This document shows, piece after piece, positions 1-64,000 of a stretch of 64,000 nucleotides of DNA. Every line of letters starts with the position of its first letter. The first letter of the stretch is position 1. Position numbers and translations under genes: made by a program. Location of the stretch: the NCBI RefSeq assembly GCF_947302755.1, contig NZ_CAMYWM010000002.1, positions 1 to 64,000 on the forward strand, written 5' to 3'. Source of the stretch: an uncultured Anaerovibrio sp. (GTDB taxonomy: Bacteria; Bacillota; Negativicutes; Selenomonadales; Selenomonadaceae). The notes beneath the pieces were generated by a model. The model did no database searches. It saw nothing but the letters and a program-made list of their open reading frames with translations, and was not told the origin of the DNA.

Positions 1-48
1 CTTTACTCCCACCTAAGAGGAGGGAGTCTTAGCACCCGTTAGCATCGG
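1..48 (+). repeat. End of structured repeat family C, cut by window edge
   Basis: The first ~48 bases match the 3' end of the element at 40046-40254: both carry CACCTAAGAGGAGGGAG followed two bases later by TTAGCACCCGTT. A short hairpin is visible here (CTCCC with GGGAG). In the 40 kb copy the same position pairs TTCTC with GAGAA, so the pairing is kept while the bases differ. The rest of the element lies outside the window. Confidence 0.6.
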
Positions 49-119
49 ATAAATTTTAGGATTATTTGTTTATTAAACTCATTAATTGTATAATGATGGA
101 ACGTGAGGAGGAATAGCCA

Positions 120-1892
120 ATGGAACAAGCCTATTTTGAACAATTGCACAAGGACTCCCAGGCCATCATACAAAAATATCAAAAAACAAGCCAGGCCTTT
201 ACCACTAAACGTACCTTATCCTTTCTTGCCCTGCTGGTAACTGTGGCTGGGGCCTATGATATAGGTTCTCCCTGGCCCCTTTTAGCCGGACTGGGGATTT
301 TCGTCTATTTCTTTTATCTCATACGGGGCCACAGCCGTCTCCATGATGACCTTGATTACGAAACAAACCGGGATGAGGTAATAAAGGAATATATTCACCG
401 CTTTACAGGGGATTGGAAGGAATTCCGGGACAAGGGGGAGGATTTTCCGGAAAGAAAGCTGACTCAGGATATTGACCTCAATATTTTAGGTCCTTCCTCA
501 ATATTTCAATACCTTAATATTGCCAGAACAAATAAAGGACGCAGTATGCTGGCCCACCGCCTCCGGCCGGAGCCTGTGGAGGTCCATGAATTACCCCTGC
601 GTCAGAAGGAAGTCAGCTTCTTTATAAATCATATAGAGGATGCCATAAAGCTGCAGGCCATAGCCCGCCAGATTCCCTTTAATAACCGCATGGATTCCCT
701 TCTGGCCTATCTAAGGGACAGGCAGGGTGATCCAAGCCCCCTGATGAATAAATTAATATTTATATTGCCCATTACTGCCTTTATATTATTAGTGGTAAGT
801 CTATTTAACGTCATACCCATCGAAATACCTGGAGTATTATTTATCCTACAGCTTTCCATAGCCTTATTGTCATTGGGCAAAAATGGCGTACACATTACCC
901 CATTGTATCGTCTGAATAAGGAATTAATCAGCTATTGCCAGCTTTTATTTACCATCAGAGCCATAATGCCACAAAAAACCGGAGGGATTGACCCGGCGGA
1001 AATAGAAGAGGCCCTTGCACCAATAAAAAGGCTGGGAATATTATGTGCCCTGGCGGAGGTCCGTCATAATTTTATTCTCCTGTTTTTATTAAATGCCATC
1101 TGCCTATGGGATTTCCACATTGTGCGCAGCTTCATAGGCTGGCAGCAGGCTTACGGACACCGGCTGGAGCATTGGCTGGATATGTGGCATGAAGCCGAGG
1201 TTGCCATCAGCCTGTCTGTCATTGGCCATACCCGCCCTGATATTACCATGCCGGAGCTGCTGGAAATGGAGGATGGCAAGCCCCATATTGAAGCTGAAGC
1301 ACTCAGTAATCTCCTTATTCCACCTGGTGAGGCCATCCCAAATTCCATTACCTTAGGCCCATCCCTAAATATTATTACCGGATCCAATATGTCCGGTAAA
1401 ACCACCTGGCTGCGCACTCTGGCCAGCTCCTGTATATTGGCCTATGCCGGTGCTCCGGTATGCGGAAAAGCACTTCGTCTCACCCCTGTCCACGTCCTTA
1501 CCTCCATAAGAGTAAACGATGATCTGGCTAGTGGAATATCCACCTTTTATGCAGAGCTGATACGAATAAAAGCCATGATTGAAGCTGCTGACCGGCATAT
1601 ACCTATGCTGGCGGTAATTGATGAAATATTCAAGGGCACCAACTCTGCCGACCGGATCGTGGGAGCGGAGGCAGCCCTGAGGCGCCTGAGCCGTCCCAAC
1701 CTTATTACTATGGTTTCCACCCATGACTTTGAGCTTTGCCACATTAAGGCGGAGCAGGTACCGGTATTCAATTATCATTTTGAAGAAAAATACCAGGAGG
1801 ATAAGCTTCTTTTTGACTATACCATGAAGGAGGGCCCATGCCAGACCACTAATGCCCAATTTCTCCTGAAGCTGGTGGGCATAACAGATTAA
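120..1892 (+). CDS. Membrane-anchored MutS-family ATPase (MutS domain V-like)
   Basis: The C-terminal third is a MutS-type ATPase: Walker A TGSNMSGKTTWLR near residue 420, Walker B LAVIDEIFKGT near 500 and the STHD motif near 540. The N-terminal half has no mismatch-recognition domain. It has hydrophobic segments near residues 30-70 and 210-255, predicting a membrane protein. At 590 residues it is much shorter than MutS or MutS2. Such proteins are common in Firmicutes and Bacteroidetes and their function is not established; a role in mismatch repair should not be assumed. The start is supported by GAGGAGG just upstream. It stands alone and converges with the sorC-like gene. Confidence 0.85.
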   Translation: MEQAYFEQLHKDSQAIIQKYQKTSQAFTTKRTLSFLALLVTVAGAYDIGSPWPLLAGLGIFVYFFYLIRGHSRLHDDLDYETNRDEVIKEYIHRFTGDWKEFRDKGEDFPERKLTQDIDLNILGPSSIFQYLNIARTNKGRSMLAHRLRPEPVEVHELPLRQKEVSFFINHIEDAIKLQAIARQIPFNNRMDSLLAYLRDRQGDPSPLMNKLIFILPITAFILLVVSLFNVIPIEIPGVLFILQLSIALLSLGKNGVHITPLYRLNKELISYCQLLFTIRAIMPQKTGGIDPAEIEEALAPIKRLGILCALAEVRHNFILLFLLNAICLWDFHIVRSFIGWQQAYGHRLEHWLDMWHEAEVAISLSVIGHTRPDITMPELLEMEDGKPHIEAEALSNLLIPPGEAIPNSITLGPSLNIITGSNMSGKTTWLRTLASSCILAYAGAPVCGKALRLTPVHVLTSIRVNDDLASGISTFYAELIRIKAMIEAADRHIPMLAVIDEIFKGTNSADRIVGAEAALRRLSRPNLITMVSTHDFELCHIKAEQVPVFNYHFEEKYQEDKLLFDYTMKEGPCQTTNAQFLLKLVGITD

Positions 1893-1948
1893 AAACAAAA
1901 GCTCCTCCCATATGCACCGGCTGTCGGTCACAACAGGGAAGAGCTTCC
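1892..1948 (-). terminator. Terminator of the SorC-family gene
   Basis: Read on the minus strand, AAGCTCTTCCC pairs with GGGAGGAGCTT and is followed by TTGTTTTT. It lies between two convergent genes and may serve both. Confidence 0.6.
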
Positions 1949-1949
1949 T

Positions 1950-2888
1950 TTAGTTCTTCAATAATTCTTTGGCTGTAAATTGGTCAGTTATAAACACATT
2001 GGCATAATGGCCCTTTAAGGCCGCTCTTATAGCCGGTATCTTGGCTTCACCGCCGGCAATCATAATACTGTGCTCCTTTGATTTCAGATCCTCCAGCCTG
2101 ATTCCCACAGTGCGGGCATCCAGCTCCTTGTTACAAATCCGGCCATCGGCATCAAAAAATCTGGAGCAGATATCACCTACAGCCATTTGCTGAATTCTTG
2201 ACTGCTCAGTTTGATCCGTATACCCCAAGCGGAAAAACAGGGCATTTGGACGAACCGTACCCACACCAAATATGGCAATATTGGCATGACTGCCGATTTC
2301 CAGCACCCGCTTTATGTGGCTGTCCTGATCCACCATTTCCTTTACCTCACGGCTGCCAAATACCACCGGAAGTGGTAAATATTGGGCAATGGTGCTGTAA
2401 TTATTGGAAAAATTGTCCAAAATATCCTTGGCGTAGTTACGCCACTTGGAATGGGTAACGCCCCCCTCCAGCTGGACAATCTGGGAGCCCTTTAAAGCCC
2501 TTGGCAGCAAGGAACAGGACATTTCATACAGGGTGGTTCCCCAACCAACACCTATAATATCCCCATCCTTAACGATGGAATCAAGATATTCAGCTGCCTT
2601 AATTCCAATGTATTTCTTAATTTCATTTTCATCATTAATAGTAGATGAGGCTATACGTACCTCATGAAGATGATACCTTTCCACAAGCATCTGCTCCGTA
2701 TTGGACATATCCTCCACCGGATCCATAATCTGAATTTTTACATACCCTTTGTCCTTGGCATATTGCAGCAGCCTTGAAACCGACGGCCTTGATATACCCA
2801 GCTCCTCTGCTATCCGTTGCTGGCTGTATTCCGAACGATAATACAGCTTGGCAACATTAATGGACAGCTTATCTCTGTCACGAGTCAT
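1950..2888 (-). CDS. SorC/DeoR(Bsu)-type sugar-binding transcriptional regulator
   Basis: A 312-residue protein with an N-terminal helix-turn-helix (SQQRIAEELGISRPSVSRLL, about residues 23-42) and a SorC-type effector domain (GVGWGTTLYEM near 120, FGVGTVRP near 210). The family senses phosphorylated sugars, including deoxyribose-5-phosphate in B. subtilis DeoR. A cytidine deaminase gene lies about 1.5 kb away on the same strand, so a nucleoside-related role is possible but unproven; a plus-strand gene separates the two and there is no operon. AAAAAAATACCC and an AT-rich stretch lie upstream, divergent from the YitT gene. Confidence 0.85.
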   Translation of the reverse strand: MTRDRDKLSINVAKLYYRSEYSQQRIAEELGISRPSVSRLLQYAKDKGYVKIQIMDPVEDMSNTEQMLVERYHLHEVRIASSTINDENEIKKYIGIKAAEYLDSIVKDGDIIGVGWGTTLYEMSCSLLPRALKGSQIVQLEGGVTHSKWRNYAKDILDNFSNNYSTIAQYLPLPVVFGSREVKEMVDQDSHIKRVLEIGSHANIAIFGVGTVRPNALFFRLGYTDQTEQSRIQQMAVGDICSRFFDADGRICNKELDARTVGIRLEDLKSKEHSIMIAGGEAKIPAIRAALKGHYANVFITDQFTAKELLKN

Positions 2889-3094
2889 ACCGCTTTCCCC
2901 CTAAAAAAATACCCATGTAGGAAAATATGTACCCACAATGTTTACACAATTTCATTATCCATGTTACAAATGTAAAAATCAAGTAATTATTTAAATTTTC
3001 TGAATTTTTTTCAAATTTACAATAAATAACTGTCCCGTGTTAACTTGTGCCATATGTATTCTTATGTTTTAATATTTACTAGAGGTGAACCATT

Positions 3095-4135
3095 ATGAAG
3101 GAAACGCAACAAATTGAGCCTATGGTAAATGAGCAGTTAATAGATGATAACAAAATTGCAGATACAAAAAATGAACAGCCGGACAATATTACCACCAATA
3201 CTGATAATCCATCGGAAGAGAAGGTGGGGGAGAAGGAAGCTGCCTCATTGATGCATAATCCCCTAAAAAAAAGCCTTGTTAAAAAAAATAAAACCATCGG
3301 CAGCTATATAAAAAAATTCCTTATCCTGTGCTTCGGTGCTTTTCTTTATGCCGTAGGCCTGGAAACCTTCCTGATACCAAATAATATAATTGATGGCGGA
3401 GTGGTGGGTATATCCATTATGGCGGCTGCCCTGACACCCCTTAACTTTAGCGTATATCTGGTTCTTATAAATATCCCTTTCCTGTATTTGGGCTATAAGC
3501 ATATCGGTAAAACCTTTTCTGTTTCGACCATTGTTTCCATTATTCTGCTATCATTATGGACAGAATATTTTAAGCCGGTCCCTGAGGTGACCAATGACTT
3601 TTTCCTGGCTGCCATATTCGGTGGTATTACTGCCGGCATAGGTGTGGGCCTGATTATCCGAAACAGCGGCTCCCTGGATGGCACGGAAATAGTGGCCATC
3701 ATCATGGATAGGCGCAGTACCTTCTCCGTTGGTGAAGTGGTGCTGTTTTTCAATATATTTATCCTTGGGGCTGCCGGCTTCGTCTTTGGCTGGGATAAGG
3801 CCATGTATTCATTGGTTGCTTATTTTGTCATTTCCAAGATGATTGATGTGGTTATAAAGGGCCTGGACGAATCCTACGCCGTAATGATTGTTTCCGAAGA
3901 AAGCGACGAAATCGCCGACGCCCTGATGCACCGCCTTGGTCGTGGTGTTACCTTTATAAAAGGCATGGGTGCCTATACTGGTGATCCAAAAAAGGTTATT
4001 TATTGCGTAGTTACCCGTCTGGAGGTGGACAAGCTGAAGGATATCACCATCGACAAGGACGAAAACGCCTTCATTACCATAAACCCCGTTCACGACATAG
4101 TAGGCGGCCGCTTCAAGAAAAAATCCATACACTAA
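3095..4135 (+). CDS. YitT family membrane protein (DUF161 + DUF2179)
   Basis: The central part (about residues 68-265) has five to six hydrophobic segments with the YitT pattern (FLIPNNIIDGGVVGISI; RNSGSLDGTEIVAIIMDRR), followed by a soluble C-terminal DUF2179 domain (YAVMIVSEESDEIADALMHR). The unusual part is a ~65-residue hydrophilic, Glu/Asn-rich N-terminal extension before the first membrane segment; family members usually start close to it. The start has a good ribosome site (GAGGTGAACC). Function of the family is not firmly known. It is monocistronic with a strong terminator downstream. Confidence 0.88.
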   Translation: MKETQQIEPMVNEQLIDDNKIADTKNEQPDNITTNTDNPSEEKVGEKEAASLMHNPLKKSLVKKNKTIGSYIKKFLILCFGAFLYAVGLETFLIPNNIIDGGVVGISIMAAALTPLNFSVYLVLINIPFLYLGYKHIGKTFSVSTIVSIILLSLWTEYFKPVPEVTNDFFLAAIFGGITAGIGVGLIIRNSGSLDGTEIVAIIMDRRSTFSVGEVVLFFNIFILGAAGFVFGWDKAMYSLVAYFVISKMIDVVIKGLDESYAVMIVSEESDEIADALMHRLGRGVTFIKGMGAYTGDPKKVIYCVVTRLEVDKLKDITIDKDENAFITINPVHDIVGGRFKKKSIH

Positions 4136-4136
4136 C

Positions 4137-4202
4137 ATCAAAGCCCGCTGGGAACGGATAAGCATATTAATGCTAAAATCCAAACCCAAGCGGGTTTTTA
4201 TG
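4137..4202 (+). terminator. Long-stem terminator after the YitT gene
   Basis: AAGCCCGCTGGGAACGGAT pairs, with a few mismatches, with ATCCAAACCCAAGCGGGTT through an inner AGCAT/ATGCT stem, followed by TTTTA. Confidence 0.7.
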
Positions 4203-4278
4203 TGCAAATATGTCATTTTTGAATAATTTTCACAATTATAACTTGTAAATTTTGTCGTTTTTATACAAGTTAATACAG

Positions 4279-4330
4279 ACAAAAAGGCTATGGCCGGATG
4301 TATTACATGATGACAAACGACCATAGCCCT
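4279..4330 (-). terminator. Terminator of cdd
   Basis: On the minus strand GGGCTATGGTCG pairs with CCGGCCATAGCC, followed by TTTTTGTC. It lies just after the cdd stop codon. Confidence 0.65.
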
Positions 4331-4351
4331 TATTAATACTATTTTAATTCC

Positions 4352-4801
4352 TTATTCCAGCTCACCAAATACGCTGAAATGATCCTCGTAGCGCTCCTTT
4401 ACATGGTTAATACCCATGTATTTAACAAATGGTGCCAGCTCCTCCAGCTTCATTACCCGGATATCACCATCAAGATTGCCCATGACCACCTCAGGAACAT
4501 TAAATTCAGCCATAACCTGTAAGCAGCCGCCGCATGGCACAAATGGGCTTTCTGTATCAGCCACCACGGCAATGGCATCAAATTCCTGCTTGCCGTCGGA
4601 AATTGCCTTGAAAATAGCCGCCCTTTCAGCGCATATAGAAAGGTTGGACGAGCCGTTTTCCACATTACATGCTCCGTACAAGGTGCCATCGGAGGCTAAG
4701 ATACAGGCACCAACCTTAATCTTTGAATAAGGGCTGTAGCCCTTCATTCTGGCATCCTTGGCCATCTTAATCATAGTATCGCAGATATCTTCATTTAACA
4801 T
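4352..4801 (-). CDS. cdd: Cytidine deaminase
   Basis: A 149-residue homotetramer-class cytidine deaminase that converts cytidine and deoxycytidine to uridine and deoxyuridine in pyrimidine salvage. The zinc site is visible as CAERAA (Cys plus catalytic Glu) and PCGGC, where the family more often has PCGAC. The substrate-binding start SPYSKIKVGACI is conserved. Length fits the family (about 130-150), with a slightly long C-terminus. It is a single gene with its own terminator; the SorC-type regulator nearby could be related to its control, but nothing in the sequence proves this. Confidence 0.93.
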   Translation of the reverse strand: MLNEDICDTMIKMAKDARMKGYSPYSKIKVGACILASDGTLYGACNVENGSSNLSICAERAAIFKAISDGKQEFDAIAVVADTESPFVPCGGCLQVMAEFNVPEVVMGNLDGDIRVMKLEELAPFVKYMGINHVKERYEDHFSVFGELE

Positions 4802-4914
4802 ATTATCATGGCTCCTTTACTTAAAAATTTCCGCTTAAAACAACCAAAACCATCTAGCTTTATTTTATTCGATAAGACTATTTTTATCAATATTTTTATG
4901 TTCCAAAGTCCCTG

Positions 4915-4979
4915 TTATTCACACTTTCCACAAGTTATCCACAATTATTAACATCTATACACACAATTTTTGTGCATAA
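4915..4979. promoter_or_regulatory. DnaA-box cluster (distal)
   Basis: TTATTCACA (4915), an exact TTATCCACA (4935) and TGTGCATAA (4971) lie within 65 bases of AT-rich sequence between cdd and the TPR gene. Known consensus is TTATCCACA. This could be a DnaA titration or regulatory site rather than origin, since dnaA is about 14 kb away. Confidence 0.6.
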
Positions 4980-5082
4980 CTCAAATATTTGCTAAAATGA
5001 TAACACTGAGGCAGCTTTAGGGATATAAAGAGCATAACCATATTTTCAAAGGAAAAAAATAAAAGGAATAGAGGTGCTGAAA

Positions 5083-6336
5083 ATGAATAGCCTAAATACT
5101 CTTAGAAAAAGCATATTAATCATGGGAATAATCCTATTATTGCCATTATTTCTTTCCCCATCGGCATTTGCAGAGCGGCAGCAGGTGGAAGGGGAGGGCT
5201 CCTATTTTTTGATGAACAATGAGCTTGAGGATGAAGCACTGGCCAAGGAACGGGCCCGGTATGAGGCTTTGCTGATTGCCAGCGAACAGGCAGCCATTTT
5301 TGTGGACAGCTCACCAGAATTGTATTTTGACCAGCTGACCCTTTCTGAATTACGCAGCTATGCTGCCAGCGTTATAAAGGTTCAAAGATTGCCACAATAT
5401 ACCAGCTACCCCAGAGGAAGGGGTACCATGTATTATTGCCGTCTGGTTGCAGTGGCAGACACCAATGACTTTAAGCATACCTCTATTGAGTATATCCAGA
5501 AAAGCCGTCGGGAAAGTGAGGAGCGTAATCGTCTGATACGGGAAATGGATGAATTGAAGCATAAATATGCCCGTGCCTACAGCGAAATAGAAAAGCAGAA
5601 TATCCGCTCCCGCATGAAGCAGCTGCGGGACAAATTTATGAGAAATGAGACCTATACTTCATCTACATATAATACGGCAATGGCAAAGCTGGCTTATAAT
5701 GACGGCCTTGATTATGATAATGACAAGGATTATTCTAATGCCATTAAATACTATCAAAAAGCCCTCAGCTATGATCCCCGGTATGTACCGGCATATAACA
5801 ACCTGGGTATAATTTATGAGGATGTATTGATGGACTATGAAAAGGCCCGTGAATGCTTTGAAACCTCTGTCCAGATAGACCCGGCCTATGATTTTGGCTA
5901 TTGCAATCTTGGTATACTATATAATGATGTATATCACGATTATGATAAGGCCATGGAAAACTACAGGAGGGTTCTTCGCCTGAATCCTAAATTTCCCGGC
6001 ATCTATCGTTATATAGCCCGCACCTATCTGGCCATGGAGCAATATGAGGATGCCTTAAGCAATGTGCAGAAGGAAATGTCCAATAACAAACCGAAGAAAA
6101 ATGACTATTGTCTTTTAGGGGAGATTTATCTGGCAACCGGTGAATACGAAAGGGCAATGGAAGTATTGGAAAAGGCCATCAGCATGGATAAGGATTACGC
6201 AGAGGCCTATCTTTACCGGGGACTTACCTATGAACAAATGGGGAACAAATTCCAGGCCCTTAAGGATATCAGCAAAGCCAAGGAGCTTGACCCCAACAAT
6301 GAAAAGGCCATACAAAATTACAGCCGCTTACAATAA
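5083..6336 (+). CDS. Secreted TPR-repeat protein
   Basis: A 417-residue protein with a signal peptide (hydrophobic core LIMGIILLLPLFL, cleavage likely after SAFA). Residues ~25-140 resemble LPP20/FlgT-N-like domains (EDEALAKERARYEALLIASEQ), then a charged coiled-coil segment (~145-190), then about six tetratricopeptide repeats from ~205 to the end, for example YYQKALSYDPRYVPAYNNLG. TPRs mediate protein-protein contacts, so a periplasmic or envelope scaffold role is likely. The track start (GTG 5074) lies inside the ribosome site GAGGTG, so ATG 5083 is preferred. No partner gene is adjacent. Confidence 0.8.
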   Translation: MNSLNTLRKSILIMGIILLLPLFLSPSAFAERQQVEGEGSYFLMNNELEDEALAKERARYEALLIASEQAAIFVDSSPELYFDQLTLSELRSYAASVIKVQRLPQYTSYPRGRGTMYYCRLVAVADTNDFKHTSIEYIQKSRRESEERNRLIREMDELKHKYARAYSEIEKQNIRSRMKQLRDKFMRNETYTSSTYNTAMAKLAYNDGLDYDNDKDYSNAIKYYQKALSYDPRYVPAYNNLGIIYEDVLMDYEKARECFETSVQIDPAYDFGYCNLGILYNDVYHDYDKAMENYRRVLRLNPKFPGIYRYIARTYLAMEQYEDALSNVQKEMSNNKPKKNDYCLLGEIYLATGEYERAMEVLEKAISMDKDYAEAYLYRGLTYEQMGNKFQALKDISKAKELDPNNEKAIQNYSRLQ

Positions 6337-6379
6337 TACAGACACTCTAACAATTACAAGTAAGGTGGCCATTACAAAA

Positions 6380-6598
6380 TTATCCACATAAAATAACATT
6401 TATCCACACAATAAGTGTTCTATTTCTGTGGATAAAGTGGATAACTTTGTGTATAACTCAATATATAGGTTAATTTTGTATTTAAAATACTATATATTGA
6501 CCATGATATTTACAAATATCCAATATTGGCTGTGGATATTTTACATCTCATTTTCATTTTGCAATTTTATACTTAAAATAATGGAAATATTATCCACA
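6380..6598. promoter_or_regulatory. DnaA-box cluster in a 440-base gene-free gap
   Basis: Between the TPR gene and the LCP gene lie TTATCCACA (6380), TTATCCACA (6400), TGTGGATAA (6427), AGTGGATAA (6436), TGTGTATAA (6449), TGTGGATAT (6531) and TTATCCACA (6590), in very AT-rich DNA. This is as dense as the boxes beside dnaA, yet it is about 13 kb away. It may titrate DnaA or be part of an extended origin. The 62-68 residue ORF here in the track is a chance reading frame. Confidence 0.75.
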
Positions 6599-6656
6599 AT
6601 TAGTTGCATTAGTTATTTGAAAATCATATACTAGTGAGGCAGTTTACTTTTTTTGA

Positions 6657-6746
6657 TAACGCCATTGTTCAAATTTTTCTTCTTTAGAAGAAAAATCTTC
6701 CAATTAGCGTTTCAACGAGCTGGGAGACATCTTAAAGCTCGTTATA
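6657..6746 (+). repeat. Structured repeat family B, copy 1
   Basis: About 90 bases nearly identical to 10717-10806. It contains a perfect hairpin (ATTTTTCTTCT-TT-AGAAGAAAAAT) enclosed by AACGC/GCGTT, then a second hairpin AACGAGCT/AGCTCGTT, and ends CGTTATA. It sits just before the ribosome site of the LCP gene, so it would lie in that mRNA leader. Confidence 0.8.
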
Positions 6747-6777
6747 TTATTCTTTCATAATAAGGAAGGGAGCCTAA

Positions 6778-8067
6778 TTGCAAAATAATAAATATACTCA
6801 ACAACCTATATACCGATCAAAGCGGCGCAAAAAAAAGAGCAGTAATTTTTGGCCCATGTTCCTCTTATTGTGTGCCTTTGCCATAGCAGCTGTAGGAGGA
6901 GCTCTTTTTGCGTCCTCCACCAGCTTTGATAAGCCACATGATAAGCCGGAAAAGCAAAACCTCTTGACGGCCAAGGATAAAATCATAGTTATGATTATGG
7001 GTGTAGATGAACGGGAGGATGATGTGGGACGGTCAGATACCCTGATGGTAGCCACATTGGATCCCAAAAAGAAAAAGGCTGCCCTTCTGTCCATTCCCCG
7101 GGATACCCGAGTAAAAATCAGGGGCTACGGCTTTGATAAAATAAATTCCGCCTACGCCTATGGGGGATATGAGCTCACCAAGGATACGGTAGAGGACCTG
7201 ATAGGGGTTCATATGGAGCATCATATCCTGATCAACATAAAATCCTTTAAAAAAATAATTGATGCCATTGGCGGAGTGGATATCAATGTTGAAAAGCGAA
7301 TGTATTATGAGGACGTATGGGATGATGATGGGGGATTGTTAATCGACCTGCAGCCAGGTCCACAGCATATGGATGGTAATACAGCCATTACATATGTACG
7401 ATATCGTGATGAGGAGGGTGATATCGGCCGTATACGACGTCAGCAGAAGTTCATGCAGGCCGTTATGGACCGAATAACATCACCGGCTATTATTCCACGT
7501 ATTCCATCCATCATTAAGGAAGTAATCAGCAGCGTTGAGACGGATTTGTCCATGAAGCAGCTTATCGAATTTGCCACTTCCCTTAAGGACGCCCAAAAAA
7601 CAGGCTTGCAGGCGGAAATGCTGCCCGGTAAGCCAATTTATATCGATGGTGTAAGCTATTGGCTGCCTGATTTGGCAAAGCTTAGAACCACAGTGGCCAA
7701 TACCCTTGATTGTACCCTTGATAAAAGCTTAAGGGATGATTTGGCTGAGGATACCCGGGAATATGAGCAATCTATTCCGGATAATGCCCGGGAGCTTAAT
7801 GCCGAGGAGGCACGGGAAATTTATCGTCGGGAAAATACCGAGGATATTGAGCGGGCCAGAAAAATCAACAGGAAGGAATTAACTGATGAAACCCTTAGAA
7901 GAGATCCATATGAACGGGCAAATGAACGGTCTGCCGAAAGGGATTCTGATAGGGTAGATGAACCAATAAATACCCCTGCCACTAAGGCGGAGCCGGCTGA
8001 ACAGCCTAAGAGCCGAGTCCCGGCCCCTTCCCCTACTGTGCCTGGTGTTGGAAAAACCGCCAACTGA
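6778..8067 (+). CDS. LytR-CpsA-Psr (LCP) family glycopolymer transferase
   Basis: LCP enzymes transfer undecaprenyl-phosphate-linked glycopolymers to peptidoglycan or other envelope acceptors. Visible: a short basic cytoplasmic tail, one membrane segment (~residues 24-45), and the LCP domain (~65-230) with conserved Arg/Asp motifs SIPRDTRVKI, DKINSAYAYGG and RYRDEEGDIGRIRRQQ. Residues ~325-400 form a highly charged Arg/Glu-rich helix and the tail is Pro/Ala-rich, both unusual additions. The start is TTG, set by GGAAGGGAG seven bases upstream. It is monocistronic with a terminator; the leader contains repeat B. Confidence 0.9.
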   Translation: MQNNKYTQQPIYRSKRRKKKSSNFWPMFLLLCAFAIAAVGGALFASSTSFDKPHDKPEKQNLLTAKDKIIVMIMGVDEREDDVGRSDTLMVATLDPKKKKAALLSIPRDTRVKIRGYGFDKINSAYAYGGYELTKDTVEDLIGVHMEHHILINIKSFKKIIDAIGGVDINVEKRMYYEDVWDDDGGLLIDLQPGPQHMDGNTAITYVRYRDEEGDIGRIRRQQKFMQAVMDRITSPAIIPRIPSIIKEVISSVETDLSMKQLIEFATSLKDAQKTGLQAEMLPGKPIYIDGVSYWLPDLAKLRTTVANTLDCTLDKSLRDDLAEDTREYEQSIPDNARELNAEEAREIYRRENTEDIERARKINRKELTDETLRRDPYERANERSAERDSDRVDEPINTPATKAEPAEQPKSRVPAPSPTVPGVGKTAN

Positions 8068-8082
8068 CAATAACTGAAAATA

Positions 8083-8121
8083 GTATGGGTAATTGCCTTG
8101 AGCAGTTACCCATATTTTTTT
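8083..8121 (+). terminator. Terminator after the LCP gene
   Basis: TATGGGTAA pairs with TTACCCATA, followed by TTTTTTT. Confidence 0.75.
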
Positions 8122-8125
8122 AAAT

Positions 8126-8155
8126 CAAAAAGGGACTGGTATTACCCAGTCCCAA
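8126..8155 (-). terminator. Terminator of gyrA
   Basis: On the minus strand GGGACTGG pairs with CCAGTCCC around GTAATA, followed by TTTTTGATTT. Confidence 0.75.
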
Positions 8156-8168
8156 ATTATATTGTATA

Positions 8169-10598
8169 TTAGTCATTTTTCTGCAACAAGGTTGCCATGG
8201 AGGAAACCTTATCCCCATCACTTGGCTTCATGATGATTACCCCCTGGGTATTGCGGCCAATCTGGCTGATACCGCTGATGGAGGTTCTCAATACCACGCC
8301 GCCTTCAGTAATGAGAAGCAGCTCGTGATCCTCCTGAACTACTGCCATACCGATTACCTTACCGGTCTTTTCCGTTACCTTGAGGTTGATTATTCCCTTG
8401 CCGCCACGATGCTGAACGGTATATTGATCAATGGTAGTACGCTTACCAAGTCCACACTCGGTAACCGTCAATACATCTGCATCCTCTTTTAAGGTATCCA
8501 TTGCCACCACCTCATCACCGGCAGTAAGTCTGATACCCTTCACACCTCTGGATATGCGGCCCATAACCCGAACCTGATCCTCTTCAAAGGCAATGGCCAT
8601 ACCATTTTTGGTTCCCAGCATAATTTTCTGCTTGCCGTTAGTGATTTTTACACCAATAAGCTCATCCTCCTCCTGAAGATTGATGGCAATAACCCCAATC
8701 TTACGGGAGGTATTGAAGTCAGACAGGCTTACCCGCTTAACAACACCCATCTTGGTGGCCATAAACAGGTATTTCTCCGGATCATAATCTCTTACCTGAA
8801 TAACGGCGCTGACCTTTTCATCCTTATCCAGCTTCAGCAGATTAATAAGAGCTGTACCCTTGGCTGTACGGCTGGCCTCAGCAATCTGATAGGCCTTAAG
8901 ATAGTATACCCGGCCCTTATTGGTATAGAACAATATGGTATGATGATTGGTAGTAATCAACAGATTTTCTACGAAATCATCCTCCTTGGTGGGCATACCA
9001 TTTACCCCGGCACCACCGCGGTTCTGCCGTCTATAGGTATCCAGCTTGATACGCTTTATATAATTTCTGTGAGTAATGGAAATAACCACATCATCATCAG
9101 CAATCATATCCTCAATATCAATCTCACTCATGTCATGGGTGATATTGGTACGACGCTCATCACCAAATCTGCGCTTAACCTCTGTAAGCTCCTCCTTGAT
9201 GATTTCCATAATTTTCCACTCGTCAGCCAATACGGACTTCAACCATTCAATTCTCTTCAATACTTCCTGATATTCTTCCTCAATCTTTTCACGCTCCAGA
9301 CCGGTTAACCGCTGGAGACGCAAATCGAGGATTGCCTGGGCCTGCTTTTCACTTAAGCTGAAGCCCTCCATGAGAGCAGTACGGGCAATATCCGCCGTAC
9401 GGGACTCACGAATGGTAGTGATTACCGCATCGATGTGGTCAAGGGCAATATTCAAGCCCTCCAAAATATGGGCCCTGGCCTCAGCCTTGGCCAGCTCATA
9501 CCTGGTACGACGGGTAATAACATCCTCCTGATGCTTAATATAGTAATGGAGAACCTCCTTAAGGGTAAGCACACGGGGCTGATTTTCCACCAAGGCCAGC
9601 ATGATTACACCGAAGGTTTCCTGCATCTGGGTGTGCTTATACAGCTGGTTAAGCATAATATCAGGATTAATATCCTTGCGCAGCTCCATAACTATACGCA
9701 TACCACTGCGGTCTGATTCATCCCTGAGGTCAGTAATACCCTCAATCTGCTTATCCCGGACCAGCTCAGCAATTTTCTCAATAAGACGGGCCTTATTGAC
9801 CTGATAAGGAAGCTCAGTAACGATAATACGCGGCTTGCCATTGGACATGGTCTCAATATTGGCCTTGGCCCGCATCTTAATCTGACCGCGGCCGGTGCTA
9901 TATGCGCTCTTAATGCCGGCAGTGCCCATAATAAGACCACCGGTAGGAAAATCCGGTCCCTTGATAACGGTCATAAGCTCCTCAGCCGTGGCATCAGGAT
10001 TATCAATAAGCATTAATACACCATCAATAACCTCATTCATATTATGAGGAGGAATATTGGTAGCCATTCCCACCGCGATACCGGAGGTACCATTTACCAG
10101 CAGCTCCGGAAATTTGGATGGTAATACCGTTGGCTCCTTTAATGATTCATCATAGTTAGGAGCAAAATCTACAGTTTCCTTGTCAATATCCTGAAGCATA
10201 AGCTCAGAAATCTTTGACATACGAACCTCAGTATAACGCATTGCCGCTGCCGGGTCACCATCCACGGAACCAAAGTTACCATGACCATCGGCCAGCAAAT
10301 AACGCATGGAAAAGTCCTGGGCCATACGTACAATGGCATCATACACAGAGCTGTCACCATGGGGATGATATTTACCCAATACTTCGCCCACAATACGTGC
10401 GGATTTTTTATATGGTTTGCCAGGGGTCATGCCGGCTTCCTGCATAGCGTACAAAATACGTCTGTGTACAGGCTTCAGACCGTCACGAACATCTGGTATT
10501 GCTCTGGAAACAATAACACTCATGGCGTAATCAATATAAGAATTACGCATTTCCTGTTCCAGATTTACAGGTAAAATCTTACCTTCACCGAATTCCAC
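8169..10598 (-). CDS. gyrA: DNA gyrase subunit A
   Basis: The breakage-reunion subunit of DNA gyrase, which introduces negative supercoils as an A2B2 complex with GyrB (encoded about 3 kb away). At 809 residues it is of normal length. The quinolone-resistance region reads [14 protein letters not shown], with the usual Ser and Asp/Glu-region residues in place, and the catalytic tyrosine lies in AAMRYTE. The C-terminal half carries the DNA-wrapping beta-pinwheel, including the GyrA-box-like QNRGGAG and QHRGGKG stretches. The start follows a TGAGGTGA ribosome site. In most Firmicutes gyrA is directly after gyrB; here htpX, a GMP-kinase-like gene and a ppx-like gene lie between them. Confidence 0.98.
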
Positions 10599-10716
10599 TA
10601 TCTCACCTCAAAAAAAGTTTATTACAAAATCACTTAGCTACTTATTATAACATATTTTGCCTGTTTTTTAAAGCTTTAATCTGCTTAAACCATTGAAAAT
10701 TAGGCATCCATGGTTT

Positions 10717-10806
10717 ATAACGCCATTGTTCAAATTTTTCTTCTTTAGAAGAAAAATCTTCCAATTAGCGTTTCAACGAGCTTGGGGACATCTTAAAGCT
10801 CGTTAT
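10717..10806 (+). repeat. Structured repeat family B, copy 2
   Basis: Near-identical to 6657-6746. The ends form an inverted repeat, TATAACG and CGTTATA, with the same two internal hairpins. It sits between the 3' end of the ppx-like gene and gyrA, both on the minus strand. Confidence 0.8.
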
Positions 10807-10831
10807 AAGGAGGTAATTCACCTATCGTCTG

Positions 10832-11737
10832 TTATTTCATTAGCTCTGAATAAATAAATCCCTCACGTACCCCGGAGTCACTGTAAATTACCTGCTCAGT
10901 ACCAAACTTTTTGGCAATTACATCAGCAATTACCAGACCGGAAACAAAGGTATGAATTCTGTCCGGTATATTTTTCATAAGTATAATTGCCTCAGATTGA
11001 CTTAAATTACCTGTGGAGCCAAACCGCTCAATAATATCATGAAATTTATCCGTATTAATTTCCTTATTATCCTTCTCCATACCGTATAGGTAATTATAAA
11101 GAGCCCTTGCCCCCTTAAAGGTTCCTCCAATACCACAAATAACCCTTGCCCTGATATCTGCAAAATCACTGGCTCCGTCAATTACCCTGCGGGCCAGGTC
11201 ATACATCCTCGCCACCTGGTTGCTGTCGGGAATCAGGGAAGCAGCACATTCCTTTTTTATCCCCAGGGAGCCAATATGGAGACTGATTTTATGCTTTATC
11301 TGATTATCCTTGTAATAGACCAGCTCCGTGCTGCCGCCGCCAATATCCACCAGCAGTCCCTCATTCATCCTTAAATTTCTGGTGGCACCCACAAAATCAT
11401 ATTCGGCCTCCTTGTCACCGGAAATAACCGCAATATTAATACCTGTACGATTAATAATTTCATTTACCACCTGATTGCTGTTTTTACAATTTCTCAAGGC
11501 AGCTGTGGTAAAGGCTGTAATATTATTTATGCTGAACACCTTCAAAAAATCTTTATATTCCTCCAATACCCGGCAAACCTGATCAACGCCCTCCTGGCCC
11601 ATAACATTGTCAGTAACATAGCCAGACAGCCCAACCATATGCTTTTTCTTTAAAATCAGCTCCATGGAATCATCCTCTATTTCATAAATTGCCATGCGAA
11701 CCGTATTGGATCCAATATCTATAATGGCCTGAATCAT
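10832..11737 (-). CDS. Ppx/GppA family phosphatase
   Basis: A 301-residue member of the exopolyphosphatase/guanosine pentaphosphatase family (ASKHA fold). Visible motifs: phosphate-1 loop IDIGSNTVRMAIYE at the N-terminus, DIGGGSTELVYY near residue 135 and GIGGTFKGA near 215. The length fits the short, single-unit form without the C-terminal HD-like domain. It should hydrolyse polyphosphate or (p)ppGpp-type nucleotides, but which one cannot be read here. ATG 11737 is preferred to the GTG at 11746, which lies inside the ribosome site GAGGTG. Confidence 0.88.
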   Translation of the reverse strand: MIQAIIDIGSNTVRMAIYEIEDDSMELILKKKHMVGLSGYVTDNVMGQEGVDQVCRVLEEYKDFLKVFSINNITAFTTAALRNCKNSNQVVNEIINRTGINIAVISGDKEAEYDFVGATRNLRMNEGLLVDIGGGSTELVYYKDNQIKHKISLHIGSLGIKKECAASLIPDSNQVARMYDLARRVIDGASDFADIRARVICGIGGTFKGARALYNYLYGMEKDNKEINTDKFHDIIERFGSTGNLSQSEAIILMKNIPDRIHTFVSGLVIADVIAKKFGTEQVIYSDSGVREGFIYSELMK

Positions 11738-11790
11738 TTTATGCACCTCTTTGAAAATAATTGAACCATATATATAATATCATAATTTAG

Positions 11791-11819
11791 TTGAAATTAT
11801 GATGGAATTATGTTATTAT
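11791..11819 (+). promoter_or_regulatory. Sigma-70-type promoter
   Basis: TTGAAA, a 17-base spacer, then TATTAT. The predicted start is near 11826, exactly where the structured sequence of the small RNA candidate begins. Confidence 0.6.
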
Positions 11820-11825
11820 CATTTT

Positions 11826-11916
11826 GGGTGAACACTGTGGGGACAGTGTTATGGTGGAAAAGGTAGATGGCATGAAACGGGTAGCGTTCGGTTGCTGCCC
11901 GTTTTGTGTTTTTTTT
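11826..11916 (+). ncRNA. Candidate small RNA or attenuated leader
   Basis: A compact unit: promoter, GGGTG start, perfect hairpin AACACTGT-GGGG-ACAGTGTT, a purine-rich linker (ATGGTGGAAAAGGTAGATGG), and an intrinsic terminator (AACGGGTAGC with GCTGCCCGTT, then TTTTGTGTTTTTTTT). About 90 nucleotides. No open reading frame is convincing. It may be a free RNA or a terminating leader of the guanylate-kinase-like gene 120 bases downstream. I could not match it to a known riboswitch consensus. Confidence 0.55.
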
Positions 11917-12036
11917 ATTTATTTATTTTTGCACTTAATTTTTATTACCTCTATTTATTTAAATTTTTTTATGATAAAATAAATATATGACACTATATAA
12001 ATTATCATTTTATGCGATGAATCGACGGTGAAGTAT

Positions 12037-12603
12037 ATGACCAATAAAATTTATGCATTAATTGGACCACATGCCAGCGGTAAATCTACGCTTATTTCCA
12101 AGCTTGCCCAAATGGGAGTTCATTTCATTCCGGTTTATACCACCAGAGCTCCTTCTGAATACGACAAAAATTCTGAGGCCACCAAATTTTTGAGCCAAAG
12201 TGATTTTTTGCGGCAGGATTGGATTGTAAAGGTTACCTATAAGGGGGATTATTATGGTCTCCTGAAAAACGATGTACTTAGTGCCCTAAAAACTGAGAAG
12301 ATCAGTGTTACCATGCTTACAATCAACGGTGTAAAGCAGGTCAGCAAGCTCCTGACCAATAATCTTGAGACTATTTTTATTATGGTGGATTATGTTACAT
12401 TAATCGACCGTATGCTTAAGATGGGTCACAATAATGTGGATATGAAATATCATCTGGAATACGCTGAAAATAACGGCGAATTCGATAATTGGAAGAGCAC
12501 CAACCACGTTGTTAAGAATATTGGTGACATAGAAAAAACAGTGGATCAGCTGATGGCTATTATGGGACTTATCGGCAGAGTACAGGTCACTAAAAAGGCT
12601 TAA
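12037..12603 (+). CDS. Guanylate kinase-like P-loop protein
   Basis: A protein of about 188 residues with Walker A GPHASGKST at the start and the following TTRAPSEYDKN resembling the guanylate-kinase GMP-binding TTRxPR segment. Overall layout matches the guanylate kinase fold, but the family's usual GPSGAGKGT loop is changed and several GMP-binding residues are not evident, so the substrate is uncertain. ATG 12037 preceded by GGTGA is more natural than GTG 12028. It stands alone between the candidate small RNA and a strong terminator. An ordinary gmk is not seen in this window. Confidence 0.7.
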   Translation: MTNKIYALIGPHASGKSTLISKLAQMGVHFIPVYTTRAPSEYDKNSEATKFLSQSDFLRQDWIVKVTYKGDYYGLLKNDVLSALKTEKISVTMLTINGVKQVSKLLTNNLETIFIMVDYVTLIDRMLKMGHNNVDMKYHLEYAENNGEFDNWKSTNHVVKNIGDIEKTVDQLMAIMGLIGRVQVTKKA

Positions 12604-12613
12604 TATGATTATT

Positions 12614-12650
12614 AAAAAAAGACTGCTCATTGCGGGCAGTCTTTTTTTTA
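12614..12650 (+). terminator. Terminator after the guanylate-kinase-like gene
   Basis: AAAAAAGACTGC pairs with GGGCAGTCTTTTTTT around TCATTGC. Confidence 0.85.
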
Positions 12651-12703
12651 TGCTGTTGATTTGGGCTGACTAATGCCCGGTCTCCAACGGAATAATTATC
12701 ATT

Positions 12704-13567
12704 TTACTTTCCCATGCTGGCAGCCTGCTGACGAAGGAGCTGAATCCGTTCACTGGTAGCAGGATGAGTGCTGAACAGGGTAGAGAGCTTCATATCAGAG
12801 CCAGCCAGAGGATTTATTATAAACATATGTGAGGTGGCCGGAGTAGCCTGTTCCATTGGCCTTGCATGCATCGAATAATATTCGATCTTTTGCAGGGCAT
12901 CTGCCAAATAATTTGGATTGCCGCAAATAATACCGCCGGACCTATCAGCCTCATATTCCCTGGAGCGGGAAATAGCCATCTGAATAAGGGCCGCCGCCAA
13001 CGGTGCCAAAATTATTGTAGCCAGCAAGCCCACAATATTACCACGATCATCATCATCAGAATTTCCCCCAAAAATCATGGACCACTGGGCGATATTGGCA
13101 ATCATGGATACAACACCGGCAATGGCAGCCGCCACAGTGGAAATCAGGGTGTCGCGATGCTTGATATGAGACAGCTCATGGGCCAAAACACCACTTAATT
13201 CATCTGGTGTAAGGGCATTCATAATTCCCGTAGTCACTGCCACCGCAGCGTGGGACGGATTGCGGCCCGTCGCAAAGGCATTTGGAATAGCACTGTTTAT
13301 AATGCAAACCTTGGGCATCGGCAGCTGGGCATTGGCAGCCAAACCGGCAACCATATTAAACAGATTTGGGGCCTCCTGCTGGGAAATTTCCCTGGCACCG
13401 TACATTTTCAATACCATGGTATCACTGAACCAATAAGTAAAGAAGTTCATACCCAGGGAAATCAGCAGCATAAGCATGGCTCCATGACGTCCTCCAAAGG
13501 CACTGCCGATGGCTATCATAATACCCATCAGAAGAGCCATCAATACAGTAGTTTTTAACGTATTCAT
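12704..13567 (-). CDS. htpX: Membrane zinc metalloprotease HtpX
   Basis: A 287-residue M48 peptidase acting in membrane-protein quality control. Two hydrophobic segments open the protein, the zinc motif HELSH is at residues 130-134, and the third ligand lies in SREYEADRSG. Two further hydrophobic segments lie between them (ISTVAAAIAGVVSMIANIAQW; IVGLLATIILAPLAAALI). Length matches E. coli HtpX. It lies downstream of gyrB with a ~140-base gap and is probably transcribed separately. Confidence 0.95.
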   Translation of the reverse strand: MNTLKTTVLMALLMGIMIAIGSAFGGRHGAMLMLLISLGMNFFTYWFSDTMVLKMYGAREISQQEAPNLFNMVAGLAANAQLPMPKVCIINSAIPNAFATGRNPSHAAVAVTTGIMNALTPDELSGVLAHELSHIKHRDTLISTVAAAIAGVVSMIANIAQWSMIFGGNSDDDDRGNIVGLLATIILAPLAAALIQMAISRSREYEADRSGGIICGNPNYLADALQKIEYYSMHARPMEQATPATSHMFIINPLAGSDMKLSTLFSTHPATSERIQLLRQQAASMGK

Positions 13568-13709
13568 AATTTACATTCACCTCTCTGGCAATATACATTC
13601 TCCATCAGATAGGGGCCCGCAGGCCACTCCCTGCCAAGCAGGGCCAAGTCTTTATTTATACTGATTGTACATCACTATTATGAAAAATAAATTAAAAAAT
13701 GTCAAAAAA

Positions 13710-15686
<1,977 letters not shown>

Positions 15687-15702
15687 TTAATTCTCCTCCA
15701 AA

Positions 15703-16617
15703 TCAAACATTCTTACGCTTTATGCTCTTATGGTATTTATTGCCGGTTTGCATGGCAAAGCTGTCCATAAAATCATATTTGAATTTTTCTATAGTCTGCT
15801 TTATCAGCTCCGGAGTCAGCCTATCCGGAGAAACAGATTTATAAAGCATGGTAAGTATGGTGGCCTCCATGCAATCAGTCTTTTTTGAGCTTATCTTTGA
15901 TGCCAGTATCTGCATCAGTATAATCCGCTGCTCATTTACCTCTTCTGCAGTACAGGGAATGGCTTTTACAATATCGCAAAATCTTGCCCAGGGTACATCC
16001 ATAAGGTATCTTCTTATGCTTTTCAGCCTATCTATATTGGCATTCCGCTTACAGCTGTCACAAAGCTGGTCCTCCGGGGGACACAGGGTATGACATTTGC
16101 TGCAGGGATGCCAATTAGCATTTTTGCGGTATTTTTTATATTTTTCATCGTTAATCTGAACCTTCAGAAGAATTTTTCGCAGCTCATCATCCTGTACTCC
16201 CTCAAGCTCATGGGATATCTCATTGACCCTTTCATCAGGTATATCCAGCTTCTGAATTTCCCGGCCCATATCAGCTTCACTGCCATTATCGTCAAAATCA
16301 ATTTTTTCCGGCTTTACGTTGGTAAATACCAGTTCCTCCACCAGATATTCACCCATAAAGCTGTTTATTTTATTTTTTATTTCATCCTTCATGTATGAAA
16401 GCTGGGCAGCCCAAATAGGATGAGAGGTATAAAGAAACAGCTTCCTGAATTCCAGCCTTACAGGGGATACATTATTGGAAATATGCTTTCCCACGATTTT
16501 AGGCCAGTAAAACATCACCATGTGGGAAGAAAAATCCTTGCCAATTCCCATAGACTTCACAATCTTTGGAAGTATGATATTCATTTTCTCCAGCTTGCCT
16601 TTTCTGGGAGCTGACAT
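15703..16617 (-). CDS. DciA-like DUF721 protein with zinc-finger C-terminal part
   Basis: The N-terminal ~100 residues match DUF721/DciA (WPKIVGKHISNNVSPVRLEFRKLFLYTSHPIWAAQLSYMKDEI), a family that helps load the replicative helicase in many bacteria. The remaining ~200 residues are not typical: they contain CSKCHTLCPPEDQLCDSC, a probable four-cysteine zinc ribbon, followed by a helical segment. ATG 16617 is chosen; the track's GTG 16635 overlaps the end of recF. Its place between recF and gyrB agrees with a role in replication. Confidence 0.8.
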   Translation of the reverse strand: MSAPRKGKLEKMNIILPKIVKSMGIGKDFSSHMVMFYWPKIVGKHISNNVSPVRLEFRKLFLYTSHPIWAAQLSYMKDEIKNKINSFMGEYLVEELVFTNVKPEKIDFDDNGSEADMGREIQKLDIPDERVNEISHELEGVQDDELRKILLKVQINDEKYKKYRKNANWHPCSKCHTLCPPEDQLCDSCKRNANIDRLKSIRRYLMDVPWARFCDIVKAIPCTAEEVNEQRIILMQILASKISSKKTDCMEATILTMLYKSVSPDRLTPELIKQTIEKFKYDFMDSFAMQTGNKYHKSIKRKNV

Positions 16618-16621
16618 GGTA

Positions 16622-17743
16622 TCACATCCTGTCACTTACCTCAACGGTTCCCCTGGACACCGTATAAAATACGCAATTGGCATCCACAGGGAAATAAGCC
16701 TTGTCAGTGGCGGTAATAATGGTCTGTATATTTTCCTTTTTGATGAATTCCAAAAGCTGCTGCCGTCGGTTCATATCCAGCTCACTCATAACATCATCCA
16801 AAAGCAAAATAGGGTATTCACCCTTTTCTGAACGGATAAATTCCAGCTCTGACAGCTTCATGGACAATACACCGGTCCGCTGCTGCCCCTGGGAGCCAAA
16901 TGCCTTTAAATCTATGTCATTTACATAAATCTGAATGTCATCACGATGGGGGCCTATGCTGGTGGAACCACGATAAATATCATCCCTTGTTATATTACGC
17001 AACGTCTCATTATACCATAAAATTACATTTTCATCTATCTTATCCACAGCTCCCGTATATCCCCGGATAAAATAGGACAGGGACAGATTTTCCTCATTGG
17101 TGGAAATGCGCCTCTGCATAAGATTTGCCAGCATATTAAGCTTTTTTACGGTTTCCAGCCGCTTGCCAATGATTTTTATACCGCTGTCCACCAGCTGACT
17201 GTCCCACATCTCCAGCATGGACAGACTGGACCTTCCTTCCCTGATATTTTTTAGCAGGGTATTGCGCTGCTGCAATACGCGATTGTATTTTATCAGCTCC
17301 CCATAGTAGGCTGGACTAGCCTGGGAAATCTCCATATCCAGAAAGCGGCGGCGCTGGGCAGGTGCCCCCTTTATCAGGGTTAAATCCTCCGGGGAAAAAA
17401 GTACTACATTGATTATACCAATCAATTCCTTGGCCTTTATTTTGCTGCCATTATAAATAATCTGACGCCGCTTTTCCCGCTGAAAAATAAATTCCAGCCT
17501 ATTATCCACACCCATGCGCTGAAAATCAATGGATACAGAGCTTCCGGGCTGATTCCACATAATAAGGTCATTATCCGTACCGGTCCTGAAGGAGCTGCCC
17601 ATGGAGGCATAGCAAACAGACTCAAGAATATTGGTCTTTCCTTGAGCATTTCTGCCGATAAATATATTCGTTCCATCAGATAAATCCAGGGACAGCTTCT
17701 CGTAATTCCTGTATCCCACCAGCTTAAGGTGCTTCAGCTTCAT
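16622..17743 (-). CDS. recF: DNA repair and replication protein RecF
   Basis: A 373-residue SMC-like ABC ATPase that loads RecA at single-strand gaps with RecO and RecR. Walker A GRNAQGKTN is near residue 32, the signature region reads GSQGQQRTGVLSMKL and Walker B is ILLLDDVMSELD. Length is standard. It overlaps or abuts the yaaA and DUF721 genes, consistent with one operon. Confidence 0.97.
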   Translation of the reverse strand: MKLKHLKLVGYRNYEKLSLDLSDGTNIFIGRNAQGKTNILESVCYASMGSSFRTGTDNDLIMWNQPGSSVSIDFQRMGVDNRLEFIFQREKRRQIIYNGSKIKAKELIGIINVVLFSPEDLTLIKGAPAQRRRFLDMEISQASPAYYGELIKYNRVLQQRNTLLKNIREGRSSLSMLEMWDSQLVDSGIKIIGKRLETVKKLNMLANLMQRRISTNEENLSLSYFIRGYTGAVDKIDENVILWYNETLRNITRDDIYRGSTSIGPHRDDIQIYVNDIDLKAFGSQGQQRTGVLSMKLSELEFIRSEKGEYPILLLDDVMSELDMNRRQQLLEFIKKENIQTIITATDKAYFPVDANCVFYTVSRGTVEVSDRM

Positions 17744-17749
17744 GACATG

Positions 17750-17980
17750 TTATTCTCCCTTGAAAACAACCTGCCAGCTGCCCATTCCCTTGATTTCTAC
17801 CACATCACCGTCATGGAGCTTTTTCCGGCGGGCTGTTTCCACTGTGCCATTAACCAGAAGCATCTTATCTTCGATCATCAGCTTCACCTGTCCACCGGAT
17901 TCCAATACACCGGCCCATTTTAAAAACTGGTCAAGCTGTATAATTTCCGTATTTATTTCGATTTTTTCAATTTTTGACAT
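17750..17980 (-). CDS. yaaA: S4-domain RNA-binding protein YaaA
   Basis: A 76-residue protein made of one S4 domain (LDQFLKWAGVLESGGQVKLMIEDKMLLVNGTVE ... GDVVEIKG). This small gene is almost always found between dnaN and recF in Firmicutes. Its role is thought to involve ribosome assembly. Only 6 bases separate it from recF. Confidence 0.92.
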   Translation of the reverse strand: MSKIEKIEINTEIIQLDQFLKWAGVLESGGQVKLMIEDKMLLVNGTVETARRKKLHDGDVVEIKGMGSWQVVFKGE

Positions 17981-17993
17981 TTTTACCTCTTTT

Positions 17994-19109
17994 TTATCTT
18001 CCAGGAGTACGTACAGGAGTGATTATATAAGTAAATTCCTCATCCTCCACCATGCGGATTGCTGCCGGACTCAATGAATTATTGAGACTTATGTATAATT
18101 CCTTGTCATGAATAATTTTAAGAGCATCAGCAATATAATCAACGTTAAAGGAAATAATAATATTATCCCCATCTATTTCAGCCGGAAGTGCTTCGTCAGC
18201 ATTACCAATTTCAGGATTATCAGAGGTAATCCGCAGCATACCGTTGGCAAATTCCAGTGTGGCCACATTGTAATCATTGGTACGGGAAATAAGGGATATA
18301 CGATCAATAACAGCTTTAAATTCTTCAGTATTTAATTTAATCCTGGTGGCAAAAGAATTTGGCACAACCCGGTGATAATCCGGAAACTGACCATCAATGA
18401 GGCGGGAAGAAATATAGGTATTATCGAATTCAAAGCTGATTTGATTGGAATTGTATCTGATATTTACCATACGTGGCATATCAGATAATAAAAGCTTTTG
18501 AATTTCATTTAAAAGCTTTGATGGAATAATCATTTTGCTTTGGCCTGTAAAATTTTCCAGTACCTTTGATTGAACAGCCAGGCGCTTGGTATCGGTAGCT
18601 GCCATAACCACAGTGGAATCCCTCAATTCCATAAAGCATCCGGTAAATACCGGTCTGGCTTCCTCATTGGAGCAGGCAAAGGTGGTTCTGCCAATCAGAT
18701 CATATAGTACATTATCCATAATCTGCAAATTAAGATTACTGTTTAATTTCTTTATTATAGGGAAATCATCGGCTGACATGCTTATAAACTTAAAATGAGA
18801 ACGATTGGAGCGGATGTGGGTAATTTTTTCCTCTCTGTCATATTCCAGTTCAATGGTGACCCCAGGAAGCTTTCTCACCACCTCCTGAAAATGACGTCCC
18901 ACCAGTACTATATTGCCTGGCTCTGTTACTTCAGCCTCTATTTTACATATAATGCCCATTTCATAATCTGTGGCCTGAAGCTCCACCATATTATTTTCGG
19001 CTTTAATATAAATTCCTGAAAGGATTGGGTTCTGAGGTTTTGAGGAAACGGCCTTTGATACGGTCTGTATTGCCTGTGATAAATCATTTCTTTGGCATAT
19101 AAATTTCAT
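17994..19109 (-). CDS. dnaN: DNA polymerase III beta sliding clamp
   Basis: The 371-residue ring-forming clamp that tethers DNA polymerase III. The three-domain clamp pattern is visible (MKFICQRNDLSQAIQTVSKAVSSK start, RLIDGQFPDYHRVVP in the middle, YIITPVRTPGR end). The track start GTG 19118 lies in the ribosome site AAGGAGTG, so ATG 19109 is preferred. It follows dnaA across a ~250-base gap that holds DnaA boxes. Confidence 0.97.
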   Translation of the reverse strand: MKFICQRNDLSQAIQTVSKAVSSKPQNPILSGIYIKAENNMVELQATDYEMGIICKIEAEVTEPGNIVLVGRHFQEVVRKLPGVTIELEYDREEKITHIRSNRSHFKFISMSADDFPIIKKLNSNLNLQIMDNVLYDLIGRTTFACSNEEARPVFTGCFMELRDSTVVMAATDTKRLAVQSKVLENFTGQSKMIIPSKLLNEIQKLLLSDMPRMVNIRYNSNQISFEFDNTYISSRLIDGQFPDYHRVVPNSFATRIKLNTEEFKAVIDRISLISRTNDYNVATLEFANGMLRITSDNPEIGNADEALPAEIDGDNIIISFNVDYIADALKIIHDKELYISLNNSLSPAAIRMVEDEEFTYIITPVRTPGR

Positions 19110-19184
19110 TCTATGCACTCCTTATTGTATTTATGATTATTATATATAAAAAATTAGTAGCCGTAATAGTAGGGCATGTGGAAA

Positions 19185-19340
19185 TGTGGATAAGTAGGCA
19201 GAGGATATGAAAAAGCTAAAAGCAATACTGTTCATAAAAAGTTGATAAAACAGGGAAGGATATCCACATTAATCACAGGATTATCCTTCCCTGGGGGTTA
19301 TCTACATTTCTTCTACAGGGAATATACATAGTTATTCACA
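19185..19340. promoter_or_regulatory. oriC part 2: DnaA boxes between dnaA and dnaN
   Basis: The dnaA-dnaN gap holds TGTGGATAA (19185), ATATCCACA (19260), TTATCTACA (19298) and TTATTCACA (19332), with AT-rich DNA. In B. subtilis this gap carries the unwinding element of the bipartite origin, so by position this is the likely unwinding side. Confidence 0.75.
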
Positions 19341-19356
19341 GAAAATGTGGAATAAC

Positions 19357-20748
19357 TTATACGCGTTCAATGCGCTTTATAAGCTCCTGCAGAGTATTAT
19401 CAAGTTTTCTGTCTTCCTTCTTTTCTTCACTTATCTTATTGTGGGCATGGAGAACCGTAGTATGGTCCCTGCCACCGAAGAAGTCACCAATTTGTGGCAG
19501 GGATGTATCCGTAAGCTCACGGCAAAGATACATGGCAATCTGTCTTGGATAGGCCAAGGCCTTGGTACGTTTGCTGCTGTTCAAATCATCGACCCTAAGA
19601 TTAAAGTGATTGGCCACCACCTCACGGATAACGTCCATGGTGATTTCTTTATTGTGATTTTCAGGATATACATCCTTTAGGGTGTCGGCCACCAGATCAG
19701 TGGTAATCTTTTCCCCGATAAGCTCAGAATAGGCAACTACTCTGGTAAGAGCTCCCTCCAGCTCACGTATGTTGTTATCGATGCGGCTGGCAATATAAAC
19801 CAGGGCATCAGTTGGTACATTAATGTGATCTGTTTCCGTCTTTTTCTTCAAAATGGCAATCCGCGTTTCCAGATCAGGTGGCTGAATATCTGTCAGCATA
19901 CCGCCGGCAAAGCGGGAGCTGAGCCGCTCCTCCAGAGTCTTTATTTCATGGGGGGGCCGGTCACTGGACAGAACGATTTGTTTGTTGGCCTGATGCAGGG
20001 CGTTAAAGGTGTGGAAGAATTCCTCCTGGGTACGTTCCTTTTTGGACAGGAACTGGATATCATCCACCATCAGCAGGTCGATATTTCTGTATTTTTGACG
20101 AAAGGCCTCAGTGGTATTATCCCGAATGGAATTAATAAGTTCATTGGTAAATTTTTCACTGGTGATGTACAGAACCCGCTTTTCCGGATTATTTTTTAAA
20201 ACCTCATGGCCAATGGCATGCATCAGATGGGTTTTGCCAAGACCTACGCCGCCGTACATAAAGAGGGGATTGTAGTTCTTGCCCGGATTTTTGGCCACTG
20301 CCTGGGCAGCTGCATAGGCTATACGGTTAAAGCTGCCTGCTACTATTGTGTCGAATACATAGCGCGGATTGAGGGAAGAGGCATCCCCTGGGGCTATTTG
20401 ACCAGGTGTGTCATAGGCCGATATAAAGGAATTTCTTTCCTCATTTCCTTCAAAAAGATTATCTATTGGTTCTTCAAGCTCCGGCTCTGATTTTTCTACT
20501 ACCCTTATTTCAAAGGAAACATCAGATTTATTGAGGCTGTTTTTGCAGGCATCCTCAATAATTGCCATGTAACGCTCATCGATAAACTTTTTTACAATAT
20601 CATTTGGTGCACCTAAAATTATCACATTATCAGTAAAATCCATTGGTGTAAGCATTGACAGCCAGTTTTCAATAACCTGGGGAGCCAGGTCGTTTTGCAG
20701 TTCTTTGATAATTTTATCCCAAATTTCATTCAGCTGCTCTTGAGTCAT
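19357..20748 (-). CDS. dnaA: Chromosomal replication initiator DnaA
   Basis: A 463-residue initiator that binds DnaA boxes and opens oriC. Domain I (IWDKIIKELQNDLAPQVIENWLSML), a short variable domain II, the AAA+ domain with Walker A YGGVGLGKTHLMHAIG and Walker B LLMVDDIQFL, and domain IV with the DNA-binding signature GGRDHTTVLHA are all present. The gene is flanked by DnaA boxes on both sides, as in other Firmicutes, allowing autoregulation. Confidence 0.99.
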   Translation of the reverse strand: MTQEQLNEIWDKIIKELQNDLAPQVIENWLSMLTPMDFTDNVIILGAPNDIVKKFIDERYMAIIEDACKNSLNKSDVSFEIRVVEKSEPELEEPIDNLFEGNEERNSFISAYDTPGQIAPGDASSLNPRYVFDTIVAGSFNRIAYAAAQAVAKNPGKNYNPLFMYGGVGLGKTHLMHAIGHEVLKNNPEKRVLYITSEKFTNELINSIRDNTTEAFRQKYRNIDLLMVDDIQFLSKKERTQEEFFHTFNALHQANKQIVLSSDRPPHEIKTLEERLSSRFAGGMLTDIQPPDLETRIAILKKKTETDHINVPTDALVYIASRIDNNIRELEGALTRVVAYSELIGEKITTDLVADTLKDVYPENHNKEITMDVIREVVANHFNLRVDDLNSSKRTKALAYPRQIAMYLCRELTDTSLPQIGDFFGGRDHTTVLHAHNKISEEKKEDRKLDNTLQELIKRIERV

Positions 20749-20805
20749 CTATATATTCTCCTTGATAAAGATAAATGCAATAACTGAGCTTCTCAAATTA
20801 TTGCA

Positions 20806-21044
20806 TTATCAACAGACAAATAAATTTATCCACACTTGTTAATAAGTATGTGGATAAATTTGGTGTAATAGGCATTATTTTTAAACTTTTTTAATTTTTC
20901 TTCTATAATAAATATATGCATATTTTTTATAGCAAAATCTGTTGATAAGTACATGTGAAATACCTCCATAATAATATCAGAATATGTTCCGGTTATCAAC
21001 AAAAAAAGGTGTATATGTGGTTCCAGTAAATGAATTTATCCACA
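20806..21044. promoter_or_regulatory. oriC part 1: DnaA boxes between dnaA and rpmH
   Basis: A ~450-base gap with TTATCAACA (20806), TTATCCACA (20826), TGTGGATAA (20849), TGTTGATAA (20940), TTATCAACA (20993) and TTATCCACA (21036). The strand of nearly all genes switches here, and dnaA and rpmH diverge, as at known Firmicutes origins. Confidence 0.88.
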
Positions 21045-21083
21045 AAAATTACAATTTATACCCAGGTCAGAAAGTAAAATTTC

Positions 21084-21113
21084 TTGACACTATAATAAAC
21101 GGTGGTCTATAAT
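21084..21113 (+). promoter_or_regulatory. Promoter of rpmH-rnpA
   Basis: TTGACA, an 18-base spacer, TATAAT, about 80 bases before the rpmH start. Confidence 0.8.
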
Positions 21114-21195
21114 CTTGTTAGTTAAAATCCAAGGACTATGTTTATTGTGGTTTGACCGAGTATTTTGCTCGTAATTATATAAGGAGGTGCCAGCA

Positions 21196-21330
21196 TTGAA
21201 GCAGACTTATCAGCCTAATAATCATTGGAAGAAGAAGACTCATGGTTTTCGTGAGCGCATGAAGACCAAGGGTGGCCGTCAGGTTTTGGCAAGAAGACGT
21301 GCCAGAGGCAGAAAGAAGATTTCAGCTTAA
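21196..21330 (+). CDS. rpmH: 50S ribosomal protein L34
   Basis: A 44-residue ribosomal protein missing from the ORF track because of its size: [18 protein letters not shown], then [21 protein letters not shown], then KKISA. This is the full L34 pattern. The start is TTG with an AAGGAGGTG ribosome site eight bases upstream. It leads the rnpA-yidD-yidC group. Confidence 0.97.
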
Positions 21331-21332
21331 TA

Positions 21333-21411
21333 AAATGGTCACTTCGGTGGCCTATTTTTCTCTATAGAACCAGTTATATTCCCCAAAGGGCGAATGATGT
21401 ACCTGGTTCTA
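21333..21411 (+). other. Hairpins between rpmH and rnpA
   Basis: GGTCACTTCGGTGGCC followed by TATTTTTC looks like a weak terminator or attenuator. A second hairpin AGAACCAG/CTGGTTCT follows. They could set the much lower output of rnpA relative to rpmH. Confidence 0.4.
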
Positions 21412-21441
21412 TGTTCTATTTGCTGAAATGAGGATTTTGCC

Positions 21442-21789
21442 ATGTACAAGTTACCTAAAAGTCGAATCCTGCGCCGTAGGAACGATTTTCAAAAGGTCCA
21501 CCGTTTTGGGAAATCCTATGCAAACAGATACTTAGTATTGTATGTCTTTACAGCAACCGGGCTGGAGGACAGGGTTGGCTTTGCTGCCGGAAAAAAGCTG
21601 GGCAATGCAGTGGCGCGTAATAGAGTCAAGCGTCTTATGCGCGAGTGTTACCGGTTGCACCAGCATGATATCAAGAATGATATTTGTATCCTGTTGGTTG
21701 GCAGAAAACCAGCTGTGGAAGTTAAATACCATGTTATCGAAAAGGCTTTTCTCAATTTAGGCAGAAAGGCCGAAATTTTTGGGAGATGA
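21442..21789 (+). CDS. rnpA: Ribonuclease P protein component
   Basis: The 115-residue protein subunit of RNase P, which matures tRNA 5' ends together with the rnpB RNA (not in this window). The conserved RNA-contact motif GNAVARNRVKRLMRECYR is present. Starts at ATG with GAGG upstream. Its neighbours rpmH and yidD are the standard ones. Confidence 0.97.
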   Translation: MYKLPKSRILRRRNDFQKVHRFGKSYANRYLVLYVFTATGLEDRVGFAAGKKLGNAVARNRVKRLMRECYRLHQHDIKNDICILLVGRKPAVEVKYHVIEKAFLNLGRKAEIFGR

Positions 21790-21798
21790 GGATAATTG

Positions 21799-22008
21799 GT
21801 GAAGAAATTCATGTTATTCATGATTGAGCTTTATCGTTCTTATATTTCACCACTTAAGCCGCCTTCCTGTCGCTATGTTCCCACCTGTTCGGAATATGCG
21901 ATGATTGCTATTGAAAAATACGGACCATTGAAGGGTGGTTATTTGGCAATAAGGAGAATTCTCCGTTGTCATCCCTTTCATAAAGGTGGATATGATCCGG
22001 TTCCGTAG
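21799..22008 (+). CDS. yidD: Membrane protein insertion efficiency factor YidD
   Basis: A ~69-residue protein with the YidD pattern ([23 protein letters not shown] ... [14 protein letters not shown]). It helps membrane insertion near YidC. The track uses TTG 21796, but GTG 21799 is better spaced from GAGG, which overlaps the rnpA stop region. Confidence 0.95.
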
Positions 22009-22026
22009 AATAGGATTTTATTTTTT

Positions 22027-22140
22027 TGCACGGAGTTTACTACGAAATCTTAGCAAATCAAATCCGAATGAGGGAGATGAGCTTTAGATTTCGTTGTAAG
22101 GGCGCAGTGCGAAATAAGATTTCGCACGAAGTTTACTGTA
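22027..22140 (+). repeat. Structured repeat family A, copy 1
   Basis: Contains TACGAAATCTTAGC, then GCTTTAGATTTCGTTGTAAGGGC (the two arms pair as ACGAAATCT/AGATTTCGT), then a second hairpin TGCGAAA/TTTCGCA and GTTTAC. It is preceded by an extra TGCACGGAGTTTAC. It lies between yidD and yidC. Confidence 0.8.
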
Positions 22141-22159
22141 GAAATTAGGATGTGTTAAA

Positions 22160-22828
22160 TTGGATTTTTTAGCATCGGCCTTTGAGCCTGTTGTAAATCT
22201 GTTCCGCCTCATTATGGATGGCTTTTACAACATTACTGTTGCTGCCGGATTTCCAAACTATGGAGTTGCCATCATTCTCATGACTATCTGCGTAAAGCTT
22301 TGCCTTTATCCCTTAAATGCAAAGCAGATTAAGTCTATGAAGGCTATGCAGGAAATTCAGCCTAAATTAAAGAAAATACAGAAGGATTATAAGAACAACC
22401 CACAGCTGATGCAGCAGAAGATGGGTGAGCTTTACCAGGAGTCAGGAGTAAATCCTCTGGCAGGCTGTCTGCCGCTTCTGGTACAGATGCCAATCCTCAT
22501 GGGTGTTTATTATTCTCTGTATGGACTGGAATATTCTGGTGACCCAACCTTCTTGTGGTTGTCCAGCCTGTCTGATTCCGACCCTACCTTCATCCTGCCT
22601 CTTCTCTCTGCGTTGACCACATATTTGGCTCAGCGTCAGTCCATGGCAATGAATGGTCAGGATAATCAGCAGATGAAGATGATGACGTACATTATGCCTA
22701 TATTTATTGGTTACATCTCCATAAATTTTCCAGCAGGTCTGGTACTGTACTGGGTAGTAATGAATTTATGCCAGATGGCTCAGCAGTGGTATATGTTCAG
22801 AAATGAGGAGCAGAAGGGAGCAGCTTGA
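22160..22828 (+). CDS. yidC: Membrane protein insertase YidC/Oxa1
   Basis: A 222-residue insertase for inner membrane proteins. The Oxa1 core with five hydrophobic segments is visible, with the positively charged groove residue in MTICVKLCLYPLNAKQ and the cytoplasmic hairpin QEIQPKLKKIQKDYKNNPQLMQQKMGELYQESGVNPLAGCLP. It is of the short Gram-positive size, without the large periplasmic domain seen in proteobacteria, and has no lipobox. The start is TTG. The family A repeat just upstream is in its leader. Confidence 0.96.
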   Translation: MDFLASAFEPVVNLFRLIMDGFYNITVAAGFPNYGVAIILMTICVKLCLYPLNAKQIKSMKAMQEIQPKLKKIQKDYKNNPQLMQQKMGELYQESGVNPLAGCLPLLVQMPILMGVYYSLYGLEYSGDPTFLWLSSLSDSDPTFILPLLSALTTYLAQRQSMAMNGQDNQQMKMMTYIMPIFIGYISINFPAGLVLYWVVMNLCQMAQQWYMFRNEEQKGAA

Positions 22829-22831
22829 TAG

Positions 22832-23503
22832 ATGTCTTTAGAAATTGAAAAAACTGGTAAAACAGTTGATGAAGCAAAGCAGGCTGCCATATTGGAGCTT
22901 GGTGTTGACCCTGCTTTAGTGGAATTTGTGAAAGTAGTGGAGCCTACTAAGGGATTTTTGGGGCTGCTCGGTGGCAAGCCGGCCCGGGTCAGAGCCGTTG
23001 TCCGTGAGCTGTCACCTATTGAAAAGGCAGAAAAATTCCTTGGTGATATATTCAAGGCTATGAAGCTGGATATTGAGATTGAGAAGAGGGAGTCTGAGGA
23101 TGGTACTGTTTTCAATCTTATCGGCGATAATCTTGGTATCTTGATTGGTAAGCATGGTCAGACCCTTGATTCATTGCAGTACCTTTCAAATTTGGCTGCC
23201 AATCGTGGCCTGATTGATAATAAGGTTCGGGTTATTATTGATATTGAGAATTATCGGAGCCGTCGTGAGGATACTCTGCGTCGCTTGGCTATGCGCCTGG
23301 CCGACAAGGTAAGAAGAACCGGGGAGCGTATTGTTCTGGAGCCCATGAACCGTCATGAAAGAAAGATTATTCATATGGCCCTGCAGGATAATTATCGGGT
23401 ATCTACCTACAGCTCCGGTGATGAGCCTTACCGTAAGGTTGTAATTGAACTGAAGCGCGGCGGTCGTCGGGATAATCATGAACGTAGGGAAAGAGAAGAT
23501 TGA
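22832..23503 (+). CDS. khpB: Jag/KhpB RNA-binding protein
   Basis: A 223-residue protein with a Jag_N domain (MSLEIEKTGKTVDEAKQAAILELGV), a KH domain with the GxxG-type loop (LIGKHGQTLDSLQYL) and an R3H domain (RHERKIIHMALQDNYRVSTYSSGDEPYRKVVI). KhpB works with KhpA as an RNA-binding pair affecting cell elongation and division in Firmicutes. It starts four bases after yidC, so the two are co-translated. Confidence 0.95.
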   Translation: MSLEIEKTGKTVDEAKQAAILELGVDPALVEFVKVVEPTKGFLGLLGGKPARVRAVVRELSPIEKAEKFLGDIFKAMKLDIEIEKRESEDGTVFNLIGDNLGILIGKHGQTLDSLQYLSNLAANRGLIDNKVRVIIDIENYRSRREDTLRRLAMRLADKVRRTGERIVLEPMNRHERKIIHMALQDNYRVSTYSSGDEPYRKVVIELKRGGRRDNHERRERED

Positions 23504-23528
23504 TTTTCTCTGGAAATAAGATTGTATA

Positions 23529-23560
23529 GAGGCTGTCTCACATTATGGGACAGCCTTTTA
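23529..23560 (+). terminator. Hairpin terminator after khpB
   Basis: GGCTGTC pairs with GACAGCC, followed by a short TTTTA. The T tract is short, so some readthrough into mnmE is likely. Confidence 0.5.
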
Positions 23561-23661
23561 CTATGAAATCTTAGCGAAGCAAATCCGAAGGATGCAGATG
23601 AGCTTTAGATTTCGTTGTAAGGGCGTAGTGCAAAATATCATTTTGCACGGAGTTTACGATT
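23560..23661 (+). repeat. Structured repeat family A, copy 2
   Basis: Same layout as copy 1. The second hairpin reads TGCAAAATATCATTTTGCA here against TGCGAAA/TTTCGCA elsewhere, a paired G-C to A-T change. Confidence 0.85.
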
Positions 23662-23682
23662 AGATGTGCATTTGGAGGATTT

Positions 23683-25101
23683 ATGCAGGAGAAAAAAATG
23701 ATGGAGGATACCATCAGTGCCATTGCCACAGCTCCCGGTGAGGGTGGTATCGGAATTATACGACTCAGTGGTGAAAAGGCTGTTTCTATCGCCTATAAAA
23801 TTTTCAGACCTCATTCTGCAAAATCATTACAGGAATATGGCAACAGAGTGGCGGTTTATGGTAAAGTTTACGACGAACATGGTCATATCATAGATGAGGC
23901 AATTTGTATTGTCATGAATGCTCCAAATTCATATACCTGTGAAGATGTGGTGGAAATCCAGTGTCATGGTGGCAGCGTTGTTATGCGGGAAATTTTGTCC
24001 CTTACCTACCGTATGGGGGCCAGGCCAGCTGAACCAGGTGAGTTTACCAAGCGGGCCTTTCTTAATGGCAGGCTGGATTTAAGTCAGGCCCAGGCTGTAA
24101 TGGATATAATCAATGCCAAGACCAAGGCGTCGCTGGATATGGCCATAAATCATCTTTCTGGGTATTTTTCCAATAAAATTAGGGAGTTCAGGCACGATAT
24201 TTTGGCTATTATTGCCCATTTGGAGGCTTCAATCGATTTCCCTGAGGATGATATTGAGGATTTGGATTTTGAAGATACCAGGGAAAAGGTAAAGCTGCTG
24301 CAGGACAAAATTCAGAAAATGCTGGCGTCGGCCCATATGGGAATTATTCTGCGGGATGGGCTAAAAACGGCGATAATTGGCAGGCCAAATGCGGGAAAAT
24401 CAAGTATTATGAATTTGCTGCTGGGTCAGGAGCGGGCTATTGTTACCGATGTCCCGGGTACCACCAGGGACAGTATTGAGGAATACGTAAATATTGGTGG
24501 TATACCACTTCGCCTTATCGATACGGCCGGTATCCGTGCTACTGATGATATTGTGGAAAAAATAGGAGTGGATAAGGCCTATTCATATGCCGGTGAGGCT
24601 GAGCTTGTACTGGCTGTATTTGACACCAATGAGGAATTGTCAGCTGAAGATGAGGAAATAATCCGGCTGATGGATAAATGCCCAGGCAATATTATTGTTA
24701 TACTGAATAAAATTGACCTATCTGGAGATAAAAATACTGAACTGCTTAAGGAAAGGCTAAAGGGCTGTACAGCTGCAAAAATTCGTGGTATTGTTCCTAT
24801 GTCAGCCAAAAATGGGGAAGGTCAGGAAGGGCTGGAGGAGCTGTTAAAGGAAATTGTATACAATGGCCGGACCAATATAGGGGAAAGCCAGGCTGTGTGC
24901 GATGCCCGTCATGAGGAAATTCTCCGCCGGACTGTCAATCTTTTGGAGGAAGCACTGAATACCATTGATATGGGCATGAGCGAGGATTTTATAGTTATTG
25001 ACCTGCGCTCAGCATGGGAAAAGCTGGGAGAAATTACTGGTGAAACCTTTGATGACGACATTGTTAATCAGATATTCAGCAATTTCTGTATCGGTAAATA
25101 A
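23683..25101 (+). CDS. mnmE: tRNA modification GTPase MnmE
   Basis: A 472-residue GTPase that with MnmG adds the carboxymethylaminomethyl group at U34 of certain tRNAs. The N-terminal folate-binding domain, helical domain and inserted G domain are visible: G1 [10 protein letters not shown]3 DTAG, G4 NKID, and the C-terminal CIGK with the essential cysteine. The start is ATG after TTGGAGGA. mnmG follows after a ~360-base structured gap. Confidence 0.98.
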
Positions 25102-25138
25102 AGGCCTTTGCATCTGGAAGCAAATTTATCTCCAGGTA
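25102..25138 (+). other. Hairpin after mnmE
   Basis: CCTTTGCATCTGGA pairs imperfectly with TCCAGGTAAAGG. There is no T tract after it. Confidence 0.35.
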
Positions 25139-25140
25139 AA

Positions 25141-25347
25141 GGGGTGCTAAGTATCCTCCTATTAGGCGGGAGAAAAGCCCCCATAGTGGTCAGTGTCAGC
25201 TGCTCAGCTAAGACCATAGTCTTGCTTTACAGGACACTTTCGCATGGGACGTATTAACCAATAGGCTTTGCCTCTTGGATACGTCCGCAAAGCTTTTGAT
25301 TAATTCGACTACATTCAGTGGGGGTATAAATCTACCACTGAATAAGT
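25141..25347 (-). repeat. Structured repeat family C, copy 1 (inverted relative to 40 kb)
   Basis: About 205 bases. The central ~120 bases are nearly identical to the reverse complement of 40046-40254. Domains by eye: an outer CCCAT/ATGGG and AGTGTC/GACACT stem holding AGCTGCTCAGCT and AAGACCATAGTCTT; a strong hairpin GGACGTAT/ATACGTCC with an inner CCAATAGGC/GCCTCTTGG; and TTCAGTGG/CCACTGAA. Because the element is close to symmetric the sense strand is unclear. It could be a structured RNA or a non-coding mobile repeat. Confidence 0.75.
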
Positions 25348-25360
25348 ATCATTTAATGAG

Positions 25361-25399
25361 CTGGTGCCCTAGGGGAGTAGATACACCTAATGGCACCAG
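25361..25399 (+). other. Long hairpin in the mnmG leader
   Basis: CTGGTGCC pairs perfectly with GGCACCAG, with an inner TAGG/CCTA pair. It is followed by a GC-rich stretch (GACGAGGCCGGCAGGCGG) up to the mnmG ribosome site. A leader or regulatory role is possible. Confidence 0.4.
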
Positions 25400-25460
25400 T
25401 AGGAACGCTCCGTAGGTGACGAGGCCGGCAGGCGGATGAGGTGTTTGGGAGGAATTAGAA

Positions 25461-27356
25461 TTGAGTGACAAGCTTTTTATAGCCGGAGAATATGAGGTTA
25501 TTGTAATAGGTGCCGGTCATGCCGGAGTGGAGGCAGCCCTGGCTTCAGCCAGAATGGGCTGCAGCACCCTGCTGGCCACTCTCAGTATGGATAATATTGC
25601 CCTTATGCCCTGCAATCCGTCGGTTGGGGGTCCCGCCAAGGGGCATTTGGTCCGTGAATTGGATGCTCTTGGCGGACAAATGGGCATTAATGCTGATGAA
25701 ACCTGTATCCAGTTCAGGATGCTGAATACGGGTAAGGGCCCGGCTGTCCATGCCATCAGGGCCCAGGCAGACAAAAAGCATTATCAGTTTCGCATGAAGG
25801 AGGTATGCGAAAATACGGAAAACCTTGATGTTAAGCAGCTTATGATAGATAAGCTTATTATTGAGGATAATCAGATAAAGGGCATTATCACGGAAAATAT
25901 GGAGCAGTATTTGTGTAAGGCTGCTATATTGGCCACTGGAACTTATTTGAAGGGACAGATTATTATTGGCCTACACACCTATTCCGGTGGTCCCAGCGGT
26001 CAACGGTCGGCAGAAAATTTATCCCAATCCCTGTTGGAGGCTGGTATTAAGCTGATGCGGTTTAAGACCGGTACTCCGGCCCGGGTGGATGCCCGAACTC
26101 TGGACTATGATAAAATGGAAATTCAGCCTGGCAACGAGGAGGCCAGAAATTTCTCCTTTATGAGTGATATTACTACCCGTCAGCAGACTCCATGCTGGCT
26201 TACCTATACCAATGCCCAGACCCACAAGATTATTATGGACAATATAGACCGGGCCCCTATGGCCAATGGTATTATCAAGGGAATTGGGCCAAGATATTGT
26301 CCTTCCATTGAAACCAAGCTTATCAGATTTCCGGATAAGGAACGCCATCAGCTTTTTCTGGAGCCTGAGGGGTTGCATACCAATGAGGTATATGTGCAGG
26401 GAATGTCCACCAGCCTCCCAATGGATGTGCAGATAGCCTTTCTTCATACTATTCCCGGTCTGGAGCATGCCAAGGTAATGCGGCCTGGCTATGCCATTGA
26501 ATACGATTGTCTTGATCCACTGCAGCTTAAGGCAACTCTGGAGCTAAAAAAAATATCCGGCTTGTTCTCTGCCGGACAGGCTAATGGAACCTCCGGCTAT
26601 GAGGAGGCTGCAGCCCAGGGAATAATTGCCGGCATTAATGCTGCCCTGCAGGTAAAGGGAGAGGAGCCAATTATTCTGAAGCGGTCTGATGCCTATATTG
26701 GTGTATTGATAGATGATTTGGTTACCAAGGGTACTAGTGAGCCATACAGAATAATGACCTCACGGGCTGAATATCGCCTGATTTTACGTCAGGATAATGC
26801 GGATCAGCGGCTGACTCCATTGGGCCGACGGGTGGGACTTGTGAAGGATGACCGCTGGCAGCGATTTACCCGAAAAATGGCGGTTATCAATGATACGGTA
26901 CAGCTTTTAAAGGAAAAAAAGCTTAATCCAAATCAGGAAACATTAAATTTATTGGCCAAAAACGGTATTGAGGAAATCCGTAACACCATCAGCCTATATG
27001 ATTTATTGAAGCGTCCCGATATCGATTACGATAAATTAAAGAAAATATTTTCTTTGCCGGATATTGACGAAGAGGCCAAGCAGCAGGTGGAAATATCCAT
27101 AACCTATGAAGGATATATCAAGAAGCAGCTGGAGCAGGTGGAAAAAATGAAAAGGCTGGAGGAAAAGCTGATACCTGAATCAATTGATTATGATAAGGTG
27201 GCCAATCTCAGGGATGAGGCCAGGGAAAAGCTGGCGGATATACGACCAAGGTCCATAGGTCAGGCCGGCCGGATATCCGGTGTTTCTCCGGCAGATATTT
27301 CTGTATTGATGATATATTTGGAGCAGCAAAAGAGAATAGAGGAGACCCAAAAATGA
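25461..27356 (+). CDS. mnmG: tRNA uridine-34 modification enzyme MnmG (GidA)
   Basis: A 631-residue FAD enzyme and partner of MnmE. The dinucleotide-binding motif [12 protein letters not shown] is at residue ~16, and the family signature stretches [21 protein letters not shown] and [11 protein letters not shown] are present. Normal length with the C-terminal helical MnmE-binding domain. The start is TTG with GGGAGGAA upstream. It overlaps rsmG by four bases. Confidence 0.98.
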
Positions 27357-28072
27357 GCTTTAAGGAATGTCTGAGGGATGGAGCAGCTGTATATGGCCTT
27401 GCCCTTACCGAGGTTCAGCTGGAACAATTTGATAAATACTTCCAGCTGTTGATAGAATGGAATGAAAAAATTAATCTTACAGCCATTACGGAGCCCCGGG
27501 AAGTGGCGGTAAAGCATATGATAGATTCCCTGACCTGCTGGGATGATGACCGTTTTGATAATAATATCAGGGTTATTGATGTGGGAACCGGAGCCGGCTT
27601 TCCAGGTATTCCTCTGAAAATCTTTCGACCTGATATACGGCTGACCTTGTTGGATTCCCTAAATAAGCGTATTAAATTTCTTCAGCTGGTTGTGGACGAA
27701 TTGGCCCTCCATGGAGTAGAGTGTATCCATGCCCGTGCGGAGGAGGGAGCCAGAAATAAGCAGCTGAGAGAACAATTTGATTTGGTGGTTTCACGGGCAG
27801 TGGCCAGATTGCCGGTGCTGGCCGAATACTGTCTGCCCTTTGTAAAAAAGGGAGGAACCTTTGCTGCCTTAAAGGGGATGAAATACGGTGAGGAAGCAGA
27901 GTCAGCCACCAAGGCCCTGGCTGTTTTGGGCGGAGGTAAGGCAGAATGTGTTGAGGTAAAGCTTCCCTATATTGATGACAAGCGGGCGGTTATTTACGTA
28001 AAAAAAGAAAATAGTACCCCTAAAATCTATCCGCGTAAGGCCGGAACTCCCGATAAAAGCCCCATTGAATAG
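27353..28072 (+). CDS. rsmG: 16S rRNA m7G527 methyltransferase RsmG
   Basis: A 239-residue SAM-dependent methyltransferase acting on 16S rRNA. The SAM-binding loop [17 protein letters not shown] is clear, as are [12 protein letters not shown] and [16 protein letters not shown]. It starts at ATG overlapping the mnmG stop (ATGA), indicating translational coupling. Loss-of-function variants of RsmG cause low-level streptomycin resistance in other bacteria; nothing here looks damaged. Confidence 0.97.
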
Positions 28073-28151
28073 TAAGGATTTAGTTTTTGTCTAAAGTGTG
28101 ATATGATATTGTTGAGTTGTTGATATATTACACAGACGGGATGTGATTGTG

Positions 28152-28781
28152 GTGAAAAGAAATATTATTTTCCTTTTTACTTTTATATCTATATTACTTA
28201 GCATTAGTGTTGTAAGTGCTTCAAAAGATACCGGCACGGCTGTTCTTCAGCCCCCTGACACAAGAAGCTCTGCCTCTGGGGAGGAAGACAGTACTGTCAG
28301 TAATTCAATAAGCCGATTTATGAAATTTGCCGAGGATAGCTCCTATGTATATTACCTGGACAAGCAGGATTCCGGCTGGGTAAGACGGCCATATACCTTT
28401 GATAAGTATATTCTTGAGGCCTGGGTAAAGATGGTTCCATATGAATATGCCGGTGAAGATATATACAGTCCTGAAATGGACGATTCCCATTATTTTTTGG
28501 AGCATTATTTAGTTGATCCTCAGAACAGGAAAATTCAGTTTCTCTGTGAAATCGAGGTAGAGGGGGGACGGCCCCAGAATAATGTGAAGCAGCTTAAATA
28601 CGACCACAACAATTGGGAGTCTTTGATACCGGAAAGTGTGGAGGATATCGTATACCATGCTGTGATTGATAAATATGGTACATCAAATGAAAACAATACC
28701 TGGAAGACCATTGATGATGTTATTGAAGGCCTGTTTACTGCCCGTGTATTGAAGGAAGTTATAAAAATGGGTAAGCTTTAA
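28152..28781 (+). CDS. Exported protein of unknown function
   Basis: About 209 residues with a signal peptide (KRNIIFLFTFISILLSISVVSA). The mature part has two repeated patterns around WVRRPYTFDKYILEAWVKMV and RKIQFLCEIEVEGG that suggest a small beta-rich domain. I do not recognise the family by motif. The track start is GTG 28143; GTG 28152 is better spaced from GGGATG. It follows rsmG by about 70 bases and ends before a DnaA-box patch. Confidence 0.7.
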   Translation: MKRNIIFLFTFISILLSISVVSASKDTGTAVLQPPDTRSSASGEEDSTVSNSISRFMKFAEDSSYVYYLDKQDSGWVRRPYTFDKYILEAWVKMVPYEYAGEDIYSPEMDDSHYFLEHYLVDPQNRKIQFLCEIEVEGGRPQNNVKQLKYDHNNWESLIPESVEDIVYHAVIDKYGTSNENNTWKTIDDVIEGLFTARVLKEVIKMGKL

Positions 28782-28804
28782 AAGAAATCCACAGATTTTT
28801 CTAC

Positions 28805-28859
28805 ATATCCACAGATAAATAGAACAAAGCTGTGAATATGTTAATAAAATTGTGGATAA
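28805..28859. promoter_or_regulatory. Weak DnaA-box patch
   Basis: ATATCCACA (28805), TGTGAATAT (28831) and an exact TGTGGATAA (28851) lie downstream of the exported-protein gene. Confidence 0.45.
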
Positions 28860-28883
28860 CGTAATCAAAATAGTAAGAAAAGC

Positions 28884-28936
28884 AAAAAAAATCCTGAGGA
28901 ACACCAATATTTACGGTGAAACTCAGGATTTTTTAT
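28884..28936. terminator. Bidirectional terminator between two convergent genes
   Basis: AAAAAAATCCTGAG pairs with CTCAGGATTTTTT. It has an A/T tract on each side, so it can end both the exported-protein gene and pfkA. Confidence 0.75.
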
Positions 28937-28969
28937 ATACATATGTTAATAACCTGTGGAAAAAGAATA

Positions 28970-29932
28970 TTAATTTAATTCCTTGGCCAGGTGGAAGAAT
29001 TCTGCATTCATTTTCTTTTTATTGGTTATAGCATCGTGGAGGTCAATGGCCACCACCTTGCCCTGATTGAAGCCAAATACCACATCGGATTGTCCGGCAA
29101 TTAGGGCCAGAGTAGCCCGTTCACCTAACTGGCTGGCCTTTACCCGATCCTGTACAGAAGGGGACCCACCCCGCTGGATATGACCCAATACGGATACGCG
29201 AACATCCATATTTGTTTTCTCTTCGATGTATTTGCCAATATCAAGGGAGCTTCCAACACCCTCGGCAACTACTACCAATGAGTAGCGGCGTCCCTCCTCA
29301 TATGATTTTATAATACCGTTGCAGATATCATCAAGATCATATTCCTCCTCCGGTACAAGAATAAATTCTGCACCGCCGGCAATACCGGCCAGCATGGCCA
29401 GCCAGCCACAATGACGGCCCATAACCTCAACTACAGCAATACGGTTATGGGAGGAGGCAGTATCCCGAAGCTTGTTAATGGCATCAATAATCGTATTGGC
29501 TGCCGTATCGGAGCCAATGGTATAATCTGTACCCCATACATCATTATCAATGGTGCCTGGGAGACCAACAATGGGGACACCTGTTTCCAGACTGAGCTGG
29601 GTAGCACCACGGAGACTGCCATCGCCACCAATTACAACCAGTCCCTCGATGCCACGTTTTTTCATGTTTTCATAGGCCTGTCGGCGTCCTTCTTCAGTCA
29701 TGAAACGTTTGCAACGGGCTGTACCAAGTATGGTACCTCCCCGTTGAATAATATCACTTACACTTCTGGAGTTCATTTCCTCGATTTCCTCATCCAGAAG
29801 TCCACGGTAGCCGTTATAAATACCCCATACCTTTACCCCTTCAAAAAGTGCAGTACGTACAACTGCGCGAAGTGCTGCATTCATACCAGGGCTATCTCCG
29901 CCGCTGGTCAATACGCCAATGCTTTTTAACAT
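28970..29932 (-). CDS. pfkA: ATP-dependent 6-phosphofructokinase
   Basis: A 320-residue glycolytic enzyme phosphorylating fructose-6-phosphate. The ATP-type motif GGDGSLRGA is present (PPi-dependent forms have GGDDS), with GVLTSGGDSPGMNAALR at the start and the catalytic GTIDND. Typical size of bacterial PfkA. It is monocistronic and divergent from the AICAR transformylase gene; no pyk is adjacent, unlike many Firmicutes. Confidence 0.97.
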   Translation of the reverse strand: MLKSIGVLTSGGDSPGMNAALRAVVRTALFEGVKVWGIYNGYRGLLDEEIEEMNSRSVSDIIQRGGTILGTARCKRFMTEEGRRQAYENMKKRGIEGLVVIGGDGSLRGATQLSLETGVPIVGLPGTIDNDVWGTDYTIGSDTAANTIIDAINKLRDTASSHNRIAVVEVMGRHCGWLAMLAGIAGGAEFILVPEEEYDLDDICNGIIKSYEEGRRYSLVVVAEGVGSSLDIGKYIEEKTNMDVRVSVLGHIQRGGSPSVQDRVKASQLGERATLALIAGQSDVVFGFNQGKVVAIDLHDAITNKKKMNAEFFHLAKELN

Positions 29933-30071
29933 ACTATATACCCCCTGTAAGTTTTATTGACAAAAAAACATACTGATGTTACAGTAAATTCGTGGCTGTA
30001 ATAATGACGTAGCTGATACGTCCTTGAAGATATTATAGCGCAGTTTATAAATTTAATAAAGGAGTAAAGAT

Positions 30072-31244
30072 ATGGAAGAATTAGAATTGAAGTATGGTTG
30101 TAATCCTAATCAGAAGCCTGCCCGTGTATTTGTGAAGAATGGGAATATTCCTTTTACGGTGCTGAACGGTAAGCCAGGTTATATCAATTTACTGGATGCC
30201 ATGAATAGCTGGCAGCTGGTTCAGGAATTGAAGGAGGCCACCGGACTTCCAGCAGCAGCTTCCTTTAAGCATGTCAGCCCGGCTGGTGCGGCTGTTGCTG
30301 CTCCATTATCAGAGCTTCTTCAAAGGGTTTACTTCGTAGAGGGGATTGAGCTTTCACCGATTGCCACTGCCTATATCCGTGCAAGGGGAGCTGACAGAAT
30401 GTCCTCCTATGGTGATTTTGTGGCCCTTTCTGATGAATGTGATGCTCAGACAGCTTCTTTTCTGGCCCGGGAGGTTTCCGACGGTATAATAGCACCCTCC
30501 TATTCACCGGAGGCCCTGGAAATTTTAAAGAAAAAGCGCAAGGGAACCTATCTTGTACTTCAGATGGATACTGGCTTTAAGCCTGCTGAGTTGGAGCAGA
30601 AGGAGGTATTTGGTATTACCTTTGAGCAGAAGCGAAATGATGTAAAAATCACCCAGGGTTGTTTAAAGGAAATTCCTACCAGGTCAAAGAGCTTTACAGA
30701 AGCAGCCAAACGGGATCTTCTTATTGCATTAATTACTCTAAAATATACTCAGTCCAATTCAGTATGCTATGCCAAGGATGGTCAGGCCATCGGCATTGGT
30801 GCAGGCCAGCAGTCCCGTGTACATTGTACCCGCTTGGCCGGTAATAAGGCTGATGTATGGCATCTTCGTCAGCATCCAAAGGTATTGGCTCTGCCCTTCA
30901 AGGAGGAGGTTCGCCGTCCTGACCGGGATAATGCTATTGATGTATATATCAGCGATGAGTGGGAGGATCTGTTGGAGACCGATGAATGGAAGCGCCTGTT
31001 TACTGAGAAGCCGGAGCCCCTTTCCCGGGAAGAGAAAAAGGAATTTTTAAAGGGAATTAGGGGAGTTGCCCTTGGTTCTGACGCATTCTTCCCATTTGGT
31101 GACAACGTGGAACGGGCCCATAAGAGTGGTGTAGAGTTCATCGCTCAGGCCGGTGGTTCTATCCGTGATGATAATGTAATCGAAACTGCGGATAAATACG
31201 GAATGACCATGGCCTTTACTCATATTCGCCTGTTCCATCATTAA
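30072..31244 (+). CDS. purH: Standalone AICAR transformylase (PurH C-terminal domain-like)
   Basis: A 390-residue protein matching only the AICAR formyltransferase part of PurH (KYGCNPNQKPARVF, AASFKHVSPAGAAVA, KYTQSNSVCYAKDGQAIGIGAGQQSRVHCTRLAG, GSDAFFPFGDNVERAHKSGV). The IMP cyclohydrolase domain is absent. It would transfer a formyl group to AICAR late in purine synthesis; a separate IMP cyclohydrolase must be encoded elsewhere. Standalone forms are known in Clostridia and related groups. GGAG precedes the start. A terminator follows directly. Confidence 0.9.
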   Translation: MEELELKYGCNPNQKPARVFVKNGNIPFTVLNGKPGYINLLDAMNSWQLVQELKEATGLPAAASFKHVSPAGAAVAAPLSELLQRVYFVEGIELSPIATAYIRARGADRMSSYGDFVALSDECDAQTASFLAREVSDGIIAPSYSPEALEILKKKRKGTYLVLQMDTGFKPAELEQKEVFGITFEQKRNDVKITQGCLKEIPTRSKSFTEAAKRDLLIALITLKYTQSNSVCYAKDGQAIGIGAGQQSRVHCTRLAGNKADVWHLRQHPKVLALPFKEEVRRPDRDNAIDVYISDEWEDLLETDEWKRLFTEKPEPLSREEKKEFLKGIRGVALGSDAFFPFGDNVERAHKSGVEFIAQAGGSIRDDNVIETADKYGMTMAFTHIRLFHH

Positions 31245-31267
31245 TTAGTAATTAAATATATCATAAT

Positions 31268-31300
31268 TAAAATACCCTGCTCGCTATGAGCAGGGTATTT
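31268..31300 (+). terminator. Terminator after the AICAR transformylase
   Basis: AAATACCCTGCTC pairs with GAGCAGGGTATTT around GCTAT. Strong stem with A/T flanks on both sides. Confidence 0.8.
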
Positions 31301-31313
31301 GTGTGTATGAAAT

Positions 31314-31329
31314 TGTTTCACGTGAAACA
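31314..31329. promoter_or_regulatory. parS site 1
   Basis: TGTTTCACGTGAAACA, an exact match to the canonical 16-base parS bound by ParB. It lies ~4.4 kb left of parA. Confidence 0.95.
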
Positions 31330-31346
31330 TTTTATTTGGAAATAGT

Positions 31347-31530
31347 AAGCGGGGAAACTTTTTCGGCTTCATTCCTCCGTCCAAATCATCATGCAATATA
31401 TATGCGATTCTTCGGTGGCGACATGGTCGCACATACATCTAGGCTTTAATGTCTTTCGTGCCCATGATGAACCTCCGGCAGGTGGACTCCGTTATTGCAG
31501 GCGAAAAAATTACCCCGCTTTTTTATTTAT
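31347..31530 (+). ncRNA. Candidate structured RNA with terminator-like 3' end
   Basis: By eye: outer stem AAGCGGGG/CCCCGCTT, then CTTTTTCG/CGAAAAAA, inner GTCCA/TGGAC and TCATCATG/CATGATGA, and a multi-branched core with hairpin GCGAC-ATG-GTCGC. The 3' arm is followed by TTTTATTTAT, which supports the plus strand as sense. No open reading frame spans it. I could not match it to a named RNA family. Confidence 0.6.
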
Positions 31531-31548
31531 ATGTAAGTAACAATTAAG

Positions 31549-31728
31549 AAAGGGGCAATTGCTTGAAGCACTTGGGCGAAGGGCGTTAAGAAACTATTTT
31601 TTGCATACTTACACATCGATAAAACATCCATTGTTTGAGCAAAGCGAGTTTGGATTTTTCTTGATGACTAATTAAAAGCAAAACAATGGTTTTAGCCCTG
31701 AGTCCCTTGCTGAAAGCAATGCCCCTTT
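31549..31728 (+). repeat. Structured rod element family D, copy 1
   Basis: Closing stem AAGGGGCAATTGCT/AGCAATGCCCCTT, then AGGGC/GCCCT, AACTATTTTTTGC/GCAAAACAATGGTT and CATCGATAAAACATCCA/TGGATTTTTCTTGATG, capped by a short loop. Compared with copy 2 (34561-34766) the stems keep pairing while bases change. Sense strand unknown. Confidence 0.75.
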
Positions 31729-31741
31729 TCTTAGATAATTT

Positions 31742-31904
31742 TTACTATGAACATTTAGTGAGCACAAGCCTACGGCGCAGTGGGAGCTTAGTGTTCGTTG
31801 TAAGGGCGTAGTGCGAAAAACCGTTTCGCACGGAGTTTACTATGAAATCTTAGCGAAGCAAATCCGAAGGATGCAGATGAGCTCTAGATTTCGTTGTAAG
31901 GGCT
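31742..31904 (+). repeat. Structured repeat family A, tandem pair (copy 3)
   Basis: Two units in tandem. The first has a divergent 5' arm (GAACATTTAGTGAGC ... GCTTAGTGTTCGTTGTAAGGGCGTAGTGCGAAA); the second is canonical (TATGAAATCTTAGCGAAGC ... AGATTTCGTTGTAAGGGC). The second ends in a hairpin GATGAAAGC/GCTTTCATC that pairs with the end of the metH region. Confidence 0.8.
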
Positions 31905-31932
31905 GATGAAAGCCCCTATGCTTTCATCTTGC

Positions 31933-34308
31933 TTACTTAGAAATTATATCATTTGCAATATTTAACGCGATTACTGCATCCTGGGCATAGAAGTCGGCCC
32001 CGGCTTCATCTGCATAATCCTGAGTTAGTGCAGCACCACCCACAATAACCTTTGAAGTATTTCCACTTTCCTTTAACTGGCGAATTACTTCATCAATTTC
32101 CGTCATGGTGGTGGTCATAAGGGCGCAGAGGCCAACTATATCAGCCTCATTTTTTATGGCAGTGGCCACAATTTCCTCTGCCGGTACATCCTTGCCCAGG
32201 TCAATAAGCCTAAAGCCACTGTTCTCCAGTAAAGCTCCCACAATATTTTTTCCAAGATCGTGTACATCCCCCTTTACGGTGGCCAATACTACAGTGCCCT
32301 TTCCTTCCCCTTCTTTAGCAGGAAATTTTTCCTTGATAATGTTGAAGGCACTGCGCATTGCCTCAGCGGAAAGCAATACCTGAGGCAAAAATACCCGACC
32401 TGCACCAAAGTCCACACCTATATCATTCATGGCAGCGGTAAGAGCCTTTTCAGTTAACTCATTTGGATCAATATTATCATTGAAGGCCATTTCCAGCAGC
32501 TCCGGCATTGCATCGGCATTTCCCTCTATAACAGCCTGCTTTATGGCCTCCAAGGGAGTCAGCTTCTCCGTTTTTGCTAAGGCGGCCTTTTTGGGAACAG
32601 CAAGATTTTTTTCGTTGGAGCTGAAATCACGGCCATTGGGATCCTTCCCTAACAGGGCCATGGAAGCCATCAGGGCATTTTGCATTTGATCATCATATGG
32701 GTTCATAATAGGTGCATCCAGGCCGGCAGCCAGACACATAGCAAAAAAAGTGCTGTTGATAAGTGGTCTGTTGGGCAATCCAAAGGATATATTACTCAAT
32801 CCCATGGTGGAAGGGTAGCCGTATTTTTCCCTGTACAGCTTCAATGTATTTAATACATTGAAGCAGGCATTTTGGTCAGCGGCCACAGTCATTACAAGAC
32901 CATCCAGCAAAAAATCCCCATCCCTAAGGCCAGCTTTCTTGGCCGCTGTTATGATGGTATCCATCACCCTTATTCTTTCCTCAGCGGTCTGTGGTATGCC
33001 CTCATCTGTTAGTGGCAGACATAGAATAGCTGCTCCGTACTTTTTGGCCAAGGGAATGAATTTATCCAGTCGTTCCTTTTCTGCGCTGACGGAATTAATC
33101 AATGCCCGGCCGGGATAGGCTCTCAGACCTGCTTCCAATACCTCCGGATCACTGGTATCAATCACCAGGGGAGCATCAGTAAGCTGGGATATTTCTGTTA
33201 TGGCCCGTTTCATGGCCTTGGCCTGGTGGATACCACCTACGCCCATATTTACATCCAGCAGTCTTGCCCCTGCCTTTACCTGGTCCATAGCCTCTTTTTT
33301 TACCGAAAGAAATGAGCCATCCTTAATTTCTGCAGCCAATTTTTTACGTCCTGTAGGGTTAATCCGTTCACCAATTAATACTGTAGGAAGCTCTTTATCT
33401 ATCACAACTGTTTTGCTGCGGCTGGATAACATAAGTCGGCGGCGCAGTGGCTTGAAGGCTGGTTCCTGGTAATCCTTTAGGGCATTTTTTATAGCCGAAA
33501 TATGGGCTGGGGAAGTACCACAGCAGCCACCTATGTAGGTTGCTCCGGCCATGAGCAATTTTGGTGCCCATTTACCAAAGTCCTCAGGGCCCATAGGGAA
33601 GGTGGTTTTTCCGTTTACCAGCTGAGGTAATCCGGCATTTGGCTGTACACTAATTGGTTTTTCCGTATTTTCAGATAAAATTTTTACAATGGGAACAAGC
33701 TGCTCTGGTCCAAGGGAACAGTTAATACCAATAATATCAGCACCCATGGCATCCAGGGTTATAGCAGCAGTTTGTGGATCTGTGCCGGTAACAGTCCGCC
33801 CGTCCTCACTGTAAGAAAGCTGACAAATTATTGGAAGATTGGTGACCTCTTTGGCAGCCAGCAGGGCAGCACGCATTTCCTGCAAATCAATCGATGTTTC
33901 AATGAGAATATAATCTGCACCGCCATCAGCCAGGGCTTTGGCCTGTAACTTATAGTTTTCAAAGGCAGCTTCAAAATCTAAATCGCCAAGAGGTTTTATA
34001 AATTTACCGGTTGGGCCCATGCTTCCAGCTATCTTGACTGTGCTGCCGGCTGCGGCTTTGGCTGCTTTGACAGCAGCCATATTTATTTCTCTTGCTCTGT
34101 GACTTAGATTATAGTGAGCCAGCTTTAATGGTGAGGCACCAAAGGTATTAGTTTCGATAATGGTGGAGCCTGCTTCTATGTATTGCTTGTGAACGGCAGT
34201 TATTTCCTCCGGTTTATCTATGCAAAGCAGTTCCGGGCAATATCCTGGTGGAAGCAGTCCTTTTTGTTGTAATATTGTGCCCATGGCACCATCAAATATA
34301 TGAATCAT
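31933..34308 (-). CDS. metH: Cobalamin-dependent methionine synthase without activation domain
   Basis: Transfers a methyl group from methyl-tetrahydrofolate via cobalamin to homocysteine. Residues 1-~285 are the zinc homocysteine-binding barrel (GINCSLGPEQ and GGCCGTSPAHI carry the cysteines), ~310-570 the pterin-binding barrel (GERINPTGRKK), ~590-670 the cap and ~670-791 the cobalamin domain with GDVHDLGKNIVGALL (the lower ligand His). The SAM-dependent reactivation domain present in E. coli MetH (~1227 residues) is missing. A separate gene just upstream on the same strand supplies it. Family D elements flank the gene on both sides. Confidence 0.96.
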   Translation of the reverse strand: MIHIFDGAMGTILQQKGLLPPGYCPELLCIDKPEEITAVHKQYIEAGSTIIETNTFGASPLKLAHYNLSHRAREINMAAVKAAKAAAGSTVKIAGSMGPTGKFIKPLGDLDFEAAFENYKLQAKALADGGADYILIETSIDLQEMRAALLAAKEVTNLPIICQLSYSEDGRTVTGTDPQTAAITLDAMGADIIGINCSLGPEQLVPIVKILSENTEKPISVQPNAGLPQLVNGKTTFPMGPEDFGKWAPKLLMAGATYIGGCCGTSPAHISAIKNALKDYQEPAFKPLRRRLMLSSRSKTVVIDKELPTVLIGERINPTGRKKLAAEIKDGSFLSVKKEAMDQVKAGARLLDVNMGVGGIHQAKAMKRAITEISQLTDAPLVIDTSDPEVLEAGLRAYPGRALINSVSAEKERLDKFIPLAKKYGAAILCLPLTDEGIPQTAEERIRVMDTIITAAKKAGLRDGDFLLDGLVMTVAADQNACFNVLNTLKLYREKYGYPSTMGLSNISFGLPNRPLINSTFFAMCLAAGLDAPIMNPYDDQMQNALMASMALLGKDPNGRDFSSNEKNLAVPKKAALAKTEKLTPLEAIKQAVIEGNADAMPELLEMAFNDNIDPNELTEKALTAAMNDIGVDFGAGRVFLPQVLLSAEAMRSAFNIIKEKFPAKEGEGKGTVVLATVKGDVHDLGKNIVGALLENSGFRLIDLGKDVPAEEIVATAIKNEADIVGLCALMTTTMTEIDEVIRQLKESGNTSKVIVGGAALTQDYADEAGADFYAQDAVIALNIANDIISK

Positions 34309-34353
34309 AAAATCATTCCTTAAGATATGAGTAATTGTATTATTTCAGGTCAT

Positions 34354-34527
34354 GTCATGTGGGTGTTCCATTCATGCACTTCGCTAGTGTCACATCAAGA
34401 ATGGGATTGGCATCTCCTCTGAATTGACAGGCTTCGCGACCGTCAGCCACTTCATATATACTTATATAAGTGATGTGCTGATGTGACATTTTAAAGCTAC
34501 GTTTATTCATGAAATCACCCACATGAC
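34354..34527. ncRNA. Unassigned structured region upstream of metH
   Basis: A perfect 12-base outer stem GTCATGTGGGTG/CACCCACATGAC, then TTCATG/CATGAA, a perfect 10-base stem TGTCACATCA/TGATGTGACA, and inside it two hairpins (TGACAGG ... CCGTCA and CACTT ... AAGTG). It lies in the metH leader as read on the minus strand. It does not match SAM-I, cobalamin or SAH riboswitch consensus as far as I can see. It could be a new regulatory RNA or a palindromic repeat. Confidence 0.55.
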
Positions 34528-34560
34528 TACTACAGCTATATAGTTAATATGTACATGATA

Positions 34561-34766
34561 GGCGGTAGGCAGATTACCTGAAGCATTTGGCGAATGGCGT
34601 AAAAAACTATTTTTTGCATTCTTACACATCAAGAAAACATCCACTGTTTGAGCGACATACAAAAACAGTATAAACGTCGCGAGTTTGGATTTTTCTTGAT
34701 GACTAATTAATGGCAAAACAATAGTTTTAGCCATGAGTCCATGGCTGAAGGTAACTGCCTACCGCC
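34561..34766 (+). repeat. Structured rod element family D, copy 2
   Basis: Same order of stems as 31549-31728 with changed bases: closing stem GGCGGTAGGCAGATTACC/GGTAACTGCCTACCGCC, ATGGC/GCCAT (AGGGC/GCCCT in copy 1), AAAACTATT ... AATAGTTTT and CATCAAGAAAACATCCA/TGGATTTTTCTTGATG. The tip carries an extra hairpin GCGAC/GTCGC. Confidence 0.75.
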
Positions 34767-34835
34767 AGCATCAAGATTATTTACATAATAGGTATACTAG
34801 AAAGTATATAGGTTTACAATATTACATGCAAGCTT

Positions 34836-35504
34836 TTATTTCCTAGCTAAACAGTCGGTTTTTGTACAGTTGCTGCAATCGTGCGTTTTTGTGTCTCTTG
34901 GACAGCTTTCTTCTATTAAGTATAAGCCTATAATTGCTGTTATTGATTTACGTGGTTCTAGCATCATGGACTCAGTAAGATGTATACCAATTGTATCTGC
35001 CTTTGCAGTCCTAATCATTTCCGGTTGTTGTTCAATTGGCCAGTCCCCATAACCTGGACTAAAACGCCATTTCATAATATATCCTTCTCTGTTCACCCTT
35101 TCAGATATGGCCTTTTCCATAAGATTGGCGTTTTCTTCTACGGCAGTGGTGGCTGCTGCATCCAGAAGGAGGGACAGGGTATATTTTCCTTCCTTAAATA
35201 ATGCTGTAATTTTTTCTTCTATTTCCTGTCCAACTGTTGCTGTAAGGATGACTACTTTGGTGCAGCCTAGCAGGTGGTTTTTTATAGAGCTTCCTTCCAG
35301 GTAAAAAGGTGGATCTGAATAGATGGTTTGGCTATGGTCATCATAATCATATATTTCCCAGTTTCCTGTTGGATGAATAAGGAGTCTGGCCAGGTCACAT
35401 GCCTCTTCAATTATTTCCTCATTGAAGGTGGTTTGCTGCAGACCAGCATATCGTTTTGTTTCCTCTTTATCTATTTTATAGTAGGGGGCATTGAAAATTG
35501 CCAT
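34836..35504 (-). CDS. Methionine synthase reactivation protein (MetH activation domain)
   Basis: A 222-residue standalone homologue of the SAM-binding activation domain of MetH, marked by RFSPGYGDWPIEQQP, with SMMLEPRKSITAIIG following. It should reductively methylate inactive cob(II)alamin on MetH using SAM. The C-terminus carries CSNCTKTDC, a cysteine cluster that could bind a metal or iron-sulfur centre. It is encoded directly upstream of metH on the same strand, with a ~530-base structured gap between them. Its TATAATGGCA start follows a TGAGGTGATA ribosome site. Confidence 0.9.
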   Translation of the reverse strand: MAIFNAPYYKIDKEETKRYAGLQQTTFNEEIIEEACDLARLLIHPTGNWEIYDYDDHSQTIYSDPPFYLEGSSIKNHLLGCTKVVILTATVGQEIEEKITALFKEGKYTLSLLLDAAATTAVEENANLMEKAISERVNREGYIMKWRFSPGYGDWPIEQQPEMIRTAKADTIGIHLTESMMLEPRKSITAIIGLYLIEESCPRDTKTHDCSNCTKTDCLARK

Positions 35505-35527
35505 TATATCACCTCAAAACTATGAAT

Positions 35528-35543
35528 TGTTTCACGTGAAACA
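35528..35543. promoter_or_regulatory. parS site 2
   Basis: TGTTTCACGTGAAACA, exact, 140 bases upstream of parA and next to the activation-domain gene start. Confidence 0.95.
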
Positions 35544-35683
35544 ATTCTATAACCAATCTTATTATATCTTATCAGTAATGAAATGAGCATACCATGAAAA
35601 TAAGTTTTAATTTTATTATCGAAAAAAATATTCAATAATGGTACAATAATATAGTAAAAATATATAGTAAGGTCGGTGACTTA

Positions 35684-36442
35684 ATGGGCAAGGTAATTGC
35701 AGTGGCAAATCAGAAAGGCGGTGTAGGCAAAACAACTACATCCGTCAGCTTAAGTGCTGCTTTGGCAGAAAAGGGTAAAAGGGTATTGTTGGTAGACTGT
35801 GACCCACAGGGAAATGCCACCAGTGGCTTTGGTATAAATAAACAGGAATTGGAACTCAGTGTGTACGATATTATAATTGATGAATGGAATATTTCTGACA
35901 TTATATTACCCACTGATTACAAAATAGATATTGCGCCATCACAGATTGGCCTGGCTGGTGCAGAAATAGAATTATCCTCCCTTGAAGACAGGGAATATAG
36001 ATTACAAAGAGGAATAAATACAGTTAGGGAAAAATACGATTTCATAATTATCGATTGTCCTCCTTCCCTGGGTTTTTTGACTTTAAACTCCCTGGCAGCT
36101 GCTGATTCCGTTTTAATTCCCCTGCAGTGTGAATTCTATGCACTGGAGGGATTATCCCAGCTGCTTAAGACCATTGAAATGGTCAGGTCACGAATAAATG
36201 TAAATTTATATATTGAAGGCGTGGTACTAACCATGTATGATTCCCGCACCAATCTTTCCCAGCAGGTAGAGAATGAGGTTCGCAATTATATTGGCGATAA
36301 GGTATATAATACTACTATTCCAAGAAATGTAAGGCTTAGTGAGGCACCTTCCTATGGCTGCCCAATTTTTTCTTATGATCCAGCCTCTAAGGGTGCACAG
36401 GCATATATGGAACTCGCACAGGAGGTTATTGATAATGGTTAA
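35684..36442 (+). CDS. parA: Chromosome partitioning ATPase ParA (Soj)
   Basis: A 252-residue deviant Walker A ATPase (KGGVGKTTTSVSLSAALAEKG) with the switch DCDPQGNAT and IIIDCPPSLG. Works with ParB-parS to segregate the origin and, in B. subtilis, to control DnaA. Normal length, no N-terminal helix-turn-helix, so a chromosomal-type ParA. It overlaps parB by eight bases. Confidence 0.97.
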   Translation: MGKVIAVANQKGGVGKTTTSVSLSAALAEKGKRVLLVDCDPQGNATSGFGINKQELELSVYDIIIDEWNISDIILPTDYKIDIAPSQIGLAGAEIELSSLEDREYRLQRGINTVREKYDFIIIDCPPSLGFLTLNSLAAADSVLIPLQCEFYALEGLSQLLKTIEMVRSRINVNLYIEGVVLTMYDSRTNLSQQVENEVRNYIGDKVYNTTIPRNVRLSEAPSYGCPIFSYDPASKGAQAYMELAQEVIDNG

Positions 36443-37472
36443 GAAAAAAGGTGGCTTAGGTCGTGGTCTTGACGCCTTGGGTCTCGGTAATACAGCATCC
36501 AATCAACCTACCAAGCAATATACAGCCCATGAACAATCAGGTACGAGGAAGGGTAACAGGGTGACGCCTGCCCACAATAATATTCAGGCTGCAGATGATA
36601 TAATTCAGGACATAGAGGTTGCTTCCATCAAGGCAAATCCCAATCAGCCACGTACAGATTTTGATGAAGAAGCATTAAATGCCCTTCAGGAGTCAATAAA
36701 GGAATATGGGGTAATTCAGCCGGTAATTGTGAGAAAAACAGCTGCCGGCTACGAGCTGATTGCCGGTGAAAGAAGGCTTAGAGCATCAAAATTGGCCGGC
36801 AAAAAAACAATTCCAGCCATTGTAAAGGAATACAATGATGCACAAATGACAGAAATTGCCCTTATAGAAAATATTCAGCGGGAAAACCTGAACCCAGTTG
36901 AAGAAGCCAATGCTTATCACCATCTTTTAACAGATTACGGTTTAACTCAGGATATGTTATCGAAAAAGGTTGGGCGCAGCCGCTCCCATATTGCAAATTT
37001 TCTCCGGCTCTTAAAGCTGTCTGAAAAAATTCAGACTATGCTGACGGAGAATAAGATTTCCATGGGGCAGGCCAAGCCCCTCCTGGCTATTGATGATATG
37101 GACTTGCAAGAAAAGGCAGCAAACTTTATAATAGACAATGACTTGTCTGTACGTAAGGTAGAGACACTGGTTAAACAGCTTTTAAAGCATCCTGATTACC
37201 TGGAGGAAAAGGAAATTGATACAACGGGAAGGGATACCGACCCCGAGCGGCTGTTCATATTGGATGCTGAGGATAAATTAAAAATGCTTCTCGGCACCTC
37301 AGTTCATATAAAGGGAACAGGCAAGAAGAAAAAGCTTGAAATTGATTTTACCTCACAGTATGAATTGGAAAGACTGATTGCTTTATTATCGGACAAGCTG
37401 ACTTCAAATGATGCTGCGGAAAAGCTAAAAAAGCTTAGAGAATTTTCCACCACAGGTAAATTAAATGTGTAA
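36435..37472 (+). CDS. parB: Chromosome partitioning protein ParB (Spo0J)
   Basis: A 345-residue CTPase clamp that loads at parS and spreads. The N-terminal ParA-activating peptide KKKGGLGRGLDALGLG, the CTP-binding motif GERRLRASKLAGKKTIPAIV, ENIQRENLNPVEEA, the helix-turn-helix (LSKKVGRSRSHIANFLRLL) and the C-terminal dimer domain are visible. The track start at 36339 runs inside parA; ATG 36435 follows GGAGG and is chosen. Two perfect target sites are in the window. Confidence 0.96.
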   Translation: MVKKKGGLGRGLDALGLGNTASNQPTKQYTAHEQSGTRKGNRVTPAHNNIQAADDIIQDIEVASIKANPNQPRTDFDEEALNALQESIKEYGVIQPVIVRKTAAGYELIAGERRLRASKLAGKKTIPAIVKEYNDAQMTEIALIENIQRENLNPVEEANAYHHLLTDYGLTQDMLSKKVGRSRSHIANFLRLLKLSEKIQTMLTENKISMGQAKPLLAIDDMDLQEKAANFIIDNDLSVRKVETLVKQLLKHPDYLEEKEIDTTGRDTDPERLFILDAEDKLKMLLGTSVHIKGTGKKKKLEIDFTSQYELERLIALLSDKLTSNDAAEKLKKLREFSTTGKLNV

Positions 37473-37492
37473 TTATGATGGGGAGTTTATTA

Positions 37493-37999
37493 ATGGAAAA
37501 TACGGAAATAATGCAATTTGTCGTCAATAATCTCAGCTACATGGTGGCTGTGTTGGGTATAATGATGATTGTTATGTACCTGATGATGATAAATGCTATG
37601 TATAATATTAATTACATGAAGAAACGATACAAGAAGATGATGACCGGGGTAGATGGTGCCAATCTGGAACGGTTGATTATCGGCTGTGTAGATGATGCCA
37701 AGGCAGTTTCTGATGAGAATAAAAAATTGCGGGAGGATCTGGATAGTGCCCGTGCACTTCTTCAACAGGCCATTACCAAGGTGGCTGTGGTCCGGTTCAG
37801 GGCCTTTGAGGATATGGGCAGCGATTTAAGCTATGCAGTGGCAATGCTTGATTCTGATAATAATGGTGTGGTAATGTCAAGTATTTTTGGCAGAGAGGAT
37901 TCCAGAAGCTACGTCAAGCCAATTACCTCCGGTACCTCCACCTATGCCATGACTGGAGAGGAAGAGGAAGCATTAAAGCAGGCCATGGCCCAAAGCTAA
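37493..37999 (+). CDS. DUF4446 family membrane protein
   Basis: A 168-residue protein with one N-terminal membrane segment (YMVAVLGIMMIVMYLMMIN), a coiled-coil (~residues 60-95) and the conserved DUF4446 core (ITKVAVVRFRAFEDMGSDLSYAVAMLDSDNNGVVMSSIFGREDSRSYVKPI). Function unknown. The family is often found next to parAB in Firmicutes, as here. ATG 37493 after GGGGAG is preferred over 37475. Confidence 0.85.
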   Translation: MENTEIMQFVVNNLSYMVAVLGIMMIVMYLMMINAMYNINYMKKRYKKMMTGVDGANLERLIIGCVDDAKAVSDENKKLREDLDSARALLQQAITKVAVVRFRAFEDMGSDLSYAVAMLDSDNNGVVMSSIFGREDSRSYVKPITSGTSTYAMTGEEEEALKQAMAQS

Positions 38000-38024
38000 A
38001 CAATATTAATTAATTGAAAAGGAA

Positions 38025-38077
38025 AAGGCTCTATGATATAATAGTTTAGCTATTAGTAGAGTCTTTTTTATTTTTTT
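38025..38077 (+). terminator. Terminator of the parAB operon
   Basis: AAGGCTCTA pairs with TAGAGTCTT through an ATAGTTTAGCTAT apex, followed by TTTTATTTTTTT. Confidence 0.7.
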
Positions 38078-38091
38078 ATGGAGGCTTATAT

Positions 38092-39027
38092 TTGGATAAG
38101 GACGAGAAAAGTACGGATAATCGCGAATATACAATCAAGATAATTCCCCATCAGGGTTCAAATGTACATAGTATACATTTGCCCATGCGATGGATAAAGG
38201 CTGCCGCTATATCTGTTGCCACCGTGGTTTTGCTGTTGGTGGGTGCCTTCAGCTACTCTGTATACAGCAGCTATTCCCTTAGGAATGAAGCATCTCAGAT
38301 AGAGAAGCTCAAGGAGGCAAATTCCCTTCAGCAGGAGCAGCTTTTGGAATTGTCAAAAAAGGCCACTGATCTTCAAAGTGAGGTGGAGCAGCTGGGGCAG
38401 ATTGAGAAGGAGCTGCGGCAGCTTACCGGTATTGGTGGCACAGAGAGTGTGGATGCTACCGGCAACGGCAGTGATGGCACTCACAATGGCCAGGGTGGCC
38501 CCTATAAGGCCCTGGATATTCAGGACGTAAGCAATGCCCTTAATGATGTTGAAAGAAGGGTGGTTGTGCGTCGGGATAGTCTCATCAGGCTCAGGGACAT
38601 GTTGAATGAGCAGAAGCGGCTGGTACAGCAACAGGTGGCTATACAGCATACTACGCCTTCTATTTGGCCTTCCACAGGTGATGTAAGTTCCCCTTATGGC
38701 ATGAGATGGGGTGGATCAGATTTCCATCCTGGTATAGATATTGCTGATGATTATGGCACGCCGATTGTTGCCACTGCTGACGGTGTAGTTACAGTGGCTG
38801 GATGGAATTCCGGCGGTTACGGAAATATGGTTGATATTGACCATGGTAATGGTTATATGACGCGGTATGGTCACGCGCAGCAGGTTGTGGTCAGCGCAGG
38901 AGACCATGTGAAGCAGGGACAGGTTATCGCTTATATGGGAAGTACCGGATTTAGTACCGGTCCACACGTTCATTATGAGGTTCGGGTAAATGGACAGGTT
39001 GTAAATCCTGCAGGTTATATCAGGTAA
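38092..39027 (+). CDS. M23 family murein hydrolase, membrane-anchored
   Basis: A 311-residue protein with a single membrane segment (~residues 35-55), a coiled coil (~60-110) and a C-terminal M23 metalloendopeptidase domain with the zinc ligands in FHPGIDIAD and HVHYEV. It should cut peptidoglycan cross-bridges or, if inactive, activate an amidase; the zinc ligands appear intact. It starts at TTG with GGAGG upstream and leads into a bactofilin gene, a pairing seen in several phyla, where bactofilin places the hydrolase. Confidence 0.92.
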   Translation: MDKDEKSTDNREYTIKIIPHQGSNVHSIHLPMRWIKAAAISVATVVLLLVGAFSYSVYSSYSLRNEASQIEKLKEANSLQQEQLLELSKKATDLQSEVEQLGQIEKELRQLTGIGGTESVDATGNGSDGTHNGQGGPYKALDIQDVSNALNDVERRVVVRRDSLIRLRDMLNEQKRLVQQQVAIQHTTPSIWPSTGDVSSPYGMRWGGSDFHPGIDIADDYGTPIVATADGVVTVAGWNSGGYGNMVDIDHGNGYMTRYGHAQQVVVSAGDHVKQGQVIAYMGSTGFSTGPHVHYEVRVNGQVVNPAGYIR

Positions 39028-39051
39028 CCGTTTTATATAAGGAGATTAAAA

Positions 39052-39441
39052 ATGTTCGGAATGGTAAAGAAGCAGCTGGATGCTTCTACAAAAAACGATA
39101 TAGAAGCTATTATAGGAGAAAATACTGCTGTAAAGGGAGAAATAAGTGGCAGCAGCAGTATAAGAGTAGATGGCACTGTTGAAGGTTCCATTTCTGTCGC
39201 AGCTACGGTTATCATCGGTGAAAATGGTCATGTAAAGGGGGATATTACAGCCCCTGATCTTGTGATATACGGCAAGGTCGATGGTAATGCAACCATTGAA
39301 AACTGCTTGTCAATTTGCTCCTCCGGACAGCTTATAGGCGATGTTAAGGTAGGCAGCCTGAAAATCGACGACGGCGGATTATTCCGGGGACGTAGTGAGA
39401 TGAACGAGATTAGACGCAATGACCCTGCGTTGGAAGGTTAA
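39052..39441 (+). CDS. Bactofilin cytoskeletal protein
   Basis: A 129-residue protein with the bactofilin (DUF583) beta-helix core (IIGENTAVKGEISGSSSIRVDGTVEGSISVAATVIIGENGHVKGDITA ...), which forms nucleotide-independent filaments on membranes. Its neighbour is the M23 peptidase, 24 bases upstream. Likely a shape or envelope role. Confidence 0.95.
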   Translation: MFGMVKKQLDASTKNDIEAIIGENTAVKGEISGSSSIRVDGTVEGSISVAATVIIGENGHVKGDITAPDLVIYGKVDGNATIENCLSICSSGQLIGDVKVGSLKIDDGGLFRGRSEMNEIRRNDPALEG

Positions 39442-39447
39442 AAATTA

Positions 39448-39482
39448 AAGCCATGATGAGATGCTTTTCATCATGGCTTTAA
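39448..39482 (+). terminator. Terminator after bactofilin
   Basis: AAAGCCATGATGA pairs with TCATCATGGCTTT around GATGCTTT. Confidence 0.8.
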
Positions 39483-39506
39483 TTCCAAAAAGGAAGGTGT
39501 TTTGTA

Positions 39507-39908
39507 ATGGATTTTTTAAAAAAAGAAATTAAAGTAGGCTTGAAAAATACAGTGAAGGAACAGGTTTGGCCAAAAAATACAGCCAAGGTTATGGGAAGTG
39601 GCTGTATGGAGGTATATGCCACGCCGGCCATGACCTGTCTTATGGAAAAGGCAGCTGCTGAAGCACTGGAGCCTTTTATGGAGGAGGGCTGGACAACGGT
39701 TGGCATATCCATTAATGTACAGCACACAGCTGCCACCCCGGTGGGGTTGGCTGTGCGGGCCGAAGCAGAGGTTACGGCTGTGGATGGCCGGAAGATAAGC
39801 TTTAAGGTTCGGGCCTTTGATGATAAGGAAGAAATTGGTTCTGGTACACACGAACGCTTTGCCGTCATGAGTGAAAAATTTATGGCCAAGGCTTCCGGTA
39901 AGCTGTGA
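39507..39908 (+). CDS. Hot-dog thioesterase (fluoroacetyl-CoA-thioesterase-like)
   Basis: A 133-residue single-domain hot-dog protein resembling the FlK/YbgC-like thioesterase group (ATPAMTCLMEKAAAEALEP; GISINVQHTAATPVGLAVRAEAEV; GTHERFAVMSEKFMAKA). It should hydrolyse an acyl-CoA; the natural substrate is not readable, and fluoroacetyl-CoA specificity should not be assumed. Single gene with GGAAGG upstream and its own terminator. Confidence 0.88.
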   Translation: MDFLKKEIKVGLKNTVKEQVWPKNTAKVMGSGCMEVYATPAMTCLMEKAAAEALEPFMEEGWTTVGISINVQHTAATPVGLAVRAEAEVTAVDGRKISFKVRAFDDKEEIGSGTHERFAVMSEKFMAKASGKL

Positions 39909-39940
39909 TTTGATACAATATGCACATTGATAAAAATATG

Positions 39941-39973
39941 GCAGGTGCTCACATGGCACCTGTTATTTTTTAT
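39941..39973 (+). terminator. Terminator after the thioesterase
   Basis: CAGGTGC pairs with GCACCTG, followed by TTATTTTTTA. Confidence 0.75.
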
Positions 39974-39989
39974 GAAAAGGTATGACGGA

Positions 39990-40033
39990 ATATTTTTCTT
40001 CTTTTAGAAGAAAAATTTGTGCAATGGCGTTAT
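39990..40033 (-). repeat. Structured repeat family B, partial inverted copy 3
   Basis: Reads, on the minus strand, TTATAACGCCATTG followed by the TTTTTCTTCT/AGAAGAAAAA hairpin of family B. The second half of the element is missing. Confidence 0.65.
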
Positions 40034-40045
40034 AATTAAATAAGA

Positions 40046-40254
40046 CTAATTCGGTGGGAGATTTATACGTCTACTGAATGCATCCGAATTAATCCAGAGC
40101 TTTGCGGACGTATCCAAGAGGCAAAGCCTATTGGTTAATACGTCCCATGGGAAAGTGTCCTGTAAAGCAAGACCATGGTCTTAGCTGAGCAGCTGACACT
40201 GACCGCTATGGGGGATTTTCTCACACCTAAGAGGAGGGAGAATTAGCACCCGTT
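40046..40254 (+). repeat. Structured repeat family C, copy 2
   Basis: Inverted relative to 25141-25347. The central ~120 bases match almost fully; the outer arms differ but keep pairing (AATTCGG/CCGAATT here, TTCAGTGG/CCACTGAA there). No T tract follows it. Confidence 0.75.
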
Positions 40255-40276
40255 GGCGTGGGGTTAAATTTAGAAA

Positions 40277-40306
40277 AAAAACTGTATACAGCAATATTGT
40301 ACACAG
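40277..40306 (-). terminator. Terminator of the small leader-peptide-like gene
   Basis: On the minus strand ACTGTGTACA pairs with TGTATACAGT around ATATTGC, followed by TTTTTTTTC. Confidence 0.7.
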
Positions 40307-40342
40307 TCCTCAATATATATAAAATTGGCAGGAAGTCAGCCA

Positions 40343-40531
40343 TTACAGCGGCTTCTTTGGCATTAAGGGATTAACAGGATTTTGGCCTCCGGCAGCTGCC
40401 AGACCGTCCAGTTCATCCCAGGATAATTCACGCTTTTGCTGACGAATATCATGGAGACGGGTCTTGAGACTGGTCTTAATCTTGCTTAAGTGGGAAAAAT
40501 CTGTATTTTGTAATTCATCCTGAATGCTCAT
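40343..40531 (-). CDS. Candidate NHLM-exported peptide precursor (double-glycine leader)
   Basis: A 62-residue peptide: a helical, charged N-terminal part (MSIQDELQNTDFSHLSKIK), then ELSWDELDGLAAAGG, which matches the usual end of Nif11/NHLP-like leaders (L-DEL--LAAAGG) cut by C39 peptidases, then a 13-residue tail QNPVNPLMPKKPL. This tail would be the exported product. It has no Cys, Ser or Thr, so lanthionine or thiazole chemistry cannot occur on it. ATG 40531 after AGGAG is chosen over 40555. The gene diverges from the export operon; they share a ~100-base promoter region. Confidence 0.7.
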   Translation of the reverse strand: MSIQDELQNTDFSHLSKIKTSLKTRLHDIRQQKRELSWDELDGLAAAGGQNPVNPLMPKKPL

Positions 40532-40630
40532 AATACTCACTCCTATCTGTTCCATGTTCTTATTCTATCATAACATACGAATAATTGGCAGGAGTATTAC
40601 AAATTTTTTTTAGCTTGGTGGAAGTTTATA

Positions 40631-41794
40631 ATGAAGATATATTTTTATTTAGGTATAGGCATTATTATCACATTAATAGTTGCTTTACTGGGTTATGGTG
40701 TTTATCTGAATACCCGTGGGGAAAATGAAATCTCCCAGCGTATGGCCAATCACCATTTGCCATTAACCGGGGTTATGGCAAAGGAAAGACAGCTATTGCC
40801 TATGGTGGAGCTGGATTTAGTCAATCTCTATTCCAATGATATGACAGATGTGGTGGCCCTGGAGGATGGCCGTATAGTTCGTTTCTTTGTGGAAAAAAAC
40901 AGCAATGTTGATGTAAATACCCCAATATTGCAGCTGATGGACGAAAATCTTCCATTGAAAATGCGTCAATCGGACAGTGATATTTTTGATGCTGAGGCCC
41001 AGCTGGTCAAGGCCAGAAATTCTTATAACAGATATCGTCAGCTGTTGGAGGTAAATGCCATTTCTGTGGAGAGATATGAGGAGGCAGAGGCTGCATACAA
41101 GGCTGCCCAGGCCCGGCTGGCCAATTATCAGGCCCAACGGGATCAGCTGATGGTACATGAATCCAGGGAGATTATCCAATCCCCAATCAAGGGTGAGGTA
41201 CTGAACCTCTATCATACAGTCGGGGCCTATGTTAAAGCGGGAACGGCTGTAGCCCTGGTGGGTGATTTTTCCCATTTAAGCTTTAACAGTACACTGGAGG
41301 ATATATTTACCAGGAGGCTATATATAGGACGCGAATTTGAACTGACGGTCAGCGACGAGACGGGAATGCACAAATCCTATGGTGCCAATTTGGCGTCGGG
41401 GAATTTAGGCGCCAATCAGGTATTTAAGGCCAAGGTGGAAAAAATAACACCGGATCTGGGAGAAGAGGCCTCCATTCGCCAGGTTATATGGCAGATTGAT
41501 AACCGGGTAGGTCTGCTGGAGCCTGGGGCCTACAGCAAGGTGCGTCTGTATTCTGATTTACCTCATAAGTGTTTGACTGTTCCCGTGGAAGCCTTTATCA
41601 ATGAATCCAGAAAGCAGGTGGCAGTGCTGGATTCAGATAATCGCCTGGCCTTTCGGCGGGTGGAAGCCGGTGTGACTGACGGTAAATATGTGGAAATAAA
41701 AAGCGGACTGGCGGCTGGTGATATAGTTATTACCTCGGATACAGAGGGCATTGATGAAGGAACAAAAATCGAAATTATAGTGGAGGATAACTAG
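40631..41794 (+). CDS. HlyD-like periplasmic adaptor, first in the NHLM locus
   Basis: A 387-residue adaptor with one N-terminal membrane segment (YLGIGIIITLIVALLGYGVYL), a lipoyl half-motif (GRIVRFFVEKNSNVDVNTPILQLMDENL), a coiled-coil hairpin (~residues 115-170), second lipoyl half (SPIKGEVLNLYHTVGAYVKAGTAVALV) and a beta-barrel. It should bridge the ABC transporter to an outer membrane channel in a diderm cell. Two bases separate it from the next gene. The ribosome site (GGTGGAAG) is weak. Confidence 0.85.
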   Translation: MKIYFYLGIGIIITLIVALLGYGVYLNTRGENEISQRMANHHLPLTGVMAKERQLLPMVELDLVNLYSNDMTDVVALEDGRIVRFFVEKNSNVDVNTPILQLMDENLPLKMRQSDSDIFDAEAQLVKARNSYNRYRQLLEVNAISVERYEEAEAAYKAAQARLANYQAQRDQLMVHESREIIQSPIKGEVLNLYHTVGAYVKAGTAVALVGDFSHLSFNSTLEDIFTRRLYIGREFELTVSDETGMHKSYGANLASGNLGANQVFKAKVEKITPDLGEEASIRQVIWQIDNRVGLLEPGAYSKVRLYSDLPHKCLTVPVEAFINESRKQVAVLDSDNRLAFRRVEAGVTDGKYVEIKSGLAAGDIVITSDTEGIDEGTKIEIIVEDN

Positions 41795-41796
41795 CC

Positions 41797-42756
41797 ATGG
41801 CAGATGGAAGCAAAATTTTTAGTCGGGCGGCCTTGGATAAATTAAGGTCACCGGACCGATTGGATATGCTTTTGCCCATAACTACCCCTATTGGTTGGAT
41901 GGGCTTGTTGGCCGTCGGCTTGCTGCTGTTGTCTGTGGTCATGTGGTCTATTTTTGGTTCCCTCACCGTCAGGGCTGATGGTGTGGGGATGATTATGGAC
42001 TATGGCGGAGTAGCTAATATTACACATGTGGCCGGAGGTAAGGTAACCAACGTCTATGTTCGTGAGGGCACTGAGGTAAAAAAGGGAGATTTGATTGCCC
42101 GCCTTGATCAGTCCGATCAATCGGCAGATACCAATATGGCCCAGTTTGAATCCCAGCTGGCGGGCAACATGCAGGATACTGCCAGTGAGGTATATAAATA
42201 TCGGTATAAATTGTACAAACAGGAAAAGTCCCGGGATGTATTCAGCGAATATGATGGTATTGTGGATGAGCTGATGGTCCGCAGGGGAAGTATTATTGAC
42301 AGCGGAAGTCCAATTTGCAGTGTCCGCCTGACCCAAAAGAATACGGACCTGATGGGGGTTATGTACGTTCCGGTGGATAAGGGAAAGCAGATTGAGACGG
42401 GACAGACAATCCAGATAGTGCCCAGCGGAGTAGATGCCCAGGAATCAGGCAGCCTGATAGGGGTAGTACGTACTGTGTCCAGCTATCCCGTATCCCTGCG
42501 GTCAATTCAGCAGCAGCTGGGTAATCCTGAATTGTCCCAACGATTGATGGCCAGTGGCCAGGGGGCAGTTATGGAGGTGCGATTTGTTTTGGTTAAGGAT
42601 GAAAAATCCCCCTCCGGTTATTTATGGACCTCGGTGGTGGGACCCCACAAGCCGGTATCGGCAGGCAGCTTTTGTACCGGTTCCATTATTATTGAACGGC
42701 GTCCTCCCTTGGAAAAAGTATTTTATAAAATCAGCCAATGGCTGCGAAATAGGTGA
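41797..42756 (+). CDS. NHLM-type secretion protein (HlyD-like)
   Basis: A 319-residue adaptor with the typical NHLM start (IFSRAALDKLRSPDRLDMLLPITTPIGW), a membrane segment (~residues 30-55), a lipoyl motif (GKVTNVYVREGTEVKKGDLIARLDQSD) and a short hairpin. This N-terminal pattern is the hallmark of the family called NHLM bacteriocin system secretion protein. Having two adaptors in one locus is notable. Confidence 0.88.
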   Translation: MADGSKIFSRAALDKLRSPDRLDMLLPITTPIGWMGLLAVGLLLLSVVMWSIFGSLTVRADGVGMIMDYGGVANITHVAGGKVTNVYVREGTEVKKGDLIARLDQSDQSADTNMAQFESQLAGNMQDTASEVYKYRYKLYKQEKSRDVFSEYDGIVDELMVRRGSIIDSGSPICSVRLTQKNTDLMGVMYVPVDKGKQIETGQTIQIVPSGVDAQESGSLIGVVRTVSSYPVSLRSIQQQLGNPELSQRLMASGQGAVMEVRFVLVKDEKSPSGYLWTSVVGPHKPVSAGSFCTGSIIIERRPPLEKVFYKISQWLRNR

Positions 42757-42761
42757 GTCAT

Positions 42762-44966
42762 ATGGCCTTTGAATTTTTGGGATATTTTAATATTGGCGGG
42801 GGAAAGCATGTTAATGTGCCGACCATACTGCAAATGGAAGCTACTGAGTGTGGTGCGGCCTGTCTGTCCATGGTGCTGGCCTATTATGGGATGTGGGTTC
42901 CATTGGAAAAGCTGCGGGCTGAATGCGGTGTAAACCGAGACGGCAGTAAAGCCAGCAATGTGCTGCGGGCGGCCCAGGCCCGTAATTGTGAGGTTCACGG
43001 TTATTGCTGGGAGGCAGAAAGCCTTCGGGAGGAGCAGGAATTTCCTCAGATCATACATTGGGAATTTAACCATTTTGTGGTGCTGGAGGGCATTGTACAG
43101 GACAAGGTTTATATAAATGATCCGGCTATGGGACGGCGCACCGTGGAGTGGGAGGATTTTTTAACCTCCTATACGGGTATTGCCCTGACTATTAAGCCGG
43201 GGCCCGGCTTTAAACCGGAGGGCCATCGATATAACGTATTCAAGGCCGTCGGGAAAAAGCTGTGGCAGGATAAATGGGGAATGTGCTTCCTGCTTTTATT
43301 GGGCTTATTTATGATTATTCCCGGCTTGGCGGCACCGGTGTTCAGCCAAATATTTTTGGATGATATTCTGACGGGTAAGCATTCTGATTGGATGACGAAT
43401 TTATGCATAGCCATTACCCTATCCTTTGTGGTATCGGCGGTATTGACCTGGCTCAGATCGGTAATCCTCACCCGTTGGCAGCAAAAGATGACCCTGGCCG
43501 ATTCATCCAGCTTTTTCTGGCATTTGCTAAGGCTGCCTATGCAGTTCTTTCATCAGCGGTATGCGGCTGAGGTGGCAGGGCGTATCAGCATGAATGAGGC
43601 GGTGGCAGGTGTTTTGTCCGGAAGTGCGGCCACGGCCGTACTGGACGCCTTTGTGGCCCTCTTCTTTTTGTTGCTTCTGCTGCAATACAATGTGCTGTTA
43701 ACCATTATTGGTATTGCATTTCTGGCCATGAATGTAGGAGTTCTTGTGTTAACCCGCCGTCATATGACGGATTTGGCCATGCGTATTCAGCAGGATGCAG
43801 GCAAGGAGTATGGAGCCAGTATAAACGGGCTGTCTATGATTGACAGCATAAAGGCCAATGGCAATGAAGGTGATTTCTTCATGAAATGGTCCGGCTATCG
43901 GGCCAAGGTATTGGCAGGAATGCAGGAAACCCAGCTGTGGATGCTGTCGGTAACCATGCTTCCTGCTCTGTTAAACGGGTTAAATGGGGCTATTATCATG
44001 ACCTTTGGCGGTTTTTCCATTATGGATGGGGCTATGACTGCCGGTATGTTTGTGGCCTTTCAGCATTTAATGAACAGCTTTCAGGCTCCGGTGAACAATC
44101 TGACGGGCTTATATACCAGCCTGCAGACCACGGAAATGCAGCTGCAGCGGCTGAACGATGTGCGCTGCTACAATATTGATACCCTTAATTATCCCGAGGA
44201 ATACGGGGATACTACCTTAACAGATGGGTCACAAATGCGTCTTTCAGGTGAATTAACCCTGGAGCATGTTACCTTTGGCTACAATCCCCTGGAGGAGCCT
44301 TTGCTTAAAGATTTTAATCTTCACGTAAAGCCTGGTCATTGGGTGGCCATAGTAGGAGCATCAGGCAGTGGTAAATCCACTGTGGCCAAGCTCATTACCG
44401 GTTTATATGGGGAGTGGGATGGCCAGGTGCTGTTTGATGGCAAACCCCGCCGTCAGCTTTCACGGAAGGTAATCACCTCCTCCCTGGCGGCAGTTGATCA
44501 GGATGTTTTCCAGGTCACCGGCACTGTAGGCCAAAATATTGGTCTATTCGATGATTCACTGCGCCAGATTGACATTATTAACGCTGCCAGGGATGCATGT
44601 ATCCACGATGATATAATTCAGCTGGAGGGTGGCTATGAGGCCCAGGTTGACGAGGGTGGCCTGAATTTCAGCGGTGGTCAGCGTCAGCGGATGGAGATTG
44701 CCCGGGCCCTGGCTGTAAATCCTTCTCTTCTCGTTTTGGATGAGGCCACCAGTGCCCTGGATCCGGTTACGGAAGAACAGGTTCTGAGTAATATCCGGCA
44801 TCGGGGATGTTCCTGTGTGATTATTGCCCACAGATTGTCCACCATTCGGGATGCTGATGAAATACTGGTATTGGATAAGGGCCATGTGGTGGAGCGTGGA
44901 CGCCACCGGGATATGATAAAGCATGATGGGCCTTATCGCCGATTGATTAAAGAACGAAGTTCATAA
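42762..44966 (+). CDS. NHLM peptidase-containing ABC exporter (C39)
   Basis: About 734 residues in three parts: C39 cysteine peptidase at the N-terminus (catalytic Cys in QMEATECGAACLSMVLAYYG, His in NHFVVLEG, Asp in INDPAMG), a six-helix membrane domain (~residues 165-440), and an ABC ATPase (GASGSGKST; FSGGQRQRMEIARAL; LLVLDEATSALD). It cuts leaders after double glycine and exports the rest. ATG 42762 or GTG 42753 are both possible; they overlap the previous stop. Confidence 0.93.
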   Translation: MAFEFLGYFNIGGGKHVNVPTILQMEATECGAACLSMVLAYYGMWVPLEKLRAECGVNRDGSKASNVLRAAQARNCEVHGYCWEAESLREEQEFPQIIHWEFNHFVVLEGIVQDKVYINDPAMGRRTVEWEDFLTSYTGIALTIKPGPGFKPEGHRYNVFKAVGKKLWQDKWGMCFLLLLGLFMIIPGLAAPVFSQIFLDDILTGKHSDWMTNLCIAITLSFVVSAVLTWLRSVILTRWQQKMTLADSSSFFWHLLRLPMQFFHQRYAAEVAGRISMNEAVAGVLSGSAATAVLDAFVALFFLLLLLQYNVLLTIIGIAFLAMNVGVLVLTRRHMTDLAMRIQQDAGKEYGASINGLSMIDSIKANGNEGDFFMKWSGYRAKVLAGMQETQLWMLSVTMLPALLNGLNGAIIMTFGGFSIMDGAMTAGMFVAFQHLMNSFQAPVNNLTGLYTSLQTTEMQLQRLNDVRCYNIDTLNYPEEYGDTTLTDGSQMRLSGELTLEHVTFGYNPLEEPLLKDFNLHVKPGHWVAIVGASGSGKSTVAKLITGLYGEWDGQVLFDGKPRRQLSRKVITSSLAAVDQDVFQVTGTVGQNIGLFDDSLRQIDIINAARDACIHDDIIQLEGGYEAQVDEGGLNFSGGQRQRMEIARALAVNPSLLVLDEATSALDPVTEEQVLSNIRHRGCSCVIIAHRLSTIRDADEILVLDKGHVVERGRHRDMIKHDGPYRRLIKERSS

Positions 44967-44989
44967 TTATTTTAGTGAGTTGTGATGGT

Positions 44990-47701
44990 ATGGAATTACA
45001 AGCGGGAAAGCGCTGGCGAATGACAAATGAAGAAGAATTTTTGCTGCTGGAAACAGGACAGGTGGAGGTTTATGCTGTTACTGCCCACCAGAGCTCATAT
45101 CGCCAGGAATATCTTTTTTCATTAAGCCCGGGAGATAGTGTATTTCCGGCCTTGGATGAATTTGGGGAGGTCAATATACTCCTGTATGGCTTGGAGGATT
45201 GCCGGCTCAGGGCAATTAAATTTACGGATATATCAGCTGACGAATTGCAGCATTGTCTCCAGGGCTGGTTTTTGAAGCTGGGCAGCATTAAATGGATAAA
45301 GCGATTGGCCGATATGGGTGACAATACGCTGCTGCAGTGGTCCGGGCCGGAGATGCTGGAGGGCTGTGCAGGCAGCAGCAGGGACCTGTATAGCCATTTT
45401 AAAGAAAATCAGGGTATTTTTGCCATGCTCCAGGGCATCCGTTTTTTGTCTGCCGACAGGCGGCTGGAACGGCGGCATCATATTATCGACCAGCAGAAGA
45501 AGCGTCTGATAGATGATGCAATCAACAATCTGTTAGGCGAGGATGAAATATTTTACGAAGAGCACAGTACTGAACAGCGGGGCAAGAGTCTGGAGGAAGC
45601 CAGCTTTATCATTCGTCTGATAGAAAAGGCCCTGTCAATGGGTGAGGCCGATATAGGACTGTCCCCGGAAATTGTCAAAAAATTGGACAAAATCCATCTC
45701 CTTCGCCGGGTGGCCCAAAAGGCCAATATTCAGCTGCGGCTGGTGAAGCTGGAGCGGGGGTGGTATACAAAGGATTGTGGCCCTATGATCGGTTATTTTG
45801 GGGAGAAAAAGGAAATGGCTGCACTTATTCCCAAGACCCCCAGTACCTATGTTATGATAACCAGGAGAGAGCCGGAGGGGATACCGGTCACCGGTGAACT
45901 GGCCGATGAGCTGGATGTGGATGCCTTCCTGTGTTATGCCGGTTTTCCGCGCCGTAAGCTGTCCATAAAGGATTTGATCAGGTTTATGTTTCGTCAGTGC
46001 TGGCAAATCGATTATCGGACTATATTGCTGGTGAGCTTCATTGCGGGACTTATTCCCCTGGTGAGTCCTATCATTACGGAAACCATTTTTCAAAATATCA
46101 TTCCTATAATGGATCGGAAGGGACTGGTATCCGTTACCCAGGTTATTATGGTTACCAGCTTTACCATGGCCGCCCTCAGTATGATACGGATGGTGGCGGT
46201 AATGCGTATAAGCACCCGATTGGATATGTCAGTGGAGGCAGCTCTCTGGGGCAGGCTGCTGACCTTGCCGGAAAAATTTTTCCGTCAGTTTACCTCCGGT
46301 GAATTAGCCAGCCGTATGCGTGGCATTGAAATGGTAAAGGAGGTGGTCAGCGGTAATTTTGTTTCCACGGTATTTAACACGGTATTTTCCTTCTGGAGTC
46401 TGTTTCTGATGTGCTGGTACAGCCTTAAGCTGACGGCTGTGGCTGTGGCTGTATGGGCTGTATGGTTCATGATAACGGCCATGATTTACGGGCGGGTATT
46501 GTTCTTTCAACGTAAATTAATCGCAGCCAATAATGCTGAGGCAGGCCTGGTGCAGCAGCTATTTACCGGTCTGGCCAAATTTAGAGTCCATGGAGCGGAG
46601 GAACAGGCCTTTCATCTATGGAGTAAGGTTTTTGGGGAAACCTGGAGGTGGAATCTGGCCCTGAGATGGCAAAACAACTATAATACAATTATAGGAGCAG
46701 CCCAGCCCTTTATTTTGACTATGGTGCTGTATTATATGGCAGTAAATGGCCTCCAGGAGCCCCTGAGGGAGGGGACGGTGGCCTCCACGGCTGCCGGAGG
46801 CATGGGATATGCCCAGTTTCTGGCCTTTGAGGCGGCCTTTACCGCATTTAACGCCTCCTTAAAGGCGTTTGTACCCTTGATTGGTTCCTGTTTTGCTATT
46901 CAGCCCCATATAGAAAATCTTCGTCCCATATTGAATGAGATTCCGGAAACCACCGGTGACAAGGTGGAGGCTGAACCATTATCCGGTGCCATAGAGGTGA
47001 GTCATTTGACCTTTGCCTATGGCGAGGATAAGAAGGATGTCCTCCATGATATAACCTTTCAAATTGCGGCAGGGGAAAATGTGGCCATAGTGGGCCATTC
47101 CGGTTGTGGTAAATCAACACTGGTACGATTGCTATTGGGCTTTGAGCAGCCTAAAAGCGGTGCCATATATTATGACGGTCAGTCCCTGGCGGAATTATCA
47201 CCACCCTCTGTACGGTCGCAAATGGGGGTGGTATTGCAAAATGGCCAGCTGATGACCGGCGATATATTTACCAATATTGTGGGACAGACTGCCCTTACCC
47301 AGGATGATGCCTGGGTGGCGGCAGAAGCAGCGGGGATTGCCGATGATATCCGGGCCATGCCCATGGGTATGCAGACAGTCATTAGTGAAGGCTCCAACAA
47401 TATTTCCGGGGGACAGCGTCAACGGATAATGATTGCCAGAGCCCTGGCGGCCAAGCCGGCTATTATTATTTTTGATGAAGCTACCAGTGCACTGGATAAT
47501 CGGACCCAGGCCATTGTAACCAACAGCCTGAATAAATTGAAAACCACCAGGCTGGTAATCGCCCATCGGTTGTCCACCATAAGGGGCTGTGATCGGATTT
47601 TGGTCATGGACAAGGGATATTTGGTGGAAAGCGGAACATATGAGGAATTGTTGGCCAGGGATGGAATATTTGCCAAACTGGTAAAGCGTCAGGTAGCATA
47701 G
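44990..47701 (+). CDS. NHLM second ABC exporter with long N-terminal domain
   Basis: About 903 residues. Residues 1-~340 are not a peptidase; the opening part (LETGQVEVYAV ... GDSVFPALDEFGEVNILLYG) looks like a cyclic-nucleotide-binding-type beta-roll, as in NHLM partner transporters. Then a six-helix membrane domain (~345-640) and an ABC ATPase (GHSGCGKSTLV; ISGGQRQRIMIARAL; IIIFDEATSALD). It probably pairs with the C39 transporter. ATG 44990 is preferred over GTG 44975. Confidence 0.9.
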   Translation: MELQAGKRWRMTNEEEFLLLETGQVEVYAVTAHQSSYRQEYLFSLSPGDSVFPALDEFGEVNILLYGLEDCRLRAIKFTDISADELQHCLQGWFLKLGSIKWIKRLADMGDNTLLQWSGPEMLEGCAGSSRDLYSHFKENQGIFAMLQGIRFLSADRRLERRHHIIDQQKKRLIDDAINNLLGEDEIFYEEHSTEQRGKSLEEASFIIRLIEKALSMGEADIGLSPEIVKKLDKIHLLRRVAQKANIQLRLVKLERGWYTKDCGPMIGYFGEKKEMAALIPKTPSTYVMITRREPEGIPVTGELADELDVDAFLCYAGFPRRKLSIKDLIRFMFRQCWQIDYRTILLVSFIAGLIPLVSPIITETIFQNIIPIMDRKGLVSVTQVIMVTSFTMAALSMIRMVAVMRISTRLDMSVEAALWGRLLTLPEKFFRQFTSGELASRMRGIEMVKEVVSGNFVSTVFNTVFSFWSLFLMCWYSLKLTAVAVAVWAVWFMITAMIYGRVLFFQRKLIAANNAEAGLVQQLFTGLAKFRVHGAEEQAFHLWSKVFGETWRWNLALRWQNNYNTIIGAAQPFILTMVLYYMAVNGLQEPLREGTVASTAAGGMGYAQFLAFEAAFTAFNASLKAFVPLIGSCFAIQPHIENLRPILNEIPETTGDKVEAEPLSGAIEVSHLTFAYGEDKKDVLHDITFQIAAGENVAIVGHSGCGKSTLVRLLLGFEQPKSGAIYYDGQSLAELSPPSVRSQMGVVLQNGQLMTGDIFTNIVGQTALTQDDAWVAAEAAGIADDIRAMPMGMQTVISEGSNNISGGQRQRIMIARALAAKPAIIIFDEATSALDNRTQAIVTNSLNKLKTTRLVIAHRLSTIRGCDRILVMDKGYLVESGTYEELLARDGIFAKLVKRQVA

Positions 47702-47713
47702 GAGAAGGAAAGT

Positions 47714-48259
47714 ATGGATGAACAGGATTGGAATGGTATAGCCCGAAAGGCCATACATGATGATGCAGCTTTTGATGAGCTGTATGAGCATTTTTTTTCC
47801 AAAATATACAATTTAATCTACGCCCGGGTAAAGAATGCCTCTATTGCCGATGATATTGTCAGCGATGTTTTTGAGAAAATGGTGGGACATCTGGACAGCT
47901 TTGACAGCAGTAAGGCCTCCTTTGCCACCTGGTTAAGCCGTATAGCCATGCGTACCCTGACCGATTATTATCGTTGGCAAAGCCATCGGCAAAATGTGGA
48001 ATGGGATGATGTGTTCTCTCCCAAGGTAGATGATAAGGAGGTTCCGGATGGTCATTTGCTGGAGCAGGATGGGAAAAGGGAGCTGTTGCTGGCGTTGGGA
48101 AAATTATCCCAACGGGAGCAGGAAATTATTGAATTAAAATTTTGGGGCGATATGAATAATAGGGAAATTGCTGATACACTTGGTATATCCTCGGCCAATG
48201 TGGGGGTAATTCTCTTTCGGGCCATGGGGACCCTGCGAAAAATTCTGGGACGGGATTAA
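47714..48259 (+). CDS. ECF-type RNA polymerase sigma factor
   Basis: A 181-residue sigma factor with region 2 (FDELYEHFFSKIYNLIYARVKNASIADDIVSDVFEKM) and region 4 helix-turn-helix (LSQREQEIIELKFWGDMNNREIADTLGISSANVGVILFRAM). It is 12 bases after the exporter and the last gene of the operon, so it may drive this locus or the small genes around it. No anti-sigma gene is recognisable nearby. A terminator overlaps its stop codon. Confidence 0.9.
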   Translation: MDEQDWNGIARKAIHDDAAFDELYEHFFSKIYNLIYARVKNASIADDIVSDVFEKMVGHLDSFDSSKASFATWLSRIAMRTLTDYYRWQSHRQNVEWDDVFSPKVDDKEVPDGHLLEQDGKRELLLALGKLSQREQEIIELKFWGDMNNREIADTLGISSANVGVILFRAMGTLRKILGRD

Positions 48260-48273
48260 CCCGTCCTTTTTTT
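48248..48273 (+). terminator. Terminator of the NHLM operon
   Basis: GGACGGGATTAACCCGTCC, then TTTTTTT. The stem overlaps the stop codon of the sigma factor gene. Confidence 0.85.
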
Positions 48274-48375
48274 AATACGAAATCTTAGCAAATCAAATCC
48301 GAAGGATGCAGAAGAGCTTTAGATTTCGTTGTAAGGGCGTAGTGGGAAATAACGTTTCGCACGAGGTTTCCTATG
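48274..48375 (+). repeat. Structured repeat family A, copy 4
   Basis: TACGAAATCTTAGC ... AGATTTCGTTGTAAGGGCGTAGTGGGAAATAACGTTTCGCACGAGGTTT. One G in place of C slightly weakens the second hairpin. Confidence 0.8.
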
Positions 48376-48396
48376 TTTTTTATTCGGGAGATTGAA

Positions 48397-48431
48397 CTGG
48401 CCTGCGCAGCCAGATTTTTTTTATTTTTTTG
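48397..48431 (+). terminator. Hairpin with long T tract
   Basis: CTGGC pairs with GCCAG, followed by ATTTTTTTTATTTTTTT, ~75 bases before the 57-residue gene. Confidence 0.65.
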
Positions 48432-48504
48432 TAATGGATTGGCCGGACAGTCGTATATAAGGTTGTAAGACAGTTAATCAGGCATAGGAAAGGAGTCGGT
48501 GGAT

Positions 48505-48678
48505 ATGCAGGAATTGACTAAGGTAATTATCAGTGTCCTTAAAAGGTTTGATACGACAAAATTTCAGGGTGCTAATCGCGTGGAGGCGGTAAATACCATC
48601 CTGGAAGACCAGGGAATTTGGGTAAATCGGGATGATATCAGCATAGCATTGAAGCATTTTACAGAGCTGGCCAATTAG
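48505..48678 (+). CDS. Small protein of 57 residues, function unknown
   Basis: Reads MQELTKVIISVLKRFDTT, then KFQGANRVEAVNTILEDQGI and WVNRDDISIALKHFTELAN. It has a good ribosome site (GGAAAGGAG) and a balanced, helical composition. It is not in the ORF track as a plus-strand entry; the minus ORF 48478-48696 overlaps it and is a shadow. It could be a regulator or a NHLM-related small protein; no leader motif is visible. Confidence 0.55.
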   Translation: MQELTKVIISVLKRFDTTKFQGANRVEAVNTILEDQGIWVNRDDISIALKHFTELAN

Positions 48679-48752
48679 TATTGTGACCATATACAATCGT
48701 AAAAGCGACGGATGGTTAATTAATAGTATTGTTGGAAAGGGGCGTTTATATT

Positions 48753-48911
48753 ATGGCAATGGAAAAAATGATGGAAGAACAGGAATTGAAGGAGTCATCC
48801 GCAGCAAAAACCGTGGAGCTTATGATTCCGATGATTAAAAAGGGCCTTGCCAGCTATAACAGGGGTAAGGATATGAAGAATAAGAAACCCTTGGATGGCA
48901 GGGTAGCATAA
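48753..48911 (+). CDS. Small protein of 52 residues, function unknown
   Basis: MAMEKMMEEQELKESSAAKT, then VELMIPMIKKGLASYNRGKD, then MKNKKPLDGRVA. ATG 48753 after GGAAAGGGGC is a natural start; the track's TTG 48729 lies before the ribosome site. Very Met/Lys/Glu-rich. Its KKPL near the C-terminus resembles the end of the leader-like peptide (PKKPL), which may be chance. It has no double-glycine site. Confidence 0.5.
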   Translation: MAMEKMMEEQELKESSAAKTVELMIPMIKKGLASYNRGKDMKNKKPLDGRVA

Positions 48912-49002
48912 ATATTTAAATAATTAAGTGAAATTATTTACAAATTGAGTTATAATCATATTAGAGTTTGTACGTAACAACAAATTTAAGGAGGTATGTA
49001 CT

Positions 49003-49374
49003 ATGAGATTCGTAAACGTATTGAAGGTATTCCTGGTAGCAGTAGTTATGGCTGTTGGTTTTCAGGGGACGGCCTTGGCCGGTAGTCAGGATTTTAGCCT
49101 GATTAATGGTACTGGCAGGACCATATCCTATATTTATCTGAGCCCAACCCATGAATCTAACTGGATTTATCAGGATGAGCTTGGTCCTAATCACGTTCTT
49201 GCTCCAGGTCAGGATATTTTTATCGGCTTTGACCCACGGGATGGGGTACAGTATTGGGATGTTAAGGTAGTTTATGATAACGGAGCTGAGGATTATTGGT
49301 ACGGTTTGGACCTGTATCGGGTTTACTCGTTAACCATTCGTCCTGGCGGAGCTTCCAGTATTGAAATGATTTAA
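49003..49374 (+). CDS. Secreted small beta-rich protein
   Basis: A 123-residue protein with a clear signal peptide (cleavage after ALA in GTALAGSQD). The mature ~97 residues (LINGTGRTISYIYLSPTHESNW ... YYGLDLYRVYSLTIRPGG) look like a small beta-sandwich; the family is unclear to me. The start has AAGGAGGT. It has its own terminator and lies at the right end of the NHLM-linked cluster. Confidence 0.75.
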   Translation: MRFVNVLKVFLVAVVMAVGFQGTALAGSQDFSLINGTGRTISYIYLSPTHESNWIYQDELGPNHVLAPGQDIFIGFDPRDGVQYWDVKVVYDNGAEDYWYGLDLYRVYSLTIRPGGASSIEMI

Positions 49375-49388
49375 GATAAAATGAAATG

Positions 49389-49427
49389 AAAACCGTTGGC
49401 TTTGTTATGAAGCCAGCGGTTTTTTTG
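49389..49427 (+). terminator. Terminator of the secreted protein gene
   Basis: AAAACCGTTGGCTT pairs with AAGCCAGCGGTTTTTTT. Confidence 0.85.
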
Positions 49428-49658
49428 ATATATATTTTATGCCAAAATACAATACATAATATACATTTTATGTTATATAAAATAAAATGAGGCTATAGCA
49501 GAAAAGACAAGGGTTTACTGGGATTGTATACAGTATTATTTTCATAAATGTGCATATATGAGGTTATTAAATGCATAAAAATACATAAAGGTGATATAAC
49601 GTTTATAAAAAACAGGATAATAATTGGATTTGTTGGCTTGTATACATGAATAATTATA

Positions 49659-49687
49659 TTGACACTAAGAATAATAATACATATAAT
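49659..49687 (+). promoter_or_regulatory. Promoter of the glutamate synthase operon
   Basis: TTGACA, a 17-base spacer, TATAAT, a perfect sigma-70 match. The leader to the first gene is about 120 bases. The rest of the 440-base gap is AT-rich with no other signal I recognise. Confidence 0.85.
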
Positions 49688-49813
49688 TATACTTGTTACT
49701 CAAAGGGGATATATTACAGAAAAACAAATGTCTACTAAACAAGGATTTTATCTGTACTATACCCATAGCTTTTGAGAAAAAAAGTTAGACTTGTGTATTG
49801 GAGGAGTGTTACG

Positions 49814-50920
49814 ATGTGTAGAATTGGTTCAATAAAAAGCAAGGTACCTGTTCATCCATCCAAGGCCTTACATTTGATGCTGCCTCAGCAGGAGGGGCAT
49901 GACAATTCGGGCTTTGCCATGGTAATGCAGGATTTATATGGTACTTTTTCCAATTATAAAGATAAACCACTCCTTTCCATGGCCTGCACCCAGAGGGGCA
50001 ATCAAATGGTAGAGGAATACATGGATGCCCATAACTTTGTGCAGCTGGCCGAATGGATTCCAATTCCGAATAAGCAGCCTAACCTGGACATTCAGGCTAT
50101 GCCATATTATGTATTCCGCAATTATGATTTTCCGGAGCATTACAATGAGCTTTCCGAGGAGGAAAAGCAAAATCTGCTGCTGGATACCCGGTTGGCTTTG
50201 CGCAAAATGCTGGAGGACGCCAATGAGGGCTTTGTGTATTCCTTCTGGCCGGATGTGCTGACCCTTAAGGAAATCGGTGATCCCCGGGATATTGCCACCT
50301 ACTTCCATTTGTGGGACGACCATGGCGGACTTATGGCGAAGAATATTGTGGTTCAGTGCCGTCAGAATACCAATTACGATATTGTCCGTTATGCGGCTCA
50401 TCCATTTTTCCTCCAGGGCTACACCCTGTGTGCCAATGGTGAGAATACTTTTTACACTAAAAACAAGGAGTTCCAAAAGTCCCTCCATCGGGGCTATATC
50501 GGCTTTGAGTCCGACTCCCAGTGCTTTCTTTATACCCTTCATTATGTACTCCACGAATTGAAGTGGCCTATTAATTATTATAAACACGTTATTACTCCAT
50601 TGCCCTTTGAGGAAATCGAGGAGCGGGAGGATAAGGAGGTTCTTAAGGCCATTCGTCAGTCTCTGGCCCATCTGGAAATCAATGGACCAAATACGATTAT
50701 TGCCACCCTGCCGGATAACCGGATGATTACCTGCTGCGACTCCAAGAAGCTGCGTCCCGTGGTGTTGGGTCAGGATGACAATATGATAGCCATTTCCTCG
50801 GAGGTATGCGGTCTCAATGAAATAATGCCAAACCGGGACAGGGAAAAGGATATCTATCCTAATGAGCGGGAAGTAATTGTGATTGATAATGAATTGGAGG
50901 TACAGAGATGGAAGCAGTAA
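49814..50920 (+). CDS. Glutamate synthase glutaminase subunit (class II amidotransferase)
   Basis: A 368-residue class II glutamine amidotransferase. After removal of Met, Cys2 (MCRIGSI) would be the catalytic nucleophile, which fixes ATG 49814; the track's upstream start would bury it. QQEGHDNSGFAM and GENTFYTKNKEF are typical of the GltB N-terminal region. It supplies ammonia to the FMN-synthase subunit encoded next, overlapping by 13 bases. In bacteria this domain is normally fused within GltB; here it is separate. Confidence 0.85.
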   Translation: MCRIGSIKSKVPVHPSKALHLMLPQQEGHDNSGFAMVMQDLYGTFSNYKDKPLLSMACTQRGNQMVEEYMDAHNFVQLAEWIPIPNKQPNLDIQAMPYYVFRNYDFPEHYNELSEEEKQNLLLDTRLALRKMLEDANEGFVYSFWPDVLTLKEIGDPRDIATYFHLWDDHGGLMAKNIVVQCRQNTNYDIVRYAAHPFFLQGYTLCANGENTFYTKNKEFQKSLHRGYIGFESDSQCFLYTLHYVLHELKWPINYYKHVITPLPFEEIEEREDKEVLKAIRQSLAHLEINGPNTIIATLPDNRMITCCDSKKLRPVVLGQDDNMIAISSEVCGLNEIMPNRDREKDIYPNEREVIVIDNELEVQRWKQ

Positions 50921-52539
50921 AAACACAGGATGTGTCAGTCAATGACCTTTCTTGGAAAATCGAATATCATGCTGAGCGCTGTACCATGTGCGGCAGCTGT
51001 GTGGCCACCTGTTCCTTTAAGGCCATTGAGGTAAAGACCCAGGCCCAGTCCATTGTGGTATCCACGGACAGTCAGCCAAAGCCGGAGCATCGTCACATTG
51101 CCCGGCCAATTATTACCCAAAAGGCCAGTCTCACCGATTATTGCCGGGGCTGCGGCATGTGTGAAAAGGTGTGCCCAAACAACGCCATTCGCCCTGTCAG
51201 GAATGTGGATACCCGTCAGGTGCTGCTTTCCAAGGACAGTGGCCCTATTAAGCGGGGCGGCCGCACCAATCTCAATGCCCAGCGCACCTTGGACAGCATT
51301 GTAGTTGGCCGTATTTCCCAGATGACGGACCCATCCCTGGACTCGGCCCGCCATACCTTTGATATCCGTTCCCCATTGGGCCGGGTGCTTTCGCCAAAGG
51401 AGCTGCCCTTCAGATTGGAGAATGGCAGGATGGTGATGGATCATAAGGCCCCGCCTGTAAACTGGATTTATCCGCTTATTTTTTCCGATATGTCCATTGG
51501 TGCCCTGTCCACCCGGGCCTGGGAGGCTGTGGCTCTGGCCTGTGCCTATCTCAATGAGAAGTGTGGCCTGCCGGTGCGCATGAGCTCCGGTGAGGGCGGC
51601 ATGCCGGTAAAGCTGATGGAATCCGATTATTTAAAGTATTTTATTTTGCAGATAGCCTCCGGTCATTTCGGCTGGAACCGTATTATAAAGGCGATACCCC
51701 ACATGGTGACGGATCCCGCCGGTGTGCTTATTAAAATCGGCCAGGGAGCCAAGCCGGGGGATGGCGGTTTACTGCCGGCGGCCAAGGTGGCAGAGCATGT
51801 TCAGGCTATTCGCGGTGTTCCAAAGGCCACCCTGTCCTCCCCGCCAAATCATCAGGGCCTGTATTCTATAGAAGAATCTGTACAGAAGATGCACCTGTCA
51901 CTGAATGCAGCCTTTGGCTTCAGAGTGCCGGTGGCCATTAAATGTGCGGCTTCCGCCACCTCTGTGTCCGTTTATAATAATTTGCTGCGGGATCCATATA
52001 AGATTTGCGGCGGCTTCTTCCTGGATGGCATTCAGGGCGGTACTGGTGCCGCCAATGAGGTTTCCCTGGATCATACAGGACATCCGGTGGTGTCCAAGAT
52101 TCGCGATTGCTACAATGCGGCAGTGAAGCAGGGCCTTCAGGGCCAGATCCCTCTGTATGGCGGCGGCGGTATTGGCCTTACGGGCAATGCGGCTGCGGAT
52201 GCCTTTAAGATGATTTGCCTTGGTGCCAATGGCGTATTTGTGGGCAAGGTGCTTATCCAGCTATTGGGCTGTGTGGGTAACGAGCGTGGCCGCTGTAATT
52301 CCTGTAATACCGGTAAGTGTCCTATGGGGATTTGTACCCAGGATCCGCGGCTGGTGAAGCGGCTGGACATCGATAAGGGCGCCCAGAAGATTGTGGATTA
52401 TGTATTGGCCTTTGATGCTGAGCTTAGGAAGCTTATGGCTCCTATTGGCAACAGCTCCCTGCCGGTGGGTCGCAGTGATGCCCTTGTATCAACTGACAAG
52501 GCCATTGCGGACAAGCTGGGAATTCAGTATGTATGCTAA
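50908..52539 (+). CDS. Glutamate synthase FMN/Fe-S subunit with ferredoxin domain
   Basis: A 543-residue protein. The N-terminal ~110 residues carry two 4Fe-4S motifs (CTMCGSCVATC; CRGCGMCEKVC). The rest is the GltB FMN-binding synthase barrel, with SSGEGGMPVKL, KIGQGAKPGDGGLLPAAKV and a C-terminal Cys cluster (CNSCNTGKCPMGIC) for the 3Fe-4S centre. It should turn 2-oxoglutarate plus ammonia into glutamate with electrons from the third subunit. Archaeal-like separate form. Confidence 0.92.
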   Translation: MEAVKTQDVSVNDLSWKIEYHAERCTMCGSCVATCSFKAIEVKTQAQSIVVSTDSQPKPEHRHIARPIITQKASLTDYCRGCGMCEKVCPNNAIRPVRNVDTRQVLLSKDSGPIKRGGRTNLNAQRTLDSIVVGRISQMTDPSLDSARHTFDIRSPLGRVLSPKELPFRLENGRMVMDHKAPPVNWIYPLIFSDMSIGALSTRAWEAVALACAYLNEKCGLPVRMSSGEGGMPVKLMESDYLKYFILQIASGHFGWNRIIKAIPHMVTDPAGVLIKIGQGAKPGDGGLLPAAKVAEHVQAIRGVPKATLSSPPNHQGLYSIEESVQKMHLSLNAAFGFRVPVAIKCAASATSVSVYNNLLRDPYKICGGFFLDGIQGGTGAANEVSLDHTGHPVVSKIRDCYNAAVKQGLQGQIPLYGGGGIGLTGNAAADAFKMICLGANGVFVGKVLIQLLGCVGNERGRCNSCNTGKCPMGICTQDPRLVKRLDIDKGAQKIVDYVLAFDAELRKLMAPIGNSSLPVGRSDALVSTDKAIADKLGIQYVC

Positions 52540-52556
52540 GGAAGGAGCGGTAAGGT

Positions 52557-54896
52557 ATGTTTAAGATTGATACGATGAATGGACATGAGCGCATGTCCAC
52601 CCAGGATCTGCTCCTAAAGATTGAGGAGGCAGTAAGGTCCGGTGAAACAGAGTTTGAAATTGCGGCCTCCGGCCAGCATGATATAGGCGGTCCCTTATGG
52701 AACAGTGAAGGAAAAAAGCTGAACTTCCGCGTTACCAATGCGGGCCAGCGGGTGGGCTCCATGTGTCTGCCCAATACGGAAATCGTGGTGGAGGGCTCCA
52801 CCTCGGCGGATGTGGGCTGGCTCAATGCCGGCGGTGTGATTACCGTCAAGGGAGATGCCGGTGATACAGCAGGCCATTGCTCTGCCGGGGGAAAGATTTT
52901 CATCGGTGGCCGGGCAGGTACCCGCAGCGGTTCCCTGATGAAGCACGACCCCCTTTACGAAGAGCCGGAGCTGTGGATTTTAAAAAATACCGGTTCCTTC
53001 TCCTTTGAGTTTATGGGGGGCGGCCGGGCCGTAGTTTGTGGCTATGACTCTGAGCAGTTTGACTCAGTTCTTGGTGAGCGGGCCTGTGTAGGCATGGTAG
53101 GTGGCGTGGTATACGTCCGCGGTCCGGTGTCGACATATCCAAAGGACATTAAGTGCCTGGATTTGGAGCAGGAGGATATTGATTTCCTCACTGCTGGCAT
53201 GGATGAATTCCTGAAAAAAATAGAGCGTCAGGAGTTAAAGGGTGAACTTTCCCAGTGGAGTCAGTGGAAAAAGCTGCGTCCCCTTACCTTTGAGGAAAAG
53301 AGTGCCACCCCGTCCAAGAAAATGACTATGAGGGAATTCCGCACCCAGGAATGGGTGAAGGGAGGGATTTTCTCCGACGTGGCCATGGATGATTTTGCAG
53401 TTCATAATACCATTTCCCATGGTCTCTATCGCTTGAGAGTTCCCAGCTGGGATAACGCCAAATATGCGGCTCCCTGTGAGTTCAGCTGTCCTACTGGCAT
53501 TCCTACCCAGCTTCGCTATAATCTTATTCGCCAGGGCCGGCTTCAGGAGGCCATTGAGCTGGAGCTCCAGTATACTCCGTTCCCGGGCTCGGTATGTGGC
53601 AGTGTTTGTCCAAATCCTTGCATGGAGGGCTGTACCCGTGGCACCATTGATGAGGCCATTCAGATTGGTCCCCTTGGGTACCTTTCGGCCTTTACCCCGG
53701 TGAAGAAGCCAGCTGTGTCCACTGGCAAAAAGGTGGGAATTGTGGGCGGCGGCGTAGCCGGTCTGTCCGCAGCCTGGCAGCTGGCCCGCAAGGGACATGA
53801 GGTCTTCGTCTTTGATGATGCAGAGAAAATGGGGGGTAAGCTGGAGCAGGTTATTCCCCGGGGCCGGTTATCCCATGATTTACTGGAAGCTGAGCTGAAG
53901 CGCATTGAAAGCCTGGGGGTAAAATTCGTACCTAATTGTCGGGTAGACAAGGAAAGCTTTAAGAAATTTCAGGATACATATGATGCCGTCATCGTGGCCA
54001 ACGGCGGCCATGAATCCCGGTATTTCAACTGGGAGGGCAAGGAGCTGCTCACCATGGGCCTGGATTTCCTGAAAAAGGTAAATCGGGGCGAAAATCCAAA
54101 GGTGGGTAAACGGGTAGTAGTAATCGGCTGCGGTAATTCCGGTATGGATACCTGCCGGGCGGCCTTTGATATGGGGGCTGAATCGGTGGTGGCTGTGGAT
54201 GTGCAGAAGCCGGCGGCCTTTGCTGATGAAATAGAGTATGTGGAGAGCCGGGGCGGCAAGCTGGTATGGCCCTTCTTTACGGAAAAAATCACCAAGGAGG
54301 GGGTATATGCCAACGATGGGCGGTTTATTCCGGCGGATGAGGTCATCGTATCCATTGGTGAATCACCAATTCTGGACTTTTTGCCGGAGGATGCTTCCAT
54401 TAAAAAGTTCCGGGACAGCTGGCTGATTACCAAAGAGGACAAGTCCATTATGCCAGGTGTATTTGCCGCCGGGGATGTTATTAAGCCGGGCCGGTTAACC
54501 GATGCCATTGGTGATGGTATCAAGGCCGCTTATTATGCTGACCGTTATCTGATGGGGCAGGAGCTTGTTCCCTTCCCGGAGAAGGAAAAAATACCGGCCG
54601 AGCGGCTATCCAAGGCCTATTTTGAAAAATGTCATCATTGTCAGCTGGGGGATCCGGCGGATGATCATACGCGGTGTGTTAGCTGCGGTACCTGCCGTGA
54701 CTGCAGGATGTGCCTGGAATCATGTCCGGAAAAGGCCATCAGCCGCATAGAAAATGAGGATGGTTCCTGGACCTATGTATCTGACCCCAATAAATGCATA
54801 GGCTGTGGTATTTGTGCCGGTGTATGTCCATGCGGTGTATGGAGCATAAATGATAATCCTGAGCCAATAAGGATGTATCGTACCTACAATAAGTGA
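52557..54896 (+). CDS. Fused glutamate synthase GXGXG domain and NADPH oxidoreductase (GltD)
   Basis: A 779-residue fusion. Residues ~1-230 form the GXGXG beta-helix normally at the C-terminus of GltB (VEGSTSADVGWLNAGG, GDTAGHCSAGGKIFIGGRAGTRSGSLM). From ~305 it is GltD: CEFSCPTGIPTQLRYNLI and CGSVCPNPCMEGC Fe-S ligands, FAD motif GIVGGGVAGLSAAWQLA, NAD(P) motif VVIGCGNSGMDTCRAA. The C-terminus adds two ferredoxin-like clusters (CVSCGTCRDCRMCLESCP; CIGCGICAGVCPCG). Last gene of a three-gene operon. Confidence 0.9.
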   Translation: MFKIDTMNGHERMSTQDLLLKIEEAVRSGETEFEIAASGQHDIGGPLWNSEGKKLNFRVTNAGQRVGSMCLPNTEIVVEGSTSADVGWLNAGGVITVKGDAGDTAGHCSAGGKIFIGGRAGTRSGSLMKHDPLYEEPELWILKNTGSFSFEFMGGGRAVVCGYDSEQFDSVLGERACVGMVGGVVYVRGPVSTYPKDIKCLDLEQEDIDFLTAGMDEFLKKIERQELKGELSQWSQWKKLRPLTFEEKSATPSKKMTMREFRTQEWVKGGIFSDVAMDDFAVHNTISHGLYRLRVPSWDNAKYAAPCEFSCPTGIPTQLRYNLIRQGRLQEAIELELQYTPFPGSVCGSVCPNPCMEGCTRGTIDEAIQIGPLGYLSAFTPVKKPAVSTGKKVGIVGGGVAGLSAAWQLARKGHEVFVFDDAEKMGGKLEQVIPRGRLSHDLLEAELKRIESLGVKFVPNCRVDKESFKKFQDTYDAVIVANGGHESRYFNWEGKELLTMGLDFLKKVNRGENPKVGKRVVVIGCGNSGMDTCRAAFDMGAESVVAVDVQKPAAFADEIEYVESRGGKLVWPFFTEKITKEGVYANDGRFIPADEVIVSIGESPILDFLPEDASIKKFRDSWLITKEDKSIMPGVFAAGDVIKPGRLTDAIGDGIKAAYYADRYLMGQELVPFPEKEKIPAERLSKAYFEKCHHCQLGDPADDHTRCVSCGTCRDCRMCLESCPEKAISRIENEDGSWTYVSDPNKCIGCGICAGVCPCGVWSINDNPEPIRMYRTYNK

Positions 54897-54949
54897 TTAT
54901 TGTAGAGTAAGCAGCCTATTGGGGCTCCTGCCACCAGCGTTTGTATATT

Positions 54950-55046
54950 AAACTCCGTGCGAAACAGTGTTTCGCACTACGCCCTTACAACGAAATCTAA
55001 AGCTTATCTGCATCCTTTGGATTTGATTCGCTAAGATTTCCTAGTA
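54950..55046 (-). repeat. Structured repeat family A, copy 5 (inverted)
   Basis: On the minus strand it reads ACTAGGAAATCTTAGCGAATC ... GATTTCGTTGTAAGGGCGTAGTGCGAAACACTGTTTCGCACGGAGTTTAA, matching the other copies. Confidence 0.85.
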
Positions 55047-55083
55047 AAATGACCTGCAGAAAAGCTCTGCAGGTCATTTTTTA
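55046..55083. terminator. Terminator after the glutamate synthase operon
   Basis: AAAATGACCTGCAGA pairs with TCTGCAGGTCATTTTTT around AAAGC. Confidence 0.85.
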
Positions 55084-55156
55084 GCCTGTATTAACGTATG
55101 CAATTCAATTAATTTCATGTGTAGTTAAAACTCCACCTGAATAAGTTATCATTTTA

Positions 55157-55927
55157 TCAGTCGTCACATACAATAACTTCAATATTGTACTTGGCGAAGA
55201 AGGCCTTATACCGTAGGGGCAGCTCCTTGTCCACCACGATACAGTCTATTTCATCCAGATTACAGAAGGAAATAAGGGAGGCTGCATCGATTTTGGTGCT
55301 GTCCACCATAAGAATTTTCTTGCCCGGTTTATCCACCAGGTAGCGTTTAATATCACACTCCAGGGGGGAAGCCGTAGTAAGGCCCTTTTCAATGGAAATA
55401 CCTGTACTGGATATGAAAATCTTTGATATATTGTACTGCTTCAGGCAGTTGAGTACACTAGGTCCCACAAAGGCCTTGGTAGGGGCATATATGGTGCCGC
55501 CGGTGGCGATCAGGTTGAATTTGGCTGAGGCGGCAGCAATATTAATAACATGGATGCTGGCGGTAACAATGGTGATGTTGTGCTTATCCTCCAGATAAGG
55601 CATCATGTGCATGGTAGTGGTACCGGAATCAATATATATTACATCATCATCCTGAACCAGGCTGGCCGCCATACGGGCAATTTTCTGCTTGTGAAGCTTG
55701 TCAGCACTGTTTTCCTGGGCAGCCGGTGCCTTTTCCTGTGGGTCTACATGTTCCTGAAGCACTATGCCGCCATATACCTTATTAATGGTACCTCGTTTTT
55801 CCAGCTCGGCAATATCCCGGCGGATGGTATTCTTGGATACATCAAAGGTGGCACATAAATCATTTATGGAGATGCTTTTTTTCTCTTCCAGTAATTCCTG
55901 AATTTTGCGGAGACGATTGATTTTCAT
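55157..55927 (-). CDS. DeoR family transcriptional regulator
   Basis: A 256-residue protein with the DeoR N-terminal helix-turn-helix (RLRKIQELLEEKKSISINDLCATFDVSKNTIRRDIAELEKRG) and the sugar-phosphate-sensing C-terminal domain (YIDSGTTTMHMMPYL, ILMVDSTKIDAAS). Family members repress sugar or nucleoside catabolic operons. It is divergent from the MFS exporter, ~330 bases apart, but a functional link is not evident. The target operon is not in the window. Confidence 0.92.
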   Translation of the reverse strand: MKINRLRKIQELLEEKKSISINDLCATFDVSKNTIRRDIAELEKRGTINKVYGGIVLQEHVDPQEKAPAAQENSADKLHKQKIARMAASLVQDDDVIYIDSGTTTMHMMPYLEDKHNITIVTASIHVINIAAASAKFNLIATGGTIYAPTKAFVGPSVLNCLKQYNISKIFISSTGISIEKGLTTASPLECDIKRYLVDKPGKKILMVDSTKIDAASLISFCNLDEIDCIVVDKELPLRYKAFFAKYNIEVIVCDD

Positions 55928-56255
55928 TCATTCACCTGTATTCTTATGAATTTTACATCATCATATACCCATTGATATCAAAAAAAGTGATAATATTATG
56001 AGTATGTGTGCTATAATTATACTGTAATGTACAATTTTCTACAAGATAAATTATTTAAAAAAGCCAAAAGTATATCATTTTTGTAATGTAGGCAAAATTT
56101 TACAATGAAGAGGAACAAGGCCTTATCCCATGTTAATAGGTAAAATTCAGCTAAATCAAGCTGGAATTCAAAAGCTGCGCCGGGATAGGTTTACAATTTA
56201 CAGGGAACTGATTAGGAAATTGCTTTCTGTCGTTAATTGTTTTGGAGGTTATTGA
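55928..56255. other. 328-base gene-free gap, nothing definite
   Basis: AT-rich divergent region between the DeoR regulator and MFS genes. TATAAT (56012) and repeated GTAATGTA/TTTTACA patches occur, but no good -35 element pairs with the -10. TTTTGGAGGTTATTG is the MFS ribosome site. Confidence 0.5.
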
Positions 56256-57440
56256 ATGAGTGAGACAAAACGCAGTGTTTGGCTGGTTATTTTTTTGGGT
56301 ATTATGTCAGCAATGGCTCCCCTGGCCACAGATATGTATTTGCCGGCCCTGCCGGTGATGCAGGAGGACTACGGTATCAGTACCTCTGCGGTACAGATGA
56401 CCTTGACCATGACGATGATTGGTATGGCCATAGGTCAAATCTTTGCCGGTCCCATCAGTGATATGAAGGGACGTAAGCTCCCCCTTTTATTGGGTATGCT
56501 GGTGTTTATGTCCATGTCCGCTATTTGTGCTTTGGCAACCAATATATGGATTTTTCTGGCAGCCAGGTTTATTCAGGGCTTTGCCGGTGCCTGTGGCATC
56601 GTAATATCCAGAGCCATTGCCAGAGACATGTGTAAGGGGGCCGAGCTGACAAAATTCTTTTCTATACTAATGATGGTAAATGGTCTGGCACCTATATTGG
56701 CACCGGTTTTAGGCGGTCAGATTTTGGTGATGGGCAGCTGGCGCCATGTATTTTGGGTTCTGGCCATTATTGGCCTGGTAATGGCAGGGGCAACAGTTAT
56801 ATTTAAGGAAAGTCTGCCTGTGGAGCTGCGGCTGAAAAACATTAACAGAACCCTTCTGACCTTTCCCATTCTCATGCGAAATAAATATTTCATGGGTCAC
56901 TGTCTGGTGCAGATGTTTGAATTTGCGGCGTTTTTTGCCTATATTGGCTGCTCCTCCTTCGTTTTTCAGGGAATTTATCATATTTCGCCCCAGGTATACA
57001 GTTATGTATTTGGTGGTATTGGGGCTTCCTTAATGATTGCCGGGGGACTGCCGGCCAAGCTGTCAGGTCGGGTCAGCGATGAGAAAATGCTCCGCTGTTC
57101 CCTTTATCTTCAGGCGATTGTGGCGGTGCTTCTTGTGGGAATTTTTTATGTTGAGGCACCATTTCCGGTGGTAGTACCCTTACTGGTATTGGGTCTGGCT
57201 CCCCTTTCTGTGGTAGGGGCGGCCAGCTTTTCCCTGGCCCTGTCCTCCCAGGGAAGAAACGCAGGAAGTGCATCAGCTCTTTTGGGCTGCTCATCCATGA
57301 TATTAGGCGGTCTGCTGATGCCGATAGTGGGGATTTTCGGTACAGACAGCGGCGTTCCCATGGCGGTAATGATGCTTGTGGGCTTTACCATGGCTATAGC
57401 AGCCTGTCACAGGTATATTCTTTCCGGCAAACAGAAATAG
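56256..57440 (+). CDS. Bcr/CflA-type MFS drug exporter
   Basis: A 394-residue, 12-helix major facilitator transporter. The start MSAMAPLATDMYLPALPVM and the motif GPISDMKGRKLPLLLG are typical of Bcr/CflA drug:proton antiporters. Substrate unknown. It is followed by the M18 aminopeptidase gene after 12 bases, so the two are probably co-transcribed. Confidence 0.9.
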   Translation: MSETKRSVWLVIFLGIMSAMAPLATDMYLPALPVMQEDYGISTSAVQMTLTMTMIGMAIGQIFAGPISDMKGRKLPLLLGMLVFMSMSAICALATNIWIFLAARFIQGFAGACGIVISRAIARDMCKGAELTKFFSILMMVNGLAPILAPVLGGQILVMGSWRHVFWVLAIIGLVMAGATVIFKESLPVELRLKNINRTLLTFPILMRNKYFMGHCLVQMFEFAAFFAYIGCSSFVFQGIYHISPQVYSYVFGGIGASLMIAGGLPAKLSGRVSDEKMLRCSLYLQAIVAVLLVGIFYVEAPFPVVVPLLVLGLAPLSVVGAASFSLALSSQGRNAGSASALLGCSSMILGGLLMPIVGIFGTDSGVPMAVMMLVGFTMAIAACHRYILSGKQK

Positions 57441-57452
57441 GAGGCAGAGGCT

Positions 57453-58751
57453 ATGTACGGTGATATTATAGATTTATTGGAATTTACAAGGAAAGCAACC
57501 TCCCCATGGCACACGGTTCAGACCGGGGCCGAGGAATTGGAGGCACATGGCTTTACAGAGCTGGATTGGGCCGGTGCCTGGGATATATCAGCCCGGGGAA
57601 GGTACTTTACCAGGGTATATGGTTCCTCATTGTTCGCCTTTACCATTGGTGAGGGGAATTTGACAGACAAAAACAGCTTAAGGTTGGCCGCGGCCCATAC
57701 GGATTTTCCCGGCTTTCGCATCAAACCGGAGGCCGGAGTGTTCAAGGATGGCTATGGCCTGCTGAATACTGAGGGCTATGGCGGTGCCATATTGTATTCA
57801 TGGCTGGACCGTCCATTATCCATTGCCGGCAAGGTAGTGGCGGCAGGGAGGGAGGCCATGACGCCCAAAACAATGCTGGTGGATTTTGGACGGCCGTTGC
57901 TTACCATTCCCTCCCTGGCCATTCACATGAACAGAAAAATAAATGAGGGGCTGGCCCTGAACAAGCAGAAGGACATGCTGCCCTTGGCGGCAGTATTTGG
58001 CAAGGGGACAGGCAAAGATAATGCACAGGCCCTGGTGGAGAATTTGTTGGCCGCCGAAGCAGGTATTTCCCAATCTGATATTCTGTCATATGAGCTAAAT
58101 ATCTATTCCTGTGAAGCAGGCTGTCAGCTGGGGGTAGCCGGAGAAATGGTGTCGGCTCCCCGGCTTGATAATATAACCTCCGTGGTGGCCTGTATAAAGG
58201 GGATAACCTCAGGAATGGGCAGCGGCCTTAATATTATCGCCCTGTTTGATAATGAAGAAATTGGCAGCCGTACCAAGCAGGGGGCGGCCTCAGCCAATCT
58301 TATGCAGCTGATTGAGCGGCTGTATACCTGTCTGGGTTATTCCAGGGAAGAAATGTGGCAGGGAATAAATGGCGGCTTTATGCTGTCGGTGGATGTGGCC
58401 CATGGACTTCATCCCAATTATGTGGATAAAACGGATCCCACCAATCGTCCCTTGCTTAATGGCGGCTTGGTGATCAAGCAGGCCGCATCCCAGAGCTACG
58501 CCGGTGATGCGGAGGCTGTGGCGATAATAAAGGGGCTGTGCCGAAGGGAAAATATACCGTATCAGCACTATGTTAATCGTTCTGATATGCCGGGAGGGGC
58601 AACCCTGGGCTCCATAGCCTCAGCCCTGGTTCCCCTGCGGACTGTGGATATTGGTGTACCGATTTTGGCTATGCATTCGGCCAGGGAAACTATGGGAGCA
58701 GCTGATCAGCGGGCTTTGTGCAATATTATAAGCACATTATTCAAGGCTTAG
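57453..58751 (+). CDS. apeB: M18 family aminopeptidase
   Basis: A 432-residue di-zinc aminopeptidase of the M18 family. Zinc ligands appear in AAHTDFPGF (His, Asp), DNEEIGSRT (Glu) and the C-terminal LAMHSARE (His). Length is typical of bacterial M18 enzymes. It trims acidic or neutral residues from peptides in the cytoplasm. It shares an operon with the MFS transporter; the combination may be incidental. Confidence 0.93.
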   Translation: MYGDIIDLLEFTRKATSPWHTVQTGAEELEAHGFTELDWAGAWDISARGRYFTRVYGSSLFAFTIGEGNLTDKNSLRLAAAHTDFPGFRIKPEAGVFKDGYGLLNTEGYGGAILYSWLDRPLSIAGKVVAAGREAMTPKTMLVDFGRPLLTIPSLAIHMNRKINEGLALNKQKDMLPLAAVFGKGTGKDNAQALVENLLAAEAGISQSDILSYELNIYSCEAGCQLGVAGEMVSAPRLDNITSVVACIKGITSGMGSGLNIIALFDNEEIGSRTKQGAASANLMQLIERLYTCLGYSREEMWQGINGGFMLSVDVAHGLHPNYVDKTDPTNRPLLNGGLVIKQAASQSYAGDAEAVAIIKGLCRRENIPYQHYVNRSDMPGGATLGSIASALVPLRTVDIGVPILAMHSARETMGAADQRALCNIISTLFKA

Positions 58752-58845
58752 GTATGCAAGCGTATTTTCCACAGAAGGTCTTTACTTATGTTAATTGGTG
58801 CTGAGCTTCCATATTTTTAGGCGGCAGCCAGCTATTTATACACAG

Positions 58846-58890
58846 TTATCCACAGATACTGTGTTAATAACTGTGTATAAATGTGGATAA
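58846..58890. promoter_or_regulatory. DnaA-box cluster 38 kb from oriC
   Basis: TTATCCACA (58846), TGTGTATAA (58872) and TGTGGATAA (58882) form a near-perfect inverted pair. Confidence 0.65.
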
Positions 58891-58941
58891 GTGAGGAATA
58901 AATGAGTGGAAATAGGGGAAAATAAGCATTTTGGTTGTTAA

Positions 58942-58997
58942 TAAGTGGTATTTATTGCTAATATGCTCAAAAAATACCACTTTTTTATTTTTAAAAA
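58942..58997 (+). terminator. Terminator downstream of the M18 gene
   Basis: AAGTGGTATTT pairs with AAATACCACTT, followed by TTTTATTTTT. Confidence 0.8.
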
Positions 58998-59219
58998 TTA
59001 TCAGGTAGTATGGAATAATTGGCAAATTTAATATGTATACAAAAAGTAATCAGTGATATTTAAGTAGGCTTTTAATAAAGGCATAAAGCCTGTCTGCATG
59101 TAATATAATCATTATAAGTATGAGAAGATTATGGAGTATTATATAGGGATATATGATGTATGTTTGGGAGAGTATTCCAAAAAAACTTTAAAAAAATCAA
59201 AAAAAATCCAAAAAGTCTC

Positions 59220-59248
59220 TTGACATACTCATAAGATAATCATATAAT
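59220..59248 (+). promoter_or_regulatory. Consensus promoter of the C-rich RNA
   Basis: TTGACA, a 17-base spacer, TATAAT. The expected start near 59255 coincides with the first base of a stem. Confidence 0.9.
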
Positions 59249-59254
59249 AGACAC

Positions 59255-59454
59255 ATCAAAGGGCAAGCCAAGGATAACATCTGACCCCCAGATGAAATCC
59301 TGTTTCTCCTGCTTGAACTTTGATTTAATCCTTATAAGCGACATTCCCCTGTGTCGCATATAAACCCCTCTCTTTTATTTACCCACTTTCATTATAGAAT
59401 GAATGGAAGAAAAAGGCTGTAAAAACGAACGCCTATCGTTTTTACAGCTTTTTT
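59255..59454 (+). ncRNA. Candidate C-rich small RNA
   Basis: From a perfect promoter to an intrinsic terminator, about 200 nucleotides. The first ~70 bases fold into a rod (ATCAAAG/CTTTGAT, CAAGC/GCTTG, AGGAT/ATCCT, CATCTG/CAGATG) with loop ACCCCC. A second hairpin GCGACA/TGTCGC has loop TTCCCCTG. Unpaired ACCCCTCTC and ACCCACTT follow. The end is GCTGTAAAAACG/CGTTTTTACAGC plus TTTTTT. C-rich loops are typical of Firmicutes small RNAs that pair with ribosome sites (GGAGG). No open reading frame of note; the track ORF here is a shadow. Confidence 0.7.
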
Positions 59455-59593
59455 CGTGTTTAAAAAAATATCTGAATGAGAATTCAGTTTTTATGCAGTT
59501 TCTATTGTATATAATATATGCTTTTGATAAAATAAACAGCGTAAGTGTTGTATATGTCAACTTCTTTTGCTGCAATTTTTCTGGAGGTTTTTA

Positions 59594-60052
59594 ATGAATT
59601 ATTATAATGCGGCCATAGACTTTGGAATCATCAGACGATGCGTCCAGTCATTGATAGTGGAAGCCTGTATGGAATTAGGTCTGACCTATGCGGAGTATAT
59701 CCTGTTGTATGTATTATACGACCGGGAGGGATGCAGTCAGGAGGATATGGCCAGCTATATTCGCGTGGATAAGGCAGCCATCACCCGGGCTATTCAAAGC
59801 ATGGAGCTTCGGGGCTTTTTATACAGGAAGCAAGATAGTACAGATCGCCGGTTAAAACGTTTGTACCTTACATCGGCGGGAAAAGAAATTGAGAGTAAAG
59901 TAAAGGGGATTTTAGAAAGTGTAACTAATTACATATTTTCAGATGGGTTCACTGAGCTTGAACAGGAAATATTTGTTAAATGTTTGCAAAAAATATCCAT
60001 AAGGATAAGCAATGCAGATTTTTCTACCATATTTGGCAATATGAGGAGGTAA
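59594..60052 (+). CDS. MarR family transcriptional regulator
   Basis: A 152-residue winged-helix protein: CSQEDMASYIRVDKAAITRAIQSMELRGFLYRKQDSTDRRLKRLYLT. The wing motif DSTDRR is typical. It directly precedes the RND adaptor gene by six bases, so it probably regulates this efflux operon, as MarR proteins often do. ATG 59594 after GGAGG is used; the track start is upstream of it. Confidence 0.9.
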   Translation: MNYYNAAIDFGIIRRCVQSLIVEACMELGLTYAEYILLYVLYDREGCSQEDMASYIRVDKAAITRAIQSMELRGFLYRKQDSTDRRLKRLYLTSAGKEIESKVKGILESVTNYIFSDGFTELEQEIFVKCLQKISIRISNADFSTIFGNMRR

Positions 60053-60058
60053 ATAAAA

Positions 60059-61138
60059 ATGAGAAGAATCGCACCGATTTCATTAGTGATTATCATGTGC
60101 GCATTTCTGTTGTGGGGGTGTGGCAAGGATGAAATACCTGAGATGAAGCCTCAGGTGGTAAAAACACAACAGGTTGGGGCATCCAGCCAGGTCCTTGAAG
60201 GCACCTACACAGGGGTCGTTCGTGGGCGCTATGAAACCAATCTGTCCTTTCAGGTTGGGGGCAAGGTGCTTGAACGAAATGTACAGCTGGGGGATATGGT
60301 AAGTGCTGGTCAGGTATTGATGACCATTGACGCCCGGGATGTGGCTGAACGCTCCAACCAGAGTGACGCCCAGGTGGCATCGGCCAAGGCCCAGCTGGAT
60401 TTGGCCCAGGCCAATTTGACCCGTTATCAGCAGCTCTTTGCCCAGGAGGCTATTTCTGCTATGGTGCTTGACCAGTATCAGACTGCCTATGATTCGGCAC
60501 TGGCTCAATACAATCAGGCCGTTGCCGGAGCAGCTCAAGGCCATAATGCCTTGGATTATACCCTGTTGACGGCACCAATGTCCGGAGTAATTTCGGCTAT
60601 AAATGTGGAGGCCGGGCAAGTGGTCAGTGCCGGCCAGCCGGTAGCTTCCATGGTTCAGTCCAATGAATTGGAGGTGGAGATCAATCTCCCGGAAAATCAT
60701 TTGCAGGATGTGCCATTGGGAAAAACCGTTCAGATTTCCTTCTGGGCCCTTAAGAACGCCAAGGTGGAGGGCATAATAAGAGAGGTATCACCAATGGCCG
60801 ATGGTGTATCCCGTACCTATAAGGTTCGGGTGAGTATAGTAAATCCACCAAAGGGTATGTATCTGGGTATGACCGCCAATGTAAAGTGTACCGAGGCTGA
60901 CAAAGGGGATTTGGGAGAGCTGTTGCCAATATCCGCTGTATATCAGACAGGAAAGGATGCCCAGGTATGGGTAGTAGATAAAGGGGATAATACAGTTCAT
61001 CTGAAAAAAATTACTTTTGAAAATACCGGTAATAATTCCGTAAGGGTAAAGGGCTTGTCCTTAGGTGATATAGTGGTAACTGCCGGAGTGCATAAGCTCC
61101 ATGAGGGCCAGAAGGTCAGATTGACGGAGGACGAGTAG
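60059..61138 (+). CDS. RND efflux periplasmic adaptor lipoprotein
   Basis: A 359-residue membrane fusion protein with a lipoprotein signal peptide (LLWGC lipobox near residue 22), lipoyl motifs (GGKVLERNVQLGDMVSAGQVLMTIDARD; GVISAINVEAGQVVSAGQPVASMV), a coiled-coil hairpin (~105-160) and a beta-barrel. It links the RND pump to an outer membrane channel. The lipid anchor and partner pump imply a diderm envelope. Confidence 0.93.
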   Translation: MRRIAPISLVIIMCAFLLWGCGKDEIPEMKPQVVKTQQVGASSQVLEGTYTGVVRGRYETNLSFQVGGKVLERNVQLGDMVSAGQVLMTIDARDVAERSNQSDAQVASAKAQLDLAQANLTRYQQLFAQEAISAMVLDQYQTAYDSALAQYNQAVAGAAQGHNALDYTLLTAPMSGVISAINVEAGQVVSAGQPVASMVQSNELEVEINLPENHLQDVPLGKTVQISFWALKNAKVEGIIREVSPMADGVSRTYKVRVSIVNPPKGMYLGMTANVKCTEADKGDLGELLPISAVYQTGKDAQVWVVDKGDNTVHLKKITFENTGNNSVRVKGLSLGDIVVTAGVHKLHEGQKVRLTEDE

Positions 61139-61139
61139 T

Positions 61140-64000
61140 ATGGTTAATCTAACAGAGGTGTCCCTGAAAAATCGGGCACTGGTTTGGTACTTCATAATAA
61201 TATTTGTAATAGGTGGTATATTTTCCTATATAAAATTGGGTCGTATGGAGGATCCAAGCTTCACCATCCGTGAAATGATTGTTACCGCAGCTTGGCCAGG
61301 GGCCAGTGCCGAGGAAATGGAGCTGCAGGTAACTGATAAGCTGGAGTCGAAGATAGCCGATTTGCCGGGTATAGATTGTGTAAAAAGCACTACCCGCAGC
61401 GGTTCTACCGTACTGCATGTGGTATTGCAGGATGAATACAAGGGTGATATACGGGCGGCCTGGCGGGATGTGCGAAATTTCTGCAAGGATATAGAAAAGG
61501 AATTGCCGGAGGGGGTATATGGTCCTTACTATAATGATCGGTTTGACGATGTTTATGGCTCTATATATGCTATTACCGGTGATGGATATTCCTACGAGGA
61601 AATGCGTAAGGAGGCCGAAAAAATTCGGCGCATGATTTTATCTGAGGCCAATGACAGCGTACAAAAGGTAACCCTGGTGGGAGTCCAGTCAGAGAAGGTG
61701 TTTGTTGAGATAGAAAATGCCAAGCTGGCCCAGCTGGGAGTAAGTCCCATGGCCCTGGCCGATGCACTGAGGGGACAAAATCAGATGACTCCTTCAGGAA
61801 TGATTGAGACCAGCACTGATAATGTATACCTCAGATATTCTGGAACCTTTGAAAATATTGATGATATAAAAAATGCCACCATGAGTGCCGGAGGCGGCAA
61901 GGTAATTCGTTTGGGGGATATTGCCAAAATAGAACGGCGGTATGCTGAGCCGGCAGAACCAATGATGTATTTTAACGGGCAGCCAGCCATTGGCATAGCC
62001 GTATCCATGGAGCCCGGTGGCAATATCCTTACCTTGGGCAGTGAGCTGAATAAGCTGGTGGAAAAGGTCGGTGCCGATATGCCGGTAGGTTTGGAAATTC
62101 ATCCTGTATCTGACCAGCCTGCGGTAGTAGAGGAGTCTATTTCCGAATTTATCAGTACTCTGCGGGAGGCTATCATCATCGTTTTGGCAGTAAGCTTCCT
62201 TAGCCTGGGCGTTAGAACAGGTATGGTAGTTGCCGGCTGTATTCCATTGGTATTGTTCGCTGTGTTCTGCGGAATGTACGCCCTTGGTATCGATTTACAG
62301 AAGGTTTCTCTGGGTGCACTGATTATCGCCCTGGGATTATTGGTGGATGATGCCATTATAGCCGTGGAAATGATGAGCGTAAAGCTGGAGGCAGGGCTTA
62401 ACCGCTTTGATGCCGCCTGCTATGCCTTCAGAGCTACGGCAAAGCCCATGCTGACAGGTACCCTTATTACCTGTGCCGGCTTTATTCCGGTGGCCTTTGC
62501 TAAAGGTGCGGCCTCCGAGTTCTGTAGTGCCCTGTTTCCAGTTATCAGCATGGCCCTGTTAGTGTCCTGGGTAGTTTCTGTTATGGTGGCTCCATTATAT
62601 GGCTATCATCTCATTAAGGTAGAGGTAAAACGGGATGGCGAGGGGGAGGCCGTCCAGTATCAGAATAAATTTTATGATATATTCAGAAGGGTTTTAGGCT
62701 GGTTTTTATGTCATAAAAAGCTGGTTCTGCTGGGGACGGTGGCCCTGTTCGTCCTGTCCTTATATACTATGAAATTCGTTCGTCAGGAGTTTTTCCCGCC
62801 ATCCACCAGACCGGAAATTATTGTTACCATGCGGCTGAATGACGGTTCATCAATTCAGGCTTCTGATAATGTAGCTAAGCGTTTTGCAGAATTTTTGAAT
62901 GAGCATTCTGATGAAATCGACAATTACAGCTATTATGTGGGTGAAGGAGCTCCAAGGTTTGTGTTGACCTTTAGCCCGGAAACTCCTAATGATCCTTTTT
63001 CCCAGTTTATAGTTGTAGCCAAGGACCAGGAAAAGCGGGAGCTGCTGAGTCAGAATATTCGTGAGGAGCTCAGTGACCGGTTCCCAGAGGTGCGGTTTGA
63101 TATAAAATATATCCAGACCGGTCCACCAGCCGATTATCCAATAATGATTAAGGTATTTGGTTATGATAAGGATACGGTGCGGGATATTGGTGAGCAGGTA
63201 GCTCAGCGGGTATTGGCCGATGAAAATAATATTGATGTAAATTTGAATTGGCATGAAAAGAGCAAGGTTATTCATCTGGAATATGATCAGCATAAGCTGC
63301 GTTCCCTGGGGTTGTCTGCCCAGGATATATCCAAGATGATTTATACTGAGGTTACGGGAGCAACGGCTGCGCAGTTCTACTCCGGTGACCGGACCATTGA
63401 TATTGTAGCCAAGCTGCAGGATATTGACCGGACGGATTTATCCAGGGTAAAGGAGATGCCGATTTATACTGGTTCCGGTTATGTGCCGTTGGCTCAGCTG
63501 GCGGATATATCCTTAACCACGGAGAATGGCACAATCTGCCGTGAGGATTTAGTACCTTGTGTAACAGTTCAGGCCAACATTTTGTCCGGTACCAGCAACG
63601 ATGCAGCCAATAAGGCCATGGAAAATATCAAGGAGATTTCCGATAATTTGCCGCCGGGCTACAGAATTGAGCCGGCAGGCTCCCTTAAGGACAGTGCCAA
63701 AAATATGGGACATCTGCTGAAGCCGGTTCCGATTATGGTACTGGCTATTATGACCCTGTTGATGTTCCAGCTAAAGAATGTCAAGCTGATGATACTGACT
63801 GTACTGACGGCCCCACTGGGCATGATTGGCGTAAGCTTTGGTATGCTGATATTTGACCAGGCCATGGGCTTTGTGGCCATATTGGGTGTATTGGCCCTCA
63901 GCGGTATGATAATTCGTAATTCGGTTATTCTCATTGACCAGATACAAAAGCATTTGGAGGATGGGGAGACCCCTTGGAATGCAGTGGTGGATTCGGCGGT
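61140..64000 (+). CDS. RND multidrug efflux pump (3' end cut by window)
   Basis: Not in the ORF track because it runs off the end. It opens MVNLTEVSLKNRALVWYFII, with RMEDPSFTIREMIVTAAWPGASAEEMELQV, the central GLLVDDAIIAVEMM and a second-half repeat (PVPIMVLAIMTLLMFQ; GMIIRNSVILIDQIQ). About 953 codons are present; RND pumps are usually near 1020-1040. It extrudes drugs or other amphiphiles using the proton gradient. It starts at ATG 61140 with GGAGG nine bases upstream, one base after the adaptor stop. Confidence 0.95.
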   Translation, partial: MVNLTEVSLKNRALVWYFIIIFVIGGIFSYIKLGRMEDPSFTIREMIVTAAWPGASAEEMELQVTDKLESKIADLPGIDCVKSTTRSGSTVLHVVLQDEYKGDIRAAWRDVRNFCKDIEKELPEGVYGPYYNDRFDDVYGSIYAITGDGYSYEEMRKEAEKIRRMILSEANDSVQKVTLVGVQSEKVFVEIENAKLAQLGVSPMALADALRGQNQMTPSGMIETSTDNVYLRYSGTFENIDDIKNATMSAGGGKVIRLGDIAKIERRYAEPAEPMMYFNGQPAIGIAVSMEPGGNILTLGSELNKLVEKVGADMPVGLEIHPVSDQPAVVEESISEFISTLREAIIIVLAVSFLSLGVRTGMVVAGCIPLVLFAVFCGMYALGIDLQKVSLGALIIALGLLVDDAIIAVEMMSVKLEAGLNRFDAACYAFRATAKPMLTGTLITCAGFIPVAFAKGAASEFCSALFPVISMALLVSWVVSVMVAPLYGYHLIKVEVKRDGEGEAVQYQNKFYDIFRRVLGWFLCHKKLVLLGTVALFVLSLYTMKFVRQEFFPPSTRPEIIVTMRLNDGSSIQASDNVAKRFAEFLNEHSDEIDNYSYYVGEGAPRFVLTFSPETPNDPFSQFIVVAKDQEKRELLSQNIREELSDRFPEVRFDIKYIQTGPPADYPIMIKVFGYDKDTVRDIGEQVAQRVLADENNIDVNLNWHEKSKVIHLEYDQHKLRSLGLSAQDISKMIYTEVTGATAAQFYSGDRTIDIVAKLQDIDRTDLSRVKEMPIYTGSGYVPLAQLADISLTTENGTICREDLVPCVTVQANILSGTSNDAANKAMENIKEISDNLPPGYRIEPAGSLKDSAKNMGHLLKPVPIMVLAIMTLLMFQLKNVKLMILTVLTAPLGMIGVSFGMLIFDQAMGFVAILGVLALSGMIIRNSVILIDQIQKHLEDGETPWNAVVDSA

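Follow-up and report, generated by a model that had tools for sequence, protein, structure and literature searches.

A small peptide linked to an ECF sigma factor carries a mimic of C39 cargo leaders beside an NHLM exporter operon of Anaerovibrio

The question raised by this locus is whether a very short peptide gene that faces a peptide export operon encodes an exported product or an intracellular partner of the export system. The window, by which we mean the whole analyzed stretch of 64,000 nucleotides from an uncultured Anaerovibrio sp., contains at positions 40343-40531 of its minus strand an open reading frame of 62 residues with the translation MSIQDELQNTDFSHLSKIKTSLKTRLHDIRQQKRELSWDELDGLAAAGGQNPVNPLMPKKPL, which we named PEP (sigma-linked leader-mimic peptide, P0001). 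The first-pass annotation had described it as a divergent peptide gene with a double-glycine leader, from which a C39 peptidase would release a tail of 13 residues. PEP is a real gene: it shows codon-position bias, has a ribosome-binding site, and is represented by homologues in 102 of the 189 genomes from the organism's family. The translation given for it earlier was exact. The base changes at codon positions 1/2/3 between PEP and three congeners amount to 12/3/30 (against L003), 12/3/31 and 12/9/27, and the sequence GGAG (40540-40543, minus strand) is located 9-12 nt before the ATG. The top homologues in other species have E=1e-30, and the loci from the same genus are labelled Anaerovibrio lipolyticus or Anaerovibrio spp. 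Past the PEP stop codon, a hairpin and a run of T (40275-40309, minus strand), of which the hairpin is visible in the alignment, form a likely terminator. When 37 members were searched against Pfam and NCBIfam (E<=1), no model for the family was found, and no member resembled nitrile hydratase alpha or a Nif11 leader; the sequence matches in Pfam, NCBIfam and the PDB were weak and unrelated (for example, K-box). Likewise, an Rfam search of the PEP locus gave no match at the gathering thresholds and chance matches only below them. A separate feature near PEP is a structured repeat of some 237 bp (40036-40272, plus strand; a further copy at 25122-25356, minus strand), which is dispersed over the genome in 44 full or partial matches of up to 91% identity and has a folding energy z-score of −3.8 and a counterpart of 79% identity in a sister genome (L035). 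This repeat has no Rfam family and is possibly a mobile non-coding element.

The intergenic region that PEP had been said to share with an export operon is indeed common to both, the two divergent start codons being 99 bp apart. On the plus strand, the operon starts with an RND/MFP-type periplasmic adaptor of 387 residues (40631-41794; TIGR01730, E=2.8e-48), which is followed by an NHLM HlyD adaptor of 319 residues (41797-42756; TIGR03794, 235 bits against a cut-off of 156), the peptidase/permease/ATPase ABC1 (42753-44966; TIGR03796, 958 bits), the permease/ATPase ABC2 (44975-47701; TIGR03797, 771 bits) and an ECF sigma factor (47714-48259). All three NHLM exporter models, TIGR03794, TIGR03796 and TIGR03797, are thus matched above their curated cut-offs. 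The C39 domain of ABC1 (PF03412; residues 22-150, Cys33) looks active, because the LahT C39 structure 6mpz is a close match (E=1.8e-45) in which the catalytic Cys lines up. The best equivalog for the sigma factor is TIGR02952 (BldN family), which it matches below the cut-off, and its relatives in the PDB include sigma-BldN (6dxo). This NHLM operon encodes two adaptors (40631-42756), one of the RND-type MFP kind and one short HlyD protein. Many relatives (L070, L101) also have TolC-like genes inside the operon; none was seen beside the operon of the window. Homologues of PEP next to the same exporter, which had been suggested as something to look for in other Negativicutes, were found in many other Selenomonadaceae.

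Published C39 leaders follow the register L(-12)xxxE(-8)L(-7)xx[VL](-4)xG(-2)G(-1), with a hydrophobic residue at −4 (PMC6959990; PMC6363468), and the cleavage sites reported for C39 peptidases have GG, GA or GS (PMC10885120), to which the narrow C39 cleft limits the scissile residues (PMC6959990). Placed in this register, PEP reads L36-S-W-D-E40-L41-D-G-L44-A45-A46-A47-G48-G49, with the docking residues L-12, E-8, L-7 and hydrophobic -4 present as L36, E40, L41 and L44. Judged by its sequence, the C-terminal half of PEP copies the helix with which cargo leaders dock on C39. This leader mimic, L(-12)SWDE(-8)L(-7)DGL(-4)AAA/G (residues 36-48; 40388-40426, minus strand; the slash follows position −1), belongs to the best-conserved half of PEP, and A46, A47 and G48 are invariant across the 37 aligned members. 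The scissile positions −2/−1 are occupied by Ala-Ala (residues 46-47; 40391-40396, minus strand) in all 44 scorable homologues from the 45 tallied loci that combine PEP with sigma and ABC1 (a few rows are shifted by one in other columns), so that none has the GG, GA or GS of C39 cargo precursors; the cargo genes, in contrast, have GG. The Gly-Gly that was earlier read as the cleavage site (residues 48-49; 40385-40390, minus strand) is at +1/+2, two residues beyond the register. Its second Gly is not conserved, the literal GG being confined to the Anaerovibrio/Selenomonas branch and the residue after G48 being mostly N, T or S outside it. Since Ala-Ala is found at −2/−1 in every homologue, and since the GG is both out of register and unconserved, neither a C39 double-glycine site at this GG nor the release of QNPVNPLMPKKPL by cleavage there is supported; a lack of conservation of the motif had itself been named in advance as grounds for abandoning that reading.

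The tail QNPVNPLMPKKPL (40346-40384, minus strand) is rich in Pro and Lys and, as described before, devoid of Cys, Ser and Thr in the window, but homologue L014 has all three. Tails of 10-20 residues are found in 42 of 44 homologues, with 14% Pro, a mean net charge of +1.25 and a variable sequence, and their length differs even inside one clade. In two genomes of another Negativicutes family (L202 and L213), the PEP relative has 124 residues with a zinc ribbon in place of the tail, and its start overlaps the sigma stop, which speaks against the tail being exported as a product. We considered whether the L202 homologue might be a DUF5667 protein (PF18915), a family that we take to be anti-sigma-associated, but rejected the idea: the homologue had no Pfam match, and those DUF5667 proteins that were found among Bacillota were exported and had no matching sigma gene adjoining them.

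An ECF-type promoter, TGTAAT-N16-CGTAT (40575-40601, minus strand), precedes PEP in the window, and its clade-1 form TGTAAY-N16-CGTAT is conserved 40-50 nt before the PEP start in nearly all clade-1 loci. Two further clades have the motifs TAACAC-N-GGATATAA and TGTCAG-N-GCATATA. Within 2.3 Mb of locus sequence, the three clade-specific motifs have 70, 44 and 23 distinct sites, whereas a single Markov shuffle contained 1, 0 and 1. From these 137 sites, 60 are located before PEP and 42 before GG-type cargo genes; because the motifs were initially spotted by eye in front of PEP, the PEP counts are partly circular, unlike the cargo and whole-genome counts. The strict form TGTAAT-N16-CGTAT is found three times in the 2.66-Mb genome of the window, compared to two for the reversed control, and two of the three copies flank the exporter operon, one before PEP and the other after the sigma gene (48430-48456, plus strand). 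In sister Anaerovibrio, the motif of this second promoter directly precedes a gene for a secreted protein of 123 residues, a putative regulon member there (just upstream in L032, L034, L037 and L038), the counterpart of which is located at 49003-49374 (plus strand) of the window. Beyond the second promoter, the window also has two small open reading frames (48505-48678 and 48753-48911, plus strand), of which one has a weak match of 30% in L036 and the other none. The form of the motifs, their linkage to the locus and their clade specificity lead us to infer that the ECF sigma factor of the locus drives these promoters.

When genes were picked by promoter alone, without selection on the cleavage motif, all 43 recognised genes with the N-terminal 'DFS' block were of the AA-type and 40 non-DFS genes were of the GG-type; ten further AA-type genes are PEP genes whose start was picked wrongly or whose DFS block is a variant, and the motif was absent from 19 genes. 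Cargo-like genes in PEP loci keep VAGG and are separate genes from PEP, which sometimes sits among them. At L046 (15505-16884), several cargo genes in tandem combine a VAGG leader with an Asn/Gln-rich 'ISGQNDNQG' core, and some have an ECF-type promoter of their own, and contigs C84 (L112) and C62 (L113) of the window genome encode canonical VAGG-type small peptides that are likely real cargo of the exporter. The third strict ECF-type site of the genome, on contig C132 (L201, L209), precedes an open reading frame of 62 residues, MGNELYNEAVKPVEVAAAGNAG..., in which AAAG is present and the docking leucines are absent.

PEP is also linked to the sigma gene itself. Of 36 non-redundant PEP loci flanked by 6 kb or more, 33 also contain the sigma gene: it is within 6 kb of PEP in 23 of these, and in 10, as in the window, it stands at the far end of the exporter operon. 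Over a set of 88 loci, the sigma gene is within 300 nt of PEP in 39, mostly directly upstream on the same strand. Several PEP-sigma pairs (L150, L172, L176, L179 and L187) have no exporter gene within the flanking stretch examined. Across 45 loci the distances of PEP and sigma are correlated (r=0.86; partial correlation 0.75 given ABC1), compared to a partial correlation of 0.20 between PEP and ABC1 given sigma. The N-terminal block (residues 1-32, DFSxxSKxKxSL; 40436-40531, minus strand) is the proposed sigma-binding part. Its distances follow those of sigma (r 0.77), the partial correlations for a 25-residue block being 0.76 with sigma and −0.03 with C39, a co-divergence that fits sigma binding; linked inheritance alone could produce the same pattern. 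The AF2 model predicts helices at residues 3-9, 13-32 and 38-47, with a mean pLDDT of 72.7 and a low pTM of 0.34. No anti-sigma domain was found in PEP in Pfam or NCBIfam, or by sequence in the PDB, which lowers the likelihood of an anti-sigma role but does not exclude it, because small class II domains diverge strongly. Long open frames of 181-285 residues that might have been natural sigma-PEP fusions were attributed to upstream read-through instead.

The tie of a leader-type peptide gene to an NHLM/C39 exporter, and its dissimilarity to an ordinary bacteriocin, thus hold as first described, and the question is what such a peptide does. An unlikely but serious answer is that PEP is exported after all, as a pheromone or a small bacteriocin-like peptide that would be cut by C39 at a non-canonical AA/G, AAG/ or GG to give a Pro/Lys-rich signal of 10-20 residues, acting via sigma or another receptor. 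This would agree with the fit of the leader half to the docking consensus, with a short and variable tail, with cargo promoters that also drive PEP, with the occasional position of PEP among cargo genes, and with the GG that does occur in the branch of the window. It is at odds with Ala at both −2 and −1 in all homologues next to cargo with GG, with a literal GG that is out of register and unconserved, and with tails that differ in length within a clade and give way to a zinc ribbon in L202.

We regard it as improbable that PEP acts on the exporter only, as an uncleavable mimic that inhibits, primes or chaperones C39/ABC1, with shared transcription accounting for the link to sigma. The conservation of PEP is indeed highest in the leader-mimic half, and PEP is made together with cargo, but several PEP-sigma pairs lack an exporter within the flanking stretch examined, the N-terminal block tracks sigma and not C39, and PEP and sigma overlap in L202 and L213. 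Least of all do we expect PEP to be a positive partner of sigma, a co-sigma or stabiliser with no inhibitory function. The linkage and co-divergence data would fit such a role too, and two-subunit sigma factors exist in B. subtilis according to a reference within PMC8103513; however, the leader mimic would be left unexplained, and a small, sigma-dependent product is more typical of a feedback inhibitor.

The explanation that we consider best, at about even confidence, is that PEP is a sigma-dependent intracellular regulator, likely a minimal anti-sigma factor of about 60 residues with an uncleavable leader mimic, and not an exported product. The ECF sigma factor of the same locus would direct the transcription of PEP, as the motif and the linkage suggest, and the N-terminal 'DFS' helices of PEP would most likely bind this sigma factor, which would make PEP a negative-feedback element. 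Because the docking residues are kept while Ala-Ala replaces Gly-Gly at −2/−1, the leader mimic should dock on the exporter peptidase without efficient cutting. In the simplest model, one of load sensing, free peptidase domains of the exporter would hold PEP, so that sigma is active and the cargo genes are on; once cargo leaders fill the C39 domains, PEP would be released and capture sigma, and the regulon would be off. The more specific proposal, that PEP is a bipartite anti-sigma factor and that competition between cargo and mimic for C39 reports the secretion load to the ECF sigma factor, is put forward as tentative. Counting against the regulator model, the GG motif has been reported to be needed for binding as well as cleavage (PMC7018657), and an AA mimic might therefore dock weakly; that PEP is driven by the promoters of the cargo also fits a cargo role.

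The exporter of this locus is of a known kind, since its operon matches the same three models as those described for NHLM/NHLP export (Haft 2010, PMC2887384). PEP shares the E-L-S/T...L..V/L block before the scissile site with the NHLP/Nif11 precursors of that system, but differs from them in being unlike nitrile hydratase or Nif11, in having no Gly-Gly at −2/−1 and in its tie to an ECF sigma factor; the main text of PMC2887384 does not use that term. With the leaders of CtA and LahA, substrates of C39 (PCAT/AMS) proteins (PMC6959990, PMC6363468), it shares L-12, E-8, L-7 and V/L-4 in a predicted helix, and unlike them it has an invariant Ala-Ala instead of GG, GA or GS and a long N-terminal DFS helix. 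A precedent for small anti-sigma factors is CnrY, which binds an ECF sigma factor with two helices (PMC7406223), and like the small class II anti-sigma factors CnrY and NepR (PMC7406223, PMC8103513), PEP is a very small helical partner that is genetically coupled to an ECF sigma factor. No sequence similarity between them was found, PEP adds the leader mimic, and the likeness does not amount to family membership. To our knowledge, CnrY and NepR have no such mimic. The sigma factor of the locus matches the sigma-BldN chain 6dxo_A (E=2.4e-11) from the complex with RsbN (ASDIII; PDB 6dxo), which is membrane-anchored (PMC8103513), and PEP has no detectable similarity to PDB chains. The closest parallel in logic is with the flagellar system. 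FlgM is an anti-sigma factor of sigma28 that interacts with the export machine and is exported by the type III apparatus, which couples secretion to sigma activity. The same logic is proposed for PEP, with the difference that PEP is predicted to be neither cut nor exported. A non-exhaustive literature search turned up neither an anti-sigma factor that bears a C39 leader nor an ECF sigma factor linked to NHLM in Selenomonadaceae, and as far as this search goes the partnership of leader mimic and sigma factor is undescribed.

C39 exporters move bacteriocins and signals in many bacteria, and little is understood of the way in which output is adjusted to export capacity; a conserved sigma-linked leader mimic with alanines in place of the scissile glycines would, if true, be a direct link between exporter occupancy and transcription. 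More than half of the genomes sampled from a dominant rumen family encode a member of the PEP family, and the clade-specific promoters provide a practical handle for finding the true cargo of these exporters, much of which is encoded away from the exporter genes.
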